64,000 bases of DNA from Helicobacteraceae bacterium. Its GTDB lineage: Bacteria > Campylobacterota > Campylobacteria > Campylobacterales > Sulfurimonadaceae. The notes under the pieces are model-generated. The model did not search any database. It saw nothing but the letters and a program-made list of their open reading frames with translations, and was not told the origin of the DNA. The stretch is from NCBI GenBank assembly GCA_027038835.1, contig JALWGC010000013.1, positions 1-64,000 of the forward strand, written 5' to 3'. A program made the position numbers and the translations under genes. Shown here piece by piece: positions 1 through 64,000 of this stretch (within the stretch, counting starts at the first letter, position 1; every line of letters begins with the position of its first letter).

Positions 1-48
<48 letters not shown>

Positions 49-404
49 TGAATTATTTGATCTAAACTCAAGAATTTACTCTTGGCTTATTTTTGAAATA
101 ACATCTTAATCGCTTAAGTGTTATCTCGGAATCGTTCTAAACTCTGTCTATATATTATAGAAAGAGAATAGACGGTTGTTTGTTTTTTCTCGTCTTTATT
201 ATAAAAGAAAAAAGAAGTCTTGTCTTCTCTTCTCTCTTGCTTAGTTGTCAATGATCTCAAACACTCTTTGAAAACCAACTCGGTCTTCCTGTTTGCGGAC
301 GGGAATTATAGGGGAAAATAGCTTAAGGGGAGATTAAACGGAAAGGAATGTTGAAATTTTTTTCTATCGCTTGAATTGCTGAAACATATTCAACCATTTT
401 TAAA
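49..404 (-). promoter_or_regulatory. rRNA operon leader and candidate promoters
   Basis: This gap of about 360 bases holds the rRNA control region. On the minus strand there are three perfect TATAAT -10 boxes, at 305-310 (CCCCTATAATTCCC context), 198-203 and 154-159. None has a convincing -35, as is common for sigma-70 promoters of Campylobacterota. Between the first and second boxes lies a TTGACAACTAAGCAAG stretch that resembles a pre-16S leader (boxA/RNase III stem region). Which box is the true start cannot be told from sequence alone. Confidence 0.6.
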
Positions 405-432
405 CAATCAATAAGAAGAATCTTACTGATTG
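398..432 (-). terminator. probable terminator after the M14 peptidase gene
   Basis: On the minus strand a 12-bp stem (CAATCAGTAAGA / TCTTATTGATTG, one G:U pair, four-base loop) spans 405-432 and overlaps the stop codon at 423-425. It is followed by a short T-rich tract. It would separate the peptidase cassette from the rRNA promoter downstream. The T tract is short, so efficiency is uncertain. Confidence 0.5.
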
Positions 433-3023
433 TTAGGTTTGTTAACCTCTACAAAAGCGGCTTGTGAGAAATTTGGAACATCATCGTAACTAAACACTGC
501 GTAGTATTTATGTACTTTTGTATCTCCAAATTTATCGTATGTATAGTTGTCGCTTCCACCGTAGATTTTTTGCCCGTCATAAGGTGAGCATGGGACTCTA
601 AAAGGGTTTTTGACAACAATGACACCTCTAAAGCCATCTTCTTTGGGATTTTCCCATTCAAGCTTTATAACCCCTTTTTCCACTTTTGTCTTGAGATTGG
701 AAACTGGCATCGGAGCGGTTCTACGTTTTTTGATATACTTGATAACCAGCGAAGGACGCTTGAGTTTTTTTTCATCCAAAAATGAAACTATTTGCGTTTT
801 ACACATCAAATTTTGTGCCGTAGGCGAAATGACAAACGCCACTTTGTTGTGTTTTTGGGAATAATTGAGCAATTCATTGATAGCGAATCTATCGAAAACG
901 AAGCGTTGTTTTGCCGACGCTTTTATATCCACTACGCTTGTATCATATCCGATACGTTCTATCACTTCTCTATTTCGTACGTTTTCATAATCAACTCCGC
1001 CATCTGCAGGTTCAACCATTTCTACATGAAAACGCATGACGTTCGATGAAGCGATTTTGATAGCTTCTATTTCGAAATACGCTTCGGAAATGACAATATT
1101 TTCCATATCAGGCAAATTGGAAAGATCGAATTTTACACAGCCGTATTGTTTGAATCCGGCTTTATCGTAACCGATATCGAGCCTATCTTCTACAATTTGT
1201 TCTTTCGTGACGGTAAACTCCAATGCCGAAGCGATATCCAACCGGGCTTCATCTATAGTATAGGAGATATCGAGTTTTGGTCTAAAAGTAAGCCCTCCAC
1301 TGAACTTTCCGTACCCTATATCCCACTGCATAAGTTGACTCGCTCGATCTAGCGGCAACGACTTCGGTCCCTCCATCCTAAAATACGCTTCTCTTCGAAG
1401 CAGCGATTTTTGTAATACTTCTATCTCTTGCTGTGCAAATTCATAAGTACGCCATATCCCTTGGGAAAGTTGATGCGATTTTGTCGGACGGTCTATAAAA
1501 CTAAGCATCTTCGCATTTTTGATATCGTCAAAGCTTGCAATATCGCTAACGGTGCGTTCATCCATCTGTCCCACTCGCCACTCTCCAAACTTCTCGACTT
1601 GCACCGCTACACGGTTCATCGGATAAAAAGAGATGCGTGCACTCGTGATTTTGGCATTTTCAGGAATGGTTGCAAGAGAAAATCCACAAACTCCGTAGCA
1701 TTCCCCTTTTTTCTGACTTACACCGACAAACAAGGAGTTGACCCCGAAGTGTTCTTTATTTTTCTTCGTTTTTTCACCTACATAGCCGATTTTGCTTGGA
1801 ACTGGATAGAGAATCTTAGAAAACATATTTTCTGCAGGATGGGTTCTCACACCTACATACTGTCCGTATGGGGAACGCAGACCGTTCGTTTTATCGACGG
1901 CTCGTATATAATAGTAATAGTTCGTCGAAGGCTCCAAGTTTCTATCTTTGAACTTTTTTAGTTTCGTTAGTCCAATACGGTTGGAACTTTGTGCGAATCC
2001 TTTCGATTTTTTAGAGCGGAATATTTCGAAAAACACCCCTTCTCTTTCTTCGTAGTCCCACTCAAGCTCAATCTCCTTCGCACCCACAGCAGTAGCGCGA
2101 AAGTTTTCGACTCGCTTAAGCGCTTCAGGAGTTTTGGCGTAATTTTTCACCTCCCCAAGTGCAAAAAGGAGTGCTCGAATATTTTCATCGATGTTTTCTT
2201 GCATATTTTCTATATAATCGCTGATATTGCGTGTACCTACCTCCACGACAAGCGCCAATGCACCGCGAGAATAGTAAAATTCACGTCCACTTCCGCTTAT
2301 AAGATGGGTTGGAGGCTTGCCCATATGTACACCGTATTCGCGCCCACTCTCTTTACGAATCTCCTCAGCCATATTACCGGCAAGCAAGTTCAAATCAATC
2401 GCGTCTTCGGCATCTTCATGGATAAAATTGTGCGCAGGGAAAAAAACGTTCCCTTGGGAGTGGTAATCAAGTGCGATGGTTATGTTTTCATGTGCGAGGA
2501 CGAAATCTCGAAGCGCTTGGGTTTCGGGTTCACTAAAAGGGTGTGGTCCGGGATAAACATTGGAAGTGGTATTTTTACTTGGAACAAAACCGACTTCGAA
2601 GTTACGATTCAGATCGACACCGAAACTCCCATCGGCATTTTTCCGTCTGTTTTTTCTCCAAAAACTAAAATGGTTTCTCGAAAATTCATATCCATCGGGA
2701 TTCGCGCACGGCACAAGATACAAAGTCGAAGCATCCAGATATTCGTTCAGTTTTGGATCGTAGTCTATATGTTCTGTTATATACTTGGCAAATGCGATAG
2801 CCAGCTCGATCCCTATCCATTCTCTGGCATGAATCGTTCCGGTATAAAAAAGTGCCGGTTTTTGCTTATGGTTTTGAACCTCTTTTGTAATGGTAACTTG
2901 GAGGATATCTCGATCCTCCCAAGTTTTTCCTATAATATTTGTTTGAATGAGATTTGGATATTTTGTCTCAAGCTCTTTAAAAAGTGCTATACACTCACTA
3001 TATGAACTGTACTGTTGTCTCAA
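423..3023 (-). CDS. M14-family zinc carboxypeptidase with C-terminal beta-sandwich domains
   Basis: The 866-residue product starts directly with an M14 metallocarboxypeptidase domain (about 1-300). Zinc ligands are visible as HARE (H66, E69) and H188 (YHSQ), the substrate-binding pair as DLNRN (137-141) and the catalytic glutamate as E261 (VVEVGT). A fibronectin type III-like domain follows (about 305-395), then a long beta-rich DNRLRE-like region (about 400-760) and another FN3-like segment (about 770-860). There is no signal peptide or propeptide, so the enzyme seems cytoplasmic and not zymogenic, odd for a protein with such accessory domains. The start is TTG with an AAGGAT ribosome site eight bases upstream, 6 bp after the upstream ATP-grasp gene. 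It is the last gene of a four-gene cassette. The target is unknown; removal of C-terminal residues added by the neighbouring ligases is inferred. Confidence 0.85.
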   Translation of the reverse strand: MRQQYSSYSECIALFKELETKYPNLIQTNIIGKTWEDRDILQVTITKEVQNHKQKPALFYTGTIHAREWIGIELAIAFAKYITEHIDYDPKLNEYLDASTLYLVPCANPDGYEFSRNHFSFWRKNRRKNADGSFGVDLNRNFEVGFVPSKNTTSNVYPGPHPFSEPETQALRDFVLAHENITIALDYHSQGNVFFPAHNFIHEDAEDAIDLNLLAGNMAEEIRKESGREYGVHMGKPPTHLISGSGREFYYSRGALALVVEVGTRNISDYIENMQENIDENIRALLFALGEVKNYAKTPEALKRVENFRATAVGAKEIELEWDYEEREGVFFEIFRSKKSKGFAQSSNRIGLTKLKKFKDRNLEPSTNYYYYIRAVDKTNGLRSPYGQYVGVRTHPAENMFSKILYPVPSKIGYVGEKTKKNKEHFGVNSLFVGVSQKKGECYGVCGFSLATIPENAKITSARISFYPMNRVAVQVEKFGEWRVGQMDERTVSDIASFDDIKNAKMLSFIDRPTKSHQLSQGIWRTYEFAQQEIEVLQKSLLRREAYFRMEGPKSLPLDRASQLMQWDIGYGKFSGGLTFRPKLDISYTIDEARLDIASALEFTVTKEQIVEDRLDIGYDKAGFKQYGCVKFDLSNLPDMENIVISEAYFEIEAIKIASSNVMRFHVEMVEPADGGVDYENVRNREVIERIGYDTSVVDIKASAKQRFVFDRFAINELLNYSQKHNKVAFVISPTAQNLMCKTQIVSFLDEKKLKRPSLVIKYIKKRRTAPMPVSNLKTKVEKGVIKLEWENPKEDGFRGVIVVKNPFRVPCSPYDGQKIYGGSDNYTYDKFGDTKVHKYYAVFSYDDVPNFSQAAFVEVNKPNNQ

Positions 3024-3029
3024 GTTTGC

Positions 3030-4364
3030 TTATCCTTTAAAAAATTTACCCCAAAGAGCTATCTGCTCATCGGTGATGAAATCATACTCTTTTAAATCTT
3101 CCAAAGAGTTTATTTTCCCCTCCTGCGCAAGTTCTTTTATCTTCATCGCTACCTCTTCTTCCATCCCTTGAAGGGTCAAAAGCTGTGTTAGTGTTACGGT
3201 TTTAAGATCGTATTGTTCTTGTTCATCAGGACCTATTTCGCTCTCTTTCTCCAGTGTTTCTTTGACGACATCCGGGATTTTATCCTCCTCTTCGGGCTTA
3301 ATCGGTTCAGGTATGTCATCGGGAGTGGAAAGCTCGGTTTTTTCCATATCGAAACTTCCTTTGTCCTCCAACCAATACGCTCCATCTGCCGATGGGGTGT
3401 ATTTTGCAAAATAGATATGGCGCATGGTTCTAAGCAGTGAAGCATCTATTTTTCCAAGTTCTTCCCAGCTATAAAGCGGTACATGCGGCATAGGGAATCT
3501 TCCCTCGCTCAAATCCCACATGATATACTGCCCAATCCAGTCACGGATGTAAGGAAACGCCGCAAATGCCGTCGCACACTCGAGGATATAGGGCTTGTCG
3601 GTGTTTTCATCGATGGCGATATCGCACGCCCAGTACTCCGCTTTTGCCGCTTTGCTCGCTTCTACTGCGAGTTCAAGGGCACTCATCGGAACGTTTTCGT
3701 AACTCATGCTTCCCCCTTGGGAAGTGTTGGTTATCCATTGTCCCTCACCTGAAAATCGCCAAAACGCACAAACCGGTTTATGCCCTATGAGCATAACGCG
3801 AATGTCTCCGCTGTATTTAAGAGGGATTGCATCTTGCGTATAGATAGGGATGTATTTTTTCTCTTCCAAAAGCGCTATAGCTTCTTCATAGCTGTCAACT
3901 TTGTGTACATAGTATCCACCGTAGTTCGAAGGACCGTAACTTCGTTTGATAATTTGTGGATATTTACAAGTTTTAAGATACTCATACCCCTCTTCTTTGT
4001 CGTAAAAAATCTCGGTGTGAGGAATCGAAAGATTGTGTTTTTTACAAAAAAGCGTTACGTTTTCTTTACTTTTGTTGGCAAACTGGGTTTCAATAGAAGG
4101 GATAAAGCGAACATGCGGCAACGCAGCGGCAATCTCTCTAAAAGTTTCATATGCCGTAGCGGGGATATTTCCTATAAGAACATCTATTTCCTTTCTTCTT
4201 ACTTCGTTGATAAAGCGCGCTTTGTCGTTCCCCCAGTGATAAGTTACCGTTTCTATCTTGTCCGGCCACCCTTTGAAGTTACTCTTGTCGAAAAATCGTA
4301 ATACATAATCCAAATACAGCAACCCGATTTTTGGCAACTTTTTCTTCTTGTTCACAATCTTCAT
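3030..4364 (-). CDS. ATP-grasp ligase-like protein with C-terminal helix-hairpin-helix domain
   Basis: The 444-residue protein has an N-terminal pre-ATP-grasp region, a central RimK-like ATP-grasp fold (about 110-300; lysine in the QIIKRSYG strand, glycine-rich SQGGSMSY segment) and an acidic linker (about 345-390). It ends in a roughly 55-residue helix-hairpin-helix-like domain (about 388-444). ATP-grasp enzymes join a carboxylate to an amine through an acyl-phosphate. The metal-binding motif reads LECATAF where the partner has LEVN, so the usual Asn is absent and activity or metal binding may be altered. The start codon overlaps the stop of the second ATP-grasp gene, which suggests translational coupling and possibly a heteromer. 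Substrate unknown. Confidence 0.75.
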   Translation of the reverse strand: MKIVNKKKKLPKIGLLYLDYVLRFFDKSNFKGWPDKIETVTYHWGNDKARFINEVRRKEIDVLIGNIPATAYETFREIAAALPHVRFIPSIETQFANKSKENVTLFCKKHNLSIPHTEIFYDKEEGYEYLKTCKYPQIIKRSYGPSNYGGYYVHKVDSYEEAIALLEEKKYIPIYTQDAIPLKYSGDIRVMLIGHKPVCAFWRFSGEGQWITNTSQGGSMSYENVPMSALELAVEASKAAKAEYWACDIAIDENTDKPYILECATAFAAFPYIRDWIGQYIMWDLSEGRFPMPHVPLYSWEELGKIDASLLRTMRHIYFAKYTPSADGAYWLEDKGSFDMEKTELSTPDDIPEPIKPEEEDKIPDVVKETLEKESEIGPDEQEQYDLKTVTLTQLLTLQGMEEEVAMKIKELAQEGKINSLEDLKEYDFITDEQIALWGKFFKG

Positions 4365-5278
4365 TATTTCTCCTTTTTCTTTTTGGTTTTTCTATCTATC
4401 AAATCTACAATCAACTCTATCTTTTTGTCATTGAAATCAAGTCCCATTTTCTCTTGTTCAGGTGTTGCAAACGCCGGAATACCGTTTACTTCCAAAACGA
4501 CATATTGCTCTTTTTCTCTATCGTAGATGATATCGACTCCGGCTATATCAAGACCGCAAACTTCGGTCGCTTTGAGTGCGAGTTCGACCACTTCGTCGTT
4601 GGCCTCTCTTACAAAGACACTGCCTCCGCTTGTAACGTTGGTTCTCCAATCGCCTCCGCCCGCTTTTCGTCCATAACAGCTTACGAACTGACCGTCAACT
4701 ATGTCTATGCGAAAGTCGGTTTTGTCGTAATCGATAAACTTTTCGACATAGAAAAAGCGCAAATCCATCTGATTGAGAAACGGTAAAAGCATATCGAGAT
4801 TAGCTTCACTCTCTATTTTTGTTAGCCCAACACCGCCCCAGCCATCGGTCGGTTTATACACCATCTTGTCCCATTTTTTTATAATCTCTTTGAGGTAATG
4901 GGAATCGTCACGATGGCATAATTTGAAACTCGGTGTAGGAATGCCATGATTTTTAAGCAAGAAATTGGTTTGGAACTTGTCTTCTGTGAGTGCGAACGCA
5001 TCGTATGAATTTATCATCGGTATAATGCGATTTAACGCTTGGTAAAGATACATCTGATACTGCGTTTGCTCCCCTGCGTTGTATGAGAAGAAAAGATCCA
5101 GCTTGTTGAGTTTGACACCATTGTGGATGATATTTTTGTTTTTCGCTATCGCATGACGTAAATTGACATCGTTGACCACTTCGATATCGCGTTCTTTGAG
5201 TTTTTTGATAATCTTCTTCGCTATCTTCTCTCCACCGCCGTTTTTATACAGCCACATCCCGATTTTTCGTTTATCCAT
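4364..5278 (-). CDS. RimK-like ATP-grasp amide ligase
   Basis: The 304-residue protein has a complete RimK/glutathione-synthetase type ATP-grasp core: an ATP-binding lysine in MVYKPTDGWGGVG, the triphosphate/substrate loop GGGDWRTNVTSGG and the metal-binding motif VVLEVNGIPAF. The family forms amide bonds, typically adding Glu or another amino acid to a peptide or metabolite. The start overlaps the M20 peptidase stop (TAATG), and a GAGGGGG ribosome site sits in the end of that gene. With the adjacent second ATP-grasp protein and two peptidases it forms a ligase/hydrolase cassette. The amino acid added and the acceptor are not deducible here. Confidence 0.8.
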   Translation of the reverse strand: MDKRKIGMWLYKNGGGEKIAKKIIKKLKERDIEVVNDVNLRHAIAKNKNIIHNGVKLNKLDLFFSYNAGEQTQYQMYLYQALNRIIPMINSYDAFALTEDKFQTNFLLKNHGIPTPSFKLCHRDDSHYLKEIIKKWDKMVYKPTDGWGGVGLTKIESEANLDMLLPFLNQMDLRFFYVEKFIDYDKTDFRIDIVDGQFVSCYGRKAGGGDWRTNVTSGGSVFVREANDEVVELALKATEVCGLDIAGVDIIYDREKEQYVVLEVNGIPAFATPEQEKMGLDFNDKKIELIVDLIDRKTKKKKEK

Positions 5279-6381
5279 TAAAAATCCCCCTCTTTGATAA
5301 AATGTTCGAACAGTTTTTCACTTAACGCTATACGAGAAATGAAACTACTTTTTAGCGCTCTTTCGTTTACGGTATGATCTCCATCACCATACGGTCCAAA
5401 ACCATCGAGCGTAACGACACCTGCAGCACTTACGATGTTCGCATCGCTCACACCACCGCGTTCTTCGGTAGCGAAAGGTTGTTTGGCGATCTTTTGAAGC
5501 TTATCTACAAGTTCGAGTGAAGCGGCGGTCGTTTGCATGACATCACGCTGTATCCCTCCTCGTAAAACCGAATGTGTTCCTTCGACATAAGCGGTGTTTA
5601 CTATTTCATCTATCGCTTCTAAAACCCTATCGCGTTCATCTGCCGTTTTATAGCGAATCTCGAAGGTCAAGTGCGCATGGGGACTGATGGTGTTCGCACC
5701 AATTCCCCCTTCGATTTTACCGACATTGACGGTGGTCGATTTTTCCAAGTCGGTAAGTGCGACGAGCTTTTGCAACTTCAAAGCCGCTTCGAGATTGGCA
5801 TCGCTCCCATCGGCGTAGTGGTTGCCTGCGTGAGCGGCCTTCCCCTCGATATCTATGAAAAAAGTGCCGACCCCTTTTCGACCCGTCACTACCTCGAGGT
5901 TTTTTCCTGCCGCTTCATATACGAAACAGTAATCGTACTCTTTGGCTATTTTGGCGGTTAAAAGTTTCGAATCGTCACTTCCGGTTTCCTCATCACTTAC
6001 TAAAAGCATATCGATATTTTCTATGCTCATACCTTTGGAAACAAGGTTTTGCAAAGCCAAAAAAGCGACGACGTTTCCACCTTTCATATCACACACACCG
6101 GGCCCGTACACCCAATTATCGTCTTGGGAAAAACGTTCGAACTTTCCGGGTGGAAAAACGGTATCGAGATGTCCAAGCAGTAGCAAACGTTTTTTATTTT
6201 CATGCAAACCGCTTCTATAAAGGCGATGATCGCCTATTAGTTCTCTTGTATATATAATTTTGGAAAAACCGATAGACTCAAAAAGCGCATCGAACTCCCT
6301 GCCTACGGTATCGACACCCGATTTGTTTTTCGTAAAAGAGTTGATAGTAACAAGTTTTTCAAGTAATGCTATATAATCCAT
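5278..6381 (-). CDS. M20-family metallopeptidase (carboxypeptidase G2/ArgE/DapE type)
   Basis: The 367-residue protein shows the M20 dinuclear zinc motifs: GHLDTVFPPG (His and catalytic Asp), GPGVCDMKGG (bridging Asp), SDEETGS (catalytic and ligand Glu) and a C-terminal GDGDHTVNE containing the last His. A dimerisation domain insert lies at about 175-285. The overall look is closest to glutamate carboxypeptidase G2, which removes C-terminal Glu, rather than DapE, but this is a judgement from motifs. It is the first gene of the cassette, with a -10 box about 30 bases upstream. A role in trimming the product of the two ATP-grasp ligases is inferred. Confidence 0.82.
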   Translation of the reverse strand: MDYIALLEKLVTINSFTKNKSGVDTVGREFDALFESIGFSKIIYTRELIGDHRLYRSGLHENKKRLLLLGHLDTVFPPGKFERFSQDDNWVYGPGVCDMKGGNVVAFLALQNLVSKGMSIENIDMLLVSDEETGSDDSKLLTAKIAKEYDYCFVYEAAGKNLEVVTGRKGVGTFFIDIEGKAAHAGNHYADGSDANLEAALKLQKLVALTDLEKSTTVNVGKIEGGIGANTISPHAHLTFEIRYKTADERDRVLEAIDEIVNTAYVEGTHSVLRGGIQRDVMQTTAASLELVDKLQKIAKQPFATEERGGVSDANIVSAAGVVTLDGFGPYGDGDHTVNERALKSSFISRIALSEKLFEHFIKEGDF

Positions 6382-6410
6382 ACGATGCCCACAATCACTA
6401 AAGTGAGGAA

Positions 6411-6416
6411 ATTATA
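6411..6416 (-). promoter_or_regulatory. -10 box of the ATP-grasp/peptidase cassette
   Basis: A perfect TATAAT on the minus strand (AGTATAATTTCC context) lies 30 bases upstream of the M20 peptidase start, between that gene and the end of the rplS operon. It gives the four-gene cassette its own promoter. Confidence 0.55.
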
Positions 6417-6498
6417 CTATGAAGATGTTGAAATTTAAGATAAGTTGGGAAAAATTTGAAGTTTTTTTTAAAAAAGGAGGGGTGAAAGAGTAGAAGAA

Positions 6499-6858
6499 TT
6501 ATTTTCTTCTAAGCTCTTTGATACGCGCGGCTTTACCTGCGAGATTTCTAAGATAGTAAAGTTTCGCACGTCTGACACGACCACGGCGGATAACTTTGAT
6601 CTCTTTGATAGAATCTGTATAGATTGGGAAGATTCTCTCTATACCGACACCGTTTGCGCCGATTTTTCTAACGGTGATAGTCGTAGCCGTACCTTGACCT
6701 TTTTTAGAGATACATACACCCTCGTAGTTCTGAATACGAGTTTTATCACCCTCTTTAATCTCGACTGCAAGTCTTACAGTATCACCCGCTTTGAAATCCG
6801 GGATTTGTTTCTGTGCTATTTGCGCTTGTTCGAACTGCTCTATATACTTGTTTCTCAT
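6499..6858 (-). CDS. rplS: 50S ribosomal protein L19
   Basis: The 119-residue product matches bacterial L19 in length and throughout its sequence ([20 protein letters not shown] near the start, [14 protein letters not shown] near the end). L19 sits at the 30S-50S interface. It is the last gene of the rpsP-khpA-rimM-trmD-rplS operon, the order common in Campylobacterota. A small AGAAGAA/TTCTTCT palindrome overlaps its stop but lacks a clean T tract, so the terminator is uncertain. Confidence 0.98.
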
Positions 6859-6892
6859 TGGAGTTTCCTTCGGTTTTATGTCGCCAAAATCT

Positions 6893-7594
6893 CTATGAAA
6901 GTTTTTCCATAGAGTTATGCTTTCGCAACTGCTCTGGACGAAAATACTTCGTTTTCGTAATTGAGAGAGCGAATTTTAGTGAGCGAATTTTACTATGATT
7001 TCCCTTTAAAAATTCTTTAGGAGGGGTAAGACTATGAAAATTTTGCGGTTTTGTAAAGCTTGGTGCTTCCAAAAGTGACTCGTTGAAACTCTCTTCGGTT
7101 AGCGAATCGCTGTTTCCAAGTACACCTTCGACGTTTCTGCTGATGGCATCGCAAAGCACCATGCTTGCAAGCTCTCCGCCGGTTAAAATATAATCTCCTA
7201 TCGAAAAAACCTCATCGGCGAACAGCTCCACTATTCTTTCATCTATCCCTTCGTATCTACCGCTTACAAATACGATATGCTCCTTTTTCGCCAACCGCTT
7301 CGCATCGTTTTGCACAAACGGTTTCGCAACGGGAGTCAAAAAAACGATATGCGCTTGAGGGGAAGCTTTCTTGATGGCATCGAGTGCATCGTAAAGTGGT
7401 TGCGGGGTCATCAGCATCCCCGCACCCCCTCCAAACGCGGTATCGTCGGTCTTTTTGTGTTTGTTCGTCGAAAAATCTCGAGGAGATACGAAATCGATGG
7501 AGATATGATTGTTTTGTATGGCGCGTTTGAGAATTGAATCGCTAAAATACCCTTCGACGATATTGCGAAAAAGGGTAACGAACGTAAATCTCAT
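6893..7594 (-). CDS. trmD: tRNA (guanine-N1)-methyltransferase
   Basis: The 233-residue protein is TrmD, which methylates G37 of tRNAs that read CNN codons, using S-adenosylmethionine in a trefoil-knot active site. The diagnostic segments [12 protein letters not shown] and [14 protein letters not shown] (knot and cofactor site) are intact, and the length is usual. The start overlaps the rimM stop by 4 bp (ATGA), indicating coupling inside the ribosomal operon. Confidence 0.98.
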
Positions 7595-8133
7595 GAAGCC
7601 TCGAGGATATCGTATGCACCTGTGGCGCTAATCTTCTTGCCTTCTACATCGACATCGACGATGAAGTTATCGTTATACGGCAGAAGAAAACTTTTAGGTA
7701 GCTTTTTTTCAACCAATGCGCTGTCGGTTTGGATTTTGAGATAATCGGTATCCAAAATCCGCTCTATCTCGACAACCTTTCCAAGCAAAAGAGCCTCTTC
7801 GTACACATCGCACCCTTCGATATCGAACCAAAAATACTGCCCTTTTTCCAATGTGCATTCTTTTCTGGTTTGTTCTATAGTAGCATACAGCTTGGCGTTT
7901 GTGAATCGTTTGGCTTCTTCGGGAGTGGTGCACCCTTCTAAGCGAACCGTTCCTCTTTGGAAGTTTACATCACTGATAGTTACCGTTTTTTCAGGAGATA
8001 TGTAGAAAGTTGCGTTTTGTTTGAACTGTTCGGGGAAATCGGTTTTTATATGGAGCTTCATATCCCCTTTCAATCCCACACTCTTACCGAGTGTAGCGAT
8101 GTGGAGAAGCTCTTTTTTAGACTGCTTCGACAT
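7591..8133 (-). CDS. rimM: 16S rRNA processing protein RimM
   Basis: The 180-residue product has the N-terminal RimM beta-barrel (IATLGKSVGLKGDMKLH, about 12-28) and the C-terminal PRC-barrel-like domain (YFWFDIEGCDVYE onward). RimM binds S19 and assists maturation of the 30S head. It starts inside the end of the KH-protein gene (17 bp overlap) and overlaps trmD by 4 bp. Position between khpA and trmD is the standard arrangement. Confidence 0.95.
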   Translation of the reverse strand: MSKQSKKELLHIATLGKSVGLKGDMKLHIKTDFPEQFKQNATFYISPEKTVTISDVNFQRGTVRLEGCTTPEEAKRFTNAKLYATIEQTRKECTLEKGQYFWFDIEGCDVYEEALLLGKVVEIERILDTDYLKIQTDSALVEKKLPKSFLLPYNDNFIVDVDVEGKKISATGAYDILEAS

Positions 8134-8353
8134 TGATGCGATAACTTATGCCGTCTTTGGCTTTACAACCTGAAATAACCGTTTTTATCGCACCGATCAT
8201 TTTTCCCTCTTTCCCTATAAGTTTACCGACATCGGCTTGATTGGCAAAAAGGGTGATCTCTGAAACTTCACCGTTTCTTTCGATATCTACACGGATATCT
8301 TCAGGATAGGTAGCGATGAGTTTGGCAAAATGTGCGATAAAATCGGCGACCAT
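8117..8353 (-). CDS. khpA: KH-domain RNA-binding protein (KhpA/YlqC family)
   Basis: The 78-residue protein is a single KH domain with the GKLIGKEGKMIGAIKTVI signature, the GxxG loop that contacts RNA (here as GKEG). KhpA proteins bind RNA, often with a KhpB partner, and affect cell division, translation and small-RNA function. It follows rpsP by 2 bp in the operon, which is its conserved site. Confidence 0.93.
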   Translation of the reverse strand: MVADFIAHFAKLIATYPEDIRVDIERNGEVSEITLFANQADVGKLIGKEGKMIGAIKTVISGCKAKDGISYRINVEAV

Positions 8354-8355
8354 AA

Positions 8356-8577
8356 TTACTTACCGGTAATCTTTTTGACTCTGTCGCTCATTTTAGCGCC
8401 GACACCGAGCCAGTAAGAGAGTCTTTCTTCGTCGAATTTGATCTCTTTCGTCATTGGGTTGTACCAACCGAGTTTTTCTATCCAACCACCGTCACGTCTT
8501 TTTCTGCTGTCTGTTACGACGATTCTATAAAACGGCTGCTTTTTTCTACCCATACGAGTCAATCTAACTACTGTCAT
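8356..8577 (-). CDS. rpsP: 30S ribosomal protein S16
   Basis: The 73-residue protein begins [20 protein letters not shown], typical of S16, an early-assembly protein of the 30S body. It is the first gene of its operon, preceded by a leader of about 140 bases and a perfect consensus promoter. Confidence 0.98.
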
Positions 8578-8722
8578 TCATGTTCCTTTTGTTTTGAAAA
8601 ATTTCTTGGGAGGTAAACTTGCAGAATAAAGTATGAGTTTATCGTGCCTCTTACCGCCCTAAAGCGTATTTACAACCCATAGTCACAGAGGGATTATTCT
8701 ATGAGTCAAAAACTTTGGGCGA

Positions 8723-8751
8723 ATTATAGCTTTTTTACAGCTCTTTGTCAA
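8723..8751 (-). promoter_or_regulatory. consensus sigma-70 promoter and leader of the rpsP operon
   Basis: On the minus strand TTGACA (8746-8751) and TATAAT (8723-8728) are separated by exactly 17 bases, a full-consensus promoter placed immediately after the ffh stop codon. Transcription from about 8716 would give a leader of about 140 bases before rpsP. The leader contains small inverted repeats (for example TAAACT/AGTTTA) and a repeated TTTRGGGCG word, so it may fold. This 177-base gap holds no gene that I can see. Confidence 0.8.
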
Positions 8752-8754
8752 ACA

Positions 8755-10113
8755 CTACTTCATAAGTCCCGGAGGCATACCGCCGCCTCCAAGCTGACCC
8801 ATCATCGATTGCAAATCTTTCATGCCCCCTTTACCGGAGAGCTTTTTCATCATTTTCCCTGCATTTTTGAACTGTTTTATCATGCGGTTGACCTCGACGA
8901 TATCAAGTCCACAACCTTTGGCTATACGCTGTTTGCGGGAATTGTTGAGCAAATCCGGGTCTTCACGCTCTTTTGGAGTCATCGAGCTTATCATCGCTTT
9001 GAGGTGTTTTAGCTCCTGGGAATTTTCCATATCGAAATCTTTGAGCGCTTTTGCCATACCGCCCATCCCCGGAATCATACCAAGGAGTGACTTCATACTT
9101 CCCATCTTCTTCATCGCTTCCATCTGCTCTAAAAAATCGTTGAAGTTGAACTTCCCTTTTTTTATCTTTTTGGTGAGCTGTTTGGCTTTTTTCTCATCGA
9201 TTACGTTGCTCGCTTTTTCGGCAAGCCCTTCGATATCCCCAAGCCCCATAAGGCGGTTGACGATTCTATCCGGGAGGAAAACTTCCAAGTCTTCCATCTT
9301 CTCCCCGCTACCGATGAAACGAAGCGGTACTTGTACCAAATACGCTATACCAAGCGCCACGCCCCCTTTGGAATCACCGTCGTACTTGGAGAGAATAACA
9401 CCGTCGATGCCGATTTGCTCTTTGAAACTCGTCGCAGTTCTAACTGCGTCTTGCCCAGTCAAAGAATCCGCTACGTAGAAAATCTCATCGGGCTGGGCGG
9501 CTTCTTTGACCTCTTTTAGTTCTTGCATCAACTCTTCGTCTATCGCAAGTCGTCCGGCGGTATCGATAAGCACTACATCATAGAGTTTTCGCTTCGCCGT
9601 TTCAAGAGCCGCTTTGACGACATCGACCGGATTTTTCGTCGCTTCGTCTTCGTACAAATCTACTCCGATTTGAGAGGTGATTTGACGAAGCTGCTCGACT
9701 GCCGCCAAACGTTGCAAGTCCGCCGCTACGACAAGTACCTTTTTCTTTTTCTGGTTTTTCAAGTACGTCGCGAGTTTCCCCGTCGTAGTGGTTTTCCCAG
9801 AGCCTTGCAAACCTGTCATCAAAATAACCGTCGGCGGATTCGATGCGAAAACGAACCCTTTGTTTCCTCCCGTGTCCAAGAGCTTGTAGAGAGTTTGTCT
9901 CAAAGCATCGAGAAACTGGTCTTTACCGATGCCGGCTTTTTTCGTCTCTATCTCCACCTCTTTGATAAGCTCTCGTACCACTTTATGGTGTACATCGGCT
10001 TTGAGAAGCGATTTTTTCAGCTCCCCAAGCGCTTTGCTCAGCGCTTTGGCATCATCTTTGAAGCGTATTTTTTTTATTGCGTTTGTAAAACTATCTGTTA
10101 AAGTGTCAAACAT
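8755..10113 (-). CDS. ffh: signal recognition particle protein Ffh (SRP54)
   Basis: The 452-residue product has the N domain (1-85), the SRP GTPase G domain (GLQGSGKTTTTGKLA P-loop, DTAGR, SKYDGDSKGG) and a methionine-rich M domain (about 300-452, with MKKMGSMKSLLGMIPGMGGM). With 4.5S RNA it binds signal sequences and targets ribosomes to FtsY. A TACAAT -10 box at 10140-10145 suggests its own promoter. The 4.5S RNA gene is not in the window. Confidence 0.98.
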   Translation of the reverse strand: MFDTLTDSFTNAIKKIRFKDDAKALSKALGELKKSLLKADVHHKVVRELIKEVEIETKKAGIGKDQFLDALRQTLYKLLDTGGNKGFVFASNPPTVILMTGLQGSGKTTTTGKLATYLKNQKKKKVLVVAADLQRLAAVEQLRQITSQIGVDLYEDEATKNPVDVVKAALETAKRKLYDVVLIDTAGRLAIDEELMQELKEVKEAAQPDEIFYVADSLTGQDAVRTATSFKEQIGIDGVILSKYDGDSKGGVALGIAYLVQVPLRFIGSGEKMEDLEVFLPDRIVNRLMGLGDIEGLAEKASNVIDEKKAKQLTKKIKKGKFNFNDFLEQMEAMKKMGSMKSLLGMIPGMGGMAKALKDFDMENSQELKHLKAMISSMTPKEREDPDLLNNSRKQRIAKGCGLDIVEVNRMIKQFKNAGKMMKKLSGKGGMKDLQSMMGQLGGGGMPPGLMK

Positions 10114-10153
10114 TCATATTCTCCATTTTAATTAATGCGATTGTATCGAAATT

Positions 10154-10888
10154 TTACTGAAAATCTTTAAAAATTTTCGGCTCGTTACTTACGAACTCTT
10201 TGTCAAAAAGTTTCACTTTGTGCGCATGGAGCATAACACGTCTGGCACTTCGTCCGCCATATTCGACATCCCCGACGATGGGGTGTTCGATATAGCGTAA
10301 ATGGGTGCGGATTTGGTGTGTTCTACCGTAATGGATAACCACTTTGACTTTCGTTTTTTTTGCCGCAACCTCGAGAGGATACACCTCGGTAACGGCCGGT
10401 TTGCCTTTGGATGAGACGTTGGAGTGCGCTTTGCCCCCTTTTTTGGTCGTAACGATAGGGCGATCGACAACCACGTCTTCGGCTATGATCCCCTCCACCC
10501 AAGCGATATACTCTTTATAGACTCGATCGTGCTTGAACTCTTCGATCGCTTTTTTTCGAAACTCCTCGTTTTTGACAAGCATCAAAACACCGCTTGTTTC
10601 ACGATCGAGCCGATGTAAAAGGCGCGTACCTCTAAACATCCGTTCTATTTCGTCCGAATTGACATACGGCGGTTTCTCCACCACAAGCAAATCGTCATCT
10701 TCGAAAATCAGTTTCGGTTTTTCTACCGTTTCGACTCGAAACTTCGTCTTTGTGTCTATTTCGCCTCTGGCGATAACCACTTTCTTGTTTCCTACATATA
10801 CCAAGCCTCTATCTATCATCTCTTTGGCTTTGGAGTTGGAAATCCCCTCTTGTTTGGCTAGAAGTTTGTATGCTTTCTCTTTAGGCAT
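10154..10888 (-). CDS. RluA-family pseudouridine synthase
   Basis: The 244-residue protein has an N-terminal S4 RNA-binding segment (about 1-60; SNSKAKEMIDRGLVYVGN) and a RluA-type catalytic domain with the HRLDRETSG motif that carries the catalytic Asp. GRTHQIRTHLR is the second family motif. It isomerises uridines in rRNA (RluC/RluD-like) or tRNA; the exact site is not clear. It overlaps the waaA stop by 8 bp, the conserved Campylobacterota pairing. Confidence 0.92.
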   Translation of the reverse strand: MPKEKAYKLLAKQEGISNSKAKEMIDRGLVYVGNKKVVIARGEIDTKTKFRVETVEKPKLIFEDDDLLVVEKPPYVNSDEIERMFRGTRLLHRLDRETSGVLMLVKNEEFRKKAIEEFKHDRVYKEYIAWVEGIIAEDVVVDRPIVTTKKGGKAHSNVSSKGKPAVTEVYPLEVAAKKTKVKVVIHYGRTHQIRTHLRYIEHPIVGDVEYGGRSARRVMLHAHKVKLFDKEFVSNEPKIFKDFQ

Positions 10889-12044
10889 ATTGTCGTATCC
10901 TTTCTACGATAGCTTCCAAATCTATCGTTTCATCCACCGTTGAAGGTGGTAAATCTTTCGCTTTTTCCAAAGCGTCCGCGATTTCTTCTTTACCCACGTA
11001 TTGTACATGAGCGACGTATCTAAAAAGCTCCTTTTGGTGGAAAAAGTGCTTGCCGGTAATGATTTTACACCCAAAATGAGCGGGTTCGAGCGGATTGTGT
11101 CCACCTACGTCCTCTTTGAACGCTCCTCCCAAAATCGCCACATCGCCAATGGCGTAGATGTTGCTCAGTTCACCCATCTTGTCCACCAAAACCAAGTCGC
11201 TTACAAGCTCCTTAGTCTGTGAAAACTTGCTTAAACTCCAACCGTTTTCATGTGCGTAGTTTTGCATCAGTCCATACACCGAGCCAAAACGCTCCGGATG
11301 GCGAGGAACGACGATAAGCTTTGCGTCATTATGCGTTTTTTTATACTCGCTAAAAGCTTTCAAAATCGCTTCTTCTTCCCCTTCATGAGTACTGCCGGCG
11401 ACTATTGTCTCCCCTTTTGGTTTAAGGTAGTGTTTGGTTTGTGTTATTTTCGCACCCAACTTGATGTTGCCGACAACTTCGACATTTTTCGCACCCAAAG
11501 CCTCAAGTCGGTACGCATCTATCTCACTTTGTGCCAGCACTAAATCGATATGCTCGAACATTTTACGATAGAACCAAGCCATTTTCATGTATTTTTTATG
11601 CGACTTGTCGGAGATGCGGGCATTGAGCAGTACCGTTTTGGCTCCTTTTTTCTTTACACTCAAAAAAAGCATATACCAAAGCTCCGCTTCCAAAACGACG
11701 ACAAGTTTGTGTTTTTGCACCCAAAAAGGTAAAAAAATCTCATACGGCAAATAGCGCACACTCGCTTCGTACTTTTTCGCTTCGGCAAAACCGGTGTGGG
11801 TAATGGTGGTTATATCCACCTTATGATGCAAAAGCTCGAGTATCGGCTTGAGTGCCCTTGCCTCACCGAGAGAACATACATGAAACCAGATTTCGCTTGG
11901 AGGCGTAAACGGAGGATTGTTCTTGAGAAAAAAACGTGCCGGAACGGACTCTTTGTATTTTTGCTTGAAAGAGAGGTAAATCAAAAGCGGAAGCGCCAAA
12001 ACATACAGCACAACCGCCAATAGATAGTAAAAAAGAGTAAACAC
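10881..12044 (-). CDS. waaA: 3-deoxy-D-manno-octulosonic acid (Kdo) transferase
   Basis: WaaA/KdtA transfers Kdo from CMP-Kdo to lipid A precursor at the inner membrane. The chosen product is 387 residues, beginning with a membrane anchor (FTLFYYLLAVVLYVLALPLLIYL split across the first 25 residues), followed by GT30 motifs such as WFHVCSLGEARAL, AELWYMLF and AGSTHEGEEE, and EDVGGHNPLEPA near the C-terminus. The open frame runs on to 12095 inside flgZ, but those 17 codons look like read-through. A GTG at 12044, five bases after the flgZ stop, fits family length better. KdsA, which makes the precursor, is encoded at 53197. Confidence 0.93.
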   Translation of the reverse strand: MFTLFYYLLAVVLYVLALPLLIYLSFKQKYKESVPARFFLKNNPPFTPPSEIWFHVCSLGEARALKPILELLHHKVDITTITHTGFAEAKKYEASVRYLPYEIFLPFWVQKHKLVVVLEAELWYMLFLSVKKKGAKTVLLNARISDKSHKKYMKMAWFYRKMFEHIDLVLAQSEIDAYRLEALGAKNVEVVGNIKLGAKITQTKHYLKPKGETIVAGSTHEGEEEAILKAFSEYKKTHNDAKLIVVPRHPERFGSVYGLMQNYAHENGWSLSKFSQTKELVSDLVLVDKMGELSNIYAIGDVAILGGAFKEDVGGHNPLEPAHFGCKIITGKHFFHQKELFRYVAHVQYVGKEEIADALEKAKDLPPSTVDETIDLEAIVERIRQYA

Positions 12045-12048
12045 CGTT

Positions 12049-12771
12049 TTACTCGTTTGCCGCTTCCTCTTCTTCGATATAGAGGATACGTCCACAGTGT
12101 GGGCAAGTTACGATCTCTTCCCCTTTGATAACATCGGCATAGACCTTTTCGCTAATGACCATATAGCATCCCATACACGCTTGCTCTCTTACCGGAACGA
12201 CTGCGGTGTTTTTCGCCCAGCGACGTATTTTTTGGTAAAACGCAAGCGCTTTTTGGTTCATCTCGGCTATAAGCTGCTCTTTACGTTTGAAAATCTCTTC
12301 ACGCTCTTTTTGAATCTCTTGCAGTTTCTCCTCGACCTCTTTTTTCACCGTTTCGAGGTTCGCTTCGACCTCTTCGAGGTTTTTCTTCGCTATTTCGATC
12401 TGCTCTTTTTTCGCTTCGATGATCTTTTCCAAGCGCGCGATCTCTTCGTTTGCGAACGTAATCTGCTCTTTGGCGATCTCCTCTTCGAGTTGCAGCGATT
12501 TTATCTCACGCTCTGTTTTGACTTCGTTACTTTTTTTCGCAAGCTCTTCGAGTTTGTCCGAAAGCTCTTGGATATGAAGTTCGTTTTTACGTTTTTTTTG
12601 TTCCTCTTCCTCGATTTCACGCGTGAGGTTCTCTATATCTTTGACGATACTGTCCCGTTTTGCCAATACCGCTTCGTATTTATAGTTGGCTTCTTCGATC
12701 TGCGGTTCGAACGCATCGATTTCATTGTCGATTTTCGCAAGCTCTATCAGTTGCTTTAGATGCTGGTTCAT
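12049..12771 (-). CDS. flgZ: coiled-coil zinc-ribbon protein, FlgZ/HP0958 type
   Basis: The 240-residue protein has a long charged coiled coil (about 15-180) and a C-terminal zinc ribbon (CMGCYMVI and CPHCGRI). In Helicobacter the homologue HP0958 supports flagellar gene expression by protecting RpoN and binding flaA mRNA. The frame opens at a GTG at 12804, but the family starts MNxHLKQLIE. The ATG at 12771 gives exactly that, with an AAAGGAGAG ribosome site just upstream, so I moved the start there. The extra upstream codons fall inside an inverted-repeat element. The assignment rests on family similarity; the flagellar role is inferred. Confidence 0.88.
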   Translation of the reverse strand: MNQHLKQLIELAKIDNEIDAFEPQIEEANYKYEAVLAKRDSIVKDIENLTREIEEEEQKKRKNELHIQELSDKLEELAKKSNEVKTEREIKSLQLEEEIAKEQITFANEEIARLEKIIEAKKEQIEIAKKNLEEVEANLETVKKEVEEKLQEIQKEREEIFKRKEQLIAEMNQKALAFYQKIRRWAKNTAVVPVREQACMGCYMVISEKVYADVIKGEEIVTCPHCGRILYIEEEEAANE

Positions 12772-12788
12772 CTCTCTCCTTTGGGTAT

Positions 12789-13057
12789 AACTGATCTTAT
12801 GCACCTATATCATCTGTGAGTGGCATAAGTTGCAATCTATCTTAAGCTTCTTGAGAAACCAAAGCGCTCGATCGCTAAATATTTCACTTGCATATCTACT
12901 TGCAACTTATGCCATCCTGCAAGGACAATAAAGAGAAAGCACCATCTGACTTCGTTGGAAAACCTCCACCGTAGAACAACTACGCTGGAGAACTTCCGCC
13001 TTGCATCTGATACTTTCTCCTTTTGCTCAAAGAGGATATAGGTACATAAGATCAGTT
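12789..13057 (-). repeat. nested-palindrome element, MITE-like or structured RNA
   Basis: The gap between flgZ and the Nif3-type gene is filled by a 269-bp element. Its ends are 23-bp inverted repeats with one mismatch (12789-12811 AACTGATCTTATGCACC..., 13035-13057 its complement). Inside are a 15-bp perfect inverted repeat (12821-12835 / 12900-12914, core GGCATAAGTTGCA) and an 18-bp imperfect hairpin (12959-12976 / 12982-12999, core CCTCCACCGTAG / CTACGCTGGAG). GAGAAAG/CTTTCTC arms flank that hairpin. No credible reading frame is present. It could be a non-autonomous transposable element or a transcribed structured RNA; strand is nominal. No other copy is visible in the window. Confidence 0.6.
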
Positions 13058-13067
13058 TAGTTTGGGG

Positions 13068-13790
13068 TTAAATATAAACGAATGGATTAACCGATTGTGA
13101 AATTATAGCTTGTAAGCCGATTTTTTTCAACTCTTTTTGTAAAATAGGTGCAAAAAACTTCTCACTCTCGAAATGATCGATGTCTATCATGGAGATTTTC
13201 AGCGCGCGTGCGAGCATCGCGTCGTGGTATTTGATGTCACCGGTAAGATAACAATCCGCTTTCACATCCGCCAACATACTCGCCCCGCTTCCCGTACAAA
13301 GAGCCACACTCTCTATCTTGTCATGGCAACGCACGGTTTTTAGCACCTCCAGCCCAAAAACCTCCTGCACTTTTTTGGCAAAACTTTCAAAATCGCTTCG
13401 AACACGCATGTAAGCGACAAACCCCTCTTTTTTTTCTATTTCGAGTCCCAAAACCTCCGTAGCGACATAGTCGTTGAGGTGGGTGATGTCGAAGTTGGTA
13501 TGCAAAGCTATGGAGCTTATCTCTTTTTGGATCATTTTTTTGATGAACTTTGGAGGAAAAGTATCAAAATCGAAACTCTTCACACCGCCAAATATCAGCG
13601 GATGGTGAGTTAGAAGTAGGGTTTTTGGCTCCAAAGAATCCAAAAGTGCTTCATCGATGTCGATGCTTAGAACGATATGTTCTACCTCATCCTCCATGCT
13701 CCCAACTTGCAACCCGGAGTTATCCCAGCTCTCTTGCAGTTCAAAAGGGGAGATGGTGTTTAGTTTTTCGTAAATTTCAGATAATTTCAT
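13068..13790 (-). CDS. Nif3-like dinuclear metal-centre protein
   Basis: The 240-residue protein belongs to the Nif3/YbgI family (sometimes annotated GTP cyclohydrolase I type 2). Metal-ligand motifs are visible: LLTHHPLIFGG, IALHTNFD near the N-terminus and a late DIDHFESE. The family forms hexameric toroids with two metal ions per subunit; its reaction is still unclear. It is separated from flgZ by the palindromic element. Its start overlaps the stop of the methylase gene upstream by 4 bp. Confidence 0.88.
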   Translation of the reverse strand: MKLSEIYEKLNTISPFELQESWDNSGLQVGSMEDEVEHIVLSIDIDEALLDSLEPKTLLLTHHPLIFGGVKSFDFDTFPPKFIKKMIQKEISSIALHTNFDITHLNDYVATEVLGLEIEKKEGFVAYMRVRSDFESFAKKVQEVFGLEVLKTVRCHDKIESVALCTGSGASMLADVKADCYLTGDIKYHDAMLARALKISMIDIDHFESEKFFAPILQKELKKIGLQAIISQSVNPFVYI

Positions 13791-14794
13791 ACTCTTTTCT
13801 CCAATATATGCAGATACTCAAAAGTTTTATCCGCTTTGTGATTTCGATTTTCCGTTTTATCTGCTTTGAAGCGGCTGTACTCTTTTGTCTTCAGACAATA
13901 CGCGCCAAACTTCTGCATAATCTTTTTTACCTCATCTTCGCTCATAAGCCCTTCGTTATTGTAGCTAAGAAAGATATACTTGAAGTTCGCATTTTGCAAT
14001 AGCTCCTCAAAACTTCTTAGAACCTCGCTTTTTTTGCAGTAACTCGATCGGTTATACTCCCTAAGCCCTGTTTTGCCTTTTGGAGTGAAGTTATCATACT
14101 TGGCAATGGTATTGAGCAAATGATAGTTCGCACCGTACTGGCGTTGGTTGTAAGGCGGGTCGAGATAGAGAATGTCCCCTTGTATCTTTTTTATAAGCTC
14201 ATTGCTATCTTCATTGTAAACTTCGTGGGTATTGTCGTTTACGACAAACTCCGCACCCTCTATCACAAGCTCCTTTTGCGCCGATTTTTTGAGGTGTTTT
14301 AAAAATGCGCCGTAAACGCTTGCGGTATTTGCCACTTTATCGGCACTCTCTATAAGTGAAGCGAGTAAAAAGTAGTAAATATCTTCATCTATCTCCCTAC
14401 TCTCATACCAACGCTCTATCTGCACTCTTGCAGCATCGATCTTTTTCCCGTTTGCATCACTGAAGTAGTTTCTCCCACTCCCGCTACCAAAGCAGTAGTT
14501 ATTGTAGATAAACCCCGTATCTATGGGTGGCAGAACATTGAGCTTTTCTATATAAATCTCTTTATTTTCTATCTCTTGATGGTTTTGGATATAGTTGCGA
14601 TTAAGCACATAGCTATAATACTCAAAATCGTTGGCTATAACCTTTTTGACATCCTTTTTGAAAGTCCGCCCGACTATCCCCGTCCCTGCAAAGATATCAC
14701 AAAATGTTTTTTCACTCAAATCATCCCCGACGATATCCTTTACCGTCTGCTCGATCCAAGATGAGAGTTTGTATTTGGAGCCTATGTAATTCAT
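13787..14794 (-). CDS. D12-class DNA adenine-N6 methyltransferase, apparently orphan
   Basis: The 335-residue protein carries motif I of the S-adenosylmethionine site (FCDIFAGTGIVGRTF) and the catalytic DPPYNQRQY motif of D12-class (Dam/MboI-type) adenine methylases. The frame extends to a GTG at 14806, but the ATG at 14794 (MNYIGSKYKL) matches the usual family start. No restriction endonuclease gene is adjacent: the neighbours are a Nif3-type gene and a TPR gene. It could therefore be a solitary regulatory methylase or the remnant of a restriction-modification system. Recognition sequence unknown. Confidence 0.85.
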   Translation of the reverse strand: MNYIGSKYKLSSWIEQTVKDIVGDDLSEKTFCDIFAGTGIVGRTFKKDVKKVIANDFEYYSYVLNRNYIQNHQEIENKEIYIEKLNVLPPIDTGFIYNNYCFGSGSGRNYFSDANGKKIDAARVQIERWYESREIDEDIYYFLLASLIESADKVANTASVYGAFLKHLKKSAQKELVIEGAEFVVNDNTHEVYNEDSNELIKKIQGDILYLDPPYNQRQYGANYHLLNTIAKYDNFTPKGKTGLREYNRSSYCKKSEVLRSFEELLQNANFKYIFLSYNNEGLMSEDEVKKIMQKFGAYCLKTKEYSRFKADKTENRNHKADKTFEYLHILEKRV

Positions 14795-14812
14795 CGTTTG
14801 GCACACCGACTT

Positions 14813-15436
14813 TTAATACTTCAACTCCCCTTGGAGTTTTTCTATCTCCTCTTTTGCCGCTTCGAGCGTTTCATCGAGTTTTAACGCTTTTTTGTACTCC
14901 TCTATGGCATCTTCGAGGTGTCCGAGGTCTTGGAGGATGTTGGCGTAGTTGAAGTGATATACCGCATTGTCGTTTTCCAAATCGAGTGCTTTTTGGATCA
15001 TCCTCGATGCTTGTGGAAGATTGCCTTGTGCGCGGTAGCTTGAAGCCATAAGCGCGTAGATGGCTGGGTCTTGGTCATCCCCCTTAAGGGCATCTTCAAG
15101 CGCTTCTATAGCGTTTTGGTAATCTTCTTGTTTATAAAGGATAAACCCTATTTTGTACAAAATCTCCGCATCGTAAGGTTTTTGGTAATTCGCCTCACGC
15201 AGTATCATCAATGCTTTGTCAAGCTCCCCTTTTTCGTACGCTTCGTCCGCTTGAGCTATAAGCTCTTTGACGGTGTAAATGGTTTTTGGGGTGAACTCTT
15301 TGATATCGCTCTCTATCCCTCCGTCGTCGAAAGGGCGGGGTTTGGTATCGCCGTCTTCGAGCGAGTTGACATGTTTGTACACTTGGTATGCGAAAAACGC
15401 GGTTATGGCAAAGAGAATAAGCTGAAACGTCGTCAT
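14813..15436 (-). CDS. membrane-anchored tetratricopeptide-repeat protein
   Basis: The 207-residue protein has an N-terminal membrane helix (TTFQLILFAITAFFAYQVY) and then about four tandem TPR units from residue 55 on (ALMILREANYQKPYDAEILY, AIEALEDALKGDDQDPAIYA and so on). TPRs are protein-docking scaffolds; the partner is unknown. The start is the ATG sharing one base with the smpB stop (TGATG), preferred over an in-frame GTG two codons earlier. It would face the cytoplasm or periplasm depending on orientation, which is not clear. Confidence 0.8.
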   Translation of the reverse strand: MTTFQLILFAITAFFAYQVYKHVNSLEDGDTKPRPFDDGGIESDIKEFTPKTIYTVKELIAQADEAYEKGELDKALMILREANYQKPYDAEILYKIGFILYKQEDYQNAIEALEDALKGDDQDPAIYALMASSYRAQGNLPQASRMIQKALDLENDNAVYHFNYANILQDLGHLEDAIEEYKKALKLDETLEAAKEEIEKLQGELKY

Positions 15437-15888
15437 CACCACCCTTTCATGCTGCGCTCGATATCACGTTTGATATCTTTTTCTTTCAAATCAGCACGTT
15501 TGTCATGGAGTTTTTTCCCTTTTGCAATGGCGATTTGTAGTTTGGCTATATTTTTTTTGTTGAAATAAATCGAAAGAGGCACAATCGTGTAACCGTCTCG
15601 CTCGACAGCACGTTTGAGTTTTTCAATCTCTTTTTTATGTAGCAGCAGTTTTCTCGGCGCTCTTTCTTCATGACCGTAAAAATGGTGTGTCGTCTCGAGC
15701 CTGCCGATATGCGCGTTGAACAAAAACGGCTCCCCTTTGACAAGCTTGATGAAGCTGTCTTTGAGGTTGACCCGCTTGGCACGAAGCGCTTTGACTTCGC
15801 TTCCTTGCAACACTATACCCGCTTCGAATTTTTCGATAATTTCGTAATCATGAAACGCTTTTTTGTTTCTTGCGAGGGTTTCACCCAT
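15436..15888 (-). CDS. smpB: SsrA-binding protein
   Basis: The 150-residue SmpB binds tmRNA and carries it to stalled ribosomes for trans-translation. The core is recognisable from [20 protein letters not shown] to the basic C-terminal tail ([17 protein letters not shown]). Its TATAAT -10 is at 15916-15921. The tmRNA gene itself (ssrA) is not seen here. Confidence 0.96.
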
Positions 15889-15915
15889 GAACTGCCTTGG
15901 TGTTTTTTTGGAGGA

Positions 15916-15921
15916 ATTATA
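15916..15921 (-). promoter_or_regulatory. -10 box for smpB
   Basis: A perfect TATAAT (GTAGTATAATTCC context) on the minus strand lies 27 bases upstream of the smpB ATG. No -35 is evident. Confidence 0.6.
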
Positions 15922-15933
15922 CTACAAAAGTGG

Positions 15934-15960
15934 AAGCAAACGGCAGAAAATGCCGCTTGA
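15934..15960 (-). terminator. possible terminator after the outer-membrane protein gene
   Basis: A CGGCA/TGCCG hairpin with an AAGC/GCTT extension follows the stop of the upstream outer-membrane protein gene on the minus strand. It sits between that gene and the smpB promoter. The following tract is only moderately T-rich. Confidence 0.4.
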
Positions 15961-15963
15961 GCG

Positions 15964-16512
15964 TTAGAACTTGATTTTAACTCCGGCCATTACGGCATCC
16001 CCTTTTGGGCCGTCAATCGTCGAGCCTTCATACTCTACAACCGCATTGTACGTACGATTGAGCACATATTCCGCTCCGATGGCATACGACATACCCGTTT
16101 CGTCGTTGTGTTCATCGCCCACCGTTTCGTACTCGTACTCCAATCCTACCTTGCCGAGTACGCCGAATTTCTCCGTAAGTTCGTAAACATACACCAAATC
16201 GAAAGAAGCGGCGTAGTAATCTATGGTTTCTTTAGGCTCTTCGCCAACCTGTACATCGGCTGTTTCGAAAGTACCATCAAGCTCAAGAGCGAAACCGTAT
16301 GCAAGCTCGTAACCGAAATCGACTCCGATACCGATTCCCGCATCCCCTTTTTCTACTACCCCTTCATCGTTGGTGTAGTCCTCGCCAAAAGCATACATCC
16401 CTTTAACCGTCAAATACAACGGGCTTGATTCCTCTTGCTGTTCCCCTTCATGCGCATAAGCGGAAACACCAAAAAGAATCGATCCTGCAAGTAACAAGTT
16501 GGCTATTTTCAT
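15964..16512 (-). CDS. small outer-membrane beta-barrel protein
   Basis: The 182-residue protein has a clear signal peptide (MKIANLLLAGSILFGVSAYA, cleavage near AYA-HE). Alternating hydrophobic/polar strands follow, ending in the aromatic-terminated VMAGVKIKF typical of outer-membrane barrels. It resembles OmpA-like or opacity-type eight-stranded barrels, but I do not recognise a specific family. It is monocistronic, with a TATAAT box at 16539-16544. Confidence 0.75.
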   Translation of the reverse strand: MKIANLLLAGSILFGVSAYAHEGEQQEESSPLYLTVKGMYAFGEDYTNDEGVVEKGDAGIGIGVDFGYELAYGFALELDGTFETADVQVGEEPKETIDYYAASFDLVYVYELTEKFGVLGKVGLEYEYETVGDEHNDETGMSYAIGAEYVLNRTYNAVVEYEGSTIDGPKGDAVMAGVKIKF

Positions 16513-16538
16513 AAAATTCCTTTATATCAAGATGGAGG

Positions 16539-16544
16539 ATTATA
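16539..16544 (-). promoter_or_regulatory. -10 box for the outer-membrane protein gene
   Basis: TATAAT (GTGCTATAATCC) on the minus strand, 27 bases upstream of the ATG and preceded by TGC, an extended -10. Confidence 0.6.
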
Positions 16545-16556
16545 GCACACGAAAGT

Positions 16557-17321
16557 TTAGACAGCCCTAAAAAAACTGCTCCCGCTACCACTGAAAAACC
16601 ACCCTTTTTTCCTGCTTTTTTCAAGCTCGCCGTAGAGCTTCAAAGCAGGTGCGAAAAGGTCGTTAGCTTCCAAAGGTTCTTTGGTTTGCAGTACCTCTTT
16701 GGAAGAAAGAGTAAGCCATGTTCTTTCTTCCTCTTTAGTTATGGGTGCGAAGAAATTTTTTCTGTATTCTTTGTAAACCGCAGGGGTGGAGATTTCGATT
16801 TGCGGCGTGAAAGTCTCAATCGCAAGTGGGTCTTCATCAAACTCCTCGACAATCTCTCCGACTCCTTTGACATTGGCACTTTTGTAACCGTAGAGAAAAA
16901 ACGGCACATCCGCACCCACTTCCAAGCCGATTTTCACAAGCTCTTCGACACTAAGCCCAAGACCAAGCGTTTCGTTACACATATGCAAAAAAGTCGCTGC
17001 GTCGCTACTACCGCCGCCAAGCCCTGCAAATGCAGGAATCCGCTTTTCCACCCCTACACCGTTTTTATAGAAAAATGCCTCCAGCTCTTCGCTTTTGGTC
17101 GCTTCTAAAAGCGCTTTGTAGGCTTTGTAGATGGTGTTTTGGAAAGTCTCACAGGCAAAATCGCCCTCTATGAGAAATTTTCCACTTCTATTTGGGATGA
17201 AATAAAGCGTATCATGCAGTGTATCGACTCGCATGAATCTCGAGGCGATAGTATGGTACGCACCCCGTGTACCGGTGATTTTCAAAAAAATATTTACTTT
17301 TGCAAATGCCCTACGTTTCAT
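16557..17321 (-). CDS. ispE: 4-diphosphocytidyl-2-C-methyl-D-erythritol kinase
   Basis: The 254-residue GHMP-family kinase phosphorylates CDP-methylerythritol in the MEP isoprenoid pathway. The ATP-binding motif PAFAGLGGGSSDAATF is intact, and the N-terminal AKVNIFLKITG is typical. The C-terminal FSGSGSSFF is the third GHMP motif. It overlaps csrA by 4 bp in the Campylobacterota cluster truB-csrA-ispE. Confidence 0.96.
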   Translation of the reverse strand: MKRRAFAKVNIFLKITGTRGAYHTIASRFMRVDTLHDTLYFIPNRSGKFLIEGDFACETFQNTIYKAYKALLEATKSEELEAFFYKNGVGVEKRIPAFAGLGGGSSDAATFLHMCNETLGLGLSVEELVKIGLEVGADVPFFLYGYKSANVKGVGEIVEEFDEDPLAIETFTPQIEISTPAVYKEYRKNFFAPITKEEERTWLTLSSKEVLQTKEPLEANDLFAPALKLYGELEKSRKKGWFFSGSGSSFFRAV

Positions 17322-17548
17322 TTTTTAATACGTTTTGAAAGTTCACCCAAATCTTGCGACTGTGCATGTTTGGAGGCTTCTTTGTTCATATCCGCCACAT
17401 CCCTTGCCAGCTCTTCACGGATGATGGCTACATCGCTTGGAGCGTCTATTCCCAGTTTGACCACCCCTTTTTCCACCGAGATGATTTTTACGTAGATATC
17501 ATCCCCTATCAAAATAGCCTCATCCGTTTTTCGTGCCAAAACTAACAT
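17318..17548 (-). CDS. csrA: carbon storage regulator CsrA
   Basis: The 76-residue protein begins MLVLARKTDEAILIGDDI and contains the beta-strand core VKLGIDAP with the RNA-contacting region REELA. CsrA dimers bind GGA-containing hairpins in mRNA leaders; in Campylobacterota they control flagellin translation through FliW. It overlaps truB by 7 bp and ispE by 4 bp. Confidence 0.96.
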   Translation of the reverse strand: MLVLARKTDEAILIGDDIYVKIISVEKGVVKLGIDAPSDVAIIREELARDVADMNKEASKHAQSQDLGELSKRIKK

Positions 17549-18360
17549 ACGATTCTCCCTAATTCATAATGTACTTGTCGATTTTTTATCGTGATTATCG
17601 AGAAGAACTCGCCGCTATCGACGTAGTAGCTCCCCTCTTCCTGCTTGGTAAAATCCTCCAAAGCAAGTTTCCTTCCATAAAGGAGGTTTTGGGGGTTTCC
17701 CGTGTAGAAATTTCGCTCTATGGCTAAAGATTCTTTTGGATCGAGCGCTTTTTCCCCCTCATACACAAACCGCCCTTCACGCAACCGCTCGAGCATACTC
17801 AAAGCACCTACGCTTTGAAGTTTTGTAGCTATTATCTCTCCAAGAGAGCGGATGTACGTCCCCTCGCTCACCGTCGCTTCGAAGGTGATAAAAGGGTGGC
17901 GATAATGCAAAAGCTTTATATCATGTATATCCGCCTCTACCGTTTTTAGCTCCACCTCTTTCCCTTCACGCGCCAAATCGTACGCCCGTTTTCCCTCTAT
18001 CTTCTTGGCGCAAAATTTCGGCGGTACATAGCGAAGCTTCCCTTGGAGTTCTTCTACCGCTTTTTTGACATCTTCAAACGGTTTTTCCTCTACCGCCTCC
18101 ACTTTCGAAACGTTTTCGGTATCGAGCGATTCGCTATGACACCCAAGCCATAGCGTAGCTTTGTAGGTTTTTGGGGTTTTGTCCAAAAAACGAAACAGTT
18201 TCGTGCAACCCCCAAACCCGATAACCAAAACCCCTTTGGCAAAAGGATCGAGCGTGCCGGAAAACCCCGCCTTCTTCACGCCGTATTTACGCTTGAGTTT
18301 GCCCAAAAAGGCGTTCGAGCCGATATTTGCTGGTTTGTAAGCGACAAACAGGCGGTTCAA
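17542..18360 (-). CDS. truB: tRNA pseudouridine-55 synthase
   Basis: TruB forms pseudouridine 55 in tRNA. The 272-residue product begins LNRLFVAYKPANIGSN and contains the catalytic GFSGTLDPFAKGVLV motif. The open frame extends to 18540, but its first 60 codons lie over the helicase gene and look like read-through. The start is TTG at 18360, sharing two bases with the helicase stop (TTGA), which indicates coupled translation. The C-terminal extension to IGRIVC is within family range. Confidence 0.93.
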   Translation of the reverse strand: MNRLFVAYKPANIGSNAFLGKLKRKYGVKKAGFSGTLDPFAKGVLVIGFGGCTKLFRFLDKTPKTYKATLWLGCHSESLDTENVSKVEAVEEKPFEDVKKAVEELQGKLRYVPPKFCAKKIEGKRAYDLAREGKEVELKTVEADIHDIKLLHYRHPFITFEATVSEGTYIRSLGEIIATKLQSVGALSMLERLREGRFVYEGEKALDPKESLAIERNFYTGNPQNLLYGRKLALEDFTKQEEGSYYVDSGEFFSIITIKNRQVHYELGRIVC

Positions 18361-20408
18361 AGTTTCTCCACGAACGAAGAAAGGATATCGCGCTTGGTGC
18401 CTCCGAAATTGATGGAGAGTTTGTAGTCCTTGCCGCTTTTTGCCACGCCTATCACTCTGCCCGCTCCAAAAACCTTGTGACGCACCAAGTCCCCTTTTTT
18501 GAAACTCGCACTTTTTTCCACTTTCAAAGAGCCTTCGCAAAGCCCCGCCTCGTTGATGAAGCGACTTTTTTCCAGTTCGCTCCTGCGCCCTTTGTAAAAT
18601 CGGCTCGAAGCGTGTGAAAGAGTAAGGGTATCTTTAGCTCTGGTAAATGCGACATACCCAAGACGCCGCTCCTCTTCAAGGTCGCTCCCCTCGCCCGTTA
18701 TCGGCAAAAACCCCTCTTCGAGCCCCACGACGAAGACATGACGAAACTCAAGCCCTTTTGCGGCATGAATGCTCATCATAAAAATGCTCTCCCCTTCCAC
18801 TTCGTCTTGGTCGCTTTGGAGCGAAATGTCGTTGAGAAACTCTATGAGTTCGGCTTCGGGATTGTTCTTGACGAAATCTCTGAAAAGACCGTAGAACTCG
18901 TCGATGTTGAGTGTTTTTTCCACCTCGTCAGGGGTGTTTTTGTAGATATCTTTAAGATGAAACGTCTCTTCGAGCTCGTCTATGAAGTCGTACATCGACC
19001 TTTTCGCCGTTTGTGCGACGTAGAGGACATCTTCGACGAAGCGCTTGAGCGTGGCGGTGTTTTTCTTTTTCACTAGCGCTTCGAGTTCGGCTACGGAACT
19101 GCTTTGGAGGTATTCGAAAATCGAGAGCCCTTTTTGATGCGCGGCAAGTTCTATCTTTTCCACGCTCGCTTTGCCGATACCCCTTTTGGGCTTGTTGATG
19201 ATTCGTTTTAACGAAAAGTCGTCATGGACGTTCACCATCACGCGCAAATAGCTCACAAGGTCTTTGATTTCGGCGCGGTCGTAGAAGCGAAGCCCACCCA
19301 CAAGTTTGTAGTTAATGCCGGCACGTCCTAGCCCCTCTTCGAGTGAACGAGAAAGGACGTTCACACGGTAAAGGATGGCGATATCGCTGTGTCTGACACC
19401 GTTGTCGGTAAGTTTTTGGATATGGCGCGCGATTTTTCGAGCCTCTTCGTTCTCGTCCGAAGAACTCATCACCAATATCTCCTCCCCATCCCCTCGAGTC
19501 GATTCGAGTTCCTTGCCAAGACGCCCTCTGTTGTGGTTGATAAGGGTGTTGGCGACTTTGAGAATCTGATTCGTAGAGCGGTAGTTCTTCTGGAGTTTGA
19601 CGATTTTCGCATCGCAAAAGTCTTGGTCGAACTCGATGATGTTGCGGATATGCGCGCCCCGCCATCCGTAGATGCTTTGATCGTCGTCCCCGACAACGCA
19701 CAGGTTCTTGTGGGTGGTGCAAAGCTTTTTGAGCAACATCAACTGCAATTCGTTGGTATCTTGGTATTCATCGACCATAATGTAGCGGTAGCGCGAAGAA
19801 GTCTCTTCGGCAAGGCGGGGGTTTTCTTCGAGTATCTTGTATGTCAGCGCCAAAAGGTCATCGAAATCGACGAGATTGTTCTCTTTGAGATATTTTTCGT
19901 ACTCTTCATACACTTTGGCGATTTGTTGGTAGTTGAAAAATTCCGCTTGTTTGTACGCCTCGTCGGGGGTGATGAGGGAGTTTTTATAGCGTGAAATCTC
20001 GCTTGAGAGCAGTTGCAAAGGTAGTTCGGAATTGATTTTTTTCAAAATCTTTTTCTTGTCGTCGGTATCGATGACGACGAAGTTGTTTTCTCTGCCTAAA
20101 AGATGGATGTTGAATTTCAAGAACAAAAGACCGAACTTGTGAAACGTACACAAAAGAGGCGGGTAGGTATCGCCGCTTATCATCGAAAGGGCGCGATCGC
20201 GCATCTCTTTTGCGGCTTTATTGGTGAAAGTAAGCGTAAGGGTACTGTTGGCGGGGATCCCTATATAATCTATAAGATATGCGAGCCTCGAAACTATCGT
20301 CGTCGTCTTCCCGCTTCCCGCACCTGCTAAAATCAGCAGCGGACCGTCTATCGTCTCGACCGCTTTTCTTTGCTCTTCATTGAGATTTTCGAATATTTTT
20401 TCCATCAA
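18357..20408 (-). CDS. UvrD/PcrA-type superfamily 1 DNA helicase
   Basis: The 683-residue protein has all SF1A helicase motifs: the Q-motif LNEEQRKAVET, Walker A AGAGSGKTTTIVSRL, DEYQDTN, GDDDQSIYGWRGA, and the later VAFTRAKDTL. Its C-terminal 45 residues form the Tudor-like domain of PcrA/UvrD (DLVRHKVFGAGRVIGV). These helicases unwind DNA 3' to 5' in nucleotide excision repair, replication restart and removal of RNA polymerase. The promoter is TATAAT at 20433-20438. PcrA versus UvrD naming cannot be settled from this. Confidence 0.95.
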   Translation of the reverse strand: MMEKIFENLNEEQRKAVETIDGPLLILAGAGSGKTTTIVSRLAYLIDYIGIPANSTLTLTFTNKAAKEMRDRALSMISGDTYPPLLCTFHKFGLLFLKFNIHLLGRENNFVVIDTDDKKKILKKINSELPLQLLSSEISRYKNSLITPDEAYKQAEFFNYQQIAKVYEEYEKYLKENNLVDFDDLLALTYKILEENPRLAEETSSRYRYIMVDEYQDTNELQLMLLKKLCTTHKNLCVVGDDDQSIYGWRGAHIRNIIEFDQDFCDAKIVKLQKNYRSTNQILKVANTLINHNRGRLGKELESTRGDGEEILVMSSSDENEEARKIARHIQKLTDNGVRHSDIAILYRVNVLSRSLEEGLGRAGINYKLVGGLRFYDRAEIKDLVSYLRVMVNVHDDFSLKRIINKPKRGIGKASVEKIELAAHQKGLSIFEYLQSSSVAELEALVKKKNTATLKRFVEDVLYVAQTAKRSMYDFIDELEETFHLKDIYKNTPDEVEKTLNIDEFYGLFRDFVKNNPEAELIEFLNDISLQSDQDEVEGESIFMMSIHAAKGLEFRHVFVVGLEEGFLPITGEGSDLEEERRLGYVAFTRAKDTLTLSHASSRFYKGRRSELEKSRFINEAGLCEGSLKVEKSASFKKGDLVRHKVFGAGRVIGVAKSGKDYKLSINFGGTKRDILSSFVEKL

Positions 20409-20432
20409 CCAATCTTTTCAATATTGTTAGTT

Positions 20433-20518
20433 ATTATACCTTATTTTTCCCCTTTTTTACGATTTTTTCCAAATTTTTTTCTAAAACTATTGTAATTATT
20501 ATAATATTGAGTTATAAT
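20433..20518. promoter_or_regulatory. divergent promoters of the helicase and LysR regulator genes
   Basis: The intergenic region contains TATAAT on the minus strand at 20433-20438 (24 bases from the helicase ATG) and TATAAT on the plus strand at 20513-20518 (32 bases from the regulator ATG). A CTATAAACTACGCTTATAG partial palindrome (T-N11-A type) lies between the second box and the LysR gene and could be an autoregulatory site. Confidence 0.55.
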
Positions 20519-20550
20519 TGCATCTATAAACTACGCTTATAGGAATTATT

Positions 20551-21453
20551 ATGTTAAGAGATTTTGCCAAACTGCAGACTTTCATGATGGTTATCAAGGA
20601 GAAAAGTTTCTCCAAAGCATCCGCGAAATTGGGGATTTCACAGCCGGCCGTCACACAGCAGATAAAATATATAGAAGAGTATCTCGATACGAAAATCGTC
20701 AAACGAAAGAAAAACGGTATTCTTTTGACCAAAGAAGGAGAAGACCTCTACCGTATAGTGCAAAAACTCGAAAAATGTATCCAAAACAGTGAAAAAGAGC
20801 TTCTCAAAATCGTCAATAAAGAGTTCACTTTCGTCATAGGTGCTTCATACGCCATCGGCAACTACATCTTACCCAACTACCTCAACGAAATCAAAAAGCG
20901 CATAGAAAACGAAGTTTACATGCATACGGGGCTTTCTCAAGAGATTATCGACGAACTCGAAGACAGAAAGATCGATTTGGCTTTGATAGAATCTCCTATT
21001 TTTCAAGAAGATATCTACTACAGAGAATGGCTCGAAGACGAACTAGTTTTCTTCTCCAACAAGCCGTTGCCAAAACAGCTCAAACCCGAGGACCTGTACG
21101 ATTTCGACTGGATATGTCGCGATGAAACGAGCCACACCCGTAAACTTCTTAGCGAAGTGTTCGAGGAACTCGACATCACTTGTAGCGACTTCAACGTACT
21201 TGGCGTACTTAGCTCACCCACGTCGATCAAAGAAACGATCCTCAACGCCGGCAATACGGAGCGCCCGTTGGTTTCTATCATGAGTCGTCATGTAATCAAA
21301 AACGAGGTCAAAAACGGCAGACTCTTCGAAGCGCGCCTAAGAGGGCATAAAATAGAAAGAAAACTCTACATCGCTTATCTCAAAGAGCGCAAACACGACG
21401 TTTACATCAACAACGTCGTCAACTATCTTTTGACTCTCAATAAAATCCCCTAA
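20551..21453 (+). CDS. LysR-family transcriptional regulator
   Basis: The 300-residue protein has an N-terminal winged helix-turn-helix (about 5-65; SFSKASAKLGISQPAVTQQI is the recognition region) and a periplasmic-binding-protein-like effector domain (about 90-295). It resembles CysB/CbbR-type LysR regulators in layout, but the inducer is not identifiable. The nearby cysK gene is not in the same transcription unit, so regulation of sulfur metabolism would be speculation. It is preceded by an extended -10 and a possible self-binding palindrome. Confidence 0.9.
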   Translation: MLRDFAKLQTFMMVIKEKSFSKASAKLGISQPAVTQQIKYIEEYLDTKIVKRKKNGILLTKEGEDLYRIVQKLEKCIQNSEKELLKIVNKEFTFVIGASYAIGNYILPNYLNEIKKRIENEVYMHTGLSQEIIDELEDRKIDLALIESPIFQEDIYYREWLEDELVFFSNKPLPKQLKPEDLYDFDWICRDETSHTRKLLSEVFEELDITCSDFNVLGVLSSPTSIKETILNAGNTERPLVSIMSRHVIKNEVKNGRLFEARLRGHKIERKLYIAYLKERKHDVYINNVVNYLLTLNKIP

Positions 21454-21454
21454 C

Positions 21455-21485
21455 GGACCGGAGCTTTCGCTCTAGTCCTTTTTGA
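21455..21485. terminator. bidirectional terminator
   Basis: A stem GGAC-CG-GAGC / GCTC-TA-GTCC with a TTTC loop (21455-21478) lies between the stops of two convergent genes. It is followed on the plus strand by TTTTTG. It overlaps the stop of the minus-strand gene. Confidence 0.75.
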
Positions 21486-21945
21486 AGAACTTCTCGTTTT
21501 CGGGGTTGGAAAGAAAAACGTTCATGGAGTTCTCGACACTCTTTTCGTCGATTTCGACCGTTTCTTCTCGGTGTTGCAACTCTTCGAGTTTAAGCTCGCT
21601 CAAGTTGATGAATATCGGGTTTTCATCCACGATGACCTGCATGATAGAGACCAAAGGCACACTCACGACGCTTCCGAAGTTTTCACTTCCAAAACCGGCC
21701 TCGAAAACGATGTAGTCCTCCTCCACGACGGCACTTTCGAAAGTGTAGCCCGCGAGGAAAAACAAGGTGAGTTTGGAGAGGCTCTCTTGCATATAGGCGG
21801 GAAGCTCGGGGTTGAAACTGACATCTTCTATCTTACAAAGGATACCGAAATTTTGGTTCTTGTCGAACAAAAACGCCAAAATATCGACAAGGTGGTTTTT
21901 CATCATTCGCGCGAAATCTTTGTCTTTGGTTACGTTACTTAACAA
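21472..21945 (-). CDS. SspB-like small protein (conserved, function unknown)
   Basis: The 157-residue protein is soluble. Its core (about 18-115) resembles the SspB adaptor pattern: an N-terminal helix and short strands, then an EAGFGSENFGSVVSVPLVSI stretch comparable to the ARFGGxxRQVSVPLxAV segment of SspB. SspB delivers SsrA-tagged proteins to ClpXP. An acidic C-terminal tail ends in FKKD. Similarity was judged by eye, so the function is tentative. It precedes no obvious partner; its start lies within 11 bp of the end of the PabC-like gene. Confidence 0.6.
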   Translation of the reverse strand: MLSNVTKDKDFARMMKNHLVDILAFLFDKNQNFGILCKIEDVSFNPELPAYMQESLSKLTLFFLAGYTFESAVVEEDYIVFEAGFGSENFGSVVSVPLVSIMQVIVDENPIFINLSELKLEELQHREETVEIDEKSVENSMNVFLSNPENEKFFKKD

Positions 21946-22531
21946 TTAGTGTGTCCTTATCTGTTTTTTCTATCGACATTATAGCAAAATCGACCAAAGC
22001 GTTTAAAAACGCGATTTTGGAAAAAGAAGCGATATCGTTTTTAGTTATCTTTTTTTCGCTCAATCTCCCTGCATGCAAATAACGCGCTCTTGTGGTTCCT
22101 TCCAAAAGGGGTGTGCTTGGAGTTACCCACGCATCACCGTCGAAAAAAGCGACGTTGGCTATGGAGGTATCTTGGACAAAGCCGTTTTTGACCAAGAGTA
22201 TCTCGTCACTTTCTCCCCTTTTTGCAAAAAAGGTGTCTATTTCACTTCTATCGAGCGCTTTTAGGGGGTAGTCTATGCGGGAGTCGATCAATTTGAGCGA
22301 AGTTATCTTCCTTGGGGTATAAGGGTGGTAAGTAACCTCCTTCACACCGTTTTTATCATAAATGACTTTGCAGCGCCACACTCCATCGCCCCGCGCTTCG
22401 ATGTAGTCTTGCAGATATGCCGTTTTCGTAGCTCCAAGTACTCTCAATGTCTTTTCGAAACGTTGCTGATGCCACGCAAGGTTGCAGACTTCCGCGTTTT
22501 GGATTTTGATAGTTTCGAAATACCTACACAT
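21935..22531 (-). CDS. aminotransferase class IV, PabC-like (aminodeoxychorismate lyase)
   Basis: The 198-residue PLP enzyme has the class IV features: WRCKVIYD with the probable Schiff-base lysine and DTSIANVAFFDG in the second half. A TPLLEGTTRARYL segment follows. It is short for the family, as in other Campylobacterota PabC homologues that release 4-aminobenzoate for folate. A branched-chain or D-amino-acid transaminase role is less likely given the length. The start overlaps the cysK stop by 8 bp. Confidence 0.75.
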   Translation of the reverse strand: MCRYFETIKIQNAEVCNLAWHQQRFEKTLRVLGATKTAYLQDYIEARGDGVWRCKVIYDKNGVKEVTYHPYTPRKITSLKLIDSRIDYPLKALDRSEIDTFFAKRGESDEILLVKNGFVQDTSIANVAFFDGDAWVTPSTPLLEGTTRARYLHAGRLSEKKITKNDIASFSKIAFLNALVDFAIMSIEKTDKDTLIVK

Positions 22532-23447
22532 CGAAAAGTTCCGTGCTTAAATACCGCTCTGCAGTATCGCACAAAATCGTTACGATCGTTTTAGCTTGAA
22601 ACTGTGCTCGTTTTGCCACTTCCATAGCCGCGAACACGTTCGCTCCGGCACTTATCCCCACAAGCAATCCCTCTTCTTTCGCCAGCCGGCGCGCGGTTTT
22701 AATGGCGTCTTCGTTGCTGACGGTTATCACTTCGTTGTAAATCGAAGTGTCCAAAATATCGGGAACGAAACCCGCACCTATACCTTGAATTTTATGCGGT
22801 GAGGGTGTTCCGCCGCTTAAAACGGGACTTGATTTTGGCTCTACGGCAAAAACCGCTATGTCGTTTTTCGCTTCTTTAAGAGCGCGACTCGTCCCAGTTA
22901 GCGTACCCCCAGTACCGACAGCCGCGACAAACGCGTCTATGTTGCCTTGTGTATCTCGCAAAATCTCCTTTGCGGTTGTAAGCTCGTGAATCTCAGGATT
23001 GGCGGGGTTTTGAAACTGCTGCAAAACAACCGCGTTGCCAAGCTCTTCTTTGAGCTCGTTGGCTTTTTCTATACTCCCTTGCATCCCCTCTTTTGCAGGG
23101 GTCAAAACAAGCTTTGCACCAAACGCTTTGAGCAGTTTTCTACGCTCTATGCTCATAGAATCGGGCATCGTCAAAATCAGCTTCAAGCCAAGTGCAGCAC
23201 AATTGGCTGCCAACGCTATGCCGGTATTGCCGCTTGTCGGCTCGATGATGGTCGTTTGGTTGTTTATTTTACCGCTTTGTAGCGCTCTTCGTATCATGTT
23301 GAAGCCGATTCTGTCTTTTACCGAGCTTGTGGGATTCATAAACTCACATTTTCCTATAATGTTCGCCCCGCTTTGCCGGCTAGGGAAATTGAGTCGCACC
23401 AAAGGGGTATTGCCAATTAGCTCCGTTATATCATTCGCTATATTCAT
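22524..23447 (-). CDS. cysK: cysteine synthase (O-acetylserine sulfhydrylase)
   Basis: The 307-residue PLP enzyme joins sulfide and O-acetylserine to cysteine. The PLP lysine lies in NPTSSVKDRIGF, the phosphate loop is GTGGTLTG and the substrate loop EPTSGNTGIALAA. Length is typical of CysK. It overlaps the low-molecular-weight phosphatase gene by 17 bp and the PabC-like gene by 8 bp. Confidence 0.95.
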   Translation of the reverse strand: MNIANDITELIGNTPLVRLNFPSRQSGANIIGKCEFMNPTSSVKDRIGFNMIRRALQSGKINNQTTIIEPTSGNTGIALAANCAALGLKLILTMPDSMSIERRKLLKAFGAKLVLTPAKEGMQGSIEKANELKEELGNAVVLQQFQNPANPEIHELTTAKEILRDTQGNIDAFVAAVGTGGTLTGTSRALKEAKNDIAVFAVEPKSSPVLSGGTPSPHKIQGIGAGFVPDILDTSIYNEVITVSNEDAIKTARRLAKEEGLLVGISAGANVFAAMEVAKRAQFQAKTIVTILCDTAERYLSTELFDV

Positions 23448-23877
23448 CTATCAAATTCCTTACACATATTGCACACATTTCATACACTTTTTCAAACCCG
23501 TCAAACCCTTTGAAAAAGTACGGGTCGGGAACATCCGCTCCCTCAAAACCGAAATCACCGAGCAAAAGCGCTTCTTTAGCGCCCATCGCTCCTAAATCGG
23601 CGAGATTTTTACTATCGAGTGCGACTATTATATCAAAATTTTTTATATCTTCTTTAGTAACTTGCCTTGCTCGGCGAGTCGATATGTCGATTCCATGCAT
23701 AGAGGCGACCTTTTGGCTTCCCTCACACGGCGCCTCACCGATATGCCAACTCCCAGTCCCCGCACTATCTACGAAAAAATCGAGAGACTTTTCCTTTACA
23801 TACTCTTTGGCTATCCCCTCACAAAGCGGACTGCGACAAATATTTCCAAGACATACGAACAATATACTTTTTTTCAT
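23431..23877 (-). CDS. low-molecular-weight protein-tyrosine phosphatase
   Basis: The 148-residue protein has the CX5R phosphatase loop in VCLGNICRSP and the general-acid DPYFF motif near the C-terminus. Related enzymes act on tyrosine kinases of capsule export or on arginine phosphate. No kinase is adjacent, so the substrate is unknown. The frame extends upstream to 24024, but the ATG at 23877 places the loop at the usual position, and a TATAAT box lies just upstream. Confidence 0.9.
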   Translation of the reverse strand: MKKSILFVCLGNICRSPLCEGIAKEYVKEKSLDFFVDSAGTGSWHIGEAPCEGSQKVASMHGIDISTRRARQVTKEDIKNFDIIVALDSKNLADLGAMGAKEALLLGDFGFEGADVPDPYFFKGFDGFEKVYEMCAICVRNLIDEYSE

Positions 23878-23934
23878 ATCGATACCAAATCCAAAATTTG
23901 ATAAAATTATACAAACTTTTTCTAAAGGAACCGC

Positions 23935-24141
23935 ATGGGATGGACATGTCAATACGACCATAAAGGGTTTTGCAAGCGTGTAAAGACGATGTGTGAACCG
24001 GGAATGAAAGGGTGCATTTTGCAAACGACCGGAATCGTTTTTTCATCGCAACTAGATAACAATCTCTATGTACATGAAAAAGGAAAAGAGGAACAAAAAC
24101 AAGAAGAGATCGATTTCGCTTCCCTTGCAAGGAGCAACTAA
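23935..24141 (+). CDS. small cysteine-rich protein, conserved in Campylobacterota
   Basis: The 68-residue product begins MGWTCQYDHKGFCKRV and has a second pair of cysteines in KTMCEPGMKGCIL, so four Cys within 30 residues could bind a metal or a cluster. The tail is charged. A ribosome site (AAGGAA, eight bases before ATG) is good. I recall similar small proteins in other Campylobacterota but no function. Its stop overlaps that of the gene on the other strand. Confidence 0.7.
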   Translation: MGWTCQYDHKGFCKRVKTMCEPGMKGCILQTTGIVFSSQLDNNLYVHEKGKEEQKQEEIDFASLARSN

Positions 24142-24299
24142 TCTTTCCTTTTTAGTTTGCGCCTACTGACGCGTTCACGTTTTTCTTGGAGTCTTTTTTT
24201 GAGTTTTTCTATTTTGCCAAGCTCTTTTTCGCTCAAGTCTATCTCTATGTGTTCTATCTCCTCTCCCACTTTGACCGAGAGCATCTCCGACTTTTTCAT
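24138..24299 (-). CDS. small Lys/Glu-rich helical protein, doubtful
   Basis: A 53-codon frame beginning MKKSEMLSVKVGEEIEH and ending in a basic helix (KLKKRLQEKRERVSRRKLKR). It is strongly amphipathic and could bind nucleic acid or a protein, but no family is recognised and the ribosome site is weak. The frame continues upstream to 24344. It sits just downstream of a decayed chloride-channel fragment, so it may be a chance frame. Confidence 0.4.
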   Translation of the reverse strand: MKKSEMLSVKVGEEIEHIEIDLSEKELGKIEKLKKRLQEKRERVSRRKLKRKD

Positions 24300-24327
24300 C
24301 GCCAAAATCTGCGTAGAGAAGATGCTT

Positions 24328-24444
24328 CTATGCCCTGAAATCAAAAAAGGTCTTCAAGATAAAAGTGCACCAATGGATGTTGTTGGAGATGGTATCAAGC
24401 CCAAGACCGATATACCGTGTACCGAAAATCAACGTCAAAACCAC
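24328..24444 (-). pseudogene. remnant of a ClC-type chloride channel gene
   Basis: A 38-codon minus-strand frame reads TLIFGTRYIGLGLDT followed by a segment ending CTFILKTFFDF, then a stop. This resembles the late transmembrane region of ClC/EriC family proteins (RYLGLGxxxI ... FLLKxLFT). Nothing else of such a gene is present on either side, so it appears to be a short leftover of a deleted gene. The match was made by eye. Confidence 0.45.
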
Positions 24445-24512
24445 TAGAGGGTGCTTTCTTCGATTTTGTGGAAAAATTGTACAACTTTAGAGTTTACAAA
24501 AGATTAAAACGG

Positions 24513-24518
24513 TAAAAT
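24513..24518 (+). promoter_or_regulatory. candidate -10 box for sorAB
   Basis: TAAAAT (CGGTAAAATAC) lies 29 bases upstream of the sorA ATG. The rest of the 24445-24547 gap shows no other feature. Confidence 0.4.
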
Positions 24519-24547
24519 ACATCATTTTTACATCAAGGGTTATATAC

Positions 24548-25735
24548 ATGAATAGAAGGCATTTTTTACGATTCTCGGCGGTAGCGGCAACCTCTTTGTA
24601 CGCTTCACAAGGTTTCGTTACCCAGCCAAAAGACGACCAAACGGTAAGCGAAGTCGCCTTTGCCGAAAAAAAACCGCTTATTACCTACTCCAACCGCCCT
24701 CCCCTGTTGGAAACACCCATAGAGTATTTCGATAGAGCCGTTACACCCAACGAACTCTTTTTCGTTCGATGGCATATGCCGATAATCCCTACGGTCAAAT
24801 GGATAGACGGTTTTCATCTGAGTGTCCAAGGGGAGGTGGAAAACAGCCTGTTTCTTTCAATGAAAAACCTCAAAAACGACTTCACTCCCGTTGAAATCAC
24901 CGCCGTCGTACAATGTGGCGGCAACTCAAGAAGTGCGTTTCATCCCACCCCAGTCGGTATCCAATGGGGGAACGGAGCGATGGGGTGTGCGAAATTTAAA
25001 GGAGTAAGACTAAAAGAAATCCTCGAAAAAGCGAAACTCACCGACAATGCCAAATGGCTGCTCTTTGGCGGAGGCGACAAACCCGTCAAAGCGGATATTC
25101 CCGATTTTCAAAGGGAGCTTTCTATCCATGAACTTCGAGACGACATTATCGTGGCGTACGAACAAAACGGGGAAGATATCCCGTTTCTAAACGGTTATCC
25201 GCTGCGTCTTATCATCCCCGGTTATTTCGCTGACAGTTGGGTAAAACAGCTCGATTCCATAACCGTGACAAAAGAGTACACTCCAAGCTTCTTTATGGAC
25301 GTGGCGTATAGAATGCCAAAAAACGGGTGTCGCTGCGAAGAACCCCAAAAAAAAGTCAAAGAGAGTGAACCGCTAAGCTGGATGGAGGTCAAATCGGTCA
25401 TCGCCAAACCGAAAAACCATGCCAAATACAAAGCGGGAAGCAACATCCAGATAAAAGGGGTCGCTTTCGATGGCGGTAGCGGCATAGCCAAAGTGGAAAT
25501 CAGCCTCGATGGCGGCGCAAGCTGGAAAGAAACAAATCTTGGTAAAGAACTCGGAAAGTACGCCTTTAGGGTTTTTACCTACAACCTCAAACCTCTCAAC
25601 AAAGGCAAACTCACCATAATGGCACGTGCAACCAACAACAAAGGGCAAACACAACCTTTCGCACATGAAATAGGGTGGAATCATGGAGGTTATGCCTACA
25701 ACGGCATAGATACGATAGAATTGGAGATAGTATAA
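24548..25735 (+). CDS. sorA: sulfite:cytochrome c oxidoreductase, molybdopterin subunit (SorA type)
   Basis: The 395-residue protein starts with a twin-arginine-like leader (MNRRHFLRFSAVAAT), implying Tat export of a folded cofactor protein. The Moco-binding cysteine is C123 in VVQCGGNSRS. The oxidoreductase molybdopterin domain (about 60-265) is followed by the Mo-co dimerisation domain (about 280-395; GVAFDGGSGIAKVEISLDGG). It oxidises sulfite to sulfate in the periplasm. The next gene encodes a monoheme cytochrome, as in the Campylobacter jejuni pair Cj0005c/Cj0004c. SoxC is a related alternative, but no other sox gene is near. Confidence 0.9.
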   Translation: MNRRHFLRFSAVAATSLYASQGFVTQPKDDQTVSEVAFAEKKPLITYSNRPPLLETPIEYFDRAVTPNELFFVRWHMPIIPTVKWIDGFHLSVQGEVENSLFLSMKNLKNDFTPVEITAVVQCGGNSRSAFHPTPVGIQWGNGAMGCAKFKGVRLKEILEKAKLTDNAKWLLFGGGDKPVKADIPDFQRELSIHELRDDIIVAYEQNGEDIPFLNGYPLRLIIPGYFADSWVKQLDSITVTKEYTPSFFMDVAYRMPKNGCRCEEPQKKVKESEPLSWMEVKSVIAKPKNHAKYKAGSNIQIKGVAFDGGSGIAKVEISLDGGASWKETNLGKELGKYAFRVFTYNLKPLNKGKLTIMARATNNKGQTQPFAHEIGWNHGGYAYNGIDTIELEIV

Positions 25736-26037
25736 TGAAAAAGTTTTTTTTAGTGTTCGCTCTTTTGGGTACGCTTCAAGCCAAAACCTACACCAAAGAC
25801 GTTGTTATGCCGAATATGTCGTTTTCAATCCCCGTCGATAAGAACATAATCGTTATGCAACGAAACTGCCAATGGTGCCACTCTTACGGCTACATTATAA
25901 ATATGGGTAAACAAAACGAAGCGTTTTGGAGACACATAGTTCATAAGATGCGCGACACCTTCAAAGCACCAATCAGCGAACAAGACGAAAAAATCGTCTT
26001 GGAATACCTGATGAAATATTTTGGCAAACAGGATTAA
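25735..26037 (+). CDS. sorB: monoheme c-type cytochrome, sulfite dehydrogenase partner (SorB type)
   Basis: The 100-residue precursor has a signal peptide (MKKFFLVFALLGTLQA) and one heme motif, CQWCH (residues 45-49). A methionine-containing helix follows (HKMRDTFKAP). The ATG overlaps the sorA stop (TAATG), so the two are coupled. It should accept electrons from sulfite oxidation and pass them to the respiratory chain. The longer frame starting at 25675 lies inside sorA and was rejected. Confidence 0.88.
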   Translation: MKKFFLVFALLGTLQAKTYTKDVVMPNMSFSIPVDKNIIVMQRNCQWCHSYGYIINMGKQNEAFWRHIVHKMRDTFKAPISEQDEKIVLEYLMKYFGKQD

Positions 26038-27983
26038 AAACTCAAATCGACCGTCGTGTAAAAATAGCGTCCGGGTTCGTTAAGAAGCATCTTTTCGCTT
26101 CCGCCGGCAGCCACGAGCGTCAAATCTGCATATGTGTTGCTTCTGGCGTACGTTACGTCAAAAACGTTGTTCACGCCGATGATGAGGTCTATCCCTTTTT
26201 TGAAGTTGTGTTTGAGCTTCATATCGAGCGTACTCCACCCAGCAATCGCCTGCTCGCCGTTGTCGGCGTCGTAATCGCTCCATCTCTTTCTTGCTTCCAT
26301 ATCGACTCTAACATACGAATGCACGCCGTAGTCCCAAATAACGCCTATCTTTCCTTGAAGCGGCGCGATGTCGGCTAAATCTTTGTCGCTTTGCCCCTCA
26401 AGGGGATGTTTTTTGCGCCCTTTTTTGTATGCACCGTTTGCTTCGACGGTAATCTCGTCTGTTGCGTAGTAACTGAGTGTAAACTCCCCGCCGTAAATCG
26501 TCGCGTCGATATTTTCGAAGATGTTTTGCGTTTTGTTTGCATTAATATAGATGTAGTTTTTCAAATCGCTATAAAACCCTTTTAGCTTCAAATCGACCAT
26601 ATCCCCTTCGAACTTGTAACCGATGTCCGCTTCGCGGTTGGTCACTTGGTCGAGATTTGGCGTACCTTTGAGCTTACCCGCTTTTTTGAAGTACAACTCT
26701 CTCGCATCGGGTACGCGCTGTGCTTGACCAAAACCGAAGAAAATCGTGTTGGCATCATCGAGCGTATAGGTAGCGAAGATGTTCGCTCCAAGAGAGTTGT
26801 AGTCGTTGTCTTGCAATGCCGCCGTGTCGGGGCGGATTTCACTTTTGTCGTATCTTCCACCAACGGAGATATCGAGCGAAGCGAGGCGTTTGTCGATTTT
26901 AAGATACGTACTATAGTTTTTCGTATCGACATCATCGAGACTTTTCGCGCCGTTTTGGTACGCACCGTCCCAATTTCTCAGCCCGTACTCCAAACCGAAA
27001 TCGGTAGCAAAACCGCTAAAATCGAAACGGTTTTTCAGTCTTAATGCATCCATACTGCTATGCATGTGGTTTTGAGCATATTTCATCTTCGATGAGATTC
27101 TCAAACTGTTGGACATTGGATGATCCACTTTCGATTTGTAGTACTGCAACACTACGCTTTTGTACCAAGGAGTGAGGTTTTTTAGCTCGTATTCGATGTT
27201 GTAGATGTCCGAATCGTCACTATCGGCATCCATCGGGGTATTTGGGTACAGCACTTGCGTACTTCTGTTTGCGGTATAAGATAAACGAAGTTCTTGGTTT
27301 TGCGCAGGATTGATGAAAAACTTGGTCATAAAGCTTTTTTTGGTGTACGCCTCGGCGTCGAAATACTCCGGTTTGTAGTGGTATTTCGTATCCGCTTTCG
27401 CTTCTACTTGCTGCGCGAGCGTTTTACCATCACCATCTTCATACTGGTCGCTGTTTTCAAAAGAACCCGAAACGAGTGCGCGAAGCGTGTCATCCCCGCC
27501 GCTTACCGTCGCGGCAATTTTTTTGTAGTTCCAGCTTCCACCACCAAAACTCACATGCCCATTCCACCCTTTTTTGGGCGCAAGCGTGGTTATCTTCACC
27601 CCGCCGCCAAGATTGCCGTACTCGCTCACATCGTACGGTCCTTCTATCACTTCCACTTTTTCGATGTTGGAGTTGAGCACATGGGAGATGGGTGCGTCCA
27701 TTCTGTTTGGGCATGCACCGTACACTTTCGCTCCATCGACACTGACACTGATGTTGTCCCGTTTTTGTCCCCGAATGATTACATCGTTAGCGATACCGCT
27801 TCGGCGACTCATATCGATAGAGGGTACTTCGCCGGCAAGCACTTCACCCAAATCGGCATTTGTTTGCGCACTCTTTGCCACCTCATCGATAGCCGTTGCA
27901 CTGACTGCAACAGGATTTAAAACCACATCTTCACCAAAAAGCGAGAGTGTCGCTACCAAAGAGAGTAAAACGGCTCGTTTCAT
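26034..27983 (-). CDS. TonB-dependent receptor, OprC/NosA-like (probable copper receptor)
   Basis: The 649-residue protein has a signal peptide (to about residue 17), a plug domain (about 25-140) and a 22-strand barrel ending in FYTTVDLSF. The plug contains SVSVDGAKVYGACPNRMDAP, the hallmark of OprC/NosA copper receptors. It carries the CxxxM metal ligands (C91, M95), and a Met/His cluster (NHMHSSMD) occurs in the barrel. Such receptors import copper, for example for nitrous oxide reductase. An upstream direct repeat may bind an OmpR/PhoB-type regulator. Copper specificity is inferred from motif; a siderophore role is not excluded. Confidence 0.82.
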   Translation of the reverse strand: MKRAVLLSLVATLSLFGEDVVLNPVAVSATAIDEVAKSAQTNADLGEVLAGEVPSIDMSRRSGIANDVIIRGQKRDNISVSVDGAKVYGACPNRMDAPISHVLNSNIEKVEVIEGPYDVSEYGNLGGGVKITTLAPKKGWNGHVSFGGGSWNYKKIAATVSGGDDTLRALVSGSFENSDQYEDGDGKTLAQQVEAKADTKYHYKPEYFDAEAYTKKSFMTKFFINPAQNQELRLSYTANRSTQVLYPNTPMDADSDDSDIYNIEYELKNLTPWYKSVVLQYYKSKVDHPMSNSLRISSKMKYAQNHMHSSMDALRLKNRFDFSGFATDFGLEYGLRNWDGAYQNGAKSLDDVDTKNYSTYLKIDKRLASLDISVGGRYDKSEIRPDTAALQDNDYNSLGANIFATYTLDDANTIFFGFGQAQRVPDARELYFKKAGKLKGTPNLDQVTNREADIGYKFEGDMVDLKLKGFYSDLKNYIYINANKTQNIFENIDATIYGGEFTLSYYATDEITVEANGAYKKGRKKHPLEGQSDKDLADIAPLQGKIGVIWDYGVHSYVRVDMEARKRWSDYDADNGEQAIAGWSTLDMKLKHNFKKGIDLIIGVNNVFDVTYARSNTYADLTLVAAGGSEKMLLNEPGRYFYTTVDLSF

Positions 27984-28012
27984 AAAAACTTCCTTAAACT
28001 TTTTTAGAAGTG

Positions 28013-28043
28013 TAATAAAACAACCGTTACAAAAGCGTTACAG
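28013..28043 (-). promoter_or_regulatory. direct-repeat operator upstream of the TonB receptor
   Basis: On the minus strand CTGTAAC-GCTT-TTGTAAC (28026-28043) is a 7+4+7 direct repeat, the architecture of a PhoB box or another OmpR-family site. A TTATTAC -10-like sequence lies about 8-10 bases downstream, as when an activator replaces the -35. Phosphate or copper control are both possible. Confidence 0.45.
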
Positions 28044-28049
28044 ACCCTT

Positions 28050-28796
28050 TTACTGACTGAAAATCTCTTTCATCTCTTTGTAAAGCAGCTCGAAATGTTT
28101 CTGTTTTTCCTCTTTGGAAAGGGTCGATTTTTCGCTGAAGAACTCTTCGATATCGTCATAATCGTTTCGCATCAACTTCAACTGCCATGTATTGTCGTTT
28201 TGCAAGATGAGGTCTTTGTAACGAAAATGCTCCATGATATCGTCGGCTATATAGTCGCGAATCGAGTTGATAGGATGGTCGATGTAGATTTTCTCTCCGT
28301 TTTTGTCGCGCGTGTAACCCCGAACGATATAGTCTATAACGACGATGTCGGTGTCGAAAAAGTGGAAAATCTCATCGAGTGCTGTAAGAGGCGCTATCTC
28401 GCCGCAAGTGGAGATGTCGATATCGACCCGAAAGCTCACAAAGCCGTTTGGACCTTCGAAGTCGGGGTAGGTATGCGCGGTGATGTGGCTTTTATCGATG
28501 TGCGCGGCAACCGACTTGCATACCAAATCGTCCGCTTTTATGTCACTTAGAAGCAGCATCGAACTCGCACCGTAAGGCTCGTAATCTTGGGAAGAGATAT
28601 CCAAAATATTCGCTTCGATGATATCGACTATCTTTTTGAGTAGCTCCGTTATCTTTTTGGCACTGTAACGCTTGTTGATATACTCTACGTAACTGAGTTT
28701 CTCCTCTTCGCTGGGTGCGATGACGAAATCGTAGAAACTAAAACTCAGCTGTTTTTTGAGGTTGTTGAAACCCTTGAGTTCTATTTTTTCTTTCAT
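28050..28796 (-). CDS. speD: S-adenosylmethionine decarboxylase proenzyme
   Basis: The 248-residue proenzyme is of the long (E. coli-like) class. It cleaves itself before S103 in HIDKSHITAHTYP to create the pyruvoyl cofactor. DISSQDYEPYGAS, VDIDISTCGEIAPL and DYIVRGYTRD match the family. It makes decarboxylated S-adenosylmethionine, the aminopropyl donor. It is the last gene of the polyamine operon and overlaps the deacetylase gene by 4 bp. Confidence 0.96.
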   Translation of the reverse strand: MKEKIELKGFNNLKKQLSFSFYDFVIAPSEEEKLSYVEYINKRYSAKKITELLKKIVDIIEANILDISSQDYEPYGASSMLLLSDIKADDLVCKSVAAHIDKSHITAHTYPDFEGPNGFVSFRVDIDISTCGEIAPLTALDEIFHFFDTDIVVIDYIVRGYTRDKNGEKIYIDHPINSIRDYIADDIMEHFRYKDLILQNDNTWQLKLMRNDYDDIEEFFSEKSTLSKEEKQKHFELLYKEMKEIFSQ

Positions 28797-29794
28797 GTAT
28801 GCAATCCTTTGAAAAATCTGTATGCGCTCTCTTTGAGATTTGGCAAATCATACCCACCCTCGAGGACGACAAGCACTTTCTTGTCCACCTTTTTGGCTAT
28901 TAGCGAGGCGATCTCTTCGAAGTGGTGTGTATCTATATGGATGAATTCGTCTTGGCAGTAATCGCTTTGCAAGATATCAAAACCAAGCGAAAGAAGCATC
29001 ACGTCGTAGTTCATCTTCGCTATGTGTTCCAAAGCTTCTTCGAGCTTGCCCAAGTACTCCTTGGCACTCGTTTTATGCTCAAGATGCCACAGATGCACGT
29101 TCGAAGAAAACGTAGCGTCTGCATCGAGGTAGGGGAAGTTCTTCCAAGGGTCAATATGCAGTGAAACGTACTCGAACCACCCCTGCTTCGCGAACTCCGC
29201 CGTACCGTCTCCTATATGGTAGTCGATATCGAGTACCAAAGGGCGTAATCCACGCTTTGTGGCTTGTTTTGCGGCGAGAACGACATTGTTGAAAAAGCTG
29301 TATCCGCCATACATCGAAGGCATCGCATGGTGTCCGGGCGGTCTGGTAAGCGCGAATGCGAAACGATCGTTTCCACCAAGCAGATACTCAAGTGCCGTTA
29401 TGGTCGTCATAGCGCTGTTTCGAGCCGCTTTTGGCGTGTTTTTTTGGATGGGCGTACCGATCTCTCTGGTGTACATCCCCCCTTGAAACCGCACCGGTCC
29501 ACCCTCGAGACGTTTACCGAAAATACTTGGGATATACTCCTCCTCTTCATCCAATTCGGCACAAAGCGTCTCCAAAAACACCACATACTCTTTCGTATGC
29601 AACTCCAACAAAGTTTCATCGTCGATGAACGTTTCCACATTTTCCACTGCCACTTCTTCGCACGCCTCACGCACCCCTTCTAAAAGCAACTCCAGTCGCT
29701 TCGATATCTCCATGAAATCAAAAGGGGGAAATCCGTCCGAATAATCTTTGGTCGGATTGTGCAAAGCCTGGTATTGCGGGTAAAAAACTTTCAT
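28793..29794 (-). CDS. acetylpolyamine amidohydrolase (class II HDAC-like)
   Basis: The 333-residue protein belongs to the arginase/deacetylase fold. The catalytic pair is H155-H156 (RPPGHHAMP) and zinc ligands are D191 and H193 (LDIDYHIGDGT) and D273 (LGFDILQSD). GGYSFFNN and the final LEGGYDLP are also typical. Of the HDAC-like families it most resembles bacterial acetylpolyamine amidohydrolase, which removes the acetyl group from N-acetyl-putrescine or -spermidine. Placement between ureohydrolase and SpeD supports a polyamine substrate. It overlaps both neighbours by 4 bp. Confidence 0.85.
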   Translation of the reverse strand: MKVFYPQYQALHNPTKDYSDGFPPFDFMEISKRLELLLEGVREACEEVAVENVETFIDDETLLELHTKEYVVFLETLCAELDEEEEYIPSIFGKRLEGGPVRFQGGMYTREIGTPIQKNTPKAARNSAMTTITALEYLLGGNDRFAFALTRPPGHHAMPSMYGGYSFFNNVVLAAKQATKRGLRPLVLDIDYHIGDGTAEFAKQGWFEYVSLHIDPWKNFPYLDADATFSSNVHLWHLEHKTSAKEYLGKLEEALEHIAKMNYDVMLLSLGFDILQSDYCQDEFIHIDTHHFEEIASLIAKKVDKKVLVVLEGGYDLPNLKESAYRFFKGLHT

Positions 29795-30702
29795 TCGTAC
29801 TCCCTCATCGTTTGTGAACCGTTTCGTTTTTTCATATCGAATCCATAACGTATGCCGTAGTAGGAAACGATCTTCTGTACAAGCTTCGCCGCCGCTATTT
29901 GCGATACACCGCTATCTGGAACGAGCTCGACCAAATCGACCCCAACAACACGGATTTTTTCATTACCGAGCAGCGCTTTTAGGTATCGCAGCATATCGTA
30001 CCATTCGATTCCGCCCGGTTGAGGCGTACCCACCCCCGGCACGACAGAAGGTGAAAACGCATCCATATCGATACTTATATACACATCACCACTCAGCGAA
30101 GAAAGCTTCTTTTGGAGTTTTTTTCGCATCTTTTTCTTTTGGAGCGCCAAATCGCTATAAACCGTGATGTTTTTGGAGTTTTTCAACCGCACAAACTCCT
30201 CTTCGAAAAAAGAGCGAAGCCCTATGGCGACTATTTTGTGCCCTTGGCGCTCCAAATTGTACATAGCGCAAGCATGGTTGTTGCTTTCTTTATGATAGCT
30301 TGTTCTATAATCGGCATGCGCATCGAAAAACACCACCGTCCCTTTTTCGAGGCGTTGCTTCACCACGAACGGACTTATGGAGTGTTCCCCGCCAAGGGTG
30401 ATGAGTAGCTGTTTCTTTTTCAACTTCGAAAGGGTCTTGCTCACTCTTTTTTGCAGTTCTTGGAAACTACCTACTGGCTGAAATCGCTGCAACGTATGCA
30501 GTTTCATATGCAAAAACGGGCTCCACCCCATCTCCTCTTCGAAATACTCTATATCCATCCCCGCTTCGACTATCGCTTTTGGGGCTTGCGCCGTCCCTCC
30601 TAAACCGCAAACGGTCAGTTCGCACCCAAGAGGGAAAAGCACCACATCCGCTTTTGAAAGTTCGACGTTTGGCAAACCTTGAAACAGCACTTCCTTATCC
30701 AT
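29791..30702 (-). CDS. speB: agmatinase-family ureohydrolase
   Basis: The 303-residue protein has the di-manganese site of arginase-fold ureohydrolases: GGEHSIS, FFDAHADYR and SIDMDAFSP. Agmatinase converts agmatine to putrescine plus urea; in some thermophiles the homologue acts on N1-aminopropylagmatine to give spermidine. Since the operon's aminopropyltransferase is of an unusual type, both are possible. It overlaps the neighbouring genes by 8 and 4 bp. No arginine decarboxylase gene is in the window. Confidence 0.87.
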   Translation of the reverse strand: MDKEVLFQGLPNVELSKADVVLFPLGCELTVCGLGGTAQAPKAIVEAGMDIEYFEEEMGWSPFLHMKLHTLQRFQPVGSFQELQKRVSKTLSKLKKKQLLITLGGEHSISPFVVKQRLEKGTVVFFDAHADYRTSYHKESNNHACAMYNLERQGHKIVAIGLRSFFEEEFVRLKNSKNITVYSDLALQKKKMRKKLQKKLSSLSGDVYISIDMDAFSPSVVPGVGTPQPGGIEWYDMLRYLKALLGNEKIRVVGVDLVELVPDSGVSQIAAAKLVQKIVSYYGIRYGFDMKKRNGSQTMREYE

Positions 30703-32686
30703 CTTTTCCGTCCTCGCTTTTGAAACTCAAATACACAAGTGCCACGACACAAAAAACTATAATACCAAGCTGATAAGCAGGCGTTACGATATCGCCATAT
30801 CCAAGTTTGTTGACGATACCGAAGATATCCGAAAGCGCACTCGTACTCACAAGTGCCGTCGCGGAGAGGAACAAAAACCGAAACCACTTACGGGTGTTCT
30901 TTTCTTGATGTTTTTTGAACACTTCCAAAGCACCAAGCGTTTTTTCCTTACTTTTTTGGAGATTGAGCCGCTTGTAGATTGCTTCCATAAAACGCGTGTG
31001 GTCCGGAAACTGGGTCATCAAACCGTTGTCCATAATCTCCACCAACCGCTCCAGCCACGCTTTTTGCTTGTCGATATATTCAAATTCGTCTTCACAACTT
31101 TTTTCATCGTCAAAACGCTTTTTCGCCGCTTTGTAATCAAGCATCGATTCCAAGCGCAGAATGTATTTGTTAGCGTTGAGATCGAGCAGATTGAAAACCG
31201 CCATCGCCATGAAAACGGAGTCCATCGCTTGGGTTCTTACCCATTCCGCCTCTTCGGGCAAAACCAACAGCGCTTGGTCGAGATCGATTTTGATCACCTC
31301 CTCTTCATAGTAACGAATAGGCGATAGATTCTCGAAGCTCTTCGTTTCGTACATCATCCAGTTGTCTATGCTTGTACGCACCTCTTTGACTTCACTTACA
31401 ATCCCCCGGTAGCTTTGCAGCTCTTTAAGCCGCTTCATACCGTAAAGCGCTTCGTATCCCTCTTCTTTCTTGGTTGCGAACTCGTAGAGATTCGATATCA
31501 CAAACGGCGAGAAATCGACCTCATCGTAAAAAAGGGGGTTATGGCAAGTGGGGTTTCGTTTTTTCAAATGGGTTTCCAAAGTATCGAAAACGTATCTCGC
31601 GATCTCTTGCATGAACGAAAACTGCCGATTGGCAAAAACGTAACGTTCACTCAAAGCGAAGTTCGCCCCAAGCCCAAGAAGCGCCCTGTATGCGGTAACG
31701 CTCACGCCCCTTTCATCGACGTGTTCCAGCGGCAAAGAGATATCGACTATGAACACCCCCATCGTATAATAATGCAAGGTAACTTCGAACACTACATCCA
31801 AACCCTCTTGAAAAAACCCCTCAAGCGTGCACCCTCCAAGCTCCCATATATGGTGGGTGATAAAATACTTGAACTTCAAATCGCTCCAAATATCTTCCAT
31901 CACCAATTCGATAGGCGAAATACCAAAAAGCGATAACGCCTCTTTATCTTCGCTTCCAAGACGCTCTTCGAGCCATTCTTGCGTTTTCGTATCGACTACG
32001 GCGTAGTAGCTAAAACTCACCGTTCCGTTTTGGATGAAAAGCTCTTGAGGGCGCTGTTCTTCATAGAAACGATCGAGTGTAAAAAGGTGTGCTTTGAGGT
32101 CGTAGGCAAGGATATAGTGCTCTTTTTCTCGAAGCTTTTGGACAAAACCGAGTACGTCGGCTTTGAGTGATTCGTACGGAAGATTCTCTTTTCGAGTCCA
32201 TCTATGCGCATACAGCTTGGCAACGATGTACATCCCGTTCGCAAAAAATTCATACGCTTCCAAACGCTCTTTGAGTGTTCTTGCTTGCTCTTTTTCCAAA
32301 TCGGCATCTATCAAAGAAACGAGCGCTTCTTTCGTATGCCCAAGCATCGAATCGACACCGCGATGCAACCGTACTTCGTTTTGGGTATAGATAGCTTTAT
32401 CTATGGCGAGTCGGTCTATCTCCACCTTGCAAAGCGCCGCAAAAAGAGGTGCGTTGAAAATACACTCCCTCTTTTCCAACTCATCGATGATTCCACGAAA
32501 TATTTTCGTCGCATCGTCGTAGCGATACGAACTCTCGACCGTCTCCAAAGCGGTGAAAAAAAGCTCGACATGCTTGAAAAAGGCGATATCGGCTTTTTGG
32601 GTTTTCGCCCACTCCTTCGCATCGCCGTACTCTTCGTGTAAATAGTACTCCAAAAAGCGTTCTATCGCCTTTTTACGCTCTTGCAA
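30695..32686 (-). CDS. unknown 663-residue protein with two C-terminal membrane helices
   Basis: I recognise no family. Residues 1 to about 580 are a charged, mostly helical soluble region rich in Glu, Lys and aromatics (EEYGDAKEWAKTQKADIAFF near the start). Two membrane helices follow at about 592-612 (FRFLFLSATALVSTSALSDI) and 630-652 (LGIIVFCVVALVYLSF) with a short charged tail, a layout reminiscent of CorA-like proteins but without a GMN motif. It sits inside the polyamine operon, overlapping speE-like by 14 bp and speB by 8 bp, so co-production is likely. A transport or membrane-sensing role is only a guess. Confidence 0.75.
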   Translation of the reverse strand: MQERKKAIERFLEYYLHEEYGDAKEWAKTQKADIAFFKHVELFFTALETVESSYRYDDATKIFRGIIDELEKRECIFNAPLFAALCKVEIDRLAIDKAIYTQNEVRLHRGVDSMLGHTKEALVSLIDADLEKEQARTLKERLEAYEFFANGMYIVAKLYAHRWTRKENLPYESLKADVLGFVQKLREKEHYILAYDLKAHLFTLDRFYEEQRPQELFIQNGTVSFSYYAVVDTKTQEWLEERLGSEDKEALSLFGISPIELVMEDIWSDLKFKYFITHHIWELGGCTLEGFFQEGLDVVFEVTLHYYTMGVFIVDISLPLEHVDERGVSVTAYRALLGLGANFALSERYVFANRQFSFMQEIARYVFDTLETHLKKRNPTCHNPLFYDEVDFSPFVISNLYEFATKKEEGYEALYGMKRLKELQSYRGIVSEVKEVRTSIDNWMMYETKSFENLSPIRYYEEEVIKIDLDQALLVLPEEAEWVRTQAMDSVFMAMAVFNLLDLNANKYILRLESMLDYKAAKKRFDDEKSCEDEFEYIDKQKAWLERLVEIMDNGLMTQFPDHTRFMEAIYKRLNLQKSKEKTLGALEVFKKHQEKNTRKWFRFLFLSATALVSTSALSDIFGIVNKLGYGDIVTPAYQLGIIVFCVVALVYLSFKSEDGKDG

Positions 32687-33530
32687 AACTCTCCCTTACA
32701 CCAAGCGGTAAAACGAACATCTTCGCCACATCCTCTCCATCGAGCATCTTCAACTCGACATTGCGCGAATCTATCCTCTCTTGCAGGGTTTTGGCATCTA
32801 TTTTCACCTCTTCGTCACTTGCAAGCACATACCCCCAAAGGCTGTAGAAGCTCGGCACTACCACGCCGTAACTCTTCACATGGGCAAAAACCTCTTGTAA
32901 ACTTTTGCGAACGTTTACATGATTGACGTTGTTGACCGTATTGAGCGCGCCTGCTTGAGTCGCGACGATTGCACCGGGGTTGAGCAGTTTTTTCAACCTT
33001 TCGTAAAAACTTTCACTATAAAGGTTGGCCAAGAACGAATCCCAATCGTCCACATCGACCAAATCCCCTATCACCACATCGAAGCGCTCTTTCGTCGTAT
33101 CGAAATATTCGTTTATATCCATATAATGCACTTCGAGCTTTTCATTCTCCCACACCCCCTTCGACCACGAAGGGATAACCCGTTTGCACACCTCGACGAA
33201 CTCTTCGTCTATGTCCACCATCACCGCTTTTTCCAGCGTCGCGTTATGTTTTAGCACCTCTCTGGCGGTAGCTCCCTCGCCACCCCCCATGATAAGCACC
33301 GTTTTGGGGTTTGGATGCAGTAGCATCGCAGGCTGCACAAGCGCTTCATGGTAAATCGCCTCGTCCGCTTCACAAGATTGGATATCCCCCTCGATGGCTA
33401 TACACACGCCGTTTTGATACGATTCGAAAAAGAGATACTCCTGATAAGGGGTTTTACCTTTGGAGAGAATCTCTTTGATGTCTCTGACAACGCCGTCTCC
33501 AAGTGTACTTTTTTGCTCATATTTCAACAT
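32673..33530 (-). CDS. aminopropyltransferase of the ACL5/thermospermine-synthase type
   Basis: The 285-residue enzyme has the decarboxylated-SAM site (VLIMGGGEGATAREVL) and a family-typical N-terminal beta domain. Its polyamine site is not that of ordinary spermidine synthase (VDSTDPxGP). It instead reads FDVVIGDLVDVDD, GAIVATQAGA and VPSFYSLWGYVLASD, close to ACL5 thermospermine synthase and archaeal or thermophile aminopropyltransferases. It may make spermidine, thermospermine or N1-aminopropylagmatine. Genes for the donor (speD) and a ureohydrolase are in the same operon. Overlaps of 14 bp link it to both neighbours. Confidence 0.85.
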   Translation of the reverse strand: MLKYEQKSTLGDGVVRDIKEILSKGKTPYQEYLFFESYQNGVCIAIEGDIQSCEADEAIYHEALVQPAMLLHPNPKTVLIMGGGEGATAREVLKHNATLEKAVMVDIDEEFVEVCKRVIPSWSKGVWENEKLEVHYMDINEYFDTTKERFDVVIGDLVDVDDWDSFLANLYSESFYERLKKLLNPGAIVATQAGALNTVNNVNHVNVRKSLQEVFAHVKSYGVVVPSFYSLWGYVLASDEEVKIDAKTLQERIDSRNVELKMLDGEDVAKMFVLPLGVRESFARA

Positions 33531-34122
33531 GTAATTCCTTTGACAATCTTATTTTTTCAGGTAGTTTTTCCAACTGCATCGCAATACGTTTGTCCGCAGG
33601 ATTCAAAAAATACCCCTCGATGTAAATAGACTCTATAACCTCTGCTAAAAATTCCTTTTTTAGTTCTTTCGAACCCTTCGCCATACAAAGCAGATGCATC
33701 GAAACGACACCTTCGTCGTCGTATTTCGGAACGGCATAATCTATTTGCACCTTTTCAAAACCGAGTTTAGCATAAAAAACCGCCTGCCTGTCCTCCGCTT
33801 CGATAAACATCCACGAAAATTCGCTCTTTTCGAACCGATTTATAGCATCTTTACACAGTTTCGTGCCTATCCCCTCTCCGCGCATCGCTTCATCGACGGC
33901 AAGATAGGTAAAAAGAACATACCCGAGACTTGGATGCAAATCAAGGATGTAAAACCCTACACTTTTGCCTTGGAGTATATACGCAAAAACCACGTATCGC
34001 CCGCTTTGGACTCGCTGACGTATCATATCGAGCGGTTCTTTCTCCCACTTTGGAAACGATGCATCGTAGATATCCATCGACTCTTGAAAATATTTCGAAT
34101 CCACACTTACTTCAACTATCAT
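33517..34122 (-). CDS. GNAT-family N-acetyltransferase
   Basis: The 201-residue protein has a GNAT domain (about 1-140) with the acetyl-CoA pyrophosphate loop VDEAMRGEGIGTKL (RxGxG/A form) and a later MFIEAEDRQAVFYAKLGFEK. About 60 extra residues follow. The substrate is unknown; its position beside an aminopropyltransferase and an acetylpolyamine deacetylase suggests a polyamine or diamine. It overlaps bioA by 4 bp and the aminopropyltransferase gene by 14 bp. Confidence 0.82.
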   Translation of the reverse strand: MIVEVSVDSKYFQESMDIYDASFPKWEKEPLDMIRQRVQSGRYVVFAYILQGKSVGFYILDLHPSLGYVLFTYLAVDEAMRGEGIGTKLCKDAINRFEKSEFSWMFIEAEDRQAVFYAKLGFEKVQIDYAVPKYDDEGVVSMHLLCMAKGSKELKKEFLAEVIESIYIEGYFLNPADKRIAMQLEKLPEKIRLSKELHVEI

Positions 34123-35408
34123 TTCAAGCTCTTTTGGAGAAGTTTCGCCGTTTTATAAATGGCATCGGTAAGCGCCCTCAACTCTTCTTCCTCTATGATA
34201 AACGGCGGCATGATATAGATGAGGTTCATAAACGGCCGTACCCACACGCCGTTTTCCAAAAAGCTCTGTGTCGCCGTTTTCATATCGACTCTGTGCGTTA
34301 GCTCTACAACCCCTATAGCTCCAAGGGTTCGCACCTCTTTGACGTTTGGAAGTGCTTCACATTTTGCAAGCTCGGTTTTTAGCTGGTTTTGTATCTTTTC
34401 TATCTTTGCAAAAGGTGGGTTTTGCATCAACAGTTCCAAGCTTGCGTTGGCTACGCTACAAGCAAGCGGATTTGCCATAAATGTAGGTCCATGCATCAAG
34501 ACATTGCCGTTTTGTTCGATCATTTGGGCTACCTTTTGGTTCGTAACCGTCGCGCCAAGGGTCATATACCCTCCCGTTATCGCCTTGCCAAGGGTGATGA
34601 TATCGGGCACGACCCCCGCGTGCTCGTAAGCGAACATCCTGCCGGTTCTTCCAAACCCCGTAGCTATCTCGTCAAAAATCAAAAGGGTATCGTAACGATT
34701 TGCAAGCTCCCTTAAACCTTGTAAAAAAACGGGAGAGTAAAACCGCATCCCACCGGCACCTTGCACGACGGGCTCGATGATGATAGCGGCTATCTCGTTT
34801 GCGTGTTCTTGCAAAATCGCTTCTACCGCTTCTAAATCTTTCGTAGCGTCGTTGCTTGTAAACTCGCTTTTAGGGGCTGGAGCGAAAAAGTTCTTGTGCA
34901 AAACATCGCTAAAGAGCGAGTGCATCCCCGTTACCGGATCGCACACCGACATCGCCCCGAACGTATCGCCATGATATCCTCGCTCGAAGCTTAAAAACTT
35001 CGATTTTTCCTTTTTTCCCCGCTCCACTTGGTACTGCAGCGCCATTTTAAGTGCCACCTCGACACTGACCGAACCGGAATCGGCAAAAAATACATACTCA
35101 AAACTATCATCAAGGAGTGTGAGCAGTTTTTTTGTCAGCTCTATGGCACTCTCATGGGTCAGCCCTCCAAACATTACATGGCTCATTTTCTCCATCTGAT
35201 TGCGAAGCGCTTCGTTGAGTCTTGGATGGTTGTAGCCGTGTATCACCGACCACCAAGAACTCATCCCGTCAATCACCATTTTTCCTTCTTCAAGCTCCAA
35301 GTACACCCCTTTGGCACTTTTGACAAGGGGGTGTTTATAGGGGTGCAAAACGCTTTCGTATGGGTGCCAGATATGGGTTTGGTCTATTTGTGTATCAGTT
35401 TTAAGCAT
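34119..35408 (-). CDS. bioA: adenosylmethionine-8-amino-7-oxononanoate aminotransferase
   Basis: The 429-residue class III PLP enzyme makes 7,8-diaminopelargonate in biotin synthesis, using S-adenosylmethionine as amino donor. Diagnostic segments are IWHPYESVLHPY, DGMSSWWSVIHGYNHP and the PLP lysine in TLGKAITGGYMTLGA. It starts inside the end of the YoeB-type toxin gene (8-bp overlap) and is coupled to the GNAT gene, so it heads the polyamine operon. Other bio genes are not nearby. Confidence 0.95.
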   Translation of the reverse strand: MLKTDTQIDQTHIWHPYESVLHPYKHPLVKSAKGVYLELEEGKMVIDGMSSWWSVIHGYNHPRLNEALRNQMEKMSHVMFGGLTHESAIELTKKLLTLLDDSFEYVFFADSGSVSVEVALKMALQYQVERGKKEKSKFLSFERGYHGDTFGAMSVCDPVTGMHSLFSDVLHKNFFAPAPKSEFTSNDATKDLEAVEAILQEHANEIAAIIIEPVVQGAGGMRFYSPVFLQGLRELANRYDTLLIFDEIATGFGRTGRMFAYEHAGVVPDIITLGKAITGGYMTLGATVTNQKVAQMIEQNGNVLMHGPTFMANPLACSVANASLELLMQNPPFAKIEKIQNQLKTELAKCEALPNVKEVRTLGAIGVVELTHRVDMKTATQSFLENGVWVRPFMNLIYIMPPFIIEEEELRALTDAIYKTAKLLQKSLK

Positions 35409-35661
35409 AATGCGTCCACATTCTATAAATTTTTATAAGCTTTTCTTTTTCAAAAACCTCATATACAAGTCGGTGTTGTTTGTTTATTCTTCTTGAGATT
35501 TTTCCTTTTAAAGTTCCACTTAAATATTCATATTTTGGAGGATAAGCAAACGGGTCATTTTCTATAAGGTCTAAAAGTTCGTTTACCTTCCCTTTTAAGC
35601 CACTTGAAGAGATATTTTTTGCATCTTTTTTTGCTTGTGGCGAGAAAAACAGTTTGTACAT
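35401..35661 (-). CDS. YoeB/Txe-family mRNA interferase toxin
   Basis: The 86-residue protein has the RelE/YoeB fold signature: SPQAKKDAKNI, NELLDLIENDPF, LKGKISRRINKQHRLVYEV and the terminal WTHYA. The His-Tyr pair and the Arg in SRRI correspond to YoeB catalytic residues. YoeB toxins bind the ribosome and cut mRNA. The antitoxin gene is 1 bp upstream. Its stop overlaps the bioA start, tying the pair to the operon. Confidence 0.88.
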   Translation of the reverse strand: MYKLFFSPQAKKDAKNISSSGLKGKVNELLDLIENDPFAYPPKYEYLSGTLKGKISRRINKQHRLVYEVFEKEKLIKIYRMWTHYA

Positions 35662-35662
35662 C

Positions 35663-35878
35663 TTACCACTCTAATTCATCTCTGGTTATATAGTTTTCAA
35701 TCGGTTCATTAGATGCTTTGATTATACTCTCTTCCATACCTTTTATACTTTTTAGATATTCATCATCGCTTTTATAGATGGTTCTATCTAAAATCTCAAC
35801 TTCGTTTTTAAAATGGTTTAGCAACCACAAGATTTTTTCACTTGTGCTATCCTCTACCTTCAATGTTATAGTTTGCAT
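35663..35878 (-). CDS. antitoxin of the YoeB-type pair
   Basis: The 71-residue protein begins MQTITLKVEDSTSEKILWLL, a ribbon-helix-helix-like or Phd-like N-terminus, followed by an acidic helical tail (KSIKGMEESIIKA, ITRDELEW) suited to wrapping the toxin. The family is not identified with certainty, but its size and position 1 bp upstream of a YoeB toxin make the role likely. Autoregulation at the promoter at 35941 is expected for such pairs. Confidence 0.75.
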   Translation of the reverse strand: MQTITLKVEDSTSEKILWLLNHFKNEVEILDRTIYKSDDEYLKSIKGMEESIIKASNEPIENYITRDELEW

Positions 35879-35940
35879 ACATATCCCCCTTCTTTAGATT
35901 TGATTACAAGGTACTTCTAAAAACCCTAAATTATCTCAGT

Positions 35941-35946
35941 ATTATA
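35941..35946 (-). promoter_or_regulatory. -10 box of the toxin-antitoxin pair
   Basis: TATAAT (TTGCTATAATACTG, extended -10) on the minus strand, about 62 bases upstream of the antitoxin ATG. It may also serve bioA and the polyamine genes, since no other promoter stands out before bioA. Confidence 0.55.
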
Positions 35947-36024
35947 GCAAAATGGTTATTCGAAGCACGACTTTACGCCCATTTTCGGTAGCTTCAAGAA
36001 TCTTCAGCAAAAAAACGCATAAAA

Positions 36025-36369
36025 TCACCTAACCTTGTTATAATGAGAATAGCTAAGTGTAAATTCGCTAAACACTGTCTGACGATTTTCAAAAGCAAGA
36101 TAAAACTGCCTCATATTTTTAAGATTTACTACCGAAAAACCTTTTCCAAACTCTTTTGTTAGCTCATCAGATAGATTTTTTAAAAGATTTTTTCCATACT
36201 CGGCTCTATTTTGTTTTTGTTGCACTTCGTTATAGATTTTTTCACCAATCCCCCAATACAAAAGCACTCTTTGAAAATCAACAGCTTTTATCGCTTTTGT
36301 TTTAGCTGTTTCTATTAAGCTCTTTATCTCATTGTAAAGGCTTGTTGCTTCTAACATTACTTTCCTCAT
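36025..36369 (-). pseudogene. truncated DUF1016 (YhcG-type) nuclease gene, N-terminal part only
   Basis: The 114-codon frame encodes the DUF1016 N-terminal winged-helix domain (LLYWGIGEKIYNEVQQKQNRAEYG, LSYSHYNKVR at the end). Full-length YhcG-type proteins are about three times longer with a C-terminal PD-(D/E)XK nuclease, which is missing; the frame stops just after the SYSHY motif. The region downstream shows no continuation. Loss by deletion next to a toxin-antitoxin pair suggests accessory turnover between alr and bioA. Expression of the short protein as a DNA-binding fragment cannot be excluded. Confidence 0.7.
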
Positions 36370-36414
36370 CGAAAACTTTTAAAAATTATACCGCATTTTT
36401 TGTACTAAGATTGG

Positions 36415-36420
36415 TATAAT
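36415..36420 (+). promoter_or_regulatory. extended -10 box of alr, giving a probable leaderless mRNA
   Basis: TGG-TATAAT ends six bases before the alr ATG at 36427, so transcription should begin at or next to the A of the start codon. No ribosome binding site is possible in that arrangement. Confidence 0.6.
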
Positions 36421-36426
36421 TGCACT

Positions 36427-37443
36427 ATGGCATTTATACAACTAAACAAACAAAACTTTTTTCACAATCTTACGCTCATTTCCCAAAAAGCCGGCGGGAA
36501 AGAGAAAGTGGCACTTGTTCTCAAAGACAACGCTTACGGGCATGGGCTTATGGAGATGGCACATCTTGCCAAGGAATTCGGCATCAAAAAAGCGGTGGTG
36601 CAGTTAGAGAGCGAAGCAAGGGCGATAGAGCCTTTTTTTGATTATATCCTCGTTTTAGCCGACATACCCAAGCAACCAAGCGACATGATTCGCTACACGA
36701 TAAACACCCTTGAAAATATAGAAAATTTTCCAAAAAACACGAAGGTAGAACTAAAAGTCGATACCGGCATGCATAGAAACGGGATCGACGAAAGGGAACT
36801 CGAAGAAGCGTTTTGGCGCATTGTGCGACAAGGTCTCGAGCTTGAAGCGGTGTTTTCCCACCACAGAAGTGCGGATGAGCTCACAAGCGAGTGGTTTTGG
36901 CAAGAAGAAAACTTCAAACGCATTGTCGAAAAAGTAAAAGCGCTTGCAAAAAAACACGACATCCCGCCCCTTCGCTTTCATATCGACAATTCCGCTTCGC
37001 TGTTTCGACGAAGCCGGCTTACTTACGATATGGTGCGCGTAGGGATAGCCGCGTATGGATGTTTGGAGATGGCAAAAGGGCTGCATACCCCGCCGCTCAA
37101 ACCGGTTTTAAGCCTGCATGCAAACAAAATCGCGAGGAAAAAACTCCAAAAAGGCTCGCGAATCGGGTATGGAGGGACACACACCCTCAAAAACGATGCA
37201 ATCGTCTCGACATACGACGTCGGCTATGGCGACGGGCTTTTTAGAAGTCTCTCGAACGACTACGAAACACCGCAAAAACAAAAATTGCTCGGGCGTATCT
37301 CGATGGACAACGCGACCTTTTTGACCCAAGAGGATACAATCACGGTATTTGACGATGCCAAGGAGGTCGCACGACAACTCCAAACCATCCCCTACGAAAT
37401 ACTCACTTCACTCACTCCTACACTTCAAAGAGTGGTCGTTTAA
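36427..37443 (+). CDS. alr: alanine racemase
   Basis: The 338-residue PLP enzyme interconverts L- and D-alanine for peptidoglycan. The PLP lysine is in LVLKDNAYGHG and the catalytic tyrosine in GYGGTHTLK; GRISMDNATF and VGYGDGL are also family motifs. It is slightly short for the family, as in other Campylobacterota. The -10 box is only six bases from the ATG, suggesting a leaderless message. Its stop shares TTAA with the convergent gene. Confidence 0.95.
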   Translation: MAFIQLNKQNFFHNLTLISQKAGGKEKVALVLKDNAYGHGLMEMAHLAKEFGIKKAVVQLESEARAIEPFFDYILVLADIPKQPSDMIRYTINTLENIENFPKNTKVELKVDTGMHRNGIDERELEEAFWRIVRQGLELEAVFSHHRSADELTSEWFWQEENFKRIVEKVKALAKKHDIPPLRFHIDNSASLFRRSRLTYDMVRVGIAAYGCLEMAKGLHTPPLKPVLSLHANKIARKKLQKGSRIGYGGTHTLKNDAIVSTYDVGYGDGLFRSLSNDYETPQKQKLLGRISMDNATFLTQEDTITVFDDAKEVARQLQTIPYEILTSLTPTLQRVVV

Positions 37444-37832
37444 GTCGGTATTTTCACTATCGCTCCGGGGTAGATGACACCGTCTATCCCCTCTTTTGCG
37501 AACCTTTCTATTTGCCCGTCGTTCTCGATATGCACCAAAACTTTCGCATCGAGCAGATACTCCTGCGCCAAACTCTGCACCTCTTTCGCCGCAATCTCAT
37601 CTACGACCAAATATTTCGCTCCCAATGCAGCTGCATACACAGCCTCGGTGATGCTTGCAACTTCCAAAGCGAAACTTACCGAGTTGGATTGAAGATACTC
37701 GATAATATCGAGATTCTCTTCAGCGAATTCAAGATAGATGGTCGAACCTGACGGCGTTTTGAGTACCGCTTCGATATCGCTCACATGATAGAAGCTTTCG
37801 CTTTTTATAAATCTATGCCCAAACAGCAACAT
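37440..37832 (-). CDS. conserved protein of unknown function, TIM-barrel-like fragment
   Basis: The 130-residue soluble protein has alternating strand/helix units (FALEVASITEAVYAAALGAK, YLVVDEIAAKEVQSLAQEYL, VLVHIENDGQIERFAKEGID) resembling half of a beta/alpha barrel. I know no function. It lies 2 bp downstream of the zinc-ribbon membrane protein gene and is likely co-transcribed with it and rsmG. Confidence 0.7.
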   Translation of the reverse strand: MLLFGHRFIKSESFYHVSDIEAVLKTPSGSTIYLEFAEENLDIIEYLQSNSVSFALEVASITEAVYAAALGAKYLVVDEIAAKEVQSLAQEYLLDAKVLVHIENDGQIERFAKEGIDGVIYPGAIVKIPT

Positions 37833-37834
37833 CG

Positions 37835-38062
37835 CTACCCCCTAAGACACTCTTTGGAGCAGTAGTATTTGCCGTTACTCACTATCGCTTCGTCTATCTC
37901 GACAAAAACGCCGCATTTGGCACACTCGACTAGATCTTCCACCTCTTCATCCCCTTTTTTCGAGCTCTCTTCGTTTCTCGATTTCTCAAGCGGAGCGCTT
38001 TTTTTGATAAACGCATAGTACACGAACGCTATAACCCCGATTACAAGCAACCATTTAATCAT
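37835..38062 (-). CDS. membrane-anchored zinc-ribbon-like protein, PP0621 family
   Basis: The 75-residue protein has one N-terminal membrane helix (MIKWLLVIGVIAFVYYAFI), a charged linker and a C-terminal CAKCG / YYCSKEC four-cysteine metal site. This matches the small PP0621-type family, whose role is unknown. It overlaps rsmG by 4 bp. Confidence 0.78.
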   Translation of the reverse strand: MIKWLLVIGVIAFVYYAFIKKSAPLEKSRNEESSKKGDEEVEDLVECAKCGVFVEIDEAIVSNGKYYCSKECLRG

Positions 38063-38652
38063 GTGGACTCTTTTAGTGAATTGTCTATCAAAAGATAGTG
38101 TCTGTTGTTCGCCATTATAACTTTATGAGGTAAATTTCCATCCACTTCATCGAAAACCTTCTCCCCTTTGTAAAAAAGAAGTTTTGTATTTTCATCACGA
38201 AGTTTTTCACTAATTTGAAGCAATAAGGAAGTATCGGTAACGGCGCGAGAGGTGATAAGCTCGAAAATCTGCGGCGGCAACTCCTCTGCTCTTTTACGCT
38301 CCACTTTGACGTTTGTAAGGTGTAGTTTCGCTTTGACGAACTGCAAAAAACTCGCCCTTTTGCTCAAAGGTTCTGCAAGCGTCACTTGGGTCTGCGGCAA
38401 TGCCATAGCAAGCACAAGCCCCGGAAAACCTGCCCCCGTACCTATATCGAGAAGCGTTTTAGGCGCTGAGATGAAACTAAGCGGGTAGATAGCGTCGAAA
38501 ATGAAGCTATCGAGCGTTTTTTCATCTTTCGCACCCGTTAGGTTGTGGATACGATTCCATTTCGTCAGTTCCGATTTGAAAGTTTCGATTTTTGCAAAAA
38601 ACCCTTCTCCAACCGGCACGGCATTTTTTTCTACGGCGTTTTTTATGTTCAT
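38059..38652 (-). CDS. rsmG: 16S rRNA (guanine527-N7)-methyltransferase
   Basis: The 197-residue RsmG/GidB methylates G527 of 16S rRNA. The SAM-binding motif is TLLDIGTGAGFPGLVLA and ELITSRAVTD is also diagnostic. The frame runs up to 38748 inside the GGDEF-EAL gene, but the ATG at 38652, sharing ATGA with that gene's stop, is the natural start. Confidence 0.94.
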   Translation of the reverse strand: MNIKNAVEKNAVPVGEGFFAKIETFKSELTKWNRIHNLTGAKDEKTLDSFIFDAIYPLSFISAPKTLLDIGTGAGFPGLVLAMALPQTQVTLAEPLSKRASFLQFVKAKLHLTNVKVERKRAEELPPQIFELITSRAVTDTSLLLQISEKLRDENTKLLFYKGEKVFDEVDGNLPHKVIMANNRHYLLIDNSLKEST

Positions 38653-40739
38653 TTGCGTTCCAAGCTTGTCATATATTCTCCAAAAACATGTGCATCTACG
38701 GGCTTGGAGTAGTAATACCCCTGCATCATGTAACACCCCATCGAACACAAAAGCTCCTCATGCTCTTTGGACTCCACCCCCTCGGCGATAATCTCGAAAC
38801 GCAAACTTAGTGCAAGCACGAGAATCGTTTTGACGATCTCTTGACTCTCGACCTCATCTACCAAATCGAGAATGAAACTTTTATCTATCTTGATAAGATG
38901 CAAAGGGAGTTTTTTCAAATACGCCAAAGAGGAATACCCGGTCCCAAAATCATCCATCGCTATCTTGATACCGCTTTGGCGCAAACGCTCCAACATGGCG
39001 ATAGAGCGTTTTGGGTCGTGCATCAAGTCGCTTTCGGTCAGTTCCAGTTCGAGTTTGCTCAAATCGAATCCAACCTCTTTGGAAAAATCCAAAATATACT
39101 CCAAGAAATCCTCTTGAAGTAGCTGTTTGGTCGCAAGATTGAGAGAAAGCTTCGGTATAACCACCCCTTTTTTGTTCCAATAAAGGAAATGTTTGATCGC
39201 TTTTTCCATCACGATTCTGTCTATCTGGGTTATCAGCCCCACTTCTTGTGCAAAAGGGATGAACGAATCGGGATAGACGATCGTGTCGTTCCCTCTCCTC
39301 CAACGCACAAGCGCTTCGACTCCGACAAGCTTTTTTCCTCTGGCGTCAATTTGCGGTTGAAAGTACACATCGAACCCTTTGTTCTCTATGGCTCGTCTGA
39401 GATCATGCTCGAGCGAAATACGCTCTTGAGCGAGCTTGGTCATCTGTTTGTCGTAAAAACAAAAGCCGTCTTTCCCTTTACGTTTCGCATCGTACATTGC
39501 CGTATCGGCAAACTTGACAAGCTCGGCGACATCTTCGGTATCGTCTGGAAAAATACTGATACCGATACTACATGAAAGGAAAAACTCCTTTTGTGCAAGC
39601 AAGAACGGCTCTCGGATAACATCGTGGATTTTTTGCGCTACTTTTTGAGCGTTTTTCGGCTTTTTGACATCTCTTAATATGATGGTGAACTCGTCTCCGC
39701 CAAGACGTGCGAACATATCGATCGCTCTAAGTGCACGTTTTATCCGTTTTGCCGTCTCCACAAGCACTTCGTCTCCAAACTGGTGCCCAAGGGTGTCGTT
39801 TATCTCTTTGAAGCGGTCAAGGTCTATAAGCAACAACGCAAAGCGCGTTTTATTGCGGCGAGAATAGATAACCTCCTCTTTGAGGCGCTCTTCGAAATAG
39901 ATACGATTTGGCAGGTTGGTCAAAGCGTCGTGATAGGCTTGGTAGTAGAGCTCGTCTTCAAGCCGTTGCAGTTCGCTAATATCGCTATCAAACAGCAAAT
40001 ACGCGTCTTTTTCATTGTAAACGATTTTTTGGAGATTCGTTTGTACCGGGTACTCTTCCCCGTCTTTGGTTTTATGGATGGTTCTATTAATCGCAAGTTC
40101 CCTTTTTAGCACCCTCGCTTCTATCTCTTTTGCCTGTTTGAAAGTCAAATAGGGATTGATATCGAAAATATCCATTTTTTGGAATTCCTCTTTCGAATAT
40201 CCCGTTCTTTTGACTGCACCTTCATTGACATAAAGAAAACGGAAGTCTTTATCTATGATGTAGATTTCTTGAAAAGAACGCTCTATAATCTCCAAAAGTT
40301 CTTGCGAAGAGCGCTTTATGCGCATATATTCGGTAATATCCTGCGTCGTCCCGATAAGCTTTGAAGGTTCTCCCTTCTCGTTTGTTATCACTTGAGCGTT
40401 TATGAGTATGTCGAGTATTTCGCCGTCATTTCGCCGAACACGCCCTTTGAAGGTGATCGCTTTTTGCGACCTTATCCCCTCTTGCATCTTTGTTTTGGCT
40501 TCTTGATGGTACTGAGGAAGGAGGTGTTTGAAAAAAAGCTCGAGTGTAGGCGTAACGGAATAAGGCTCATAACCGTATATCTCATAACTGCGCCGCGACC
40601 AAAGAGACCTGTTCGTTTTCAAATCGACCTCCCAGCTTCCAAGGTTGGAAACGTTCTCGAGCCGATGCCAAGCGTTTTCACGCGCTTTGAGTTTCTTTAG
40701 CGCAATCTCGGGGGTATCGTTCGCTACATCGATAGGCAT
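38649..40739 (-). CDS. PAS-PAS-GGDEF-EAL protein (cyclic-di-GMP turnover)
   Basis: The 696-residue soluble protein has two PAS domains (about 15-140 and 145-265), a GGDEF domain (about 270-430, active-site ARLGGDEFTI intact) and an EAL domain (about 440-690, VEALVRWRR intact with NLATKQLL and DDFGTGYSSLAYLKKLPL). Both diguanylate cyclase and phosphodiesterase activities could be retained. No membrane segment is seen. The PAS ligand is unknown. The ribosome site is AAGGTG. Confidence 0.93.
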   Translation of the reverse strand: MPIDVANDTPEIALKKLKARENAWHRLENVSNLGSWEVDLKTNRSLWSRRSYEIYGYEPYSVTPTLELFFKHLLPQYHQEAKTKMQEGIRSQKAITFKGRVRRNDGEILDILINAQVITNEKGEPSKLIGTTQDITEYMRIKRSSQELLEIIERSFQEIYIIDKDFRFLYVNEGAVKRTGYSKEEFQKMDIFDINPYLTFKQAKEIEARVLKRELAINRTIHKTKDGEEYPVQTNLQKIVYNEKDAYLLFDSDISELQRLEDELYYQAYHDALTNLPNRIYFEERLKEEVIYSRRNKTRFALLLIDLDRFKEINDTLGHQFGDEVLVETAKRIKRALRAIDMFARLGGDEFTIILRDVKKPKNAQKVAQKIHDVIREPFLLAQKEFFLSCSIGISIFPDDTEDVAELVKFADTAMYDAKRKGKDGFCFYDKQMTKLAQERISLEHDLRRAIENKGFDVYFQPQIDARGKKLVGVEALVRWRRGNDTIVYPDSFIPFAQEVGLITQIDRIVMEKAIKHFLYWNKKGVVIPKLSLNLATKQLLQEDFLEYILDFSKEVGFDLSKLELELTESDLMHDPKRSIAMLERLRQSGIKIAMDDFGTGYSSLAYLKKLPLHLIKIDKSFILDLVDEVESQEIVKTILVLALSLRFEIIAEGVESKEHEELLCSMGCYMMQGYYYSKPVDAHVFGEYMTSLERK

Positions 40740-40804
40740 GGTGCACCTTTTCTTTTCTTCATAGCCGTTTTTACATACCTACCGAAAAACAACTTTCACA
40801 GAAA

Positions 40805-41368
40805 CTATCTAAAAAGTTTTTTCATAGCGGTGAAGAACATTTTGAAAATCCCTTTGTTCCCGACAATTTCGTTTATGAAATCGTCATACGTTTTTCCCTG
40901 CTCTTCCAAAAATCCTTTGAGGTAGGCTTCACTTCCCTCTATGCCACTATTTTTCTCAATCTCTACAAGTTTTTTGTATATCGGTTCTATCGCTTCGACG
41001 GCACTTTTTGGAGCGGCTTTTCGAAATGCCGTATAACCAATAGGTTCGTTGGTTAACGGGTCCATTTTCGCTTCGAAATCGGTAACCACCCAGTAGTAAC
41101 TTCCGTCTTTTGCCAAGTTTTTCACCACGGCGATAAAGTTTTCCCCTTTTTTTATGCGGTCCCACATAAGTTTAAAAGCGATTTTCGGCATATCCGGATG
41201 GCGGATGATGTTGTGAGGCTGCCCTATCAATTCAGCTTCGGTATATCCCGATATCTCGACGAAGTAGTCGTTTCCGTATGTGATGACCCCTTTGGGGTCC
41301 GTTTTGGACACTATGTAGCGCTTAGGGTCGAGCACTCTTTCTCTGTTTAGCGGTTTAGGCCTTTTCAT
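40805..41368 (-). CDS. PAS-domain protein, Aer/CetB-like energy-taxis sensor
   Basis: The 187-residue protein has one PAS domain (about 18-125) of the Aer type: YFVEISGYTEAELIGQPHNI, RHPDMPKIAFKLMWDRIKKG and YYWVVTDFEAK are the FAD-pocket region. A short helical tail without a membrane segment follows. Campylobacter CetB is similar and works with CetA in energy taxis. No cetA-like gene is adjacent. Binding of FAD is inferred. GAGGTG serves as ribosome site. Confidence 0.82.
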   Translation of the reverse strand: MKRPKPLNRERVLDPKRYIVSKTDPKGVITYGNDYFVEISGYTEAELIGQPHNIIRHPDMPKIAFKLMWDRIKKGENFIAVVKNLAKDGSYYWVVTDFEAKMDPLTNEPIGYTAFRKAAPKSAVEAIEPIYKKLVEIEKNSGIEGSEAYLKGFLEEQGKTYDDFINEIVGNKGIFKMFFTAMKKLFR

Positions 41369-41496
41369 ATTTTCACCTCTTTTTTACACTTTTCCAAGTT
41401 GTGATGACAAATTGTACCGAAATTTTGCTACAATTTAGATGAAACTTCGTTGCTAACGAAAAAAAATTATCATTTAAACCGATAATGGGAGAAAAT

Positions 41497-41943
41497 ATGA
41501 GCCTAAAATCGCAATGCCTAAACTACCTTGAAGATATACTCCATGAACACGATGCCCTCTTGATGTCGATAGATGTTTTAGTGCGTACGGCAAACCCCGA
41601 CGAGACGAAAGTCAACCAAGACCCAAGTGATTGCGCATACCATAAATGGATGCTTTCGCAGGATAAAAGAGTCATAACAAAACGTGTCGGGTTGCAACCT
41701 ATGGAAAAACTCGAAAAAATCCACAAAGAGTGGCACGCGACTTACAAAAAAATCATAGATATCTTCTACCCGGAGAAAAAAAGTTTTTTGCAAAAAATAG
41801 CCCATTTAGGGCCAAGCCCTCAAGAGCTCGATCGAGCTAAAAGCTATCTGTTCGATTTACAAACACTCACAAAAGAGCTCGATAATACTCTGACACTCGT
41901 AAAAAGGAGAGTGACCGCACTGAGCGAGTCGAAATTCGACTAA
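41497..41943 (+). CDS. stand-alone CZB-like (zinc-binding) protein
   Basis: The 148-residue protein resembles a chemoreceptor zinc-binding (CZB) domain without a receptor. Possible zinc ligands follow the CZB order: His in LHEHDALL, Cys in DPSDCAYHKWMLS, and His in LEKIHKEWHATY. A second helical hairpin completes it. The first ATG at 41485 is part of the GGGAG ribosome site, so the ATG at 41497 was chosen. It is divergent from the PAS sensor gene and may act in the same signalling context. Function inferred only from fold. Confidence 0.65.
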   Translation: MSLKSQCLNYLEDILHEHDALLMSIDVLVRTANPDETKVNQDPSDCAYHKWMLSQDKRVITKRVGLQPMEKLEKIHKEWHATYKKIIDIFYPEKKSFLQKIAHLGPSPQELDRAKSYLFDLQTLTKELDNTLTLVKRRVTALSESKFD

Positions 41944-41947
41944 AGGT

Positions 41948-42520
41948 TCACTCCTCCCCCAGCAAATGCCCCATCTTCTCCTTTTTCGTTTTCAGATACT
42001 CTTCGTTATATTTGTTCGCTTCTATGACGATGGGGATACGCTCTACTATCTCGATATCGCTGATAGCGTTGATTTTTTCGGGATTGTTCGTTAGCAGTTT
42101 GATTTTTCGTATGCCGAAATGATGCAAAACGAAAGTGACTATCTCATAACTTCGTTCATCGGCTCTAAACCCGAGCTGATGGTTCGCTTCGATCGTATCG
42201 AACCCTTTGTCTTGGAGTGCGTACGCGTTGATTTTGTTAAGCAACCCTATGTTTCTTCCCTCTTGACGCAGGTATATCACCATACCGTTTGTTTTTTCAG
42301 CCATTTCAAGCGCATACTCGAGCTGGTCGCGGCAATCGCATTTCAAACTGCCTATCGCATCGCCGGTGAGACACTCGCTATGAACACGAACGACGGGAAC
42401 TTCATTCAAGGGCTCTTTATAGATCACAAGATGCTCTTTACACCCCTCTTTGAACGCTTTTACTTTGAACTGCCCGAAACGGGACGGAAGATTCGCGATC
42501 TGGGAAATCTGTATATCCAT
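41948..42520 (-). CDS. ribA: GTP cyclohydrolase II
   Basis: The 190-residue enzyme opens GTP as the first step of riboflavin synthesis. The zinc cysteines are in SECLTGDAIGSLKCDC, and YLRQEGRNIGL is the catalytic motif. It stands alone, without the RibB half found in fusions. The lumazine synthase gene ribH is at 54003 in this window. Confidence 0.96.
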   Translation of the reverse strand: MDIQISQIANLPSRFGQFKVKAFKEGCKEHLVIYKEPLNEVPVVRVHSECLTGDAIGSLKCDCRDQLEYALEMAEKTNGMVIYLRQEGRNIGLLNKINAYALQDKGFDTIEANHQLGFRADERSYEIVTFVLHHFGIRKIKLLTNNPEKINAISDIEIVERIPIVIEANKYNEEYLKTKKEKMGHLLGEE

Positions 42521-42577
42521 TTGCTTACTTTAGGTTAAAATTTTAGTCGAATTATATCCAAAAAAAGGTATCACCAA

Positions 42578-43543
42578 ATGTTTACCCGTTTTAGAAGAAC
42601 AAGACTCCATCCCGTTTTACAAAATCTTGTCAGAGAAAACCACCTGCGCGTAGATGACTTTATCTATCCCCTTTTCGTGCGCCCCGGAAGCGGCATCAAA
42701 ACCGAAGTGGCTTCGATGCCGGGTGTGTACCAGATGAGCATCGACGAAATTCTCAAAGAGTGTGAAGAGCTAAAAGAGCTCGGTATCTACGCCATCATCC
42801 TTTTTGGAATCCCTCAGACGAAAGACTCCGTCGGTAGCGATGCCTTGTGCGACCACGGCATCATCGCCTCGAGTGTTCGCGCCATCAAGGAAAAACACCC
42901 CGATATGTTCGTCGTAACCGACTTGTGTTTTTGCGAGTACACCGACCATGGGCATTGCGGTATCATCGACGACAAGACGGTGCTCAACGACGCAACGCTT
43001 GAAATCTCCGCCAAACAAGCGCTTGTTCACGCAAAAGCGGGAGCGGACATGATAGCCCCTAGCGGTATGATGGACGGCATTGTCGAAACGCTTCGCGAAG
43101 CGCTCGATGAAAACGGTTATGAAAATCTTCCTATTATGAGTTATTCGACCAAGTTCGCCAGCGGTTACTACGGACCGTTTCGCGACGTCGCCGAAAGCAC
43201 TCCGAGCTTTGGCGATCGAAGCTCGTACCAGATGGACCCCGCCAACAGACGCGAGGCGATAGCCGAAAGTGTCGAAGACGAACTCCAAGGCGCGGATATT
43301 TTGATGGTCAAACCCGCTTTGGCATACCTCGACATCATCCGAGACATCCGCGAAAACACTACCAAGCCTTTGGCGGTGTACAATGTAAGCGGTGAATATG
43401 CAATGTTAAAACACGCCGGAAATGCAGGACTTATCGACTATGAACGGGTTATGTTAGAAACTCTTGTAGCGTTCAAGCGCGCGGGAGCCGATATCATCAT
43501 AACATACCACGCCAAAGAGGCGGCAAAGCTTCTTAAAAGCTAA
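42578..43543 (+). CDS. hemB: delta-aminolevulinic acid dehydratase (porphobilinogen synthase)
   Basis: The 321-residue enzyme condenses two 5-aminolevulinate molecules in heme synthesis. The cysteine-rich metal site [17 protein letters not shown] marks the zinc-type enzyme. The Schiff-base lysines lie in [17 protein letters not shown] and [13 protein letters not shown]. The start has an AAAGGT site. Divergent from ribA. Confidence 0.97.
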
Positions 43544-43590
43544 TTAGTTATAAAATTTTCTTTTAAATTTGAAATATATAGGAAACAGCG

Positions 43591-44511
43591 GTGAGACACT
43601 TTTTGACTCTCAAAGATTTTACAAAAGATGAGATTTTGGAGATTATCGACCTCGGTCTTGAAATCAAACGAAATCTCAAGCAAGGTGTGTTCGAACACCA
43701 CCTTGCAAACAAGACATTGGCGATGATTTTCGAAAAAAGCTCCACAAGAACACGAGTGAGCTTCGAGACGGGGATGTATCAACTTGGCGGGCATGCGCTC
43801 TTTCTCTCCAGCAAAGATATCCAGCTTGGACGTGGAGAGCCCATCAAAGATACCGCGCGCGTCGTTTCACGCATGTGCGATATGGTGATGATACGCACCT
43901 TCGAACACTCCCGTCTCGAAGAGTTCGCACGCTACTCGCAAGTACCCGTCATAAACGGTCTTACCGACTCCTACCATCCCGTACAACTTTTAGCCGACTA
44001 CATGACCATCATAGAGCATGAAAAAACTAAAAACCTCACAGTCGCTTACGTCGGTGATGGCAACAACATGACCCATTCATGGCTTATGCTTGCCGCTAAA
44101 CTCGGCTTCGAACTTCGCATCGCAACTCCAAAAGGGTACGAAGTGGATGCGAAGATTCTCGCTTACGCTTACGATGAAGCGAAAAAAAGCGGTGCTACCA
44201 TCGTCGTGACCAACGATCCAAAAGAAGCGGTAAAGGGTGCGAGCGTCGTTACGACCGACACATGGGTTTCGATGGGGCAAGAAGATGAAAAAGAGAAACG
44301 TATCAAAGATTTCGAAGGGTTCATCGTCGATGATCTTTTGATGTGTTTGGCACAAAAAGACGCGATGTTCCTGCACTGCCTTCCGGCATATAGAGGATAC
44401 GAAGTAAGTGAAAATGTTTTTGAAGCACATGCACAAGAGATTTTCGACGAAGCGGAAAACAGACTCCACGCCCAGAAAGGGTTGATGGTATGGCTCGATC
44501 AAAGGAGATAA
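43591..44511 (+). CDS. argF: ornithine carbamoyltransferase
   Basis: The 306-residue enzyme makes citrulline from ornithine and carbamoyl phosphate. It contains the carbamoyl phosphate site [19 protein letters not shown], and the C-terminal HCLPA ornithine motif. The start is GTG with AGGAAA eight bases upstream. A cytochrome gene follows 4 bp downstream. Confidence 0.96.
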
Positions 44512-44515
44512 CATT

Positions 44516-45709
44516 ATGAAAACGTTTATCGTTGCTATTTTATTGCTTGGAACACACCTCTTTGGTGCTTCCCAAGTGGTTCATCTTGATAAAAAATACA
44601 AAAATTCGAAAAAATGTCGTGCGTGTCATATGCACATAGTAAGAGAGTGGCGCGAATCTTGGCATGCCAAAAGCCACTACAAAAACGACGAGTTTTTCAA
44701 GCGCTCGGTCGATTTCACCGCGAAAAAGAAACGGATGAGCAAAAACAGAGTCAAAGTGATGTGCGCGAAATGCCACAACCCTCGCTTGGAAGTGACCAAC
44801 ATCGGTGAAGACTACGACATTATCGCCTCGGTCGGTTTGGACAAAGGAGGCAAAGTCGATAAAGCGCTTCAAAGCGATACCATCAAAGAGGGGATCAACT
44901 GTCTTGTATGCCACAACATCGACAAAATCCACGAAAACGCACCTCAAACCGTACGGGGAATGGACAGAGTCGAGTGGACGAAAAACGGTTGGATGACCGG
45001 ACCTCTTGGAGATGCCCGCTCCCCATACCATAAAACACAACACAGAGATTTCTTCGACAAAGACCCGAACAAACTCTGTTTTGTCTGTCATGCGTATTCC
45101 CACTCTATCGACGGTAAACTCACTATCGCAAGCTTGCAAAAAGAGTATAAAGGGAACCAAAAATGTGTCGAATGCCATATGGGACCAAAACACAAAGGGG
45201 TCGCGGCGACACTCCCTATAGAAAATGCTCAACCAAAACCGAGAATGGTACGTACTCACAAATTTTTCGGTGGACACAAAAAAGAGATGTTAAAAGACGC
45301 ACTCAAGTTGAAACTTGCAAAAGCGAGAAACAAACTCAAGGTGACGCTGAAAAATCCACAACCCCACAACATACCGACGGGATGTGCTTCACGCTCTTTG
45401 CTTATAGAAGCGAAATTCTACAAAGGAACGAAACTCCTCGATACGAAAATGGTGGAACTGACACAAAAGTTCAAAAGAAAAAGAGGAAGAGCGAGTATCC
45501 CTCATACGGCAATCGAAGCGTCACAAAACTTGAGTATTCCGGCAAAAGGAAGCAAAACGTTCCTCATTCCGCTCGTAGAAGGGAGCAACAACGTCGAAGT
45601 GAACATATACTACCGTTTGGTTAACGACGAAGTGCGCAATCTCCTCAAACTCAAAGAATCCAGATGGAGCGAACGCTTCTTCATCACCTCCGGAAGAGTC
45701 AACCTCTAG
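44516..45709 (+). CDS. pentaheme c-type cytochrome
   Basis: The 397-residue precursor has a signal peptide (MKTFIVAILLLGTHLFGAS) and five CxxCH heme motifs at residues 34, 83, 129, 188 and 217 (CRACH, CAKCH, CLVCH, CFVCH, CVECH). A heme-free beta domain of about 150 residues follows. The pattern resembles cytochrome c554-like periplasmic multiheme proteins. The electron partner is unknown; it may be co-transcribed with argF although unrelated in function. Its stop overlaps that of trpS (CTAG). Confidence 0.88.
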   Translation: MKTFIVAILLLGTHLFGASQVVHLDKKYKNSKKCRACHMHIVREWRESWHAKSHYKNDEFFKRSVDFTAKKKRMSKNRVKVMCAKCHNPRLEVTNIGEDYDIIASVGLDKGGKVDKALQSDTIKEGINCLVCHNIDKIHENAPQTVRGMDRVEWTKNGWMTGPLGDARSPYHKTQHRDFFDKDPNKLCFVCHAYSHSIDGKLTIASLQKEYKGNQKCVECHMGPKHKGVAATLPIENAQPKPRMVRTHKFFGGHKKEMLKDALKLKLAKARNKLKVTLKNPQPHNIPTGCASRSLLIEAKFYKGTKLLDTKMVELTQKFKRKRGRASIPHTAIEASQNLSIPAKGSKTFLIPLVEGSNNVEVNIYYRLVNDEVRNLLKLKESRWSERFFITSGRVNL

Positions 45710-46671
45710 TAGGCTATTCCGGTTTTTGTGCGCACTTTCTCTATAAGTGGGAGTGCGACCTCTTTAGCTTTGGATGCCCCCATCTGAAGTATCTCTCTTA
45801 CCTCGTCTTGGTGTGTTTGATAATATGCCCTTTTTTCCCTAAAAGGTCTGAAATATTCCCAAATGACATCATGTAAATAAAGCTTGAAATGCCCATGTCC
45901 CTCACCGCCGCGCTCATAGCGTTGCTGTAGCTCTTTACACCCTTCTTCGTCCAAGAAAAGTTTGGCTATGTTGTACACGTTGCACCCCTTCCACTCTTTT
46001 GGGGCTTCGAGTGCTACTTGTTCGGTAACGATTTTTTTGATTTTTTTGAGCTGTTTTTTCTCTTCGCTGAAAATCTCTATGGTGTTGCCGTAACTTTTGC
46101 TCATCTTCTGTCCATCGATTCCCGGTACGGTCGCGACGTTTTCATCGACTTTGTATTGTGGCAGTTTGAAAACTTCGCCATATTCGTTGTTGAATTTGAT
46201 GGCGATATCGCGCGTTATCTCCACATGCTGAATCTGGTCTTTACCCACGGGAATGACATCGGGCGAATAGAGCAAAATATCCGCCGCCATCAAAACAGGG
46301 TAAGAAAACAAAGAATGGTTCGGCGCTATCCCTTTGGCGACCTTGTCTTTGTAACTGTGCGCACGCTCGAGCAGACCCATCGGAGTGAACGACGAAAGTA
46401 CCCAATAAAGCTCGAGTACCTCTTTGACATCGCTTTGTACCCAAAAAACGGTTTTTTGCGGGTCGATTCCAAGTGCTAAAAAGTCGATCGCAGCTTGCAT
46501 AGTCAGCTCACTGAGTCGCTTTCCGTCACTCAAACTCGTTTGCGCATGATAGTTGGCGATAAACGCGAACGTTTCGTTGTCGTTTTGCGCTTCTATCATC
46601 TGCTTGATAGAGCCGAAATAGTTCCCTATGTGCAAATCGCCAGAAGGCTGAATACCGGTCAATACTCTCAT
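45706..46671 (-). CDS. trpS: tryptophanyl-tRNA synthetase
   Basis: The 321-residue class I synthetase has the HIGH-like motif (SGDLHIGNYFGS) and KMSKSYGN. The length is normal for TrpS. An AGGA site and a TATAAT box about 25 bases upstream are visible. Convergent with the cytochrome gene. Confidence 0.98.
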   Translation of the reverse strand: MRVLTGIQPSGDLHIGNYFGSIKQMIEAQNDNETFAFIANYHAQTSLSDGKRLSELTMQAAIDFLALGIDPQKTVFWVQSDVKEVLELYWVLSSFTPMGLLERAHSYKDKVAKGIAPNHSLFSYPVLMAADILLYSPDVIPVGKDQIQHVEITRDIAIKFNNEYGEVFKLPQYKVDENVATVPGIDGQKMSKSYGNTIEIFSEEKKQLKKIKKIVTEQVALEAPKEWKGCNVYNIAKLFLDEEGCKELQQRYERGGEGHGHFKLYLHDVIWEYFRPFREKRAYYQTHQDEVREILQMGASKAKEVALPLIEKVRTKTGIAY

Positions 46672-46768
46672 AAATTATCCTGAAATTTTTTCCGTATTAT
46701 ACAATAGAAAGCTTTTTTTCGTTACCATAATAAAGATATATCGAACAATCTCGAAAAAAGGATTTACA

Positions 46769-47101
46769 ATGCCGTTACAAATACGTACAAAAGATATAAC
46801 ACTGTCCGAGCCGCAAAAAGAGCATCTCAACAACGTTATGGAAGATTTCAAAAAGTACTCTCTTGATATCACCAGAATCATCGCGAACGTTACGGGAGAG
46901 AAAAAAGGTGTTCATGTGGAATTCGAAGTCCATGTCGCACACACTTCACCGATTATCATCAACGAAACCGACGAAAAATTCGACGAAGCGGTCGATAAAG
47001 CAGGAAAAAGGGTAGAAAAAGCGTTACGACGCCTCCATGACAAAATCAAATCGCCAAAACATGAATCTCTAAGAACCATTCTCAATGAGATTGAAGAGTA
47101 G
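46769..47101 (+). CDS. hpf: ribosome hibernation promoting factor, short form
   Basis: The 110-residue protein has the HPF/RaiA fold (MPLQIRTKDITLSEPQKEHL ... EAVDKAGKRVEKALRRL). Short HPF binds between the 30S head and body and silences ribosomes in starvation. The C-terminal dimerisation domain of long HPF is absent. An AAGGA site precedes the ATG. The next gene starts inside its end (17-bp overlap). Confidence 0.92.
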   Translation: MPLQIRTKDITLSEPQKEHLNNVMEDFKKYSLDITRIIANVTGEKKGVHVEFEVHVAHTSPIIINETDEKFDEAVDKAGKRVEKALRRLHDKIKSPKHESLRTILNEIEE

Positions 47102-47759
47102 TTTTTCTTTTCTTCTCGCGCTTTTTTACGCGCTGGTGGGCGTTTCTTCGCTACAAGCTTCGGAGTACTCGTTACGTGTGGCGTACGGAGTCGAAACCGA
47201 TAGCGATTTGGGGCAGATACTCACGCTTCAAAAACCAAGCGATAGAAAGTACGACTTCGACGTCATCGCACTCGATGCCGGGTATCTACTCAAGCCCTCT
47301 CTAAACGATTGGCCTGTCGATCTTTACATCAAAGGTGGAGTGGCGCTTTTTCGCACCGAAGACCTTTCGATATACGATGAGCTAAAACAGATGCAAGACG
47401 TAAGCGATAAAGACGTATATGAGTTCACCCTCTATGTCAAGCTCTACTACAACATAGATTTTCTCTCCAACCGTGTGCGTATAGGGTTTGGAGAGGGAGG
47501 AAGCTACGTTAGCGACTATCTCGCTGCGGAAGTGATTGAAGAAAGAAGCGAAGACGGTGACGATGCGAAATACTCCAAATATCTCAACTACCTCGATATC
47601 AGTTTCGACATCGACCTTGGAAAGCTCGTCAAAGCCAAATGGCTCGAAGAAACTTACCTTGGCTACACCATCAAACATCGCTCGGGTATTTTCGGGCTTA
47701 TCAATGGTGTTAGCGGCGGAAGCAACTACAACACCGTTTCAATAGAAAGGAATTTTTAA
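47085..47759 (+). CDS. outer-membrane beta-barrel protein, possibly PagL-like
   Basis: The 224-residue protein has a signal peptide (to about residue 25, LQASE) and amphipathic strands ending in an aromatic C-terminus (VSIERNF). The last 30 residues (GYTIKHRSGIFG, GGSNYNTVSIERNF) recall the HxS active-site region of PagL-type lipid A 3-O-deacylases, but the match is partial. It overlaps hpf by 17 bp and shares a base with hemJ (TAATG), so the three form an operon. Confidence 0.65.
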   Translation: MRLKSSFSFLLALFYALVGVSSLQASEYSLRVAYGVETDSDLGQILTLQKPSDRKYDFDVIALDAGYLLKPSLNDWPVDLYIKGGVALFRTEDLSIYDELKQMQDVSDKDVYEFTLYVKLYYNIDFLSNRVRIGFGEGGSYVSDYLAAEVIEERSEDGDDAKYSKYLNYLDISFDIDLGKLVKAKWLEETYLGYTIKHRSGIFGLINGVSGGSNYNTVSIERNF

Positions 47760-48190
47760 TGTACAACTGGGTTTTATGGTTTCATGTACTTTCGTTCATC
47801 TCTTGGTATGCGGCTATCTTCTACATACCGCGCCAATTCGTCTATCATGTAGAGCATAAAGACAACGCCGGATTTGTCGAAGTGATAAAGATAATGGAAT
47901 ACAAACTTATCAAATATATCGGCGTTCCGGCGATGTGGGCGACCGTTATAAGCGGAAGCATCATGATATACATGAGCGATTTCGAGCTTTTCAAAACCGG
48001 AGGATGGCTTCATGCGAAACTTTTCTTCGTCGCTATTTTGATGGCGTACTTTTTCTCCCTCGAGCATTTTCGTAAAAAACTCGAGCGTGGCGAATGCACC
48101 AAAAGCGGTAAATTTTTCCGCATCTACAACGAAGTACCGACGATTTTACTCTTTCTTATAGCCGCGATGGTAGTCGTCAAACCGTTCTAA
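47759..48190 (+). CDS. hemJ: protoporphyrinogen IX oxidase HemJ
   Basis: The 143-residue protein has four membrane helices and the UPF0093/HemJ motifs: LWFHVLSFISWYAAIFYIPR at the N-terminus (with the conserved His), GGWLHAKLFFV and RIYNEVPTIL. HemJ oxidises protoporphyrinogen IX in bacteria without HemG or HemY. hemB elsewhere in the window belongs to the same pathway. Confidence 0.93.
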   Translation: MYNWVLWFHVLSFISWYAAIFYIPRQFVYHVEHKDNAGFVEVIKIMEYKLIKYIGVPAMWATVISGSIMIYMSDFELFKTGGWLHAKLFFVAILMAYFFSLEHFRKKLERGECTKSGKFFRIYNEVPTILLFLIAAMVVVKPF

Positions 48191-48195
48191 GCGGC

Positions 48196-49641
48196 TCACT
48201 CTCCTCTTCTTTTGGCTTTGAAAAGAATAGGAGTTCCGCTAAAATCGAACGCTTCTCGCAGTTGATTTTTCAAATATCTTCTATAAGTGAAGTGCAACAA
48301 CCTCGGCTTGTTCATAATAAGCGCGATTTTTGGCGGTCTTATGTCGTACTGGGTAGCGTAGTAGATTTTTGCCACCTGCCCTTTGATGGCAGGAAGCGGA
48401 TGTTTGCGCATAGCCCACTCAAGTACCTCGTTTAGCCTTGCCGTCGGGATACGCTGCGAGTAGTTGTCGTTGACTTTCAAAATCATATCGTAAAGTTTTT
48501 CCACCCGTAAGTTGGTTTTTGCCGAAACGGTTACGACGGGTGCGAAAGAGAGAAACTTGAAACGGTCTCTCAACTCCTTCAACACCTCTTCGTATTTTTG
48601 TCTATCGGAGATATCCCATTTGTTCAGCACGATGATACACCCCAAATGGTGCTTATCGACCAAACCGGCGATCTTTTCGTCCAAATCCCGAAACCCCTCG
48701 CTTGCATCGAGTACCAACAAAGCGATATTGGCGTTTTGCAGCATCTTGGTCGTTCTCATAAGTGCGTACTTTTCTATCCCCACTATCTTGCCGCGGCGTC
48801 TCAGTCCGGCGGTATCGACGAAAGTGACTTGTTTACCTTTGTAGTGGATCGTCTCGTCAATTGGGTCGATAGTGGTACCCGCAACCGCACTTACAACGCT
48901 TCGCTCCTCTTTTAAAAGCGCATTTAGAAGCGAACTTTTCCCTACATTGGTGCGACCGATAATAGCGACTTTTATATGGTCGATATCTTCGGAATTATGT
49001 TCGTATATCTTGTCGTTGTAGGCAAAAACGGAGTCTTCTTCCACTTCCTCGTCATCGACTTCGAAGTAATCTTCCTCTTCATCGATTTCGTCAAAAATAA
49101 ACTCCTCCTCCACCGCTTCTTGCGTCTTTTCTTCATCTTCGACGATTCTATCTGCTTCGGGCAGAGCCTCATACACCCACGCAAGCAAATCGTTGATACT
49201 TCGGTTATGTGCAACCGATATACCGAAGATATGCTCCGCCCCAAACTCGTAGAACTCCCAAAGTTTCTCTTTTAGCTTGTCGTTGTCTATCTTGTTCACG
49301 ACCAGAGCTATCTCTTTACCCATATCTTGAAGTTCGTAAAAAAGTTTCTTGTCCTCATCTTCGGGAAGGGTTTTTCCATCGACCATGTACAAAACAATAT
49401 CCGCTTTTTTCGCGGCTTTAAGCGACATCTGGCGAATTTTGTCGTATAGTTCACACCCCTCGTCGATACCGCCGGTATCGAGAAGCTCTGCTTGTTTGTC
49501 GTTGATGGTGACTATTTTTCTTTTTACGTCACGCGTCGTTCCCGCCATATCTGACGTTATGGCGTCTCGCTGTTTCAACAGACGATTGAAAAGTGAACTT
49601 TTCCCTACATTGGGGCGACCTATAATCGCTATTTTTTTCAT
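48196..49641 (-). CDS. der: GTPase Der (EngA)
   Basis: The 481-residue GTPase has two tandem G domains (GRPNVGKSSLFN at residue 7 on; GRTNVGKSSLLN at about 230) and a C-terminal KH-like domain. It assists 50S ribosome assembly. The linker between the G domains (about 165-220) is unusually acidic, with runs of Glu and Asp. Convergent with hemJ, 5 bp between stops. Confidence 0.97.
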   Translation of the reverse strand: MKKIAIIGRPNVGKSSLFNRLLKQRDAITSDMAGTTRDVKRKIVTINDKQAELLDTGGIDEGCELYDKIRQMSLKAAKKADIVLYMVDGKTLPEDEDKKLFYELQDMGKEIALVVNKIDNDKLKEKLWEFYEFGAEHIFGISVAHNRSINDLLAWVYEALPEADRIVEDEEKTQEAVEEEFIFDEIDEEEDYFEVDDEEVEEDSVFAYNDKIYEHNSEDIDHIKVAIIGRTNVGKSSLLNALLKEERSVVSAVAGTTIDPIDETIHYKGKQVTFVDTAGLRRRGKIVGIEKYALMRTTKMLQNANIALLVLDASEGFRDLDEKIAGLVDKHHLGCIIVLNKWDISDRQKYEEVLKELRDRFKFLSFAPVVTVSAKTNLRVEKLYDMILKVNDNYSQRIPTARLNEVLEWAMRKHPLPAIKGQVAKIYYATQYDIRPPKIALIMNKPRLLHFTYRRYLKNQLREAFDFSGTPILFKAKRRGE

Positions 49642-49732
49642 GCAATACCTTAAAAAATGGTGAAATTATAAAGGAATTATATCGTAATATAAAAAGGAGT
49701 TTAACTTTTTGTCGAAGCAAAACGGTTTTGGA

Positions 49733-50164
49733 CTATCTGTCCAAAACCAACCAAACATAGAGTTCGTTCGTTAACGGGTCTTGCCATACCGCCTCGATAT
49801 GCGCCGAAATCGTTTTTTCGTTCGTCGTGCGGTAGGTACTTTTAGACTCCATGGAAGTGGAAGCTTGTTCGTTCGCGACATGCTCCTCTTTCGTCATAGA
49901 AAGACTCACTTTTACGCCTTGTTGCATCGCAAGTTCATCGAGTGCACGCTGAATTGCAAACTTCCGCTGTGTCGAGATACGCTGATCGTACGTGCGCCCG
50001 GCGACACCCACCGCACCGACCTTTCCGCCAAGATTAGGATTACGAATCCACTCCGGCTTTCGATTTTTACTCTGCGGTGCAGGTGTATCGCCCGCGCAAC
50101 CGTTAAAAAATAGTGCGACACCGCCAAGAAGCAGTGTCGTTACAAGCAGTAAGGTTCGAACCAT
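49733..50164 (-). CDS. LPP20-family lipoprotein
   Basis: The 143-residue precursor has a lipoprotein signal (VTTLLLGGVALFFNGC, lipobox FNGC). The short mature domain contains NPNLGGKVGAVGVAG and TQRKFAIQRALDELA, typical of LPP20 lipoproteins known from Helicobacter. It follows a second LPP20-type gene by 2 bp. Location is probably the outer membrane. Confidence 0.82.
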   Translation of the reverse strand: MVRTLLLVTTLLLGGVALFFNGCAGDTPAPQSKNRKPEWIRNPNLGGKVGAVGVAGRTYDQRISTQRKFAIQRALDELAMQQGVKVSLSMTKEEHVANEQASTSMESKSTYRTTNEKTISAHIEAVWQDPLTNELYVWLVLDR

Positions 50165-50166
50165 GA

Positions 50167-50751
50167 TTACTCAGTCGGGAACTCTTTTTCAAGCCCTTCG
50201 AGTGCTTGTTTGGACTGGAACTGCTGCCAAAGAGCTTCGTCGTTTTTGAAGCTCGTCTTAACCGCTTTTTTCGCCGCTGCGTTGACATCTTTTTCAGGTA
50301 CGGCTACAAGAACGTACAATGTTCCAGACGGCGCTTGCCATGCATCTACTTGCTTCGAACCTGTAAGTGTCACTTTCGCCACTTGTTTGGAAACTTGCGT
50401 CGCCACGCTGTCAACCGTTTCCCCTTCACCGACACCCGTCGATCTTGCAAACGTTTCCACTTTGTCTTTTACGAGTGTCTGGATTTGCTGCGCGAGGTTG
50501 CTTCTGGCGTTTGCAAGCGCGTTTCTTCGCTGAAAACCTGCACCCGCAGCTGTTTTTGGAGCACTACCGACTTCCGCGATAGCACCGTCGACAAACGGTG
50601 TACAAGTCCACTTCGGCGCCAACACACCCTCTTGTTTACATCTAAAATCCGGCTCTTCCTGTTTTGGCTGAGGCTCTCCGCCACATCCTACAATCATAGT
50701 CGCAACGACCCCCGCCAAAGCTATCGAACCCAAACTCTTCACAAATTTCAT
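50167..50751 (-). CDS. LPP20-family lipoprotein
   Basis: The 194-residue precursor has a lipoprotein signal (VKSLGSIALAGVVATMIVGC). The mature part contains a repeat-like RRNALANARSNLAQQIQTLV and a beta-strand core (GTLYVLVAVPEKDV), as in LPP20/LpoB-like proteins. The ATG at 50751 with GGAG upstream was chosen over the frame start at 50811. Forms a pair with the next gene. Confidence 0.82.
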   Translation of the reverse strand: MKFVKSLGSIALAGVVATMIVGCGGEPQPKQEEPDFRCKQEGVLAPKWTCTPFVDGAIAEVGSAPKTAAGAGFQRRNALANARSNLAQQIQTLVKDKVETFARSTGVGEGETVDSVATQVSKQVAKVTLTGSKQVDAWQAPSGTLYVLVAVPEKDVNAAAKKAVKTSFKNDEALWQQFQSKQALEGLEKEFPTE

Positions 50752-50847
50752 TTGTATCTCCTTTTTTTGTCTTTCATTACATATTATAGCACCGCAAATC
50801 TTAAACATCATTTATCGACATCTTTTGTGAACTTTTTTCAATTTCGC

Positions 50848-50853
50848 TATACT
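50848..50853 (+). promoter_or_regulatory. -10 box of the phosphoribosyltransferase gene, probably leaderless
   Basis: TATACT ends six bases before the ATG at 50860, so the transcript likely starts at the start codon. Confidence 0.5.
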
Positions 50854-50859
50854 TGCGTT

Positions 50860-51306
50860 ATGGAAAAATTCTACTACAGTTACAATCATTTCAAAGAGGA
50901 TGCAAAAAACCTCAAAGAACAACTCGACACCGAATTCGACACGATCGTACCCATCGCAAGAGGGGGACTCACTTTGGCGCATATGCTCGCTCAAGCGCTC
51001 GATATCAGAAACGTGCAGTCTATCTCCACACAGCTTTACGACGGAATGGAAAAAAGAAACAGTATAACCATAAAGGGGGAATGTGATTTTAGCGATTCGA
51101 AAAACATCCTCATAGTGGACGATATCGCCGATAGCGGTGAAACGCTCAAAGCGCTCTACAACCATTTCACGCTTGCCAATGAGGCACTGCATTTCAAAAC
51201 GGCGACTCTCTTTTACAAAAAAAGCTCCGTTTTCAAACCCGATTACTGGGTAAGAGAAGCCAAGGGGTGGATAGATTTCTTTTGGGAAGTCGATTTAAGC
51301 TCGTGA
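50860..51306 (+). CDS. phosphoribosyltransferase (xanthine/hypoxanthine type)
   Basis: The 148-residue protein has the PRPP-binding motif [17 protein letters not shown] and the N-terminal [16 protein letters not shown] of purine phosphoribosyltransferases of the Gpt type, which salvage purine bases. The frame opens far upstream (50206), but that part is over the lipoprotein gene on the other strand. Its end overlaps the convergent DnaJ-type gene by 12 bp. Confidence 0.88.
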
Positions 51307-52053
51307 GCGCTTGATAAGCTCGTACGCTTCGTTGATCTCTTGGGTTTTTTTGGTCGCTTCTTGGATGTAGCTCTCGTCTTTGCCCTGCGCTTTGATAATG
51401 TCTGGATGGTACTTGCGCACCAATTTTCTATACGCTTTTTTCACCGTTTCCATATCGGCATCTTTTGAAACTCCAAGTATCTTGTACGCTTCGTCGATGG
51501 AAGTTTGTCTCTGCGTTGCTCTTTGTGCATGCAGTCGCTCGAACGCATCGAAAATGGAATGGTAGAGTTTTGGGTCAATCTCCATCGCTTCGGCGATGCG
51601 TGAGAGCACACGTTCTTCGCTTTTGCTCACTTTGCCGTCTGCAAAAGCGAGCTGAATCAAAAACCCGATAAACTGCTCTTGCTTGGCGTGGTTTCGTTTT
51701 ATCGACTGAGCGAGCGCGACGGCGATATGCTCCAAATTTTCTTGCCTATCTTTCTCTTCGTTGAAAATCTCTTTGAGGTAAGTTCTCGCTTTTTGCGGGT
51801 CTGGAAACACGCTTGAAACATCATCGAGCAATGCACTGACAAGTTCCGCTTCGAGCGTATCGACTCTGCCGTCAGCCTTGGCGACCTTTGCCGCCAAAGC
51901 GATAAAAAGCCCCAAATCGCTGCGTCGAAGCGCATCTTTGGTCACTTCGAAATTTTCAAAAGCTTTTTTGGAATACACTTCATAATTGCGGTAACTCTTG
52001 AAAATGTACGCCAAAACGAGCCCAAAAAGGAAAAAGACGATTAAATTTGTCAT
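51295..52053 (-). CDS. membrane-anchored TerB/J-domain protein (DjlA-like)
   Basis: The 252-residue protein has an N-terminal membrane helix ([15 protein letters not shown]), a TerB-like helical domain (about 45-165; [21 protein letters not shown] and [16 protein letters not shown] are its repeated metal-loop motifs) and a C-terminal J domain (about 187-250) with HPD in KYHPDI. This is the DjlA order. DjlA stimulates DnaK at the membrane. Confidence 0.92.
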
Positions 52054-52103
52054 ATACCAACCTCCGTTTAGCTAATTATAAGTGTAGCAAGTAAATAAAT
52101 TGC

Positions 52104-52109
52104 TACAAT
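52104..52109 (+). promoter_or_regulatory. extended -10 box of the EamA transporter gene, probably leaderless
   Basis: TGC-TACAAT ends seven bases before the ATG at 52117, again leaving no room for a ribosome binding site. Confidence 0.5.
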
Positions 52110-52116
52110 TCCACCG

Positions 52117-53007
52117 ATGAAAGAGAAAATCAAAAACTTAAACGACGGTGTCAAATATATGTTGCTCGCTTCGCTGTGCTTTGCGTTCATGGGAGCGTTC
52201 GCCAAACTCGCCAGCCAATCCCTTCCCTCTTTGGAGGTGGTGTTTTTTCGAAATATCGCCGGTGTTTTGCTGATATCCGCAGCGATTGCGAAAAAACCAT
52301 TACGGCAAAAAGGGGGCAAACCCCTTTTGCTTTTGTTTCGCGGAACGATGGGGTTTATGGCTTTGCTGACCTTTTTCTACCTTATAGCGCACATTCCGCT
52401 CGGTGATGCGATGACTTGGAGCAAAACTTCACCCATCTTCACCGCTGTTTTCGCATGGCTGTTTTTGAACGAAAAGATGAGTAAAAAAGCATGGATAGCC
52501 GTATTCGTAGGGTTTGTCGGGATCATTTTCATAACAAAACCAACCGGTCTTACTCTTTCGAAATACGACTTGCTTGGGCTTTTTAGCGGTATCGGTGCCG
52601 CTTTGGCATACACCTCCATACGTGAACTAAGAGAGTACTACGAGGCCAGAATGATAGTGCTGAGTTTTGTCGGAGTCGGGACTCTTGGGCCTATCTTGCT
52701 TTTTCTCATTTCACCCTATGTGCATTTTCCCGAACTCGATTTTATGTTCGCAACATTTGTCATGCCGCAGGGAATCGTTTGGTTCTACGTTATCGCAATG
52801 GGAGCCATCGCCACCCTTTCGCAACTTTTGATGACAAAAGCGTACAGCGCGACAAAAGCGGGGATTGTCGGTGCGGTAAGCTACACTAACATTTTATTCT
52901 CGATTATCGTCGGCGTAGCGCTTGGAGACTCTTTGCCCGACATCGTAACGACTGTTGGGATAGTGCTTATCGTGCTTGCAGGGATAATGGTCGCTAAAGA
53001 GAAATGA
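52117..53007 (+). CDS. EamA-family drug/metabolite transporter
   Basis: The 296-residue protein has about ten membrane helices in two EamA repeats (about 8-135 and 150-290), each with the family end pattern (FLNEKMSKKAWIAVFVGFVG; ALGDSLPDIVTTVGIVLIVLAG). It exports or exchanges an unknown small metabolite. The -10 box lies 7 bases from the ATG. Confidence 0.88.
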   Translation: MKEKIKNLNDGVKYMLLASLCFAFMGAFAKLASQSLPSLEVVFFRNIAGVLLISAAIAKKPLRQKGGKPLLLLFRGTMGFMALLTFFYLIAHIPLGDAMTWSKTSPIFTAVFAWLFLNEKMSKKAWIAVFVGFVGIIFITKPTGLTLSKYDLLGLFSGIGAALAYTSIRELREYYEARMIVLSFVGVGTLGPILLFLISPYVHFPELDFMFATFVMPQGIVWFYVIAMGAIATLSQLLMTKAYSATKAGIVGAVSYTNILFSIIVGVALGDSLPDIVTTVGIVLIVLAGIMVAKEK

Positions 53008-53010
53008 GGG

Positions 53011-53016
53011 TATAAT
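53011..53016 (+). promoter_or_regulatory. -10 box of the small toxin-like gene
   Basis: A perfect TATAAT (GAGGGTATAATTGC) right after the EamA gene. Transcription from about 53023 would place a CCCGAT/ATCGGG hairpin at the extreme 5' end. Confidence 0.6.
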
Positions 53017-53025
53017 TGCAACGCT

Positions 53026-53165
53026 CCCGATACAATCGGGGCGTAATCCAACCAAGGAGGAATCAATGAAACGATTCCAACTTCGGTTGACCTTTGTAAT
53101 TTGGCGATTCAAGGTCAATCTTAAGTTAGAGAGGCTCTAAAAGAGCTTCTCCCTTGGTTGGAATT
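53026..53165 (+). ncRNA. structured transcript of an AapA-like type I toxin gene
   Basis: Within 140 bases there are a 5' hairpin (CCCGAT-ACA-ATCGGG, 53026-53040), the SD AAGGAGG (53054-53060) and an 8-bp inverted repeat inside the reading frame (TTGACCTT 53087-53094 / AAGGTCAA 53111-53118). A 10-bp hairpin over the stop codon (53129-53138 / 53142-53151) follows. The 3' segment CCTTGGTTGGA (53152-53162) is the perfect complement of TCCAACCAAGG (53047-53057) next to the SD. This 5'-3' pairing would hide the SD, as reported for AapA mRNAs. A TAAGAT on the minus strand (53118-53123) could start an antisense RNA. Confidence 0.6.
53066..53140 (+). CDS. 24-residue toxin-like hydrophobic/basic peptide (AapA-like)
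   Basis: ATG with the SD AAGGAGG five bases upstream opens a 24-codon frame; the peptide starts MKRFQ and ends in LRLTFVIWRFKVNLKLERL. It is a short amphipathic basic peptide like AapA type I toxins, whose C-terminal half (from memory, AapA1: LYLKISFLGCKVVVLLKR) aligns without gaps at Leu, Leu, Lys-Val, Leu and Arg. AapA toxins depolarise or permeabilise the inner membrane and are silenced by antisense RNA and mRNA folding. The surrounding secondary structure supports that identity. A leader peptide for kdsA is the alternative. The family call is inference. Confidence 0.6.
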   Translation: MKRFQLRLTFVIWRFKVNLKLERL

Positions 53166-53196
53166 ATAACATACAAATCAAAAAAAGAGAAAAATT

Positions 53197-53994
53197 ATGA
53201 AACTATTAGCCGGACCATGTGTGATTGAAAGTGAAGAAAATGTTTTTAAAATCGCGCAAAATTTAAGTAAATATCAAGAAGACGACACGATAGACTTCTA
53301 CTTCAAAGCGAGCTTCGATAAAGCCAACCGTACCTCTTTGGAATCGTACAGAGGACCGGGACTTGAGGAAGGATTGCGCATTTTAGAAAAAGTGAAGCAG
53401 GAATTTGGCTATAAAGTCGTTACCGACGTACATGAAACCTATCAGGTACAACCGGTTGCGGAAGTGGTCGATATGCTCCAAATCCCCGCATTTCTTTGTC
53501 GCCAAACCGATCTTTTGGTAGCGTGCGCTACGACCGACAAAGAGATAAACATCAAAAAAGGGCAGTTTTTAGACGGTAATGCTATGCAATATCCCCTTTT
53601 AAAAGTACTCAAAACCAGAGGGTGCGAAGAAGCGACTTACCAAAACAGTCAAAAACACGGAGTGTATCTGTGTGAGCGGGGCAACACTTTCGGATACGGC
53701 AACTTGGTGGTCGATATGAGAAACTTAGTGATTATGCGCCGCTATGCTCCCGTAATCTTCGATGCCACCCACTCGGTACAGATGCCAACCTCCCAAGGGG
53801 GCAAAACGGGTGGAGACAGCTCGTTCGTTCCCTATCTTGCAAAAGCGGCGGCCGCCGTCGGGGTGGACGGATTCTTTTTCGAAACCCATTTCGACCCAAG
53901 TATCGCACTTAGCGATGGACCAAACATGGTTAAGTTGGGAGAATTAGATGCTATAATAGCAACGATAAAAAAGATAACTCAAATTACACAATAA
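53197..53994 (+). CDS. kdsA: 3-deoxy-D-manno-octulosonate-8-phosphate synthase
   Basis: The 265-residue enzyme condenses PEP and arabinose-5-phosphate to Kdo-8-phosphate for lipopolysaccharide. It matches in [27 protein letters not shown] and [16 protein letters not shown]. The presence of Cys in [10 protein letters not shown] is typical of the metal-dependent class. Followed 8 bp later by ribH. Confidence 0.96.
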
Positions 53995-54002
53995 GGACAA
54001 AG

Positions 54003-54467
54003 ATGCAAACAATCGAGGGAAAACTAAATGTTGTCAAAGGGAAAAAGATAGCGATAATTAGCACAAGATGGAACCATTTCGTGGTTGACAGGCTTGTTGA
54101 AGGAGCCAAAGACGCGTTTTTGCGCCATGGAGGAGACGAAGCAAATTTGACACATGTGATAGCCCCGGGAGCGTTCGAGCTTCCTTTGGTCGTGGACAAA
54201 CTTCTTGAAAGCGGTAAATACGACGCTATCTGTGCTTTGGGAGCGGTTATTCGCGGCTCTACGCCCCACTTCGACTACGTCGCGGCGGAAGCGACCAAAG
54301 GGATAGCGAGTATGAGTTTGAAATACCACAAACCGGTAAGCTTCGGACTGCTCACTACCGACACCATCGAGCAAGCGATCGAGCGAAGCGGAACCAAAGC
54401 GGGCAACAAAGGGTTCGAAGCGATGACCACGGTTATAGAGATGTTGACGTTGTTCGAGGAGCTCTAA
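54003..54467 (+). CDS. ribH: 6,7-dimethyl-8-ribityllumazine synthase
   Basis: The 154-residue protein catalyses the penultimate riboflavin step. [25 protein letters not shown] and [14 protein letters not shown] are diagnostic, with the active-site His in the last. In most Campylobacterota nusB follows directly; here an Rpn-type gene intervenes. Confidence 0.96.
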
Positions 54468-54472
54468 AAAGA

Positions 54473-55345
54473 GTGAAAAAAGATATCACGACAAAAGAGG
54501 TTGTTACCGCTATCACCAAAGATATAGCCAAATACATCCTCAATCTCGAGGTTAGCGACGTAGAATTCATCGACAAAGAGCTCAAAAGGGTCGAAAAACG
54601 GGAAGCCGACATTGTCGCGAAATGTCGTATCGAGGGTGCAGAAAAGATTCTTCATATAGAGATTCAAAACAACAACGATGCAAAAATGCACAGGCGGATG
54701 CTTCGCTACTACAACGACATCAAATTCGATTACGAAAATACCGAAGTGATTCAATATTGCATATACATCGGAAAGCACCCTTTGAAGATGCAAGCAGCGA
54801 TAGAGGAGCCCTCTTTACGATACAGCTATAAGCTTATAGATATGCGCTTGATAAATTGCGAAGAATTTTTGAAAATTGACACTCCCGATGCTTTGGTGCT
54901 AAGCATACTTTGTGATTTTAAAGAAAAAAATGAGCTCGATATTGTAAAATATATCATCAAGAGAATTAGAGAGTTGGTAGGAGATGATGAAAATCAGCTC
55001 TCGAAATATATGCTGATTTTGGAAACACTATCAGAAAACAGGGAATTGAAAAAAACCATCAAGGAGGCGGAGATGCTGCTAAGAGAGATACGGTTCGAAG
55101 ACCTTCCAAGTTACGAAATAGGTTTGGAAAAAGGGATAGAAGACGGGATGAAAAAAGGGCTGGAGCAAGGGCTTGAGAAGGGACTCGAGCAAGGGCTAGA
55201 ACAAGGGCTCGAACAGGGGATCGAACTCGGTAGATATATAGCTTTGTACGAATTTGGCATTCCTGTTGAAGAGATAGCTAAACGTTACAGCAAAACAAAA
55301 GAGTACATCGAAGATATAATTCAAAAATATAGGGACAAAAACTAA
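54473..55345 (+). CDS. Rpn-family (PD-(D/E)XK) recombination-promoting nuclease-like protein
   Basis: The 290-residue protein has the Rpn/transposase-31-like nuclease core: EADIVAKCRIEG with a catalytic Asp, then ILHIEIQNNND, whose ExQ is the usual variant of ExK. A helical middle and a C-terminal repeat of about eight GLExG units (216-245) follow; this is common in Rpn proteins. The start is GTG 5 bp after the ribH stop with GGAG inside ribH, and the end overlaps nusB (TAATG). Such genes are mobile or accessory, and the insertion into ribH-nusB is notable. Confidence 0.85.
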   Translation: MKKDITTKEVVTAITKDIAKYILNLEVSDVEFIDKELKRVEKREADIVAKCRIEGAEKILHIEIQNNNDAKMHRRMLRYYNDIKFDYENTEVIQYCIYIGKHPLKMQAAIEEPSLRYSYKLIDMRLINCEEFLKIDTPDALVLSILCDFKEKNELDIVKYIIKRIRELVGDDENQLSKYMLILETLSENRELKKTIKEAEMLLREIRFEDLPSYEIGLEKGIEDGMKKGLEQGLEKGLEQGLEQGLEQGIELGRYIALYEFGIPVEEIAKRYSKTKEYIEDIIQKYRDKN

Positions 55346-55752
55346 TGGCGACACGACATCAAGCAAGAATGGCAGTTGTAAGTTTACTTTACGCTTACGA
55401 CTTAGGAAACGGCAAAATCGCCGACGTGGCAGTGGATATTTTGGAGGAGAAAAAAATCCGCAACAAACAACGCGAATTCGCTTTGGGACTCTTCGAGGGG
55501 GTTATAGAAAATCTCGAGAAGATAGACGAAGCGATCAAAGAGCATCTCAAAGATTGGGATTTCGAGCGACTTGGAAGCATCGAAAGAGCGACTTTGCGTC
55601 TTGGAGCGTATGAAATCATGTTCGGCGAACTCGATCCGGCAGTGGTTATCAACGAAGCGGTGGAGATAAGCAAAAGTTTCGCCGCGGAGCAGTCACCGAA
55701 ATTTATCAACGGCGTACTTGACGCCATCGCAAAAGATGTGAAGAAAAAATAA
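55345..55752 (+). CDS. nusB: transcription antitermination protein NusB
   Basis: The 135-residue all-helical protein matches NusB (ATRHQARMAVVSLLYAYDLG, EIMFGELDPAVVINEAVEIS, KFINGVLDAI). With S10 it binds boxA in rRNA leaders. The start is overlapped by the Rpn-type stop. The remaining operon continues to mqnC. Confidence 0.96.
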   Translation: MATRHQARMAVVSLLYAYDLGNGKIADVAVDILEEKKIRNKQREFALGLFEGVIENLEKIDEAIKEHLKDWDFERLGSIERATLRLGAYEIMFGELDPAVVINEAVEISKSFAAEQSPKFINGVLDAIAKDVKKK

Positions 55753-55773
55753 GATTACGACAAAAGCAGGACA

Positions 55774-56823
55774 ATGCAAAGACTGACTAAAGAAGAAGCA
55801 CTCGACCTCATCAAAAACGCCGATTTGAAAGAACTCGGACGGATGGCAACAGCAAGAAAAAAAGAGCTTCACCCAAAAGGGATTACCACTTTCGTAGTCG
55901 ATAGAAACATCAACTACACCAACATCTGCTGGGTAGATTGTAAATTTTGCGCGTTTTACCGCCACGAAAAAGACGCCGACGCGTATGTGCTCAGTTTCGA
56001 GGAGATAGACGCGAAAATAGACGAACTTTTAGAAATAGGCGGTACGCAAATCCTCTTCCAAGGGGGTGTGCATCCGAAATTAAAAATCGAATGGTACGAA
56101 GATTTGGTCGAGCATATCCACACCAAATATCCCGATATCACCATCCACGGCTTTAGCGCCATCGAAATAGACTTCATAGCCAAAGTTTCACGCATCAGCG
56201 TCGAGGAGGTTTTAAAGCGACTGCACAAAAAGGGGCTTGCCTCGATTCCGGGTGCCGGAGCGGAAATACTCAACGACCGCGTTCGCGACATCATAGCCCC
56301 GCGCAAAATCGATGCCGACGTATGGATAGACGTACACCGAAAAGCACACAAGCTCGGCATCAAAAGTACCGCGACGATGATGTACGGTACGGTGGAAAGC
56401 GATGAGGAGATTTTGGAACATTTCGAGCGTGTGAGAAATCTCCAAGACGAAACAGGCGGTTTTAGAGCGTTTATCATGTGGAGCTTCCAGTCCCAAAACA
56501 CCGAGCTTGCGCGACTCATTCCAAACTTGCCAAAACCATCTTCCAACCGCTATTTACGCCTTTTGGCAGTTGCAAGACTCTACCTTGACAACATCCCAAA
56601 CATCCAAAGCTCATGGGTTACACAAGGTCCTTACATCGGTCAGATGGCTTTAATGTTCGGTGCAAACGACCTTGGCAGTACCATGATGGAAGAAAACGTG
56701 GTACGTAGTGCCGGCGCAGGTTTTAGAATGGCGAAAGAGGAGATGGTACGCCTCATCCGCGACATCGGCGAGACACCCGCCATTCGAGACACCGCCTACA
56801 ATACCTTAGAGGTTTTTGCATGA
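55774..56823 (+). CDS. mqnC: cyclic dehypoxanthine futalosine synthase (radical SAM)
   Basis: The 349-residue radical-SAM enzyme carries the CWVDCKFC cluster motif (CxxxCxxC). It also has TNICWVDCKFCAFYR, GGVHPKLKIEWYEDL and SIPGAGAEILNDRVR. It cyclises dehypoxanthine futalosine in the futalosine pathway to menaquinone, the only quinone route of Campylobacterota. MqnE is a related alternative, but the spacing and GGTQILFQGG favour MqnC. An M16-like gene overlaps its end by 4 bp. Confidence 0.94.
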   Translation: MQRLTKEEALDLIKNADLKELGRMATARKKELHPKGITTFVVDRNINYTNICWVDCKFCAFYRHEKDADAYVLSFEEIDAKIDELLEIGGTQILFQGGVHPKLKIEWYEDLVEHIHTKYPDITIHGFSAIEIDFIAKVSRISVEEVLKRLHKKGLASIPGAGAEILNDRVRDIIAPRKIDADVWIDVHRKAHKLGIKSTATMMYGTVESDEEILEHFERVRNLQDETGGFRAFIMWSFQSQNTELARLIPNLPKPSSNRYLRLLAVARLYLDNIPNIQSSWVTQGPYIGQMALMFGANDLGSTMMEENVVRSAGAGFRMAKEEMVRLIRDIGETPAIRDTAYNTLEVFA

Positions 56824-58100
56824 AATTTTTCATCTCCATCTTATTATTAGGACAACTACTTATGGCAGCGACTATCAACCAAATAAACATCGACGATACG
56901 AAAATCACCACTATAGAAGAACAAGACCACCGACTCCCGCTTCTAAATGTTCAACTTATCTTTCAAGTAAGCGGTAGTATAGAAGATAAAGACAAACCCG
57001 GGCTTGCCAAAATGTGCGCGCAAATTCTCGGTGAAGGAACCAAAGCGCTTGGCTCGTCCAAATTTGCCGAAAAACTCGCAAGCGATGCTATCCATATCTC
57101 CGCGCATGCAGGCGTGGAAACTTTCGTCATAGAACTGAGTGCACTCAAAGAGAAACAAAACGAGGCGCTCAAACGTCTTAAAGAGCTTTTAAGTGACCCC
57201 AACCTCACCCAAGAAGCCTTGCAAAAAGTCAAAACCAAAATGGTTGGCAAACTACAAGCCAAAGAGGATGATTTCGACTATATCGCAAGCAAAAACCTAA
57301 AAAAACTCCTCTATGAAGGCACACCTCTTGCCAATCCAAAAGACGGTACACCAAAGAGTATAAAAAGCATCACCTTAAAAGACGTGGAAAATTTCCTCCA
57401 TACCCATCTCGTCCTCTCTCGCCTCATTATCGCGATGGGGGGAGATTTGGATTCTAAACTTCAAGCGAAAATGGCACAAGCGCTCTCATCGCTCCCAAAA
57501 GGGCAAAGCGCGACACTACCGTTTTATCAAGCAAGCGGCAAACAAAAAGAGCTTATAGTGAAAAAACAGACCAAACAGGCTTATATCTATTTCGGTGCTC
57601 CTTTTACCATGCATGTAAACGACAAAGAGCTCTACAAAGCCAAAGTCGCGGCGTTCATCCTTGGAAGCGGCGGGTTCGGGAGCCGACTGATGGAGACGAT
57701 TCGAGTCAAACATGGGCTAGCCTACTCGGCGTACAGCCGTATCAACATCAACAAAAGCCACAGCTACTTCAGCGGTTACATGCAAACCAAACTCGACTCG
57801 CAGAAAAAAGCGCTCGAGTTGACAAAAGAAACGATCCACAACTTCGTAACAAAAGGTGCGACACAAGAGGAACTACAACAGACCAAAAAGTTCCTTCTTG
57901 GTAGCGAACCGCTACGAAACGAAACGATGAACCAACGGCTCAACCGCGCGTTTATGGAATACTACAGAGGCTACAAACCGGGACATTATAAAGAGGAACT
58001 CGAGCAAATCGAGCGTCTAACCCTTGAAGAACTGAACAAGTTCATTAAGAAACATACGGAAATCGAACAAATTTCCGTAAGTATCGTGACAAATGATTGA
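56820..58100 (+). CDS. M16-family peptidase homologue lacking the zinc motif
   Basis: The 426-residue protein has a signal peptide (MKFFISILLLGQLLMAA) and the two M16 domains (about 25-220 and 225-420). At the position of the HxxEH zinc motif it reads LAKMCAQILGEGT, so it cannot bind zinc in the usual way. The C-terminal R/Y region IRVKHGLAYSAYSR is kept. Noncatalytic M16 subunits usually pair with an active one; none is adjacent. It would act in the periplasm and is coupled to mqnC. Confidence 0.85.
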   Translation: MKFFISILLLGQLLMAATINQINIDDTKITTIEEQDHRLPLLNVQLIFQVSGSIEDKDKPGLAKMCAQILGEGTKALGSSKFAEKLASDAIHISAHAGVETFVIELSALKEKQNEALKRLKELLSDPNLTQEALQKVKTKMVGKLQAKEDDFDYIASKNLKKLLYEGTPLANPKDGTPKSIKSITLKDVENFLHTHLVLSRLIIAMGGDLDSKLQAKMAQALSSLPKGQSATLPFYQASGKQKELIVKKQTKQAYIYFGAPFTMHVNDKELYKAKVAAFILGSGGFGSRLMETIRVKHGLAYSAYSRININKSHSYFSGYMQTKLDSQKKALELTKETIHNFVTKGATQEELQQTKKFLLGSEPLRNETMNQRLNRAFMEYYRGYKPGHYKEELEQIERLTLEELNKFIKKHTEIEQISVSIVTND

Positions 58101-58142
58101 TTTTTCGTTATAATAATCATAAACAAAACGAAAAGGAAACCT

Positions 58143-59228
58143 ATGGGACTTTTTGGCAACGACTGTAGCGAACAGCAAAAACGGATACAACAACTCGAAG
58201 AGGAAAACGCATCTTTACAAAGGGAAGTGGAGCAACTTCGACTCCAACTCTCTTCTACACAAAACAAAACTTGCGAAGATGACGAAAAAGCGATGTCGGA
58301 AGAAGAGCTTATCAAACTTCTACTCCACTCATACGAAGATGGGATCAAATTTACACAAACCATTTTGGAATCGACCATAAACCAGCTCGAAGACGCGACA
58401 GAACTCAACCAAAAAACCGCATCGCGCATCGACAACGTCCACAAAGAGCGTGACCATCTCGACACTTCCGTCTCCCAAATGGCGCAAGACGCTTCTACGC
58501 TCGATGACGGTGCCAGCACGCTTAACGAAAGTGTCAGTTCCATTAGCGAAGTTATCTCGCTTATCAAAGATATCTCCGACCAAACGAACCTTTTGGCACT
58601 CAATGCCGCCATCGAAGCGGCACGCGCTGGAGAGCATGGGCGCGGTTTCGCCGTCGTCGCGGACGAGGTGCGAAAACTTGCCGAGCGAACCCAAAAAGCG
58701 ACTGCCGAAGTCGAAATCAACATCGCTCAACTCAAGCAAAACTCCGCCGATATCCAAACCACCGCAGAAGCGTTTAGAGAACAAAGCGAAATGATAGCCT
58801 CTATACTTGCGCGCTTCTTCGAGCAACTCGATTTCGTCATCTCCAATTCGGAACAAATCAACAAAATCACCGAATATATCACCAGCGAAATAGCTGTTGG
58901 CAACGGCAAACTCGATCATATACTCTTCAAACTCCTTGCCTACAACACTTTTATTAACAACCGAACTTCCAGTCTAATGGATGAAAACAGTTGTCGATTC
59001 GGTAAGTGGTTCAACGAAACGGCAAAACGCCTCATCAAAAACGACACCAAAACCATCAACGATGTTGACAGATACCACAAAACGGTCCACCAAAAAGCCA
59101 AACAAGCGGTAGAAAGCTGGAAAAACGGCAACTACGAACAAGCGCTCAAACTCATGCAAGAAGTGGAACAGGCAAGCGACGTCGGTTTCAAAGAGCTTTA
59201 TAGCGCCATCACTTCTTTACAAAAATAG
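58143..59228 (+). CDS. cytoplasmic chemoreceptor with C-terminal CZB domain (TlpD-like)
   Basis: The 361-residue protein has no membrane segment. It starts with a coiled coil (about 8-60), followed by the methyl-accepting signalling domain (about 60-250; hairpin tip [20 protein letters not shown] and [18 protein letters not shown]). A zinc-binding CZB domain ends it (about 255-355; [24 protein letters not shown]). Helicobacter TlpD has the same layout and senses oxidative or energy stress. A TATAAT box and an AAGGAAA ribosome site precede it. Confidence 0.92.
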
Positions 59229-59273
59229 TGTGGCATTTTGTCACGCTTTTTTGAAAATCCTCTTTGGGTTTGC

Positions 59274-59279
59274 TATAAT
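59274..59279 (+). promoter_or_regulatory. extended -10 box of recG, probably leaderless
   Basis: TGC-TATAAT ends five bases before the recG ATG at 59285, so the message likely starts at the start codon. Confidence 0.5.
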
Positions 59280-59284
59280 CCCTT

Positions 59285-61063
59285 ATGGAAAAAAAAGAAG
59301 AGATTTTCAAAAAGCTCCACATCGACTCTTTTAGTGCTTTAGCGCTGCTTATCCCAAGTCGCTACGAAGATTATCGTCTTTATCCCAAGCTTTTGCCATC
59401 GACCCATATGGTTGTCGATGCCACTATAAACGATATCAGAAAAACTCCATCGACGTTTCAACTCGAACTCTACGCTCACAACTTCGCTCACCCCATAAGA
59501 GGGGTGATTTTTCATCCAAAACCCTATATGCTCCACCAATTCGCCAAAAACAAACGGTTGTATCTTTACGGGCAAATAGAGTGCAAAAACGGTTTTTGCT
59601 CCATCAATATGCCAAAACCCGTAAGTGAATCCAACATCGGTACTATCACGCCGTTTTACAAAACACCCCTTCGAAGCGACATCCTGCGACGTTTTATAGC
59701 AAAGCATCTCAACCTGCAAGCTCTTTTAGCCGAAGGGCTTCGAGAAGATATCGCCACTACCCTTTTGGAGCTTCATTTTCCACAAACCCTTCAAAACGGA
59801 TTGAGCGAAAAACAACTTTTCGCACTCAAGTTTACCGAACTGTTTTTACATATGAAAAAACTGCGCACAAAAAAGATATGCTTTCCTTCTCTAAGCCAAC
59901 ATGCAAGCGACATCACCAACTGGCTCGATACACTTCCATTTACCCTGACCCAAGACCAAAAAAAAGCGATAGAGCAGATAAAAAACGACCTAAAAAGCGC
60001 TACAGCCGCTAGGCGCATGATAGTTGGAGACGTTGGAAGCGGAAAGACGATGGTTATCCTCGCCTCGGCACTACTAAACTACCCTAACCGCTCCGTTTTG
60101 ATGGCACCCACAACCGTTTTGGCGAACCAACTCTACGAAGAAGCGCAAAAACACCTCCCCATGCTAAAAACGGCGCTCGTTACGAACAAAACCAAAAAAA
60201 TCGACCTAAACGAGTACGACTTTCTCATAGGCACCCATGCGCTTTTGTATAAAGGACTTCCTGAAGCGACATTGGTCATGGTAGATGAACAGCACCGTTT
60301 CGGTACCAAACAACGGGCTCTGCTTTCACAACTGGTTCAAAGCGGTGAGAGAAAACCCCACTTTTTACAGTTTTCCGCAACTCCCATCCCTCGCACCCAA
60401 GCGATGATAGAGTCCGCCTATATCGACGTAACCCTTATCACCCAGACACCTTTTAAAAAAGATATCACCTCCAAAGTGATAGGGAAAAAAGAATTTCCAA
60501 ATCTTATAGAGCATATCAAAAACGAGATAGCCAAGAACAACCAAATTCTTATCGTCTATCCGCTTGTAAAAGAGAGTGATGCCATCTCCTACCAAAGTAT
60601 AGACCAAGCCAGAAGTTGGTGGGAAAAACGGTTCGAAAACGTCTATGTCACCCATGGAAAGGACAAGGAAAAAGAACAAGTGTTACTCGAGTTTAGAGAA
60701 AAAGGCTCCATCCTCATCGCGACGACGGTCGTCGAAGTCGGTATATCGCTGCCTTGTTTGAGCACCGTCGTCATAGTGGGTGCGGAGCGTCTTGGACTCT
60801 CGACCCTGCATCAACTGCGCGGCAGGGTGAGCCGCACCGGTCTTAAAGGGTACTGCTATCTTTACACCAACCTTAAAAGCTCCAAACGACTCGAAGAGTT
60901 CTGCCGTACCCCAAGCGGTTTCGAGATAGCCAGACTCGATCTGAAATACCGCAACAGCGGCGACTTGCTAAGCGGCAAGGAACAAAGCGGAAAACAGTTT
61001 CGGTTCATCAATCTGGCAGAAGATGAAGAGGTTGTGACACAAGTAAGAGAGTTGTTTAACTAA
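59285..61063 (+). CDS. recG: ATP-dependent DNA helicase RecG, short form
   Basis: The 592-residue SF2 helicase has GDVGSGKTMVIL (Walker A), DEQHRFG (Walker B/DExH), SATPIPRT and QLRGRVSRTG. It reverses stalled replication forks and resolves Holliday junctions. It is about 100 residues shorter than E. coli RecG, mainly in the N-terminal wedge domain, as usual in Campylobacterota. Its end overlaps priA by 8 bp. Confidence 0.93.
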   Translation: MEKKEEIFKKLHIDSFSALALLIPSRYEDYRLYPKLLPSTHMVVDATINDIRKTPSTFQLELYAHNFAHPIRGVIFHPKPYMLHQFAKNKRLYLYGQIECKNGFCSINMPKPVSESNIGTITPFYKTPLRSDILRRFIAKHLNLQALLAEGLREDIATTLLELHFPQTLQNGLSEKQLFALKFTELFLHMKKLRTKKICFPSLSQHASDITNWLDTLPFTLTQDQKKAIEQIKNDLKSATAARRMIVGDVGSGKTMVILASALLNYPNRSVLMAPTTVLANQLYEEAQKHLPMLKTALVTNKTKKIDLNEYDFLIGTHALLYKGLPEATLVMVDEQHRFGTKQRALLSQLVQSGERKPHFLQFSATPIPRTQAMIESAYIDVTLITQTPFKKDITSKVIGKKEFPNLIEHIKNEIAKNNQILIVYPLVKESDAISYQSIDQARSWWEKRFENVYVTHGKDKEKEQVLLEFREKGSILIATTVVEVGISLPCLSTVVIVGAERLGLSTLHQLRGRVSRTGLKGYCYLYTNLKSSKRLEEFCRTPSGFEIARLDLKYRNSGDLLSGKEQSGKQFRFINLAEDEEVVTQVRELFN

Positions 61064-62897
61064 ACTCCAACGGGTCCATATCCACCTCTGCTAACTCCAC
61101 TCTCGAAGCGCGTATCGCTTTGAGCAAATCGGTCGCTTTTTTGGAACGAAGCAGGATTTCGAAACGGTATTTTCCGGCAACTTTAGCGATGCTACACTCC
61201 CCTTTTCCAACTATCTCGACCGTCTGGGAAAACCCAAGCAGATTTTGATACATTTTCTCCATCTGTTCTTTGGCTTTTAGAGCGTTTTTATGTGCAAAAA
61301 GTATGCGCGCCAAGCGTCTAAAAGGGGGGTAGAGACCTTCTCTATAAAACCGTTCATCTTCCAAAAAAGCGTCATAATCTTCGACAAAACTACCGAAAAA
61401 CTCCTCGTTGAAGGTTTGCACCACCACTTCGGCATCTTTTTTGCGCCCGCTTCTTCCGGCTATTTGTACAAGGGTGCTGAGTGCTTTCTCCCTCGCTCGA
61501 TAATCGGGAAGCCCCAGCATATTGTCCATGCCAAGAACGACCGCCAAAGTTACGTCGTGGTAATCATGCCCTTTTGAGAGCATCTGTGTTCCAACAAGAA
61601 TGTCTATCTCTTTGTCATTGAAGCGCTTGAGCAGTTTTTTGAGTTTTGCATTTGTCGTAACCGTATCTCGGTCGAACTGCTCTATAATCGCTTGCGCAAA
61701 GATGCGACGCAACTCGCTCACCACTTCCGCCGTACCCAAACGAGAGGTTCTAAGATTCTCACCGCCACATTTAGGGCAAACATTCGGTACGGCTTGGATG
61801 AATCCGCAGTAATGGCATTTTAGTGCATTGAGCTTTATATGCAAACTCATCCCGACGTTACAAAACGCACACTCAAACCCCTCCCCGCAATCGGCACATT
61901 GCAAATACTTGAAATTTGCTCGTGTGGGAACGAAAACTATCGATTGTTCTTTTTTTTCCACTCTGTTTGCGAGTTTATCCAAAATAAGCGGTGTGAGTTG
62001 CTCAAGAGAGTGTTCGAACAAAAAAGAGCGACTCGATTTGAAATGGCGCCCTTTTAGACGAAAACTCGGATACTTCTCGTACGTTGCAAGTGTGGGAGTC
62101 GCACTACCAAGTACGACTGGAACGTTTTGGACTTTCCCAAGATACACCGCAACATCTCGAGCGTTGTAGCGGGGTCGTGATGAAGCCTTGTAGCTGTCGT
62201 CATGCTCTTCATCCACCACTACCAGTCCGAGATTGTCTATGGGCAGGAACAAAGCCGAGCGCGGTCCTGCGATTATGGTCGCTTCGCCGCTTCTTATTGT
62301 TTCAAGAGCGCTAACTTTTTGCTTTTTGGTCAGTTTCGAATGCCACATGACGACACTTGAGCCAAAATGTTCTTTGAGCCGTTTTTCCATTTGGGGCGTC
62401 AAAGAGATTTCGGGCATGAGGAATATAGAGCGTTTTTTTTGTGCGCTCGCTTTTTCAAAAAGTTTCATGTAAATTTCGGTTTTTCCGCTTCCGGTATCGC
62501 CAAAAAGAAGCGAAACCTCTTGTTGTTGCAAAAACTCCATCGCTTTGTTCTGCTCTTTGGTCAACGTTATGTCGCTATGGAGCTCTTGGACATCCTTCAC
62601 ATCGATATCATGGGCAAAAGGAACGAAAAGCGCAAGCGCTTCACCAAGTGAACAAAAATAATACGAAGCGATAAACCTCGCTAACTCAAGCTGTTTTTTG
62701 GAGTAGAAAAAAGGAAGCGGCACAAGGGGTTGTGTCGCGAAGTGTGGTTTGTCACACCCACCCAAGACAACCCCTTCTACCGTTTTGGAGCGAAGTGGAA
62801 CTTCCACTTTCGCACCCACTTCGACTTGTGTCGTAGCACTGTAGGTCAAAACCCCAAGCGGGGAACCAAGCAGTGCTATTTCATAGTAGTAGCTCAC
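61056..62897 (-). CDS. priA: primosomal protein N' (replication restart helicase)
   Basis: The 613-residue helicase has GDTGSGKTEIYMKLFE, DEEHDDSYK and a zinc-binding insert with paired cysteines (CADCGEGFECAFC, CHYCG, CPKCG). It reloads the replicative helicase at repaired forks. It is slightly shorter than E. coli PriA at the N-terminus. Convergent with recG. Confidence 0.95.
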   Translation of the reverse strand: MSYYYEIALLGSPLGVLTYSATTQVEVGAKVEVPLRSKTVEGVVLGGCDKPHFATQPLVPLPFFYSKKQLELARFIASYYFCSLGEALALFVPFAHDIDVKDVQELHSDITLTKEQNKAMEFLQQQEVSLLFGDTGSGKTEIYMKLFEKASAQKKRSIFLMPEISLTPQMEKRLKEHFGSSVVMWHSKLTKKQKVSALETIRSGEATIIAGPRSALFLPIDNLGLVVVDEEHDDSYKASSRPRYNARDVAVYLGKVQNVPVVLGSATPTLATYEKYPSFRLKGRHFKSSRSFLFEHSLEQLTPLILDKLANRVEKKEQSIVFVPTRANFKYLQCADCGEGFECAFCNVGMSLHIKLNALKCHYCGFIQAVPNVCPKCGGENLRTSRLGTAEVVSELRRIFAQAIIEQFDRDTVTTNAKLKKLLKRFNDKEIDILVGTQMLSKGHDYHDVTLAVVLGMDNMLGLPDYRAREKALSTLVQIAGRSGRKKDAEVVVQTFNEEFFGSFVEDYDAFLEDERFYREGLYPPFRRLARILFAHKNALKAKEQMEKMYQNLLGFSQTVEIVGKGECSIAKVAGKYRFEILLRSKKATDLLKAIRASRVELAEVDMDPLEFS

Positions 62898-62900
62898 GCG

Positions 62901-63356
62901 CTATTTGACAAGTTCGTTACAAATTTGTGGCTGATTCGCCTTGAGCGTAAACGTTCCTTTGGAGGAATCGTAAACGAAATTACAATTGTTACTACCTATT
63001 TTATAGGTGTAGTTTTTGTAAGGCTTGGCACTATCGCTCGTGCTCCAATGTCCCTCTTTCGTACTGCTTTTGATGCCATACATCAAGAGGGAATGATTGC
63101 TATCCGGTCCTGTAAAGAGTGTCGTCGAATCTTTACTCAATCCGCTAACCCATGCGTAATCACCTTTGATGATTCTGCTTTGTCTTTCGCTCAATATGGC
63201 AGAGCGGATCGAAGCGACGTCACTTCTCCCTTTGGCTATAATAGCGTCCGTCCTCGTTGCCGTGAACTTGGGAAGTGCGATTGCCGCCAAAATCCCAAGC
63301 ACGACGATAACAAAAACGAGTTCTATCATCGTAAAACCGTTTCTTTTAGTATGCAA
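62901..63356 (-). CDS. type II secretion/type IV pilus pseudopilin
   Basis: The 151-residue prepilin has a short leader and the class III cleavage motif NGFTMIELVFVIVVLGILAA with Glu at +5, then a GspG/PilE-like head containing a likely disulfide pair (NNCNFVY, QPQICNEL). It sits next to a second pseudopilin gene, overlapping it by 11 bp, and 3 bp from priA. Assembly genes are not in the window. Confidence 0.88.
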   Translation of the reverse strand: MHTKRNGFTMIELVFVIVVLGILAAIALPKFTATRTDAIIAKGRSDVASIRSAILSERQSRIIKGDYAWVSGLSKDSTTLFTGPDSNHSLLMYGIKSSTKEGHWSTSDSAKPYKNYTYKIGSNNCNFVYDSSKGTFTLKANQPQICNELVK

Positions 63357-63798
63357 GATTCGCTCCTCTTAATTTCATAGGGTATTTTTCGGCATCGACC
63401 GCTGTTTGTAACTGAGCACATTTGCTGTCTGAGCCGGAATTCCCATAACTTATTGTAAGATTGTCATCGTTTGCATTGGTTACTATCTGCATCGTAATAC
63501 AATCTGCTACATTGCCAAACTTGATAATAGCTTTTTTATTCGCCACATCGAGAGTGGCATCACCCGTATCGACCATCATGCTTATCGCATTGGACATTTT
63601 TGAAAGGTTGGATTCTGTTTTTGCTTTACTCATAGCATATGTAGATATTTCAGCAGCACCAACCATAATATTTTGAGCCATTTTCGATACCATCGCATCA
63701 GTCCTTGTAGCGGCTAAACGCGGTATCGCAACGGCGGCCAATATACCAAGAATCACTATGACAAATATCATTTCTATCATTGTAAAAGCGTTTTTCAT
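63346..63798 (-). CDS. type II secretion/type IV pilus pseudopilin
   Basis: The 150-residue prepilin has the same N-terminal motif (NAFTMIEMIFVIVILGILAA) and RLAATRTDAMVSKMAQNIMV, very similar to its neighbour, so the two are likely a tandem duplication that diverged in the head domain. Two Cys in the head (ADCITMQI, SKCAQLQ) may form a disulfide. The ATG at 63798 with GAGGAAAA upstream was preferred to the frame start at 63816. Confidence 0.88.
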   Translation of the reverse strand: MKNAFTMIEMIFVIVILGILAAVAIPRLAATRTDAMVSKMAQNIMVGAAEISTYAMSKAKTESNLSKMSNAISMMVDTGDATLDVANKKAIIKFGNVADCITMQIVTNANDDNLTISYGNSGSDSKCAQLQTAVDAEKYPMKLRGANLAY

Positions 63799-63816
63799 GA
63801 TTTTTCCTCTCTCCAC

Positions 63817-64000
63817 TACTCCTCTTGCAAAACACTCCTACACCAATATTTGATTAAAATAATGAAGACAGATGGATGAAAGTTTTGAAAAAGAGGATTA
63901 AAGTGGATATTGTCGAGACAAGCTCGCACAAGACAGCGGACACTCGCCGCTATCTTCGTAGTTCGCTATACGCTTAGTATGTTACGTTGCTTCCGCCAAA
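63817..64000. other. intergenic end of the window, partly palindromic
   Basis: No gene is evident. The 63817-63890 part is the promoter/leader region of the pseudopilin pair. From about 63915 to 63985 there are short nested inverted repeats (AGCGG/CCGCT, CGAG/CTCG) that look like a repeated element or a terminator cluster. Confidence 0.4.

Follow-up and report, generated by a model that had tools for sequence, protein, structure and literature searches.

Among the closest described systems is the hybrid dcAdoMet/aspartate-semialdehyde pathway of Deferribacter desulfuricans and Clostridium leptum, which has been shown biochemically in these other phyla (PMC11999265). It has SpeA, CASDH, CASDC, SpeD, and an aminopropyltransferase in common with the genome that contains the window (the whole 64,000-nucleotide stretch of DNA that was analyzed), and agmatine is likely to be the shared starting compound. 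The text of that paper describes no acetylation enzymes in hybrid pathways and does not mention Campylobacterota. The window differs from the systems described there in that the SpeD and aminopropyltransferase genes lie in one operon with genes for BioA, SpeB, a GNAT acetyltransferase, an acetylpolyamine amidohydrolase (APAH), and a 663-aa protein. The Thermus aminopropylagmatine route, which uses SpeE and an aminopropylagmatinase, is also similar, because the solved SpeE that is closest to the window protein is the Thermus enzyme and a SpeB-type ureohydrolase is linked to it here. This likeness comes from sequence similarity alone, however, and the window genome also carries CASDH and CASDC.

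Two other kinds of systems share parts of the locus. The APAHs of Mycoplana ramosa, Marinobacter subterrani, and Pseudomonas have the same fold and catalytic residues as the window protein, but it is only about 27% identical to the solved APAHs, carries DIDYHIGDG where DVDxHHGNGT is usual, and has a replaced PIS site. Its gene is linked to polyamine synthesis genes and not to a catabolic cluster. PSP-linked operons that combine an AdoMet decarboxylase with a GspS-like ATP-grasp ligase, as they are outlined in PMC11237479 (Li et al. 2019 cited there), resemble a locus in a second genus (g2, below) that likewise has speD and a terminal ligase. Unlike these operons, the loci that we retrieved show no recognized PspA, DUF350, or lipoprotein gene, and they add speE, speB, bioA, and sometimes an APAH gene. 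The window locus has the GNAT and is without a ligase.

The overlapping gene run

A polyamine operon of six overlapping genes at 28050-34122 had been predicted from the sequence, and the positions, strand, overlaps, and Pfam and NCBIfam matches from which we identified the genes all agree with that description. The first metabolic gene of the polyamine run lies outside this interval. It is bioA (34119-35408), which encodes adenosylmethionine-8-amino-7-oxononanoate transaminase (TIGR00508, 577 bits against a cut-off of 405), overlaps the GNAT gene, and adjoins speD or speB in genus g2 as well. After it on the same minus strand come the GNAT acetyltransferase gene (33517-34122; PF13673 and PF13508 over cut-off), a gene for a SpeE-type aminopropyltransferase with a GGGEGA motif (32673-33530; PF01564), the gene for the 663-aa protein, which has a TTG start and no assigned family (30695-32686), and speB for an agmatinase-family ureohydrolase (29791-30702; TIGR01230, 175 bits against a cut-off of 174.3). 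The run is completed by the gene for an APAH-type zinc amidohydrolase, which has the histone-deacetylase fold and belongs to a subfamily of its own (28793-29794; PF00850), and by speD for an E. coli-type S-adenosylmethionine decarboxylase (28050-28796). From bioA to speD, successive genes overlap by 4, 14, 14, 8, 4, and 4 bases. The presence of the SpeD, SpeE, SpeB, and APAH families in one overlapping run supports its assignment as a polyamine operon. Because a speE-speB-bioA-speD core is found again in another genus, the run is more than a chance arrangement.

Core synthesis enzymes and genome complement

The solved structure most similar to the window SpeE is that of the Thermus enzyme (224 bits), followed by plant ACL5 (180 bits) and E. 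coli SpeE (118 bits). The GGGEGA motif of the window protein also occurs in all g2 SpeE copies. This motif is associated with thermospermine synthases, yet it fails to separate them from spermidine and aminopropylagmatine synthases, and aminopropyltransferases of the SpeE family use free agmatine, putrescine, or spermidine (PMC11107197). Judging from these similarities, the window enzyme is likely to be an agmatine and/or spermidine aminopropyltransferase, and it could be an ordinary putrescine aminopropyltransferase. The window genome encodes no PF00491 protein besides SpeB, which has the metal-binding motifs GGEHS, DAHAD, and SIDMD and likely acts as an N1-aminopropylagmatine and/or agmatine ureohydrolase. 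One other genome (G021) has a SpeB orthologue within a bioA-speB-ligase arrangement, and no SpeD or SpeE was detected in that genome. If neither is present there, then its SpeB should use agmatine or aminopropylagmatine made by CASDH and CASDC. The window SpeD scores 252.4 bits with TIGR03331, about 3 bits under the curated cut-off of 255.8, and it retains both the KSH processing site and an STCG catalytic Cys (SSCG in two g2 copies).

The remaining enzymes of a hybrid pathway are encoded elsewhere in the genome. A biosynthetic arginine decarboxylase SpeA (TIGR01273, 659 bits) is unlinked to the operon, and the CASDH and CASDC genes are neighbors, with the CASDH scoring 399 bits against the strict carboxynorspermidine synthase cut-off of 800. 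The hybrid dcAdoMet/aspartate-semialdehyde set of SpeD, aminopropyltransferase, CASDH, CASDC, and arginine decarboxylase is thus complete in the window genome, which adds such a gene set in Campylobacterota. The nspC (CASDC) model matches 56 of 60 genomes, including this one, and 53 of these matches are over cut-off. We therefore take the aspartate-semialdehyde route to be ancestral and the operon to be a dcAdoMet module added to it.

A related locus in genus g2

Early searches of 60-298 sampled genomes found no close relative of SpeD, the APAH, or the 663-aa protein, and a first contig search with the APAH also found no relative. The operon, which had at first looked isolated, no longer did so once SpeB was used as the query against the 228 family genomes. 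SpeB relatives with 41-50% identity occur in 18 genomes of genus g2, where the speE-speB-bioA-speD core recurs. The full g2 locus has the order speD-bioA-(other genes)-speE-speB-ligase, and six g2 loci have bioA-speB-ligase with no speE alongside. Many contigs are short, however, and a gene that is absent beside a locus is not necessarily absent from the genome. The g2 ligase belongs to PF03738. For the one copy that was tested, the nearest solved structure is that of YgiC, which PMC12568646 cites, together with YjfC, as a peptide-spermidine ligase.

The window proteins are 60-66% (SpeD), 52-57% (SpeE), 41-48% (SpeB), and 43-45% (APAH) identical to the g2 copies, and they are farther from these than the g2 copies, on average, are from one another. 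By these distances, the window locus is an old and reshuffled relative rather than a recent copy. A recent foreign import of the operon had been considered because the sampled relatives lacked SpeD, the APAH, and the 663-aa protein, and the family-wide SpeB search overturned this idea for the core genes; an older transfer of these genes is possible.

Several g2 loci vary in composition. A fatty acid cis/trans isomerase gene follows speB in place of the ligase in two of them (L203:1383-3773, PF06934, and L208:1045-3435, same cluster). In six others (L210-L212, L214, L216, and L217), bioA and speE are separated by a SulP-type transporter gene on the opposite strand, and the ligase gene is followed by two-component genes.

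The survey also bears on what acetylation might do. The original prediction had offered, as one of two possibilities, a biosynthetic route through acetylated intermediates. Here, the GNAT would mask one amine (of putrescine or agmatine, for example), SpeE would aminopropylate the other end, and the APAH would unmask the product, making acetylation obligatory. The shared overlapping run of GNAT and APAH with SpeD, SpeE, and SpeB is what such a route would lead one to expect. However, 16 of the 19 other loci that we retrieved keep bioA-speB or speE-speB with neither an APAH nor a GNAT gene adjoining, and this persistence of the core makes an obligatory acetylated intermediate unlikely. The chemistry of SpeE and SpeB is also explained through aminopropylagmatine with no acetylation (PMC11107197, PMC11999265), and we found no published description of an acetylated route. 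On balance, we regard it as very improbable.

The APAH subfamily

An AlphaFold2 model of the window APAH (pLDDT 89.8) retrieves only APAHs at Foldseek ranks 1-16, with TM scores of up to 0.90, compared to about 0.72-0.81 for histone deacetylases. Alignments show conservation of the catalytic residues, namely the tandem histidines H155 and H156, the zinc ligands D191, H193, and D273, and Y315. The PIS motif described for characterized bacterial polyamine deacetylases (PMC11532494) is replaced by YCQ and then DEF (DYCQDEF) in the window protein and by Y(C/T)QDEY in four g2 proteins to which it is 43-45% identical. Because of this replacement, we classify the protein as a subfamily of the APAH fold with a specificity that is predicted only.

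APAHs of the window type (at least 43% identity) are encoded in five of the 228 family genomes: the window genome, G412, G476, G492, and G499. All five belong to the 19 genomes in which this SpeB is encoded (p = 2.4e-6, with no correction for kinship among the genomes). An alignment-based search recovered 80 distant APAHs from other phyla, of which 24 have a class-III aminotransferase gene nearby and none has a linked SpeD, SpeE, or SpeB gene.

Acylating partners of the APAH

In G492 and G499, the APAH gene lies between speB and the ligase gene, and in G476, these two genes abut each other on a different contig. The ligase gene of G412 is reduced to a truncated, YgiC-type remnant (L204:6812-7071), which stands between the APAH gene and a convergent GNAT gene, and the product of this GNAT gene is 45% identical to the window GNAT. 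This genome looks like an intermediate between a ligase and a GNAT partner. An acyl-attaching enzyme, either a GNAT or a YgiC-type ligase, is therefore encoded beside the APAH or in an operon with it in all five genomes, if the one remnant ligase is counted. The APAH is the constant part and its acylating partner differs, in a small sample that divides into three genomes versus two. This pairing favors the control cycle of acetylation and deacetylation that was the other possibility in the original prediction.

Weaker, independent support for a capping-uncapping pairing comes from other genes. Four g2 genomes (G392, G391, G426, and G502) encode another protein of the histone-deacetylase type with a length of about 580 aa. 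The one examined, a 578-aa protein from G392 (L249:6723-8459), is a GNAT domain fused to a histone-deacetylase-type domain. A comparison of its GNAT domain with the window GNAT, made to see whether the two are related, detected no similarity. Some alphaproteobacterial plasmids also carry GNAT and APAH genes that overlap.

The window GNAT matches no NCBIfam model over cut-off, including those for polyamine acetyltransferases of the SpeG, BltD, and PaiA types; its best match is rimI with 33.9 bits against a cut-off of 86.4. A relative with 30% identity is encoded among unrelated genes in G055. Codon usage and G+C content of the GNAT gene differ from those of bioA, speE, and the gene for the 663-aa protein. 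The difference in G+C could fit a salvage function, in which the APAH would release polyamines from acetylpolyamines that the cell imports, whereas the GNAT would have another target, for example a protein N-terminus or a toxic amine. Alphaproteobacterial APAHs are also found near class-III aminotransferase and transporter genes, as would befit catabolism. We consider salvage doubtful in the window, however, because the operon contains no transporter gene, and because a GNAT type that is scarce among relatives but stands beside this locus in two genera is unlikely to be there by chance.

The ligase could instead be the main source of the APAH substrate. If the APAH mainly hydrolyzes the product of a YgiC-type peptide-spermidine ligase, then in the window genome it might serve another PF03738-family ligase, which is encoded at C18:44869-46008, and the GNAT would be incidental. 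The APAH gene abuts the ligase gene in three of the four g2 genomes that have it, with the remnant in the fourth, and the similarity of the ligase to YgiC, a peptide-spermidine ligase according to work cited by PMC12568646, points in the same direction. The C18 ligase, however, is 46% identical to the g2 ligase, comes from another branch of the family, and is encoded in an unrelated cluster that also occurs in the other members of the genus, all of which lack the APAH. Most g2 loci have the ligase and no APAH, and the APAH model resembles acetylpolyamine enzymes with narrow pockets. This explanation seems unlikely to us.

A second YgiC-like ligase gene occurs near the gene for the carbamoyl-phosphate synthetase large subunit in the window genome and its genus (L244:7861-9042 and L246:7027-8205), and a similar arrangement is present in G412.

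Proposed function

We propose that the operon is a dcAdoMet polyamine module, added to an ancestral CASDH/CASDC pathway, in which SpeD, SpeE, and SpeB make spermidine and the GNAT and APAH control a reversible N-acyl cap; we give this reading roughly an even chance of being correct. SpeD would supply dcAdoMet and the unlinked SpeA would supply agmatine, to which SpeE would add an aminopropyl group, possibly also acting on spermidine. SpeB could then remove urea from N1-aminopropylagmatine to yield spermidine, or from a longer guanidino-polyamine, and the product might be extended to a tetraamine (thermospermine or spermine). The title of Hamana et al. 2006, as cited in PMC11999265, reports spermine in Campylobacterota. 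The GNAT and APAH may add an acyl (acetyl) group to the polyamine product and take it off again, which could serve to store, detoxify, or turn over polyamines. In genus g2, a YgiC-type peptide-spermidine ligase would take the place of the GNAT as partner of the same APAH subfamily. Our data establish the gene identities and overlaps, the shared locus, the genome complement, the APAH fold with its intact catalytic residues, and, in a small sample, the change of partner, whereas we infer all substrates, the direction in which the pathway runs, and its role in the cell.

A bolder form of this proposal, which we put forward tentatively and think improbable, is that one APAH subfamily reverses caps from enzymes of two unrelated kinds. 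In one genus the cap would come from an ATP-grasp peptide-spermidine ligase, whereas the window genome and G412 would use a GNAT for it. To our knowledge, no hydrolase partner is known for stand-alone YgiC-type peptide-spermidine ligases, and the APAH would be a zinc amidase partner for them if this form is true. A deacetylase gene that is placed beside a ligase or acetyltransferase gene in a conserved biosynthetic locus offers a testable case for why organisms that make polyamines keep a polyamine deacetylase.

The 663-aa protein and flanking genes

The 663-aa protein had been described as a membrane protein, but it is mostly soluble with one clear hydrophobic segment at its C-terminus (about residues 631-658), which is not typical of membrane proteins. 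It matches no Pfam or NCBIfam family over cut-off, and a weak GtrA_DPMS_TM match in Pfam (E = 0.005, below the cut-off) was dismissed. Searches of 297 further genomes from the phylum, of plasmids (tblastn), and of the g2 loci found no relative of the protein. A single-sequence AlphaFold2 model has a pLDDT of 42, and a fold search with it gave nothing significant (best E = 0.04). The codon usage of the reading frame resembles that of bioA and speE, and the frame is thus probably a genuine gene.

The gene for a YoeB-like toxin (PF06769, 35401-35661) shares 8 bases with the start of bioA, and the apparent end of an antitoxin gene lies just upstream of it. The G+C content of the toxin gene is far lower, at 0.31. 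Given this overlap, the polyamine run may be driven by a toxin-antitoxin promoter. Elsewhere in the window, translations inspected by eye indicate a probable sulfite dehydrogenase pair at 24548-26037 that consists of a molybdopterin subunit and a small heme protein. A gene for a TonB-dependent receptor (26034-27983) comes next, on the opposite strand.
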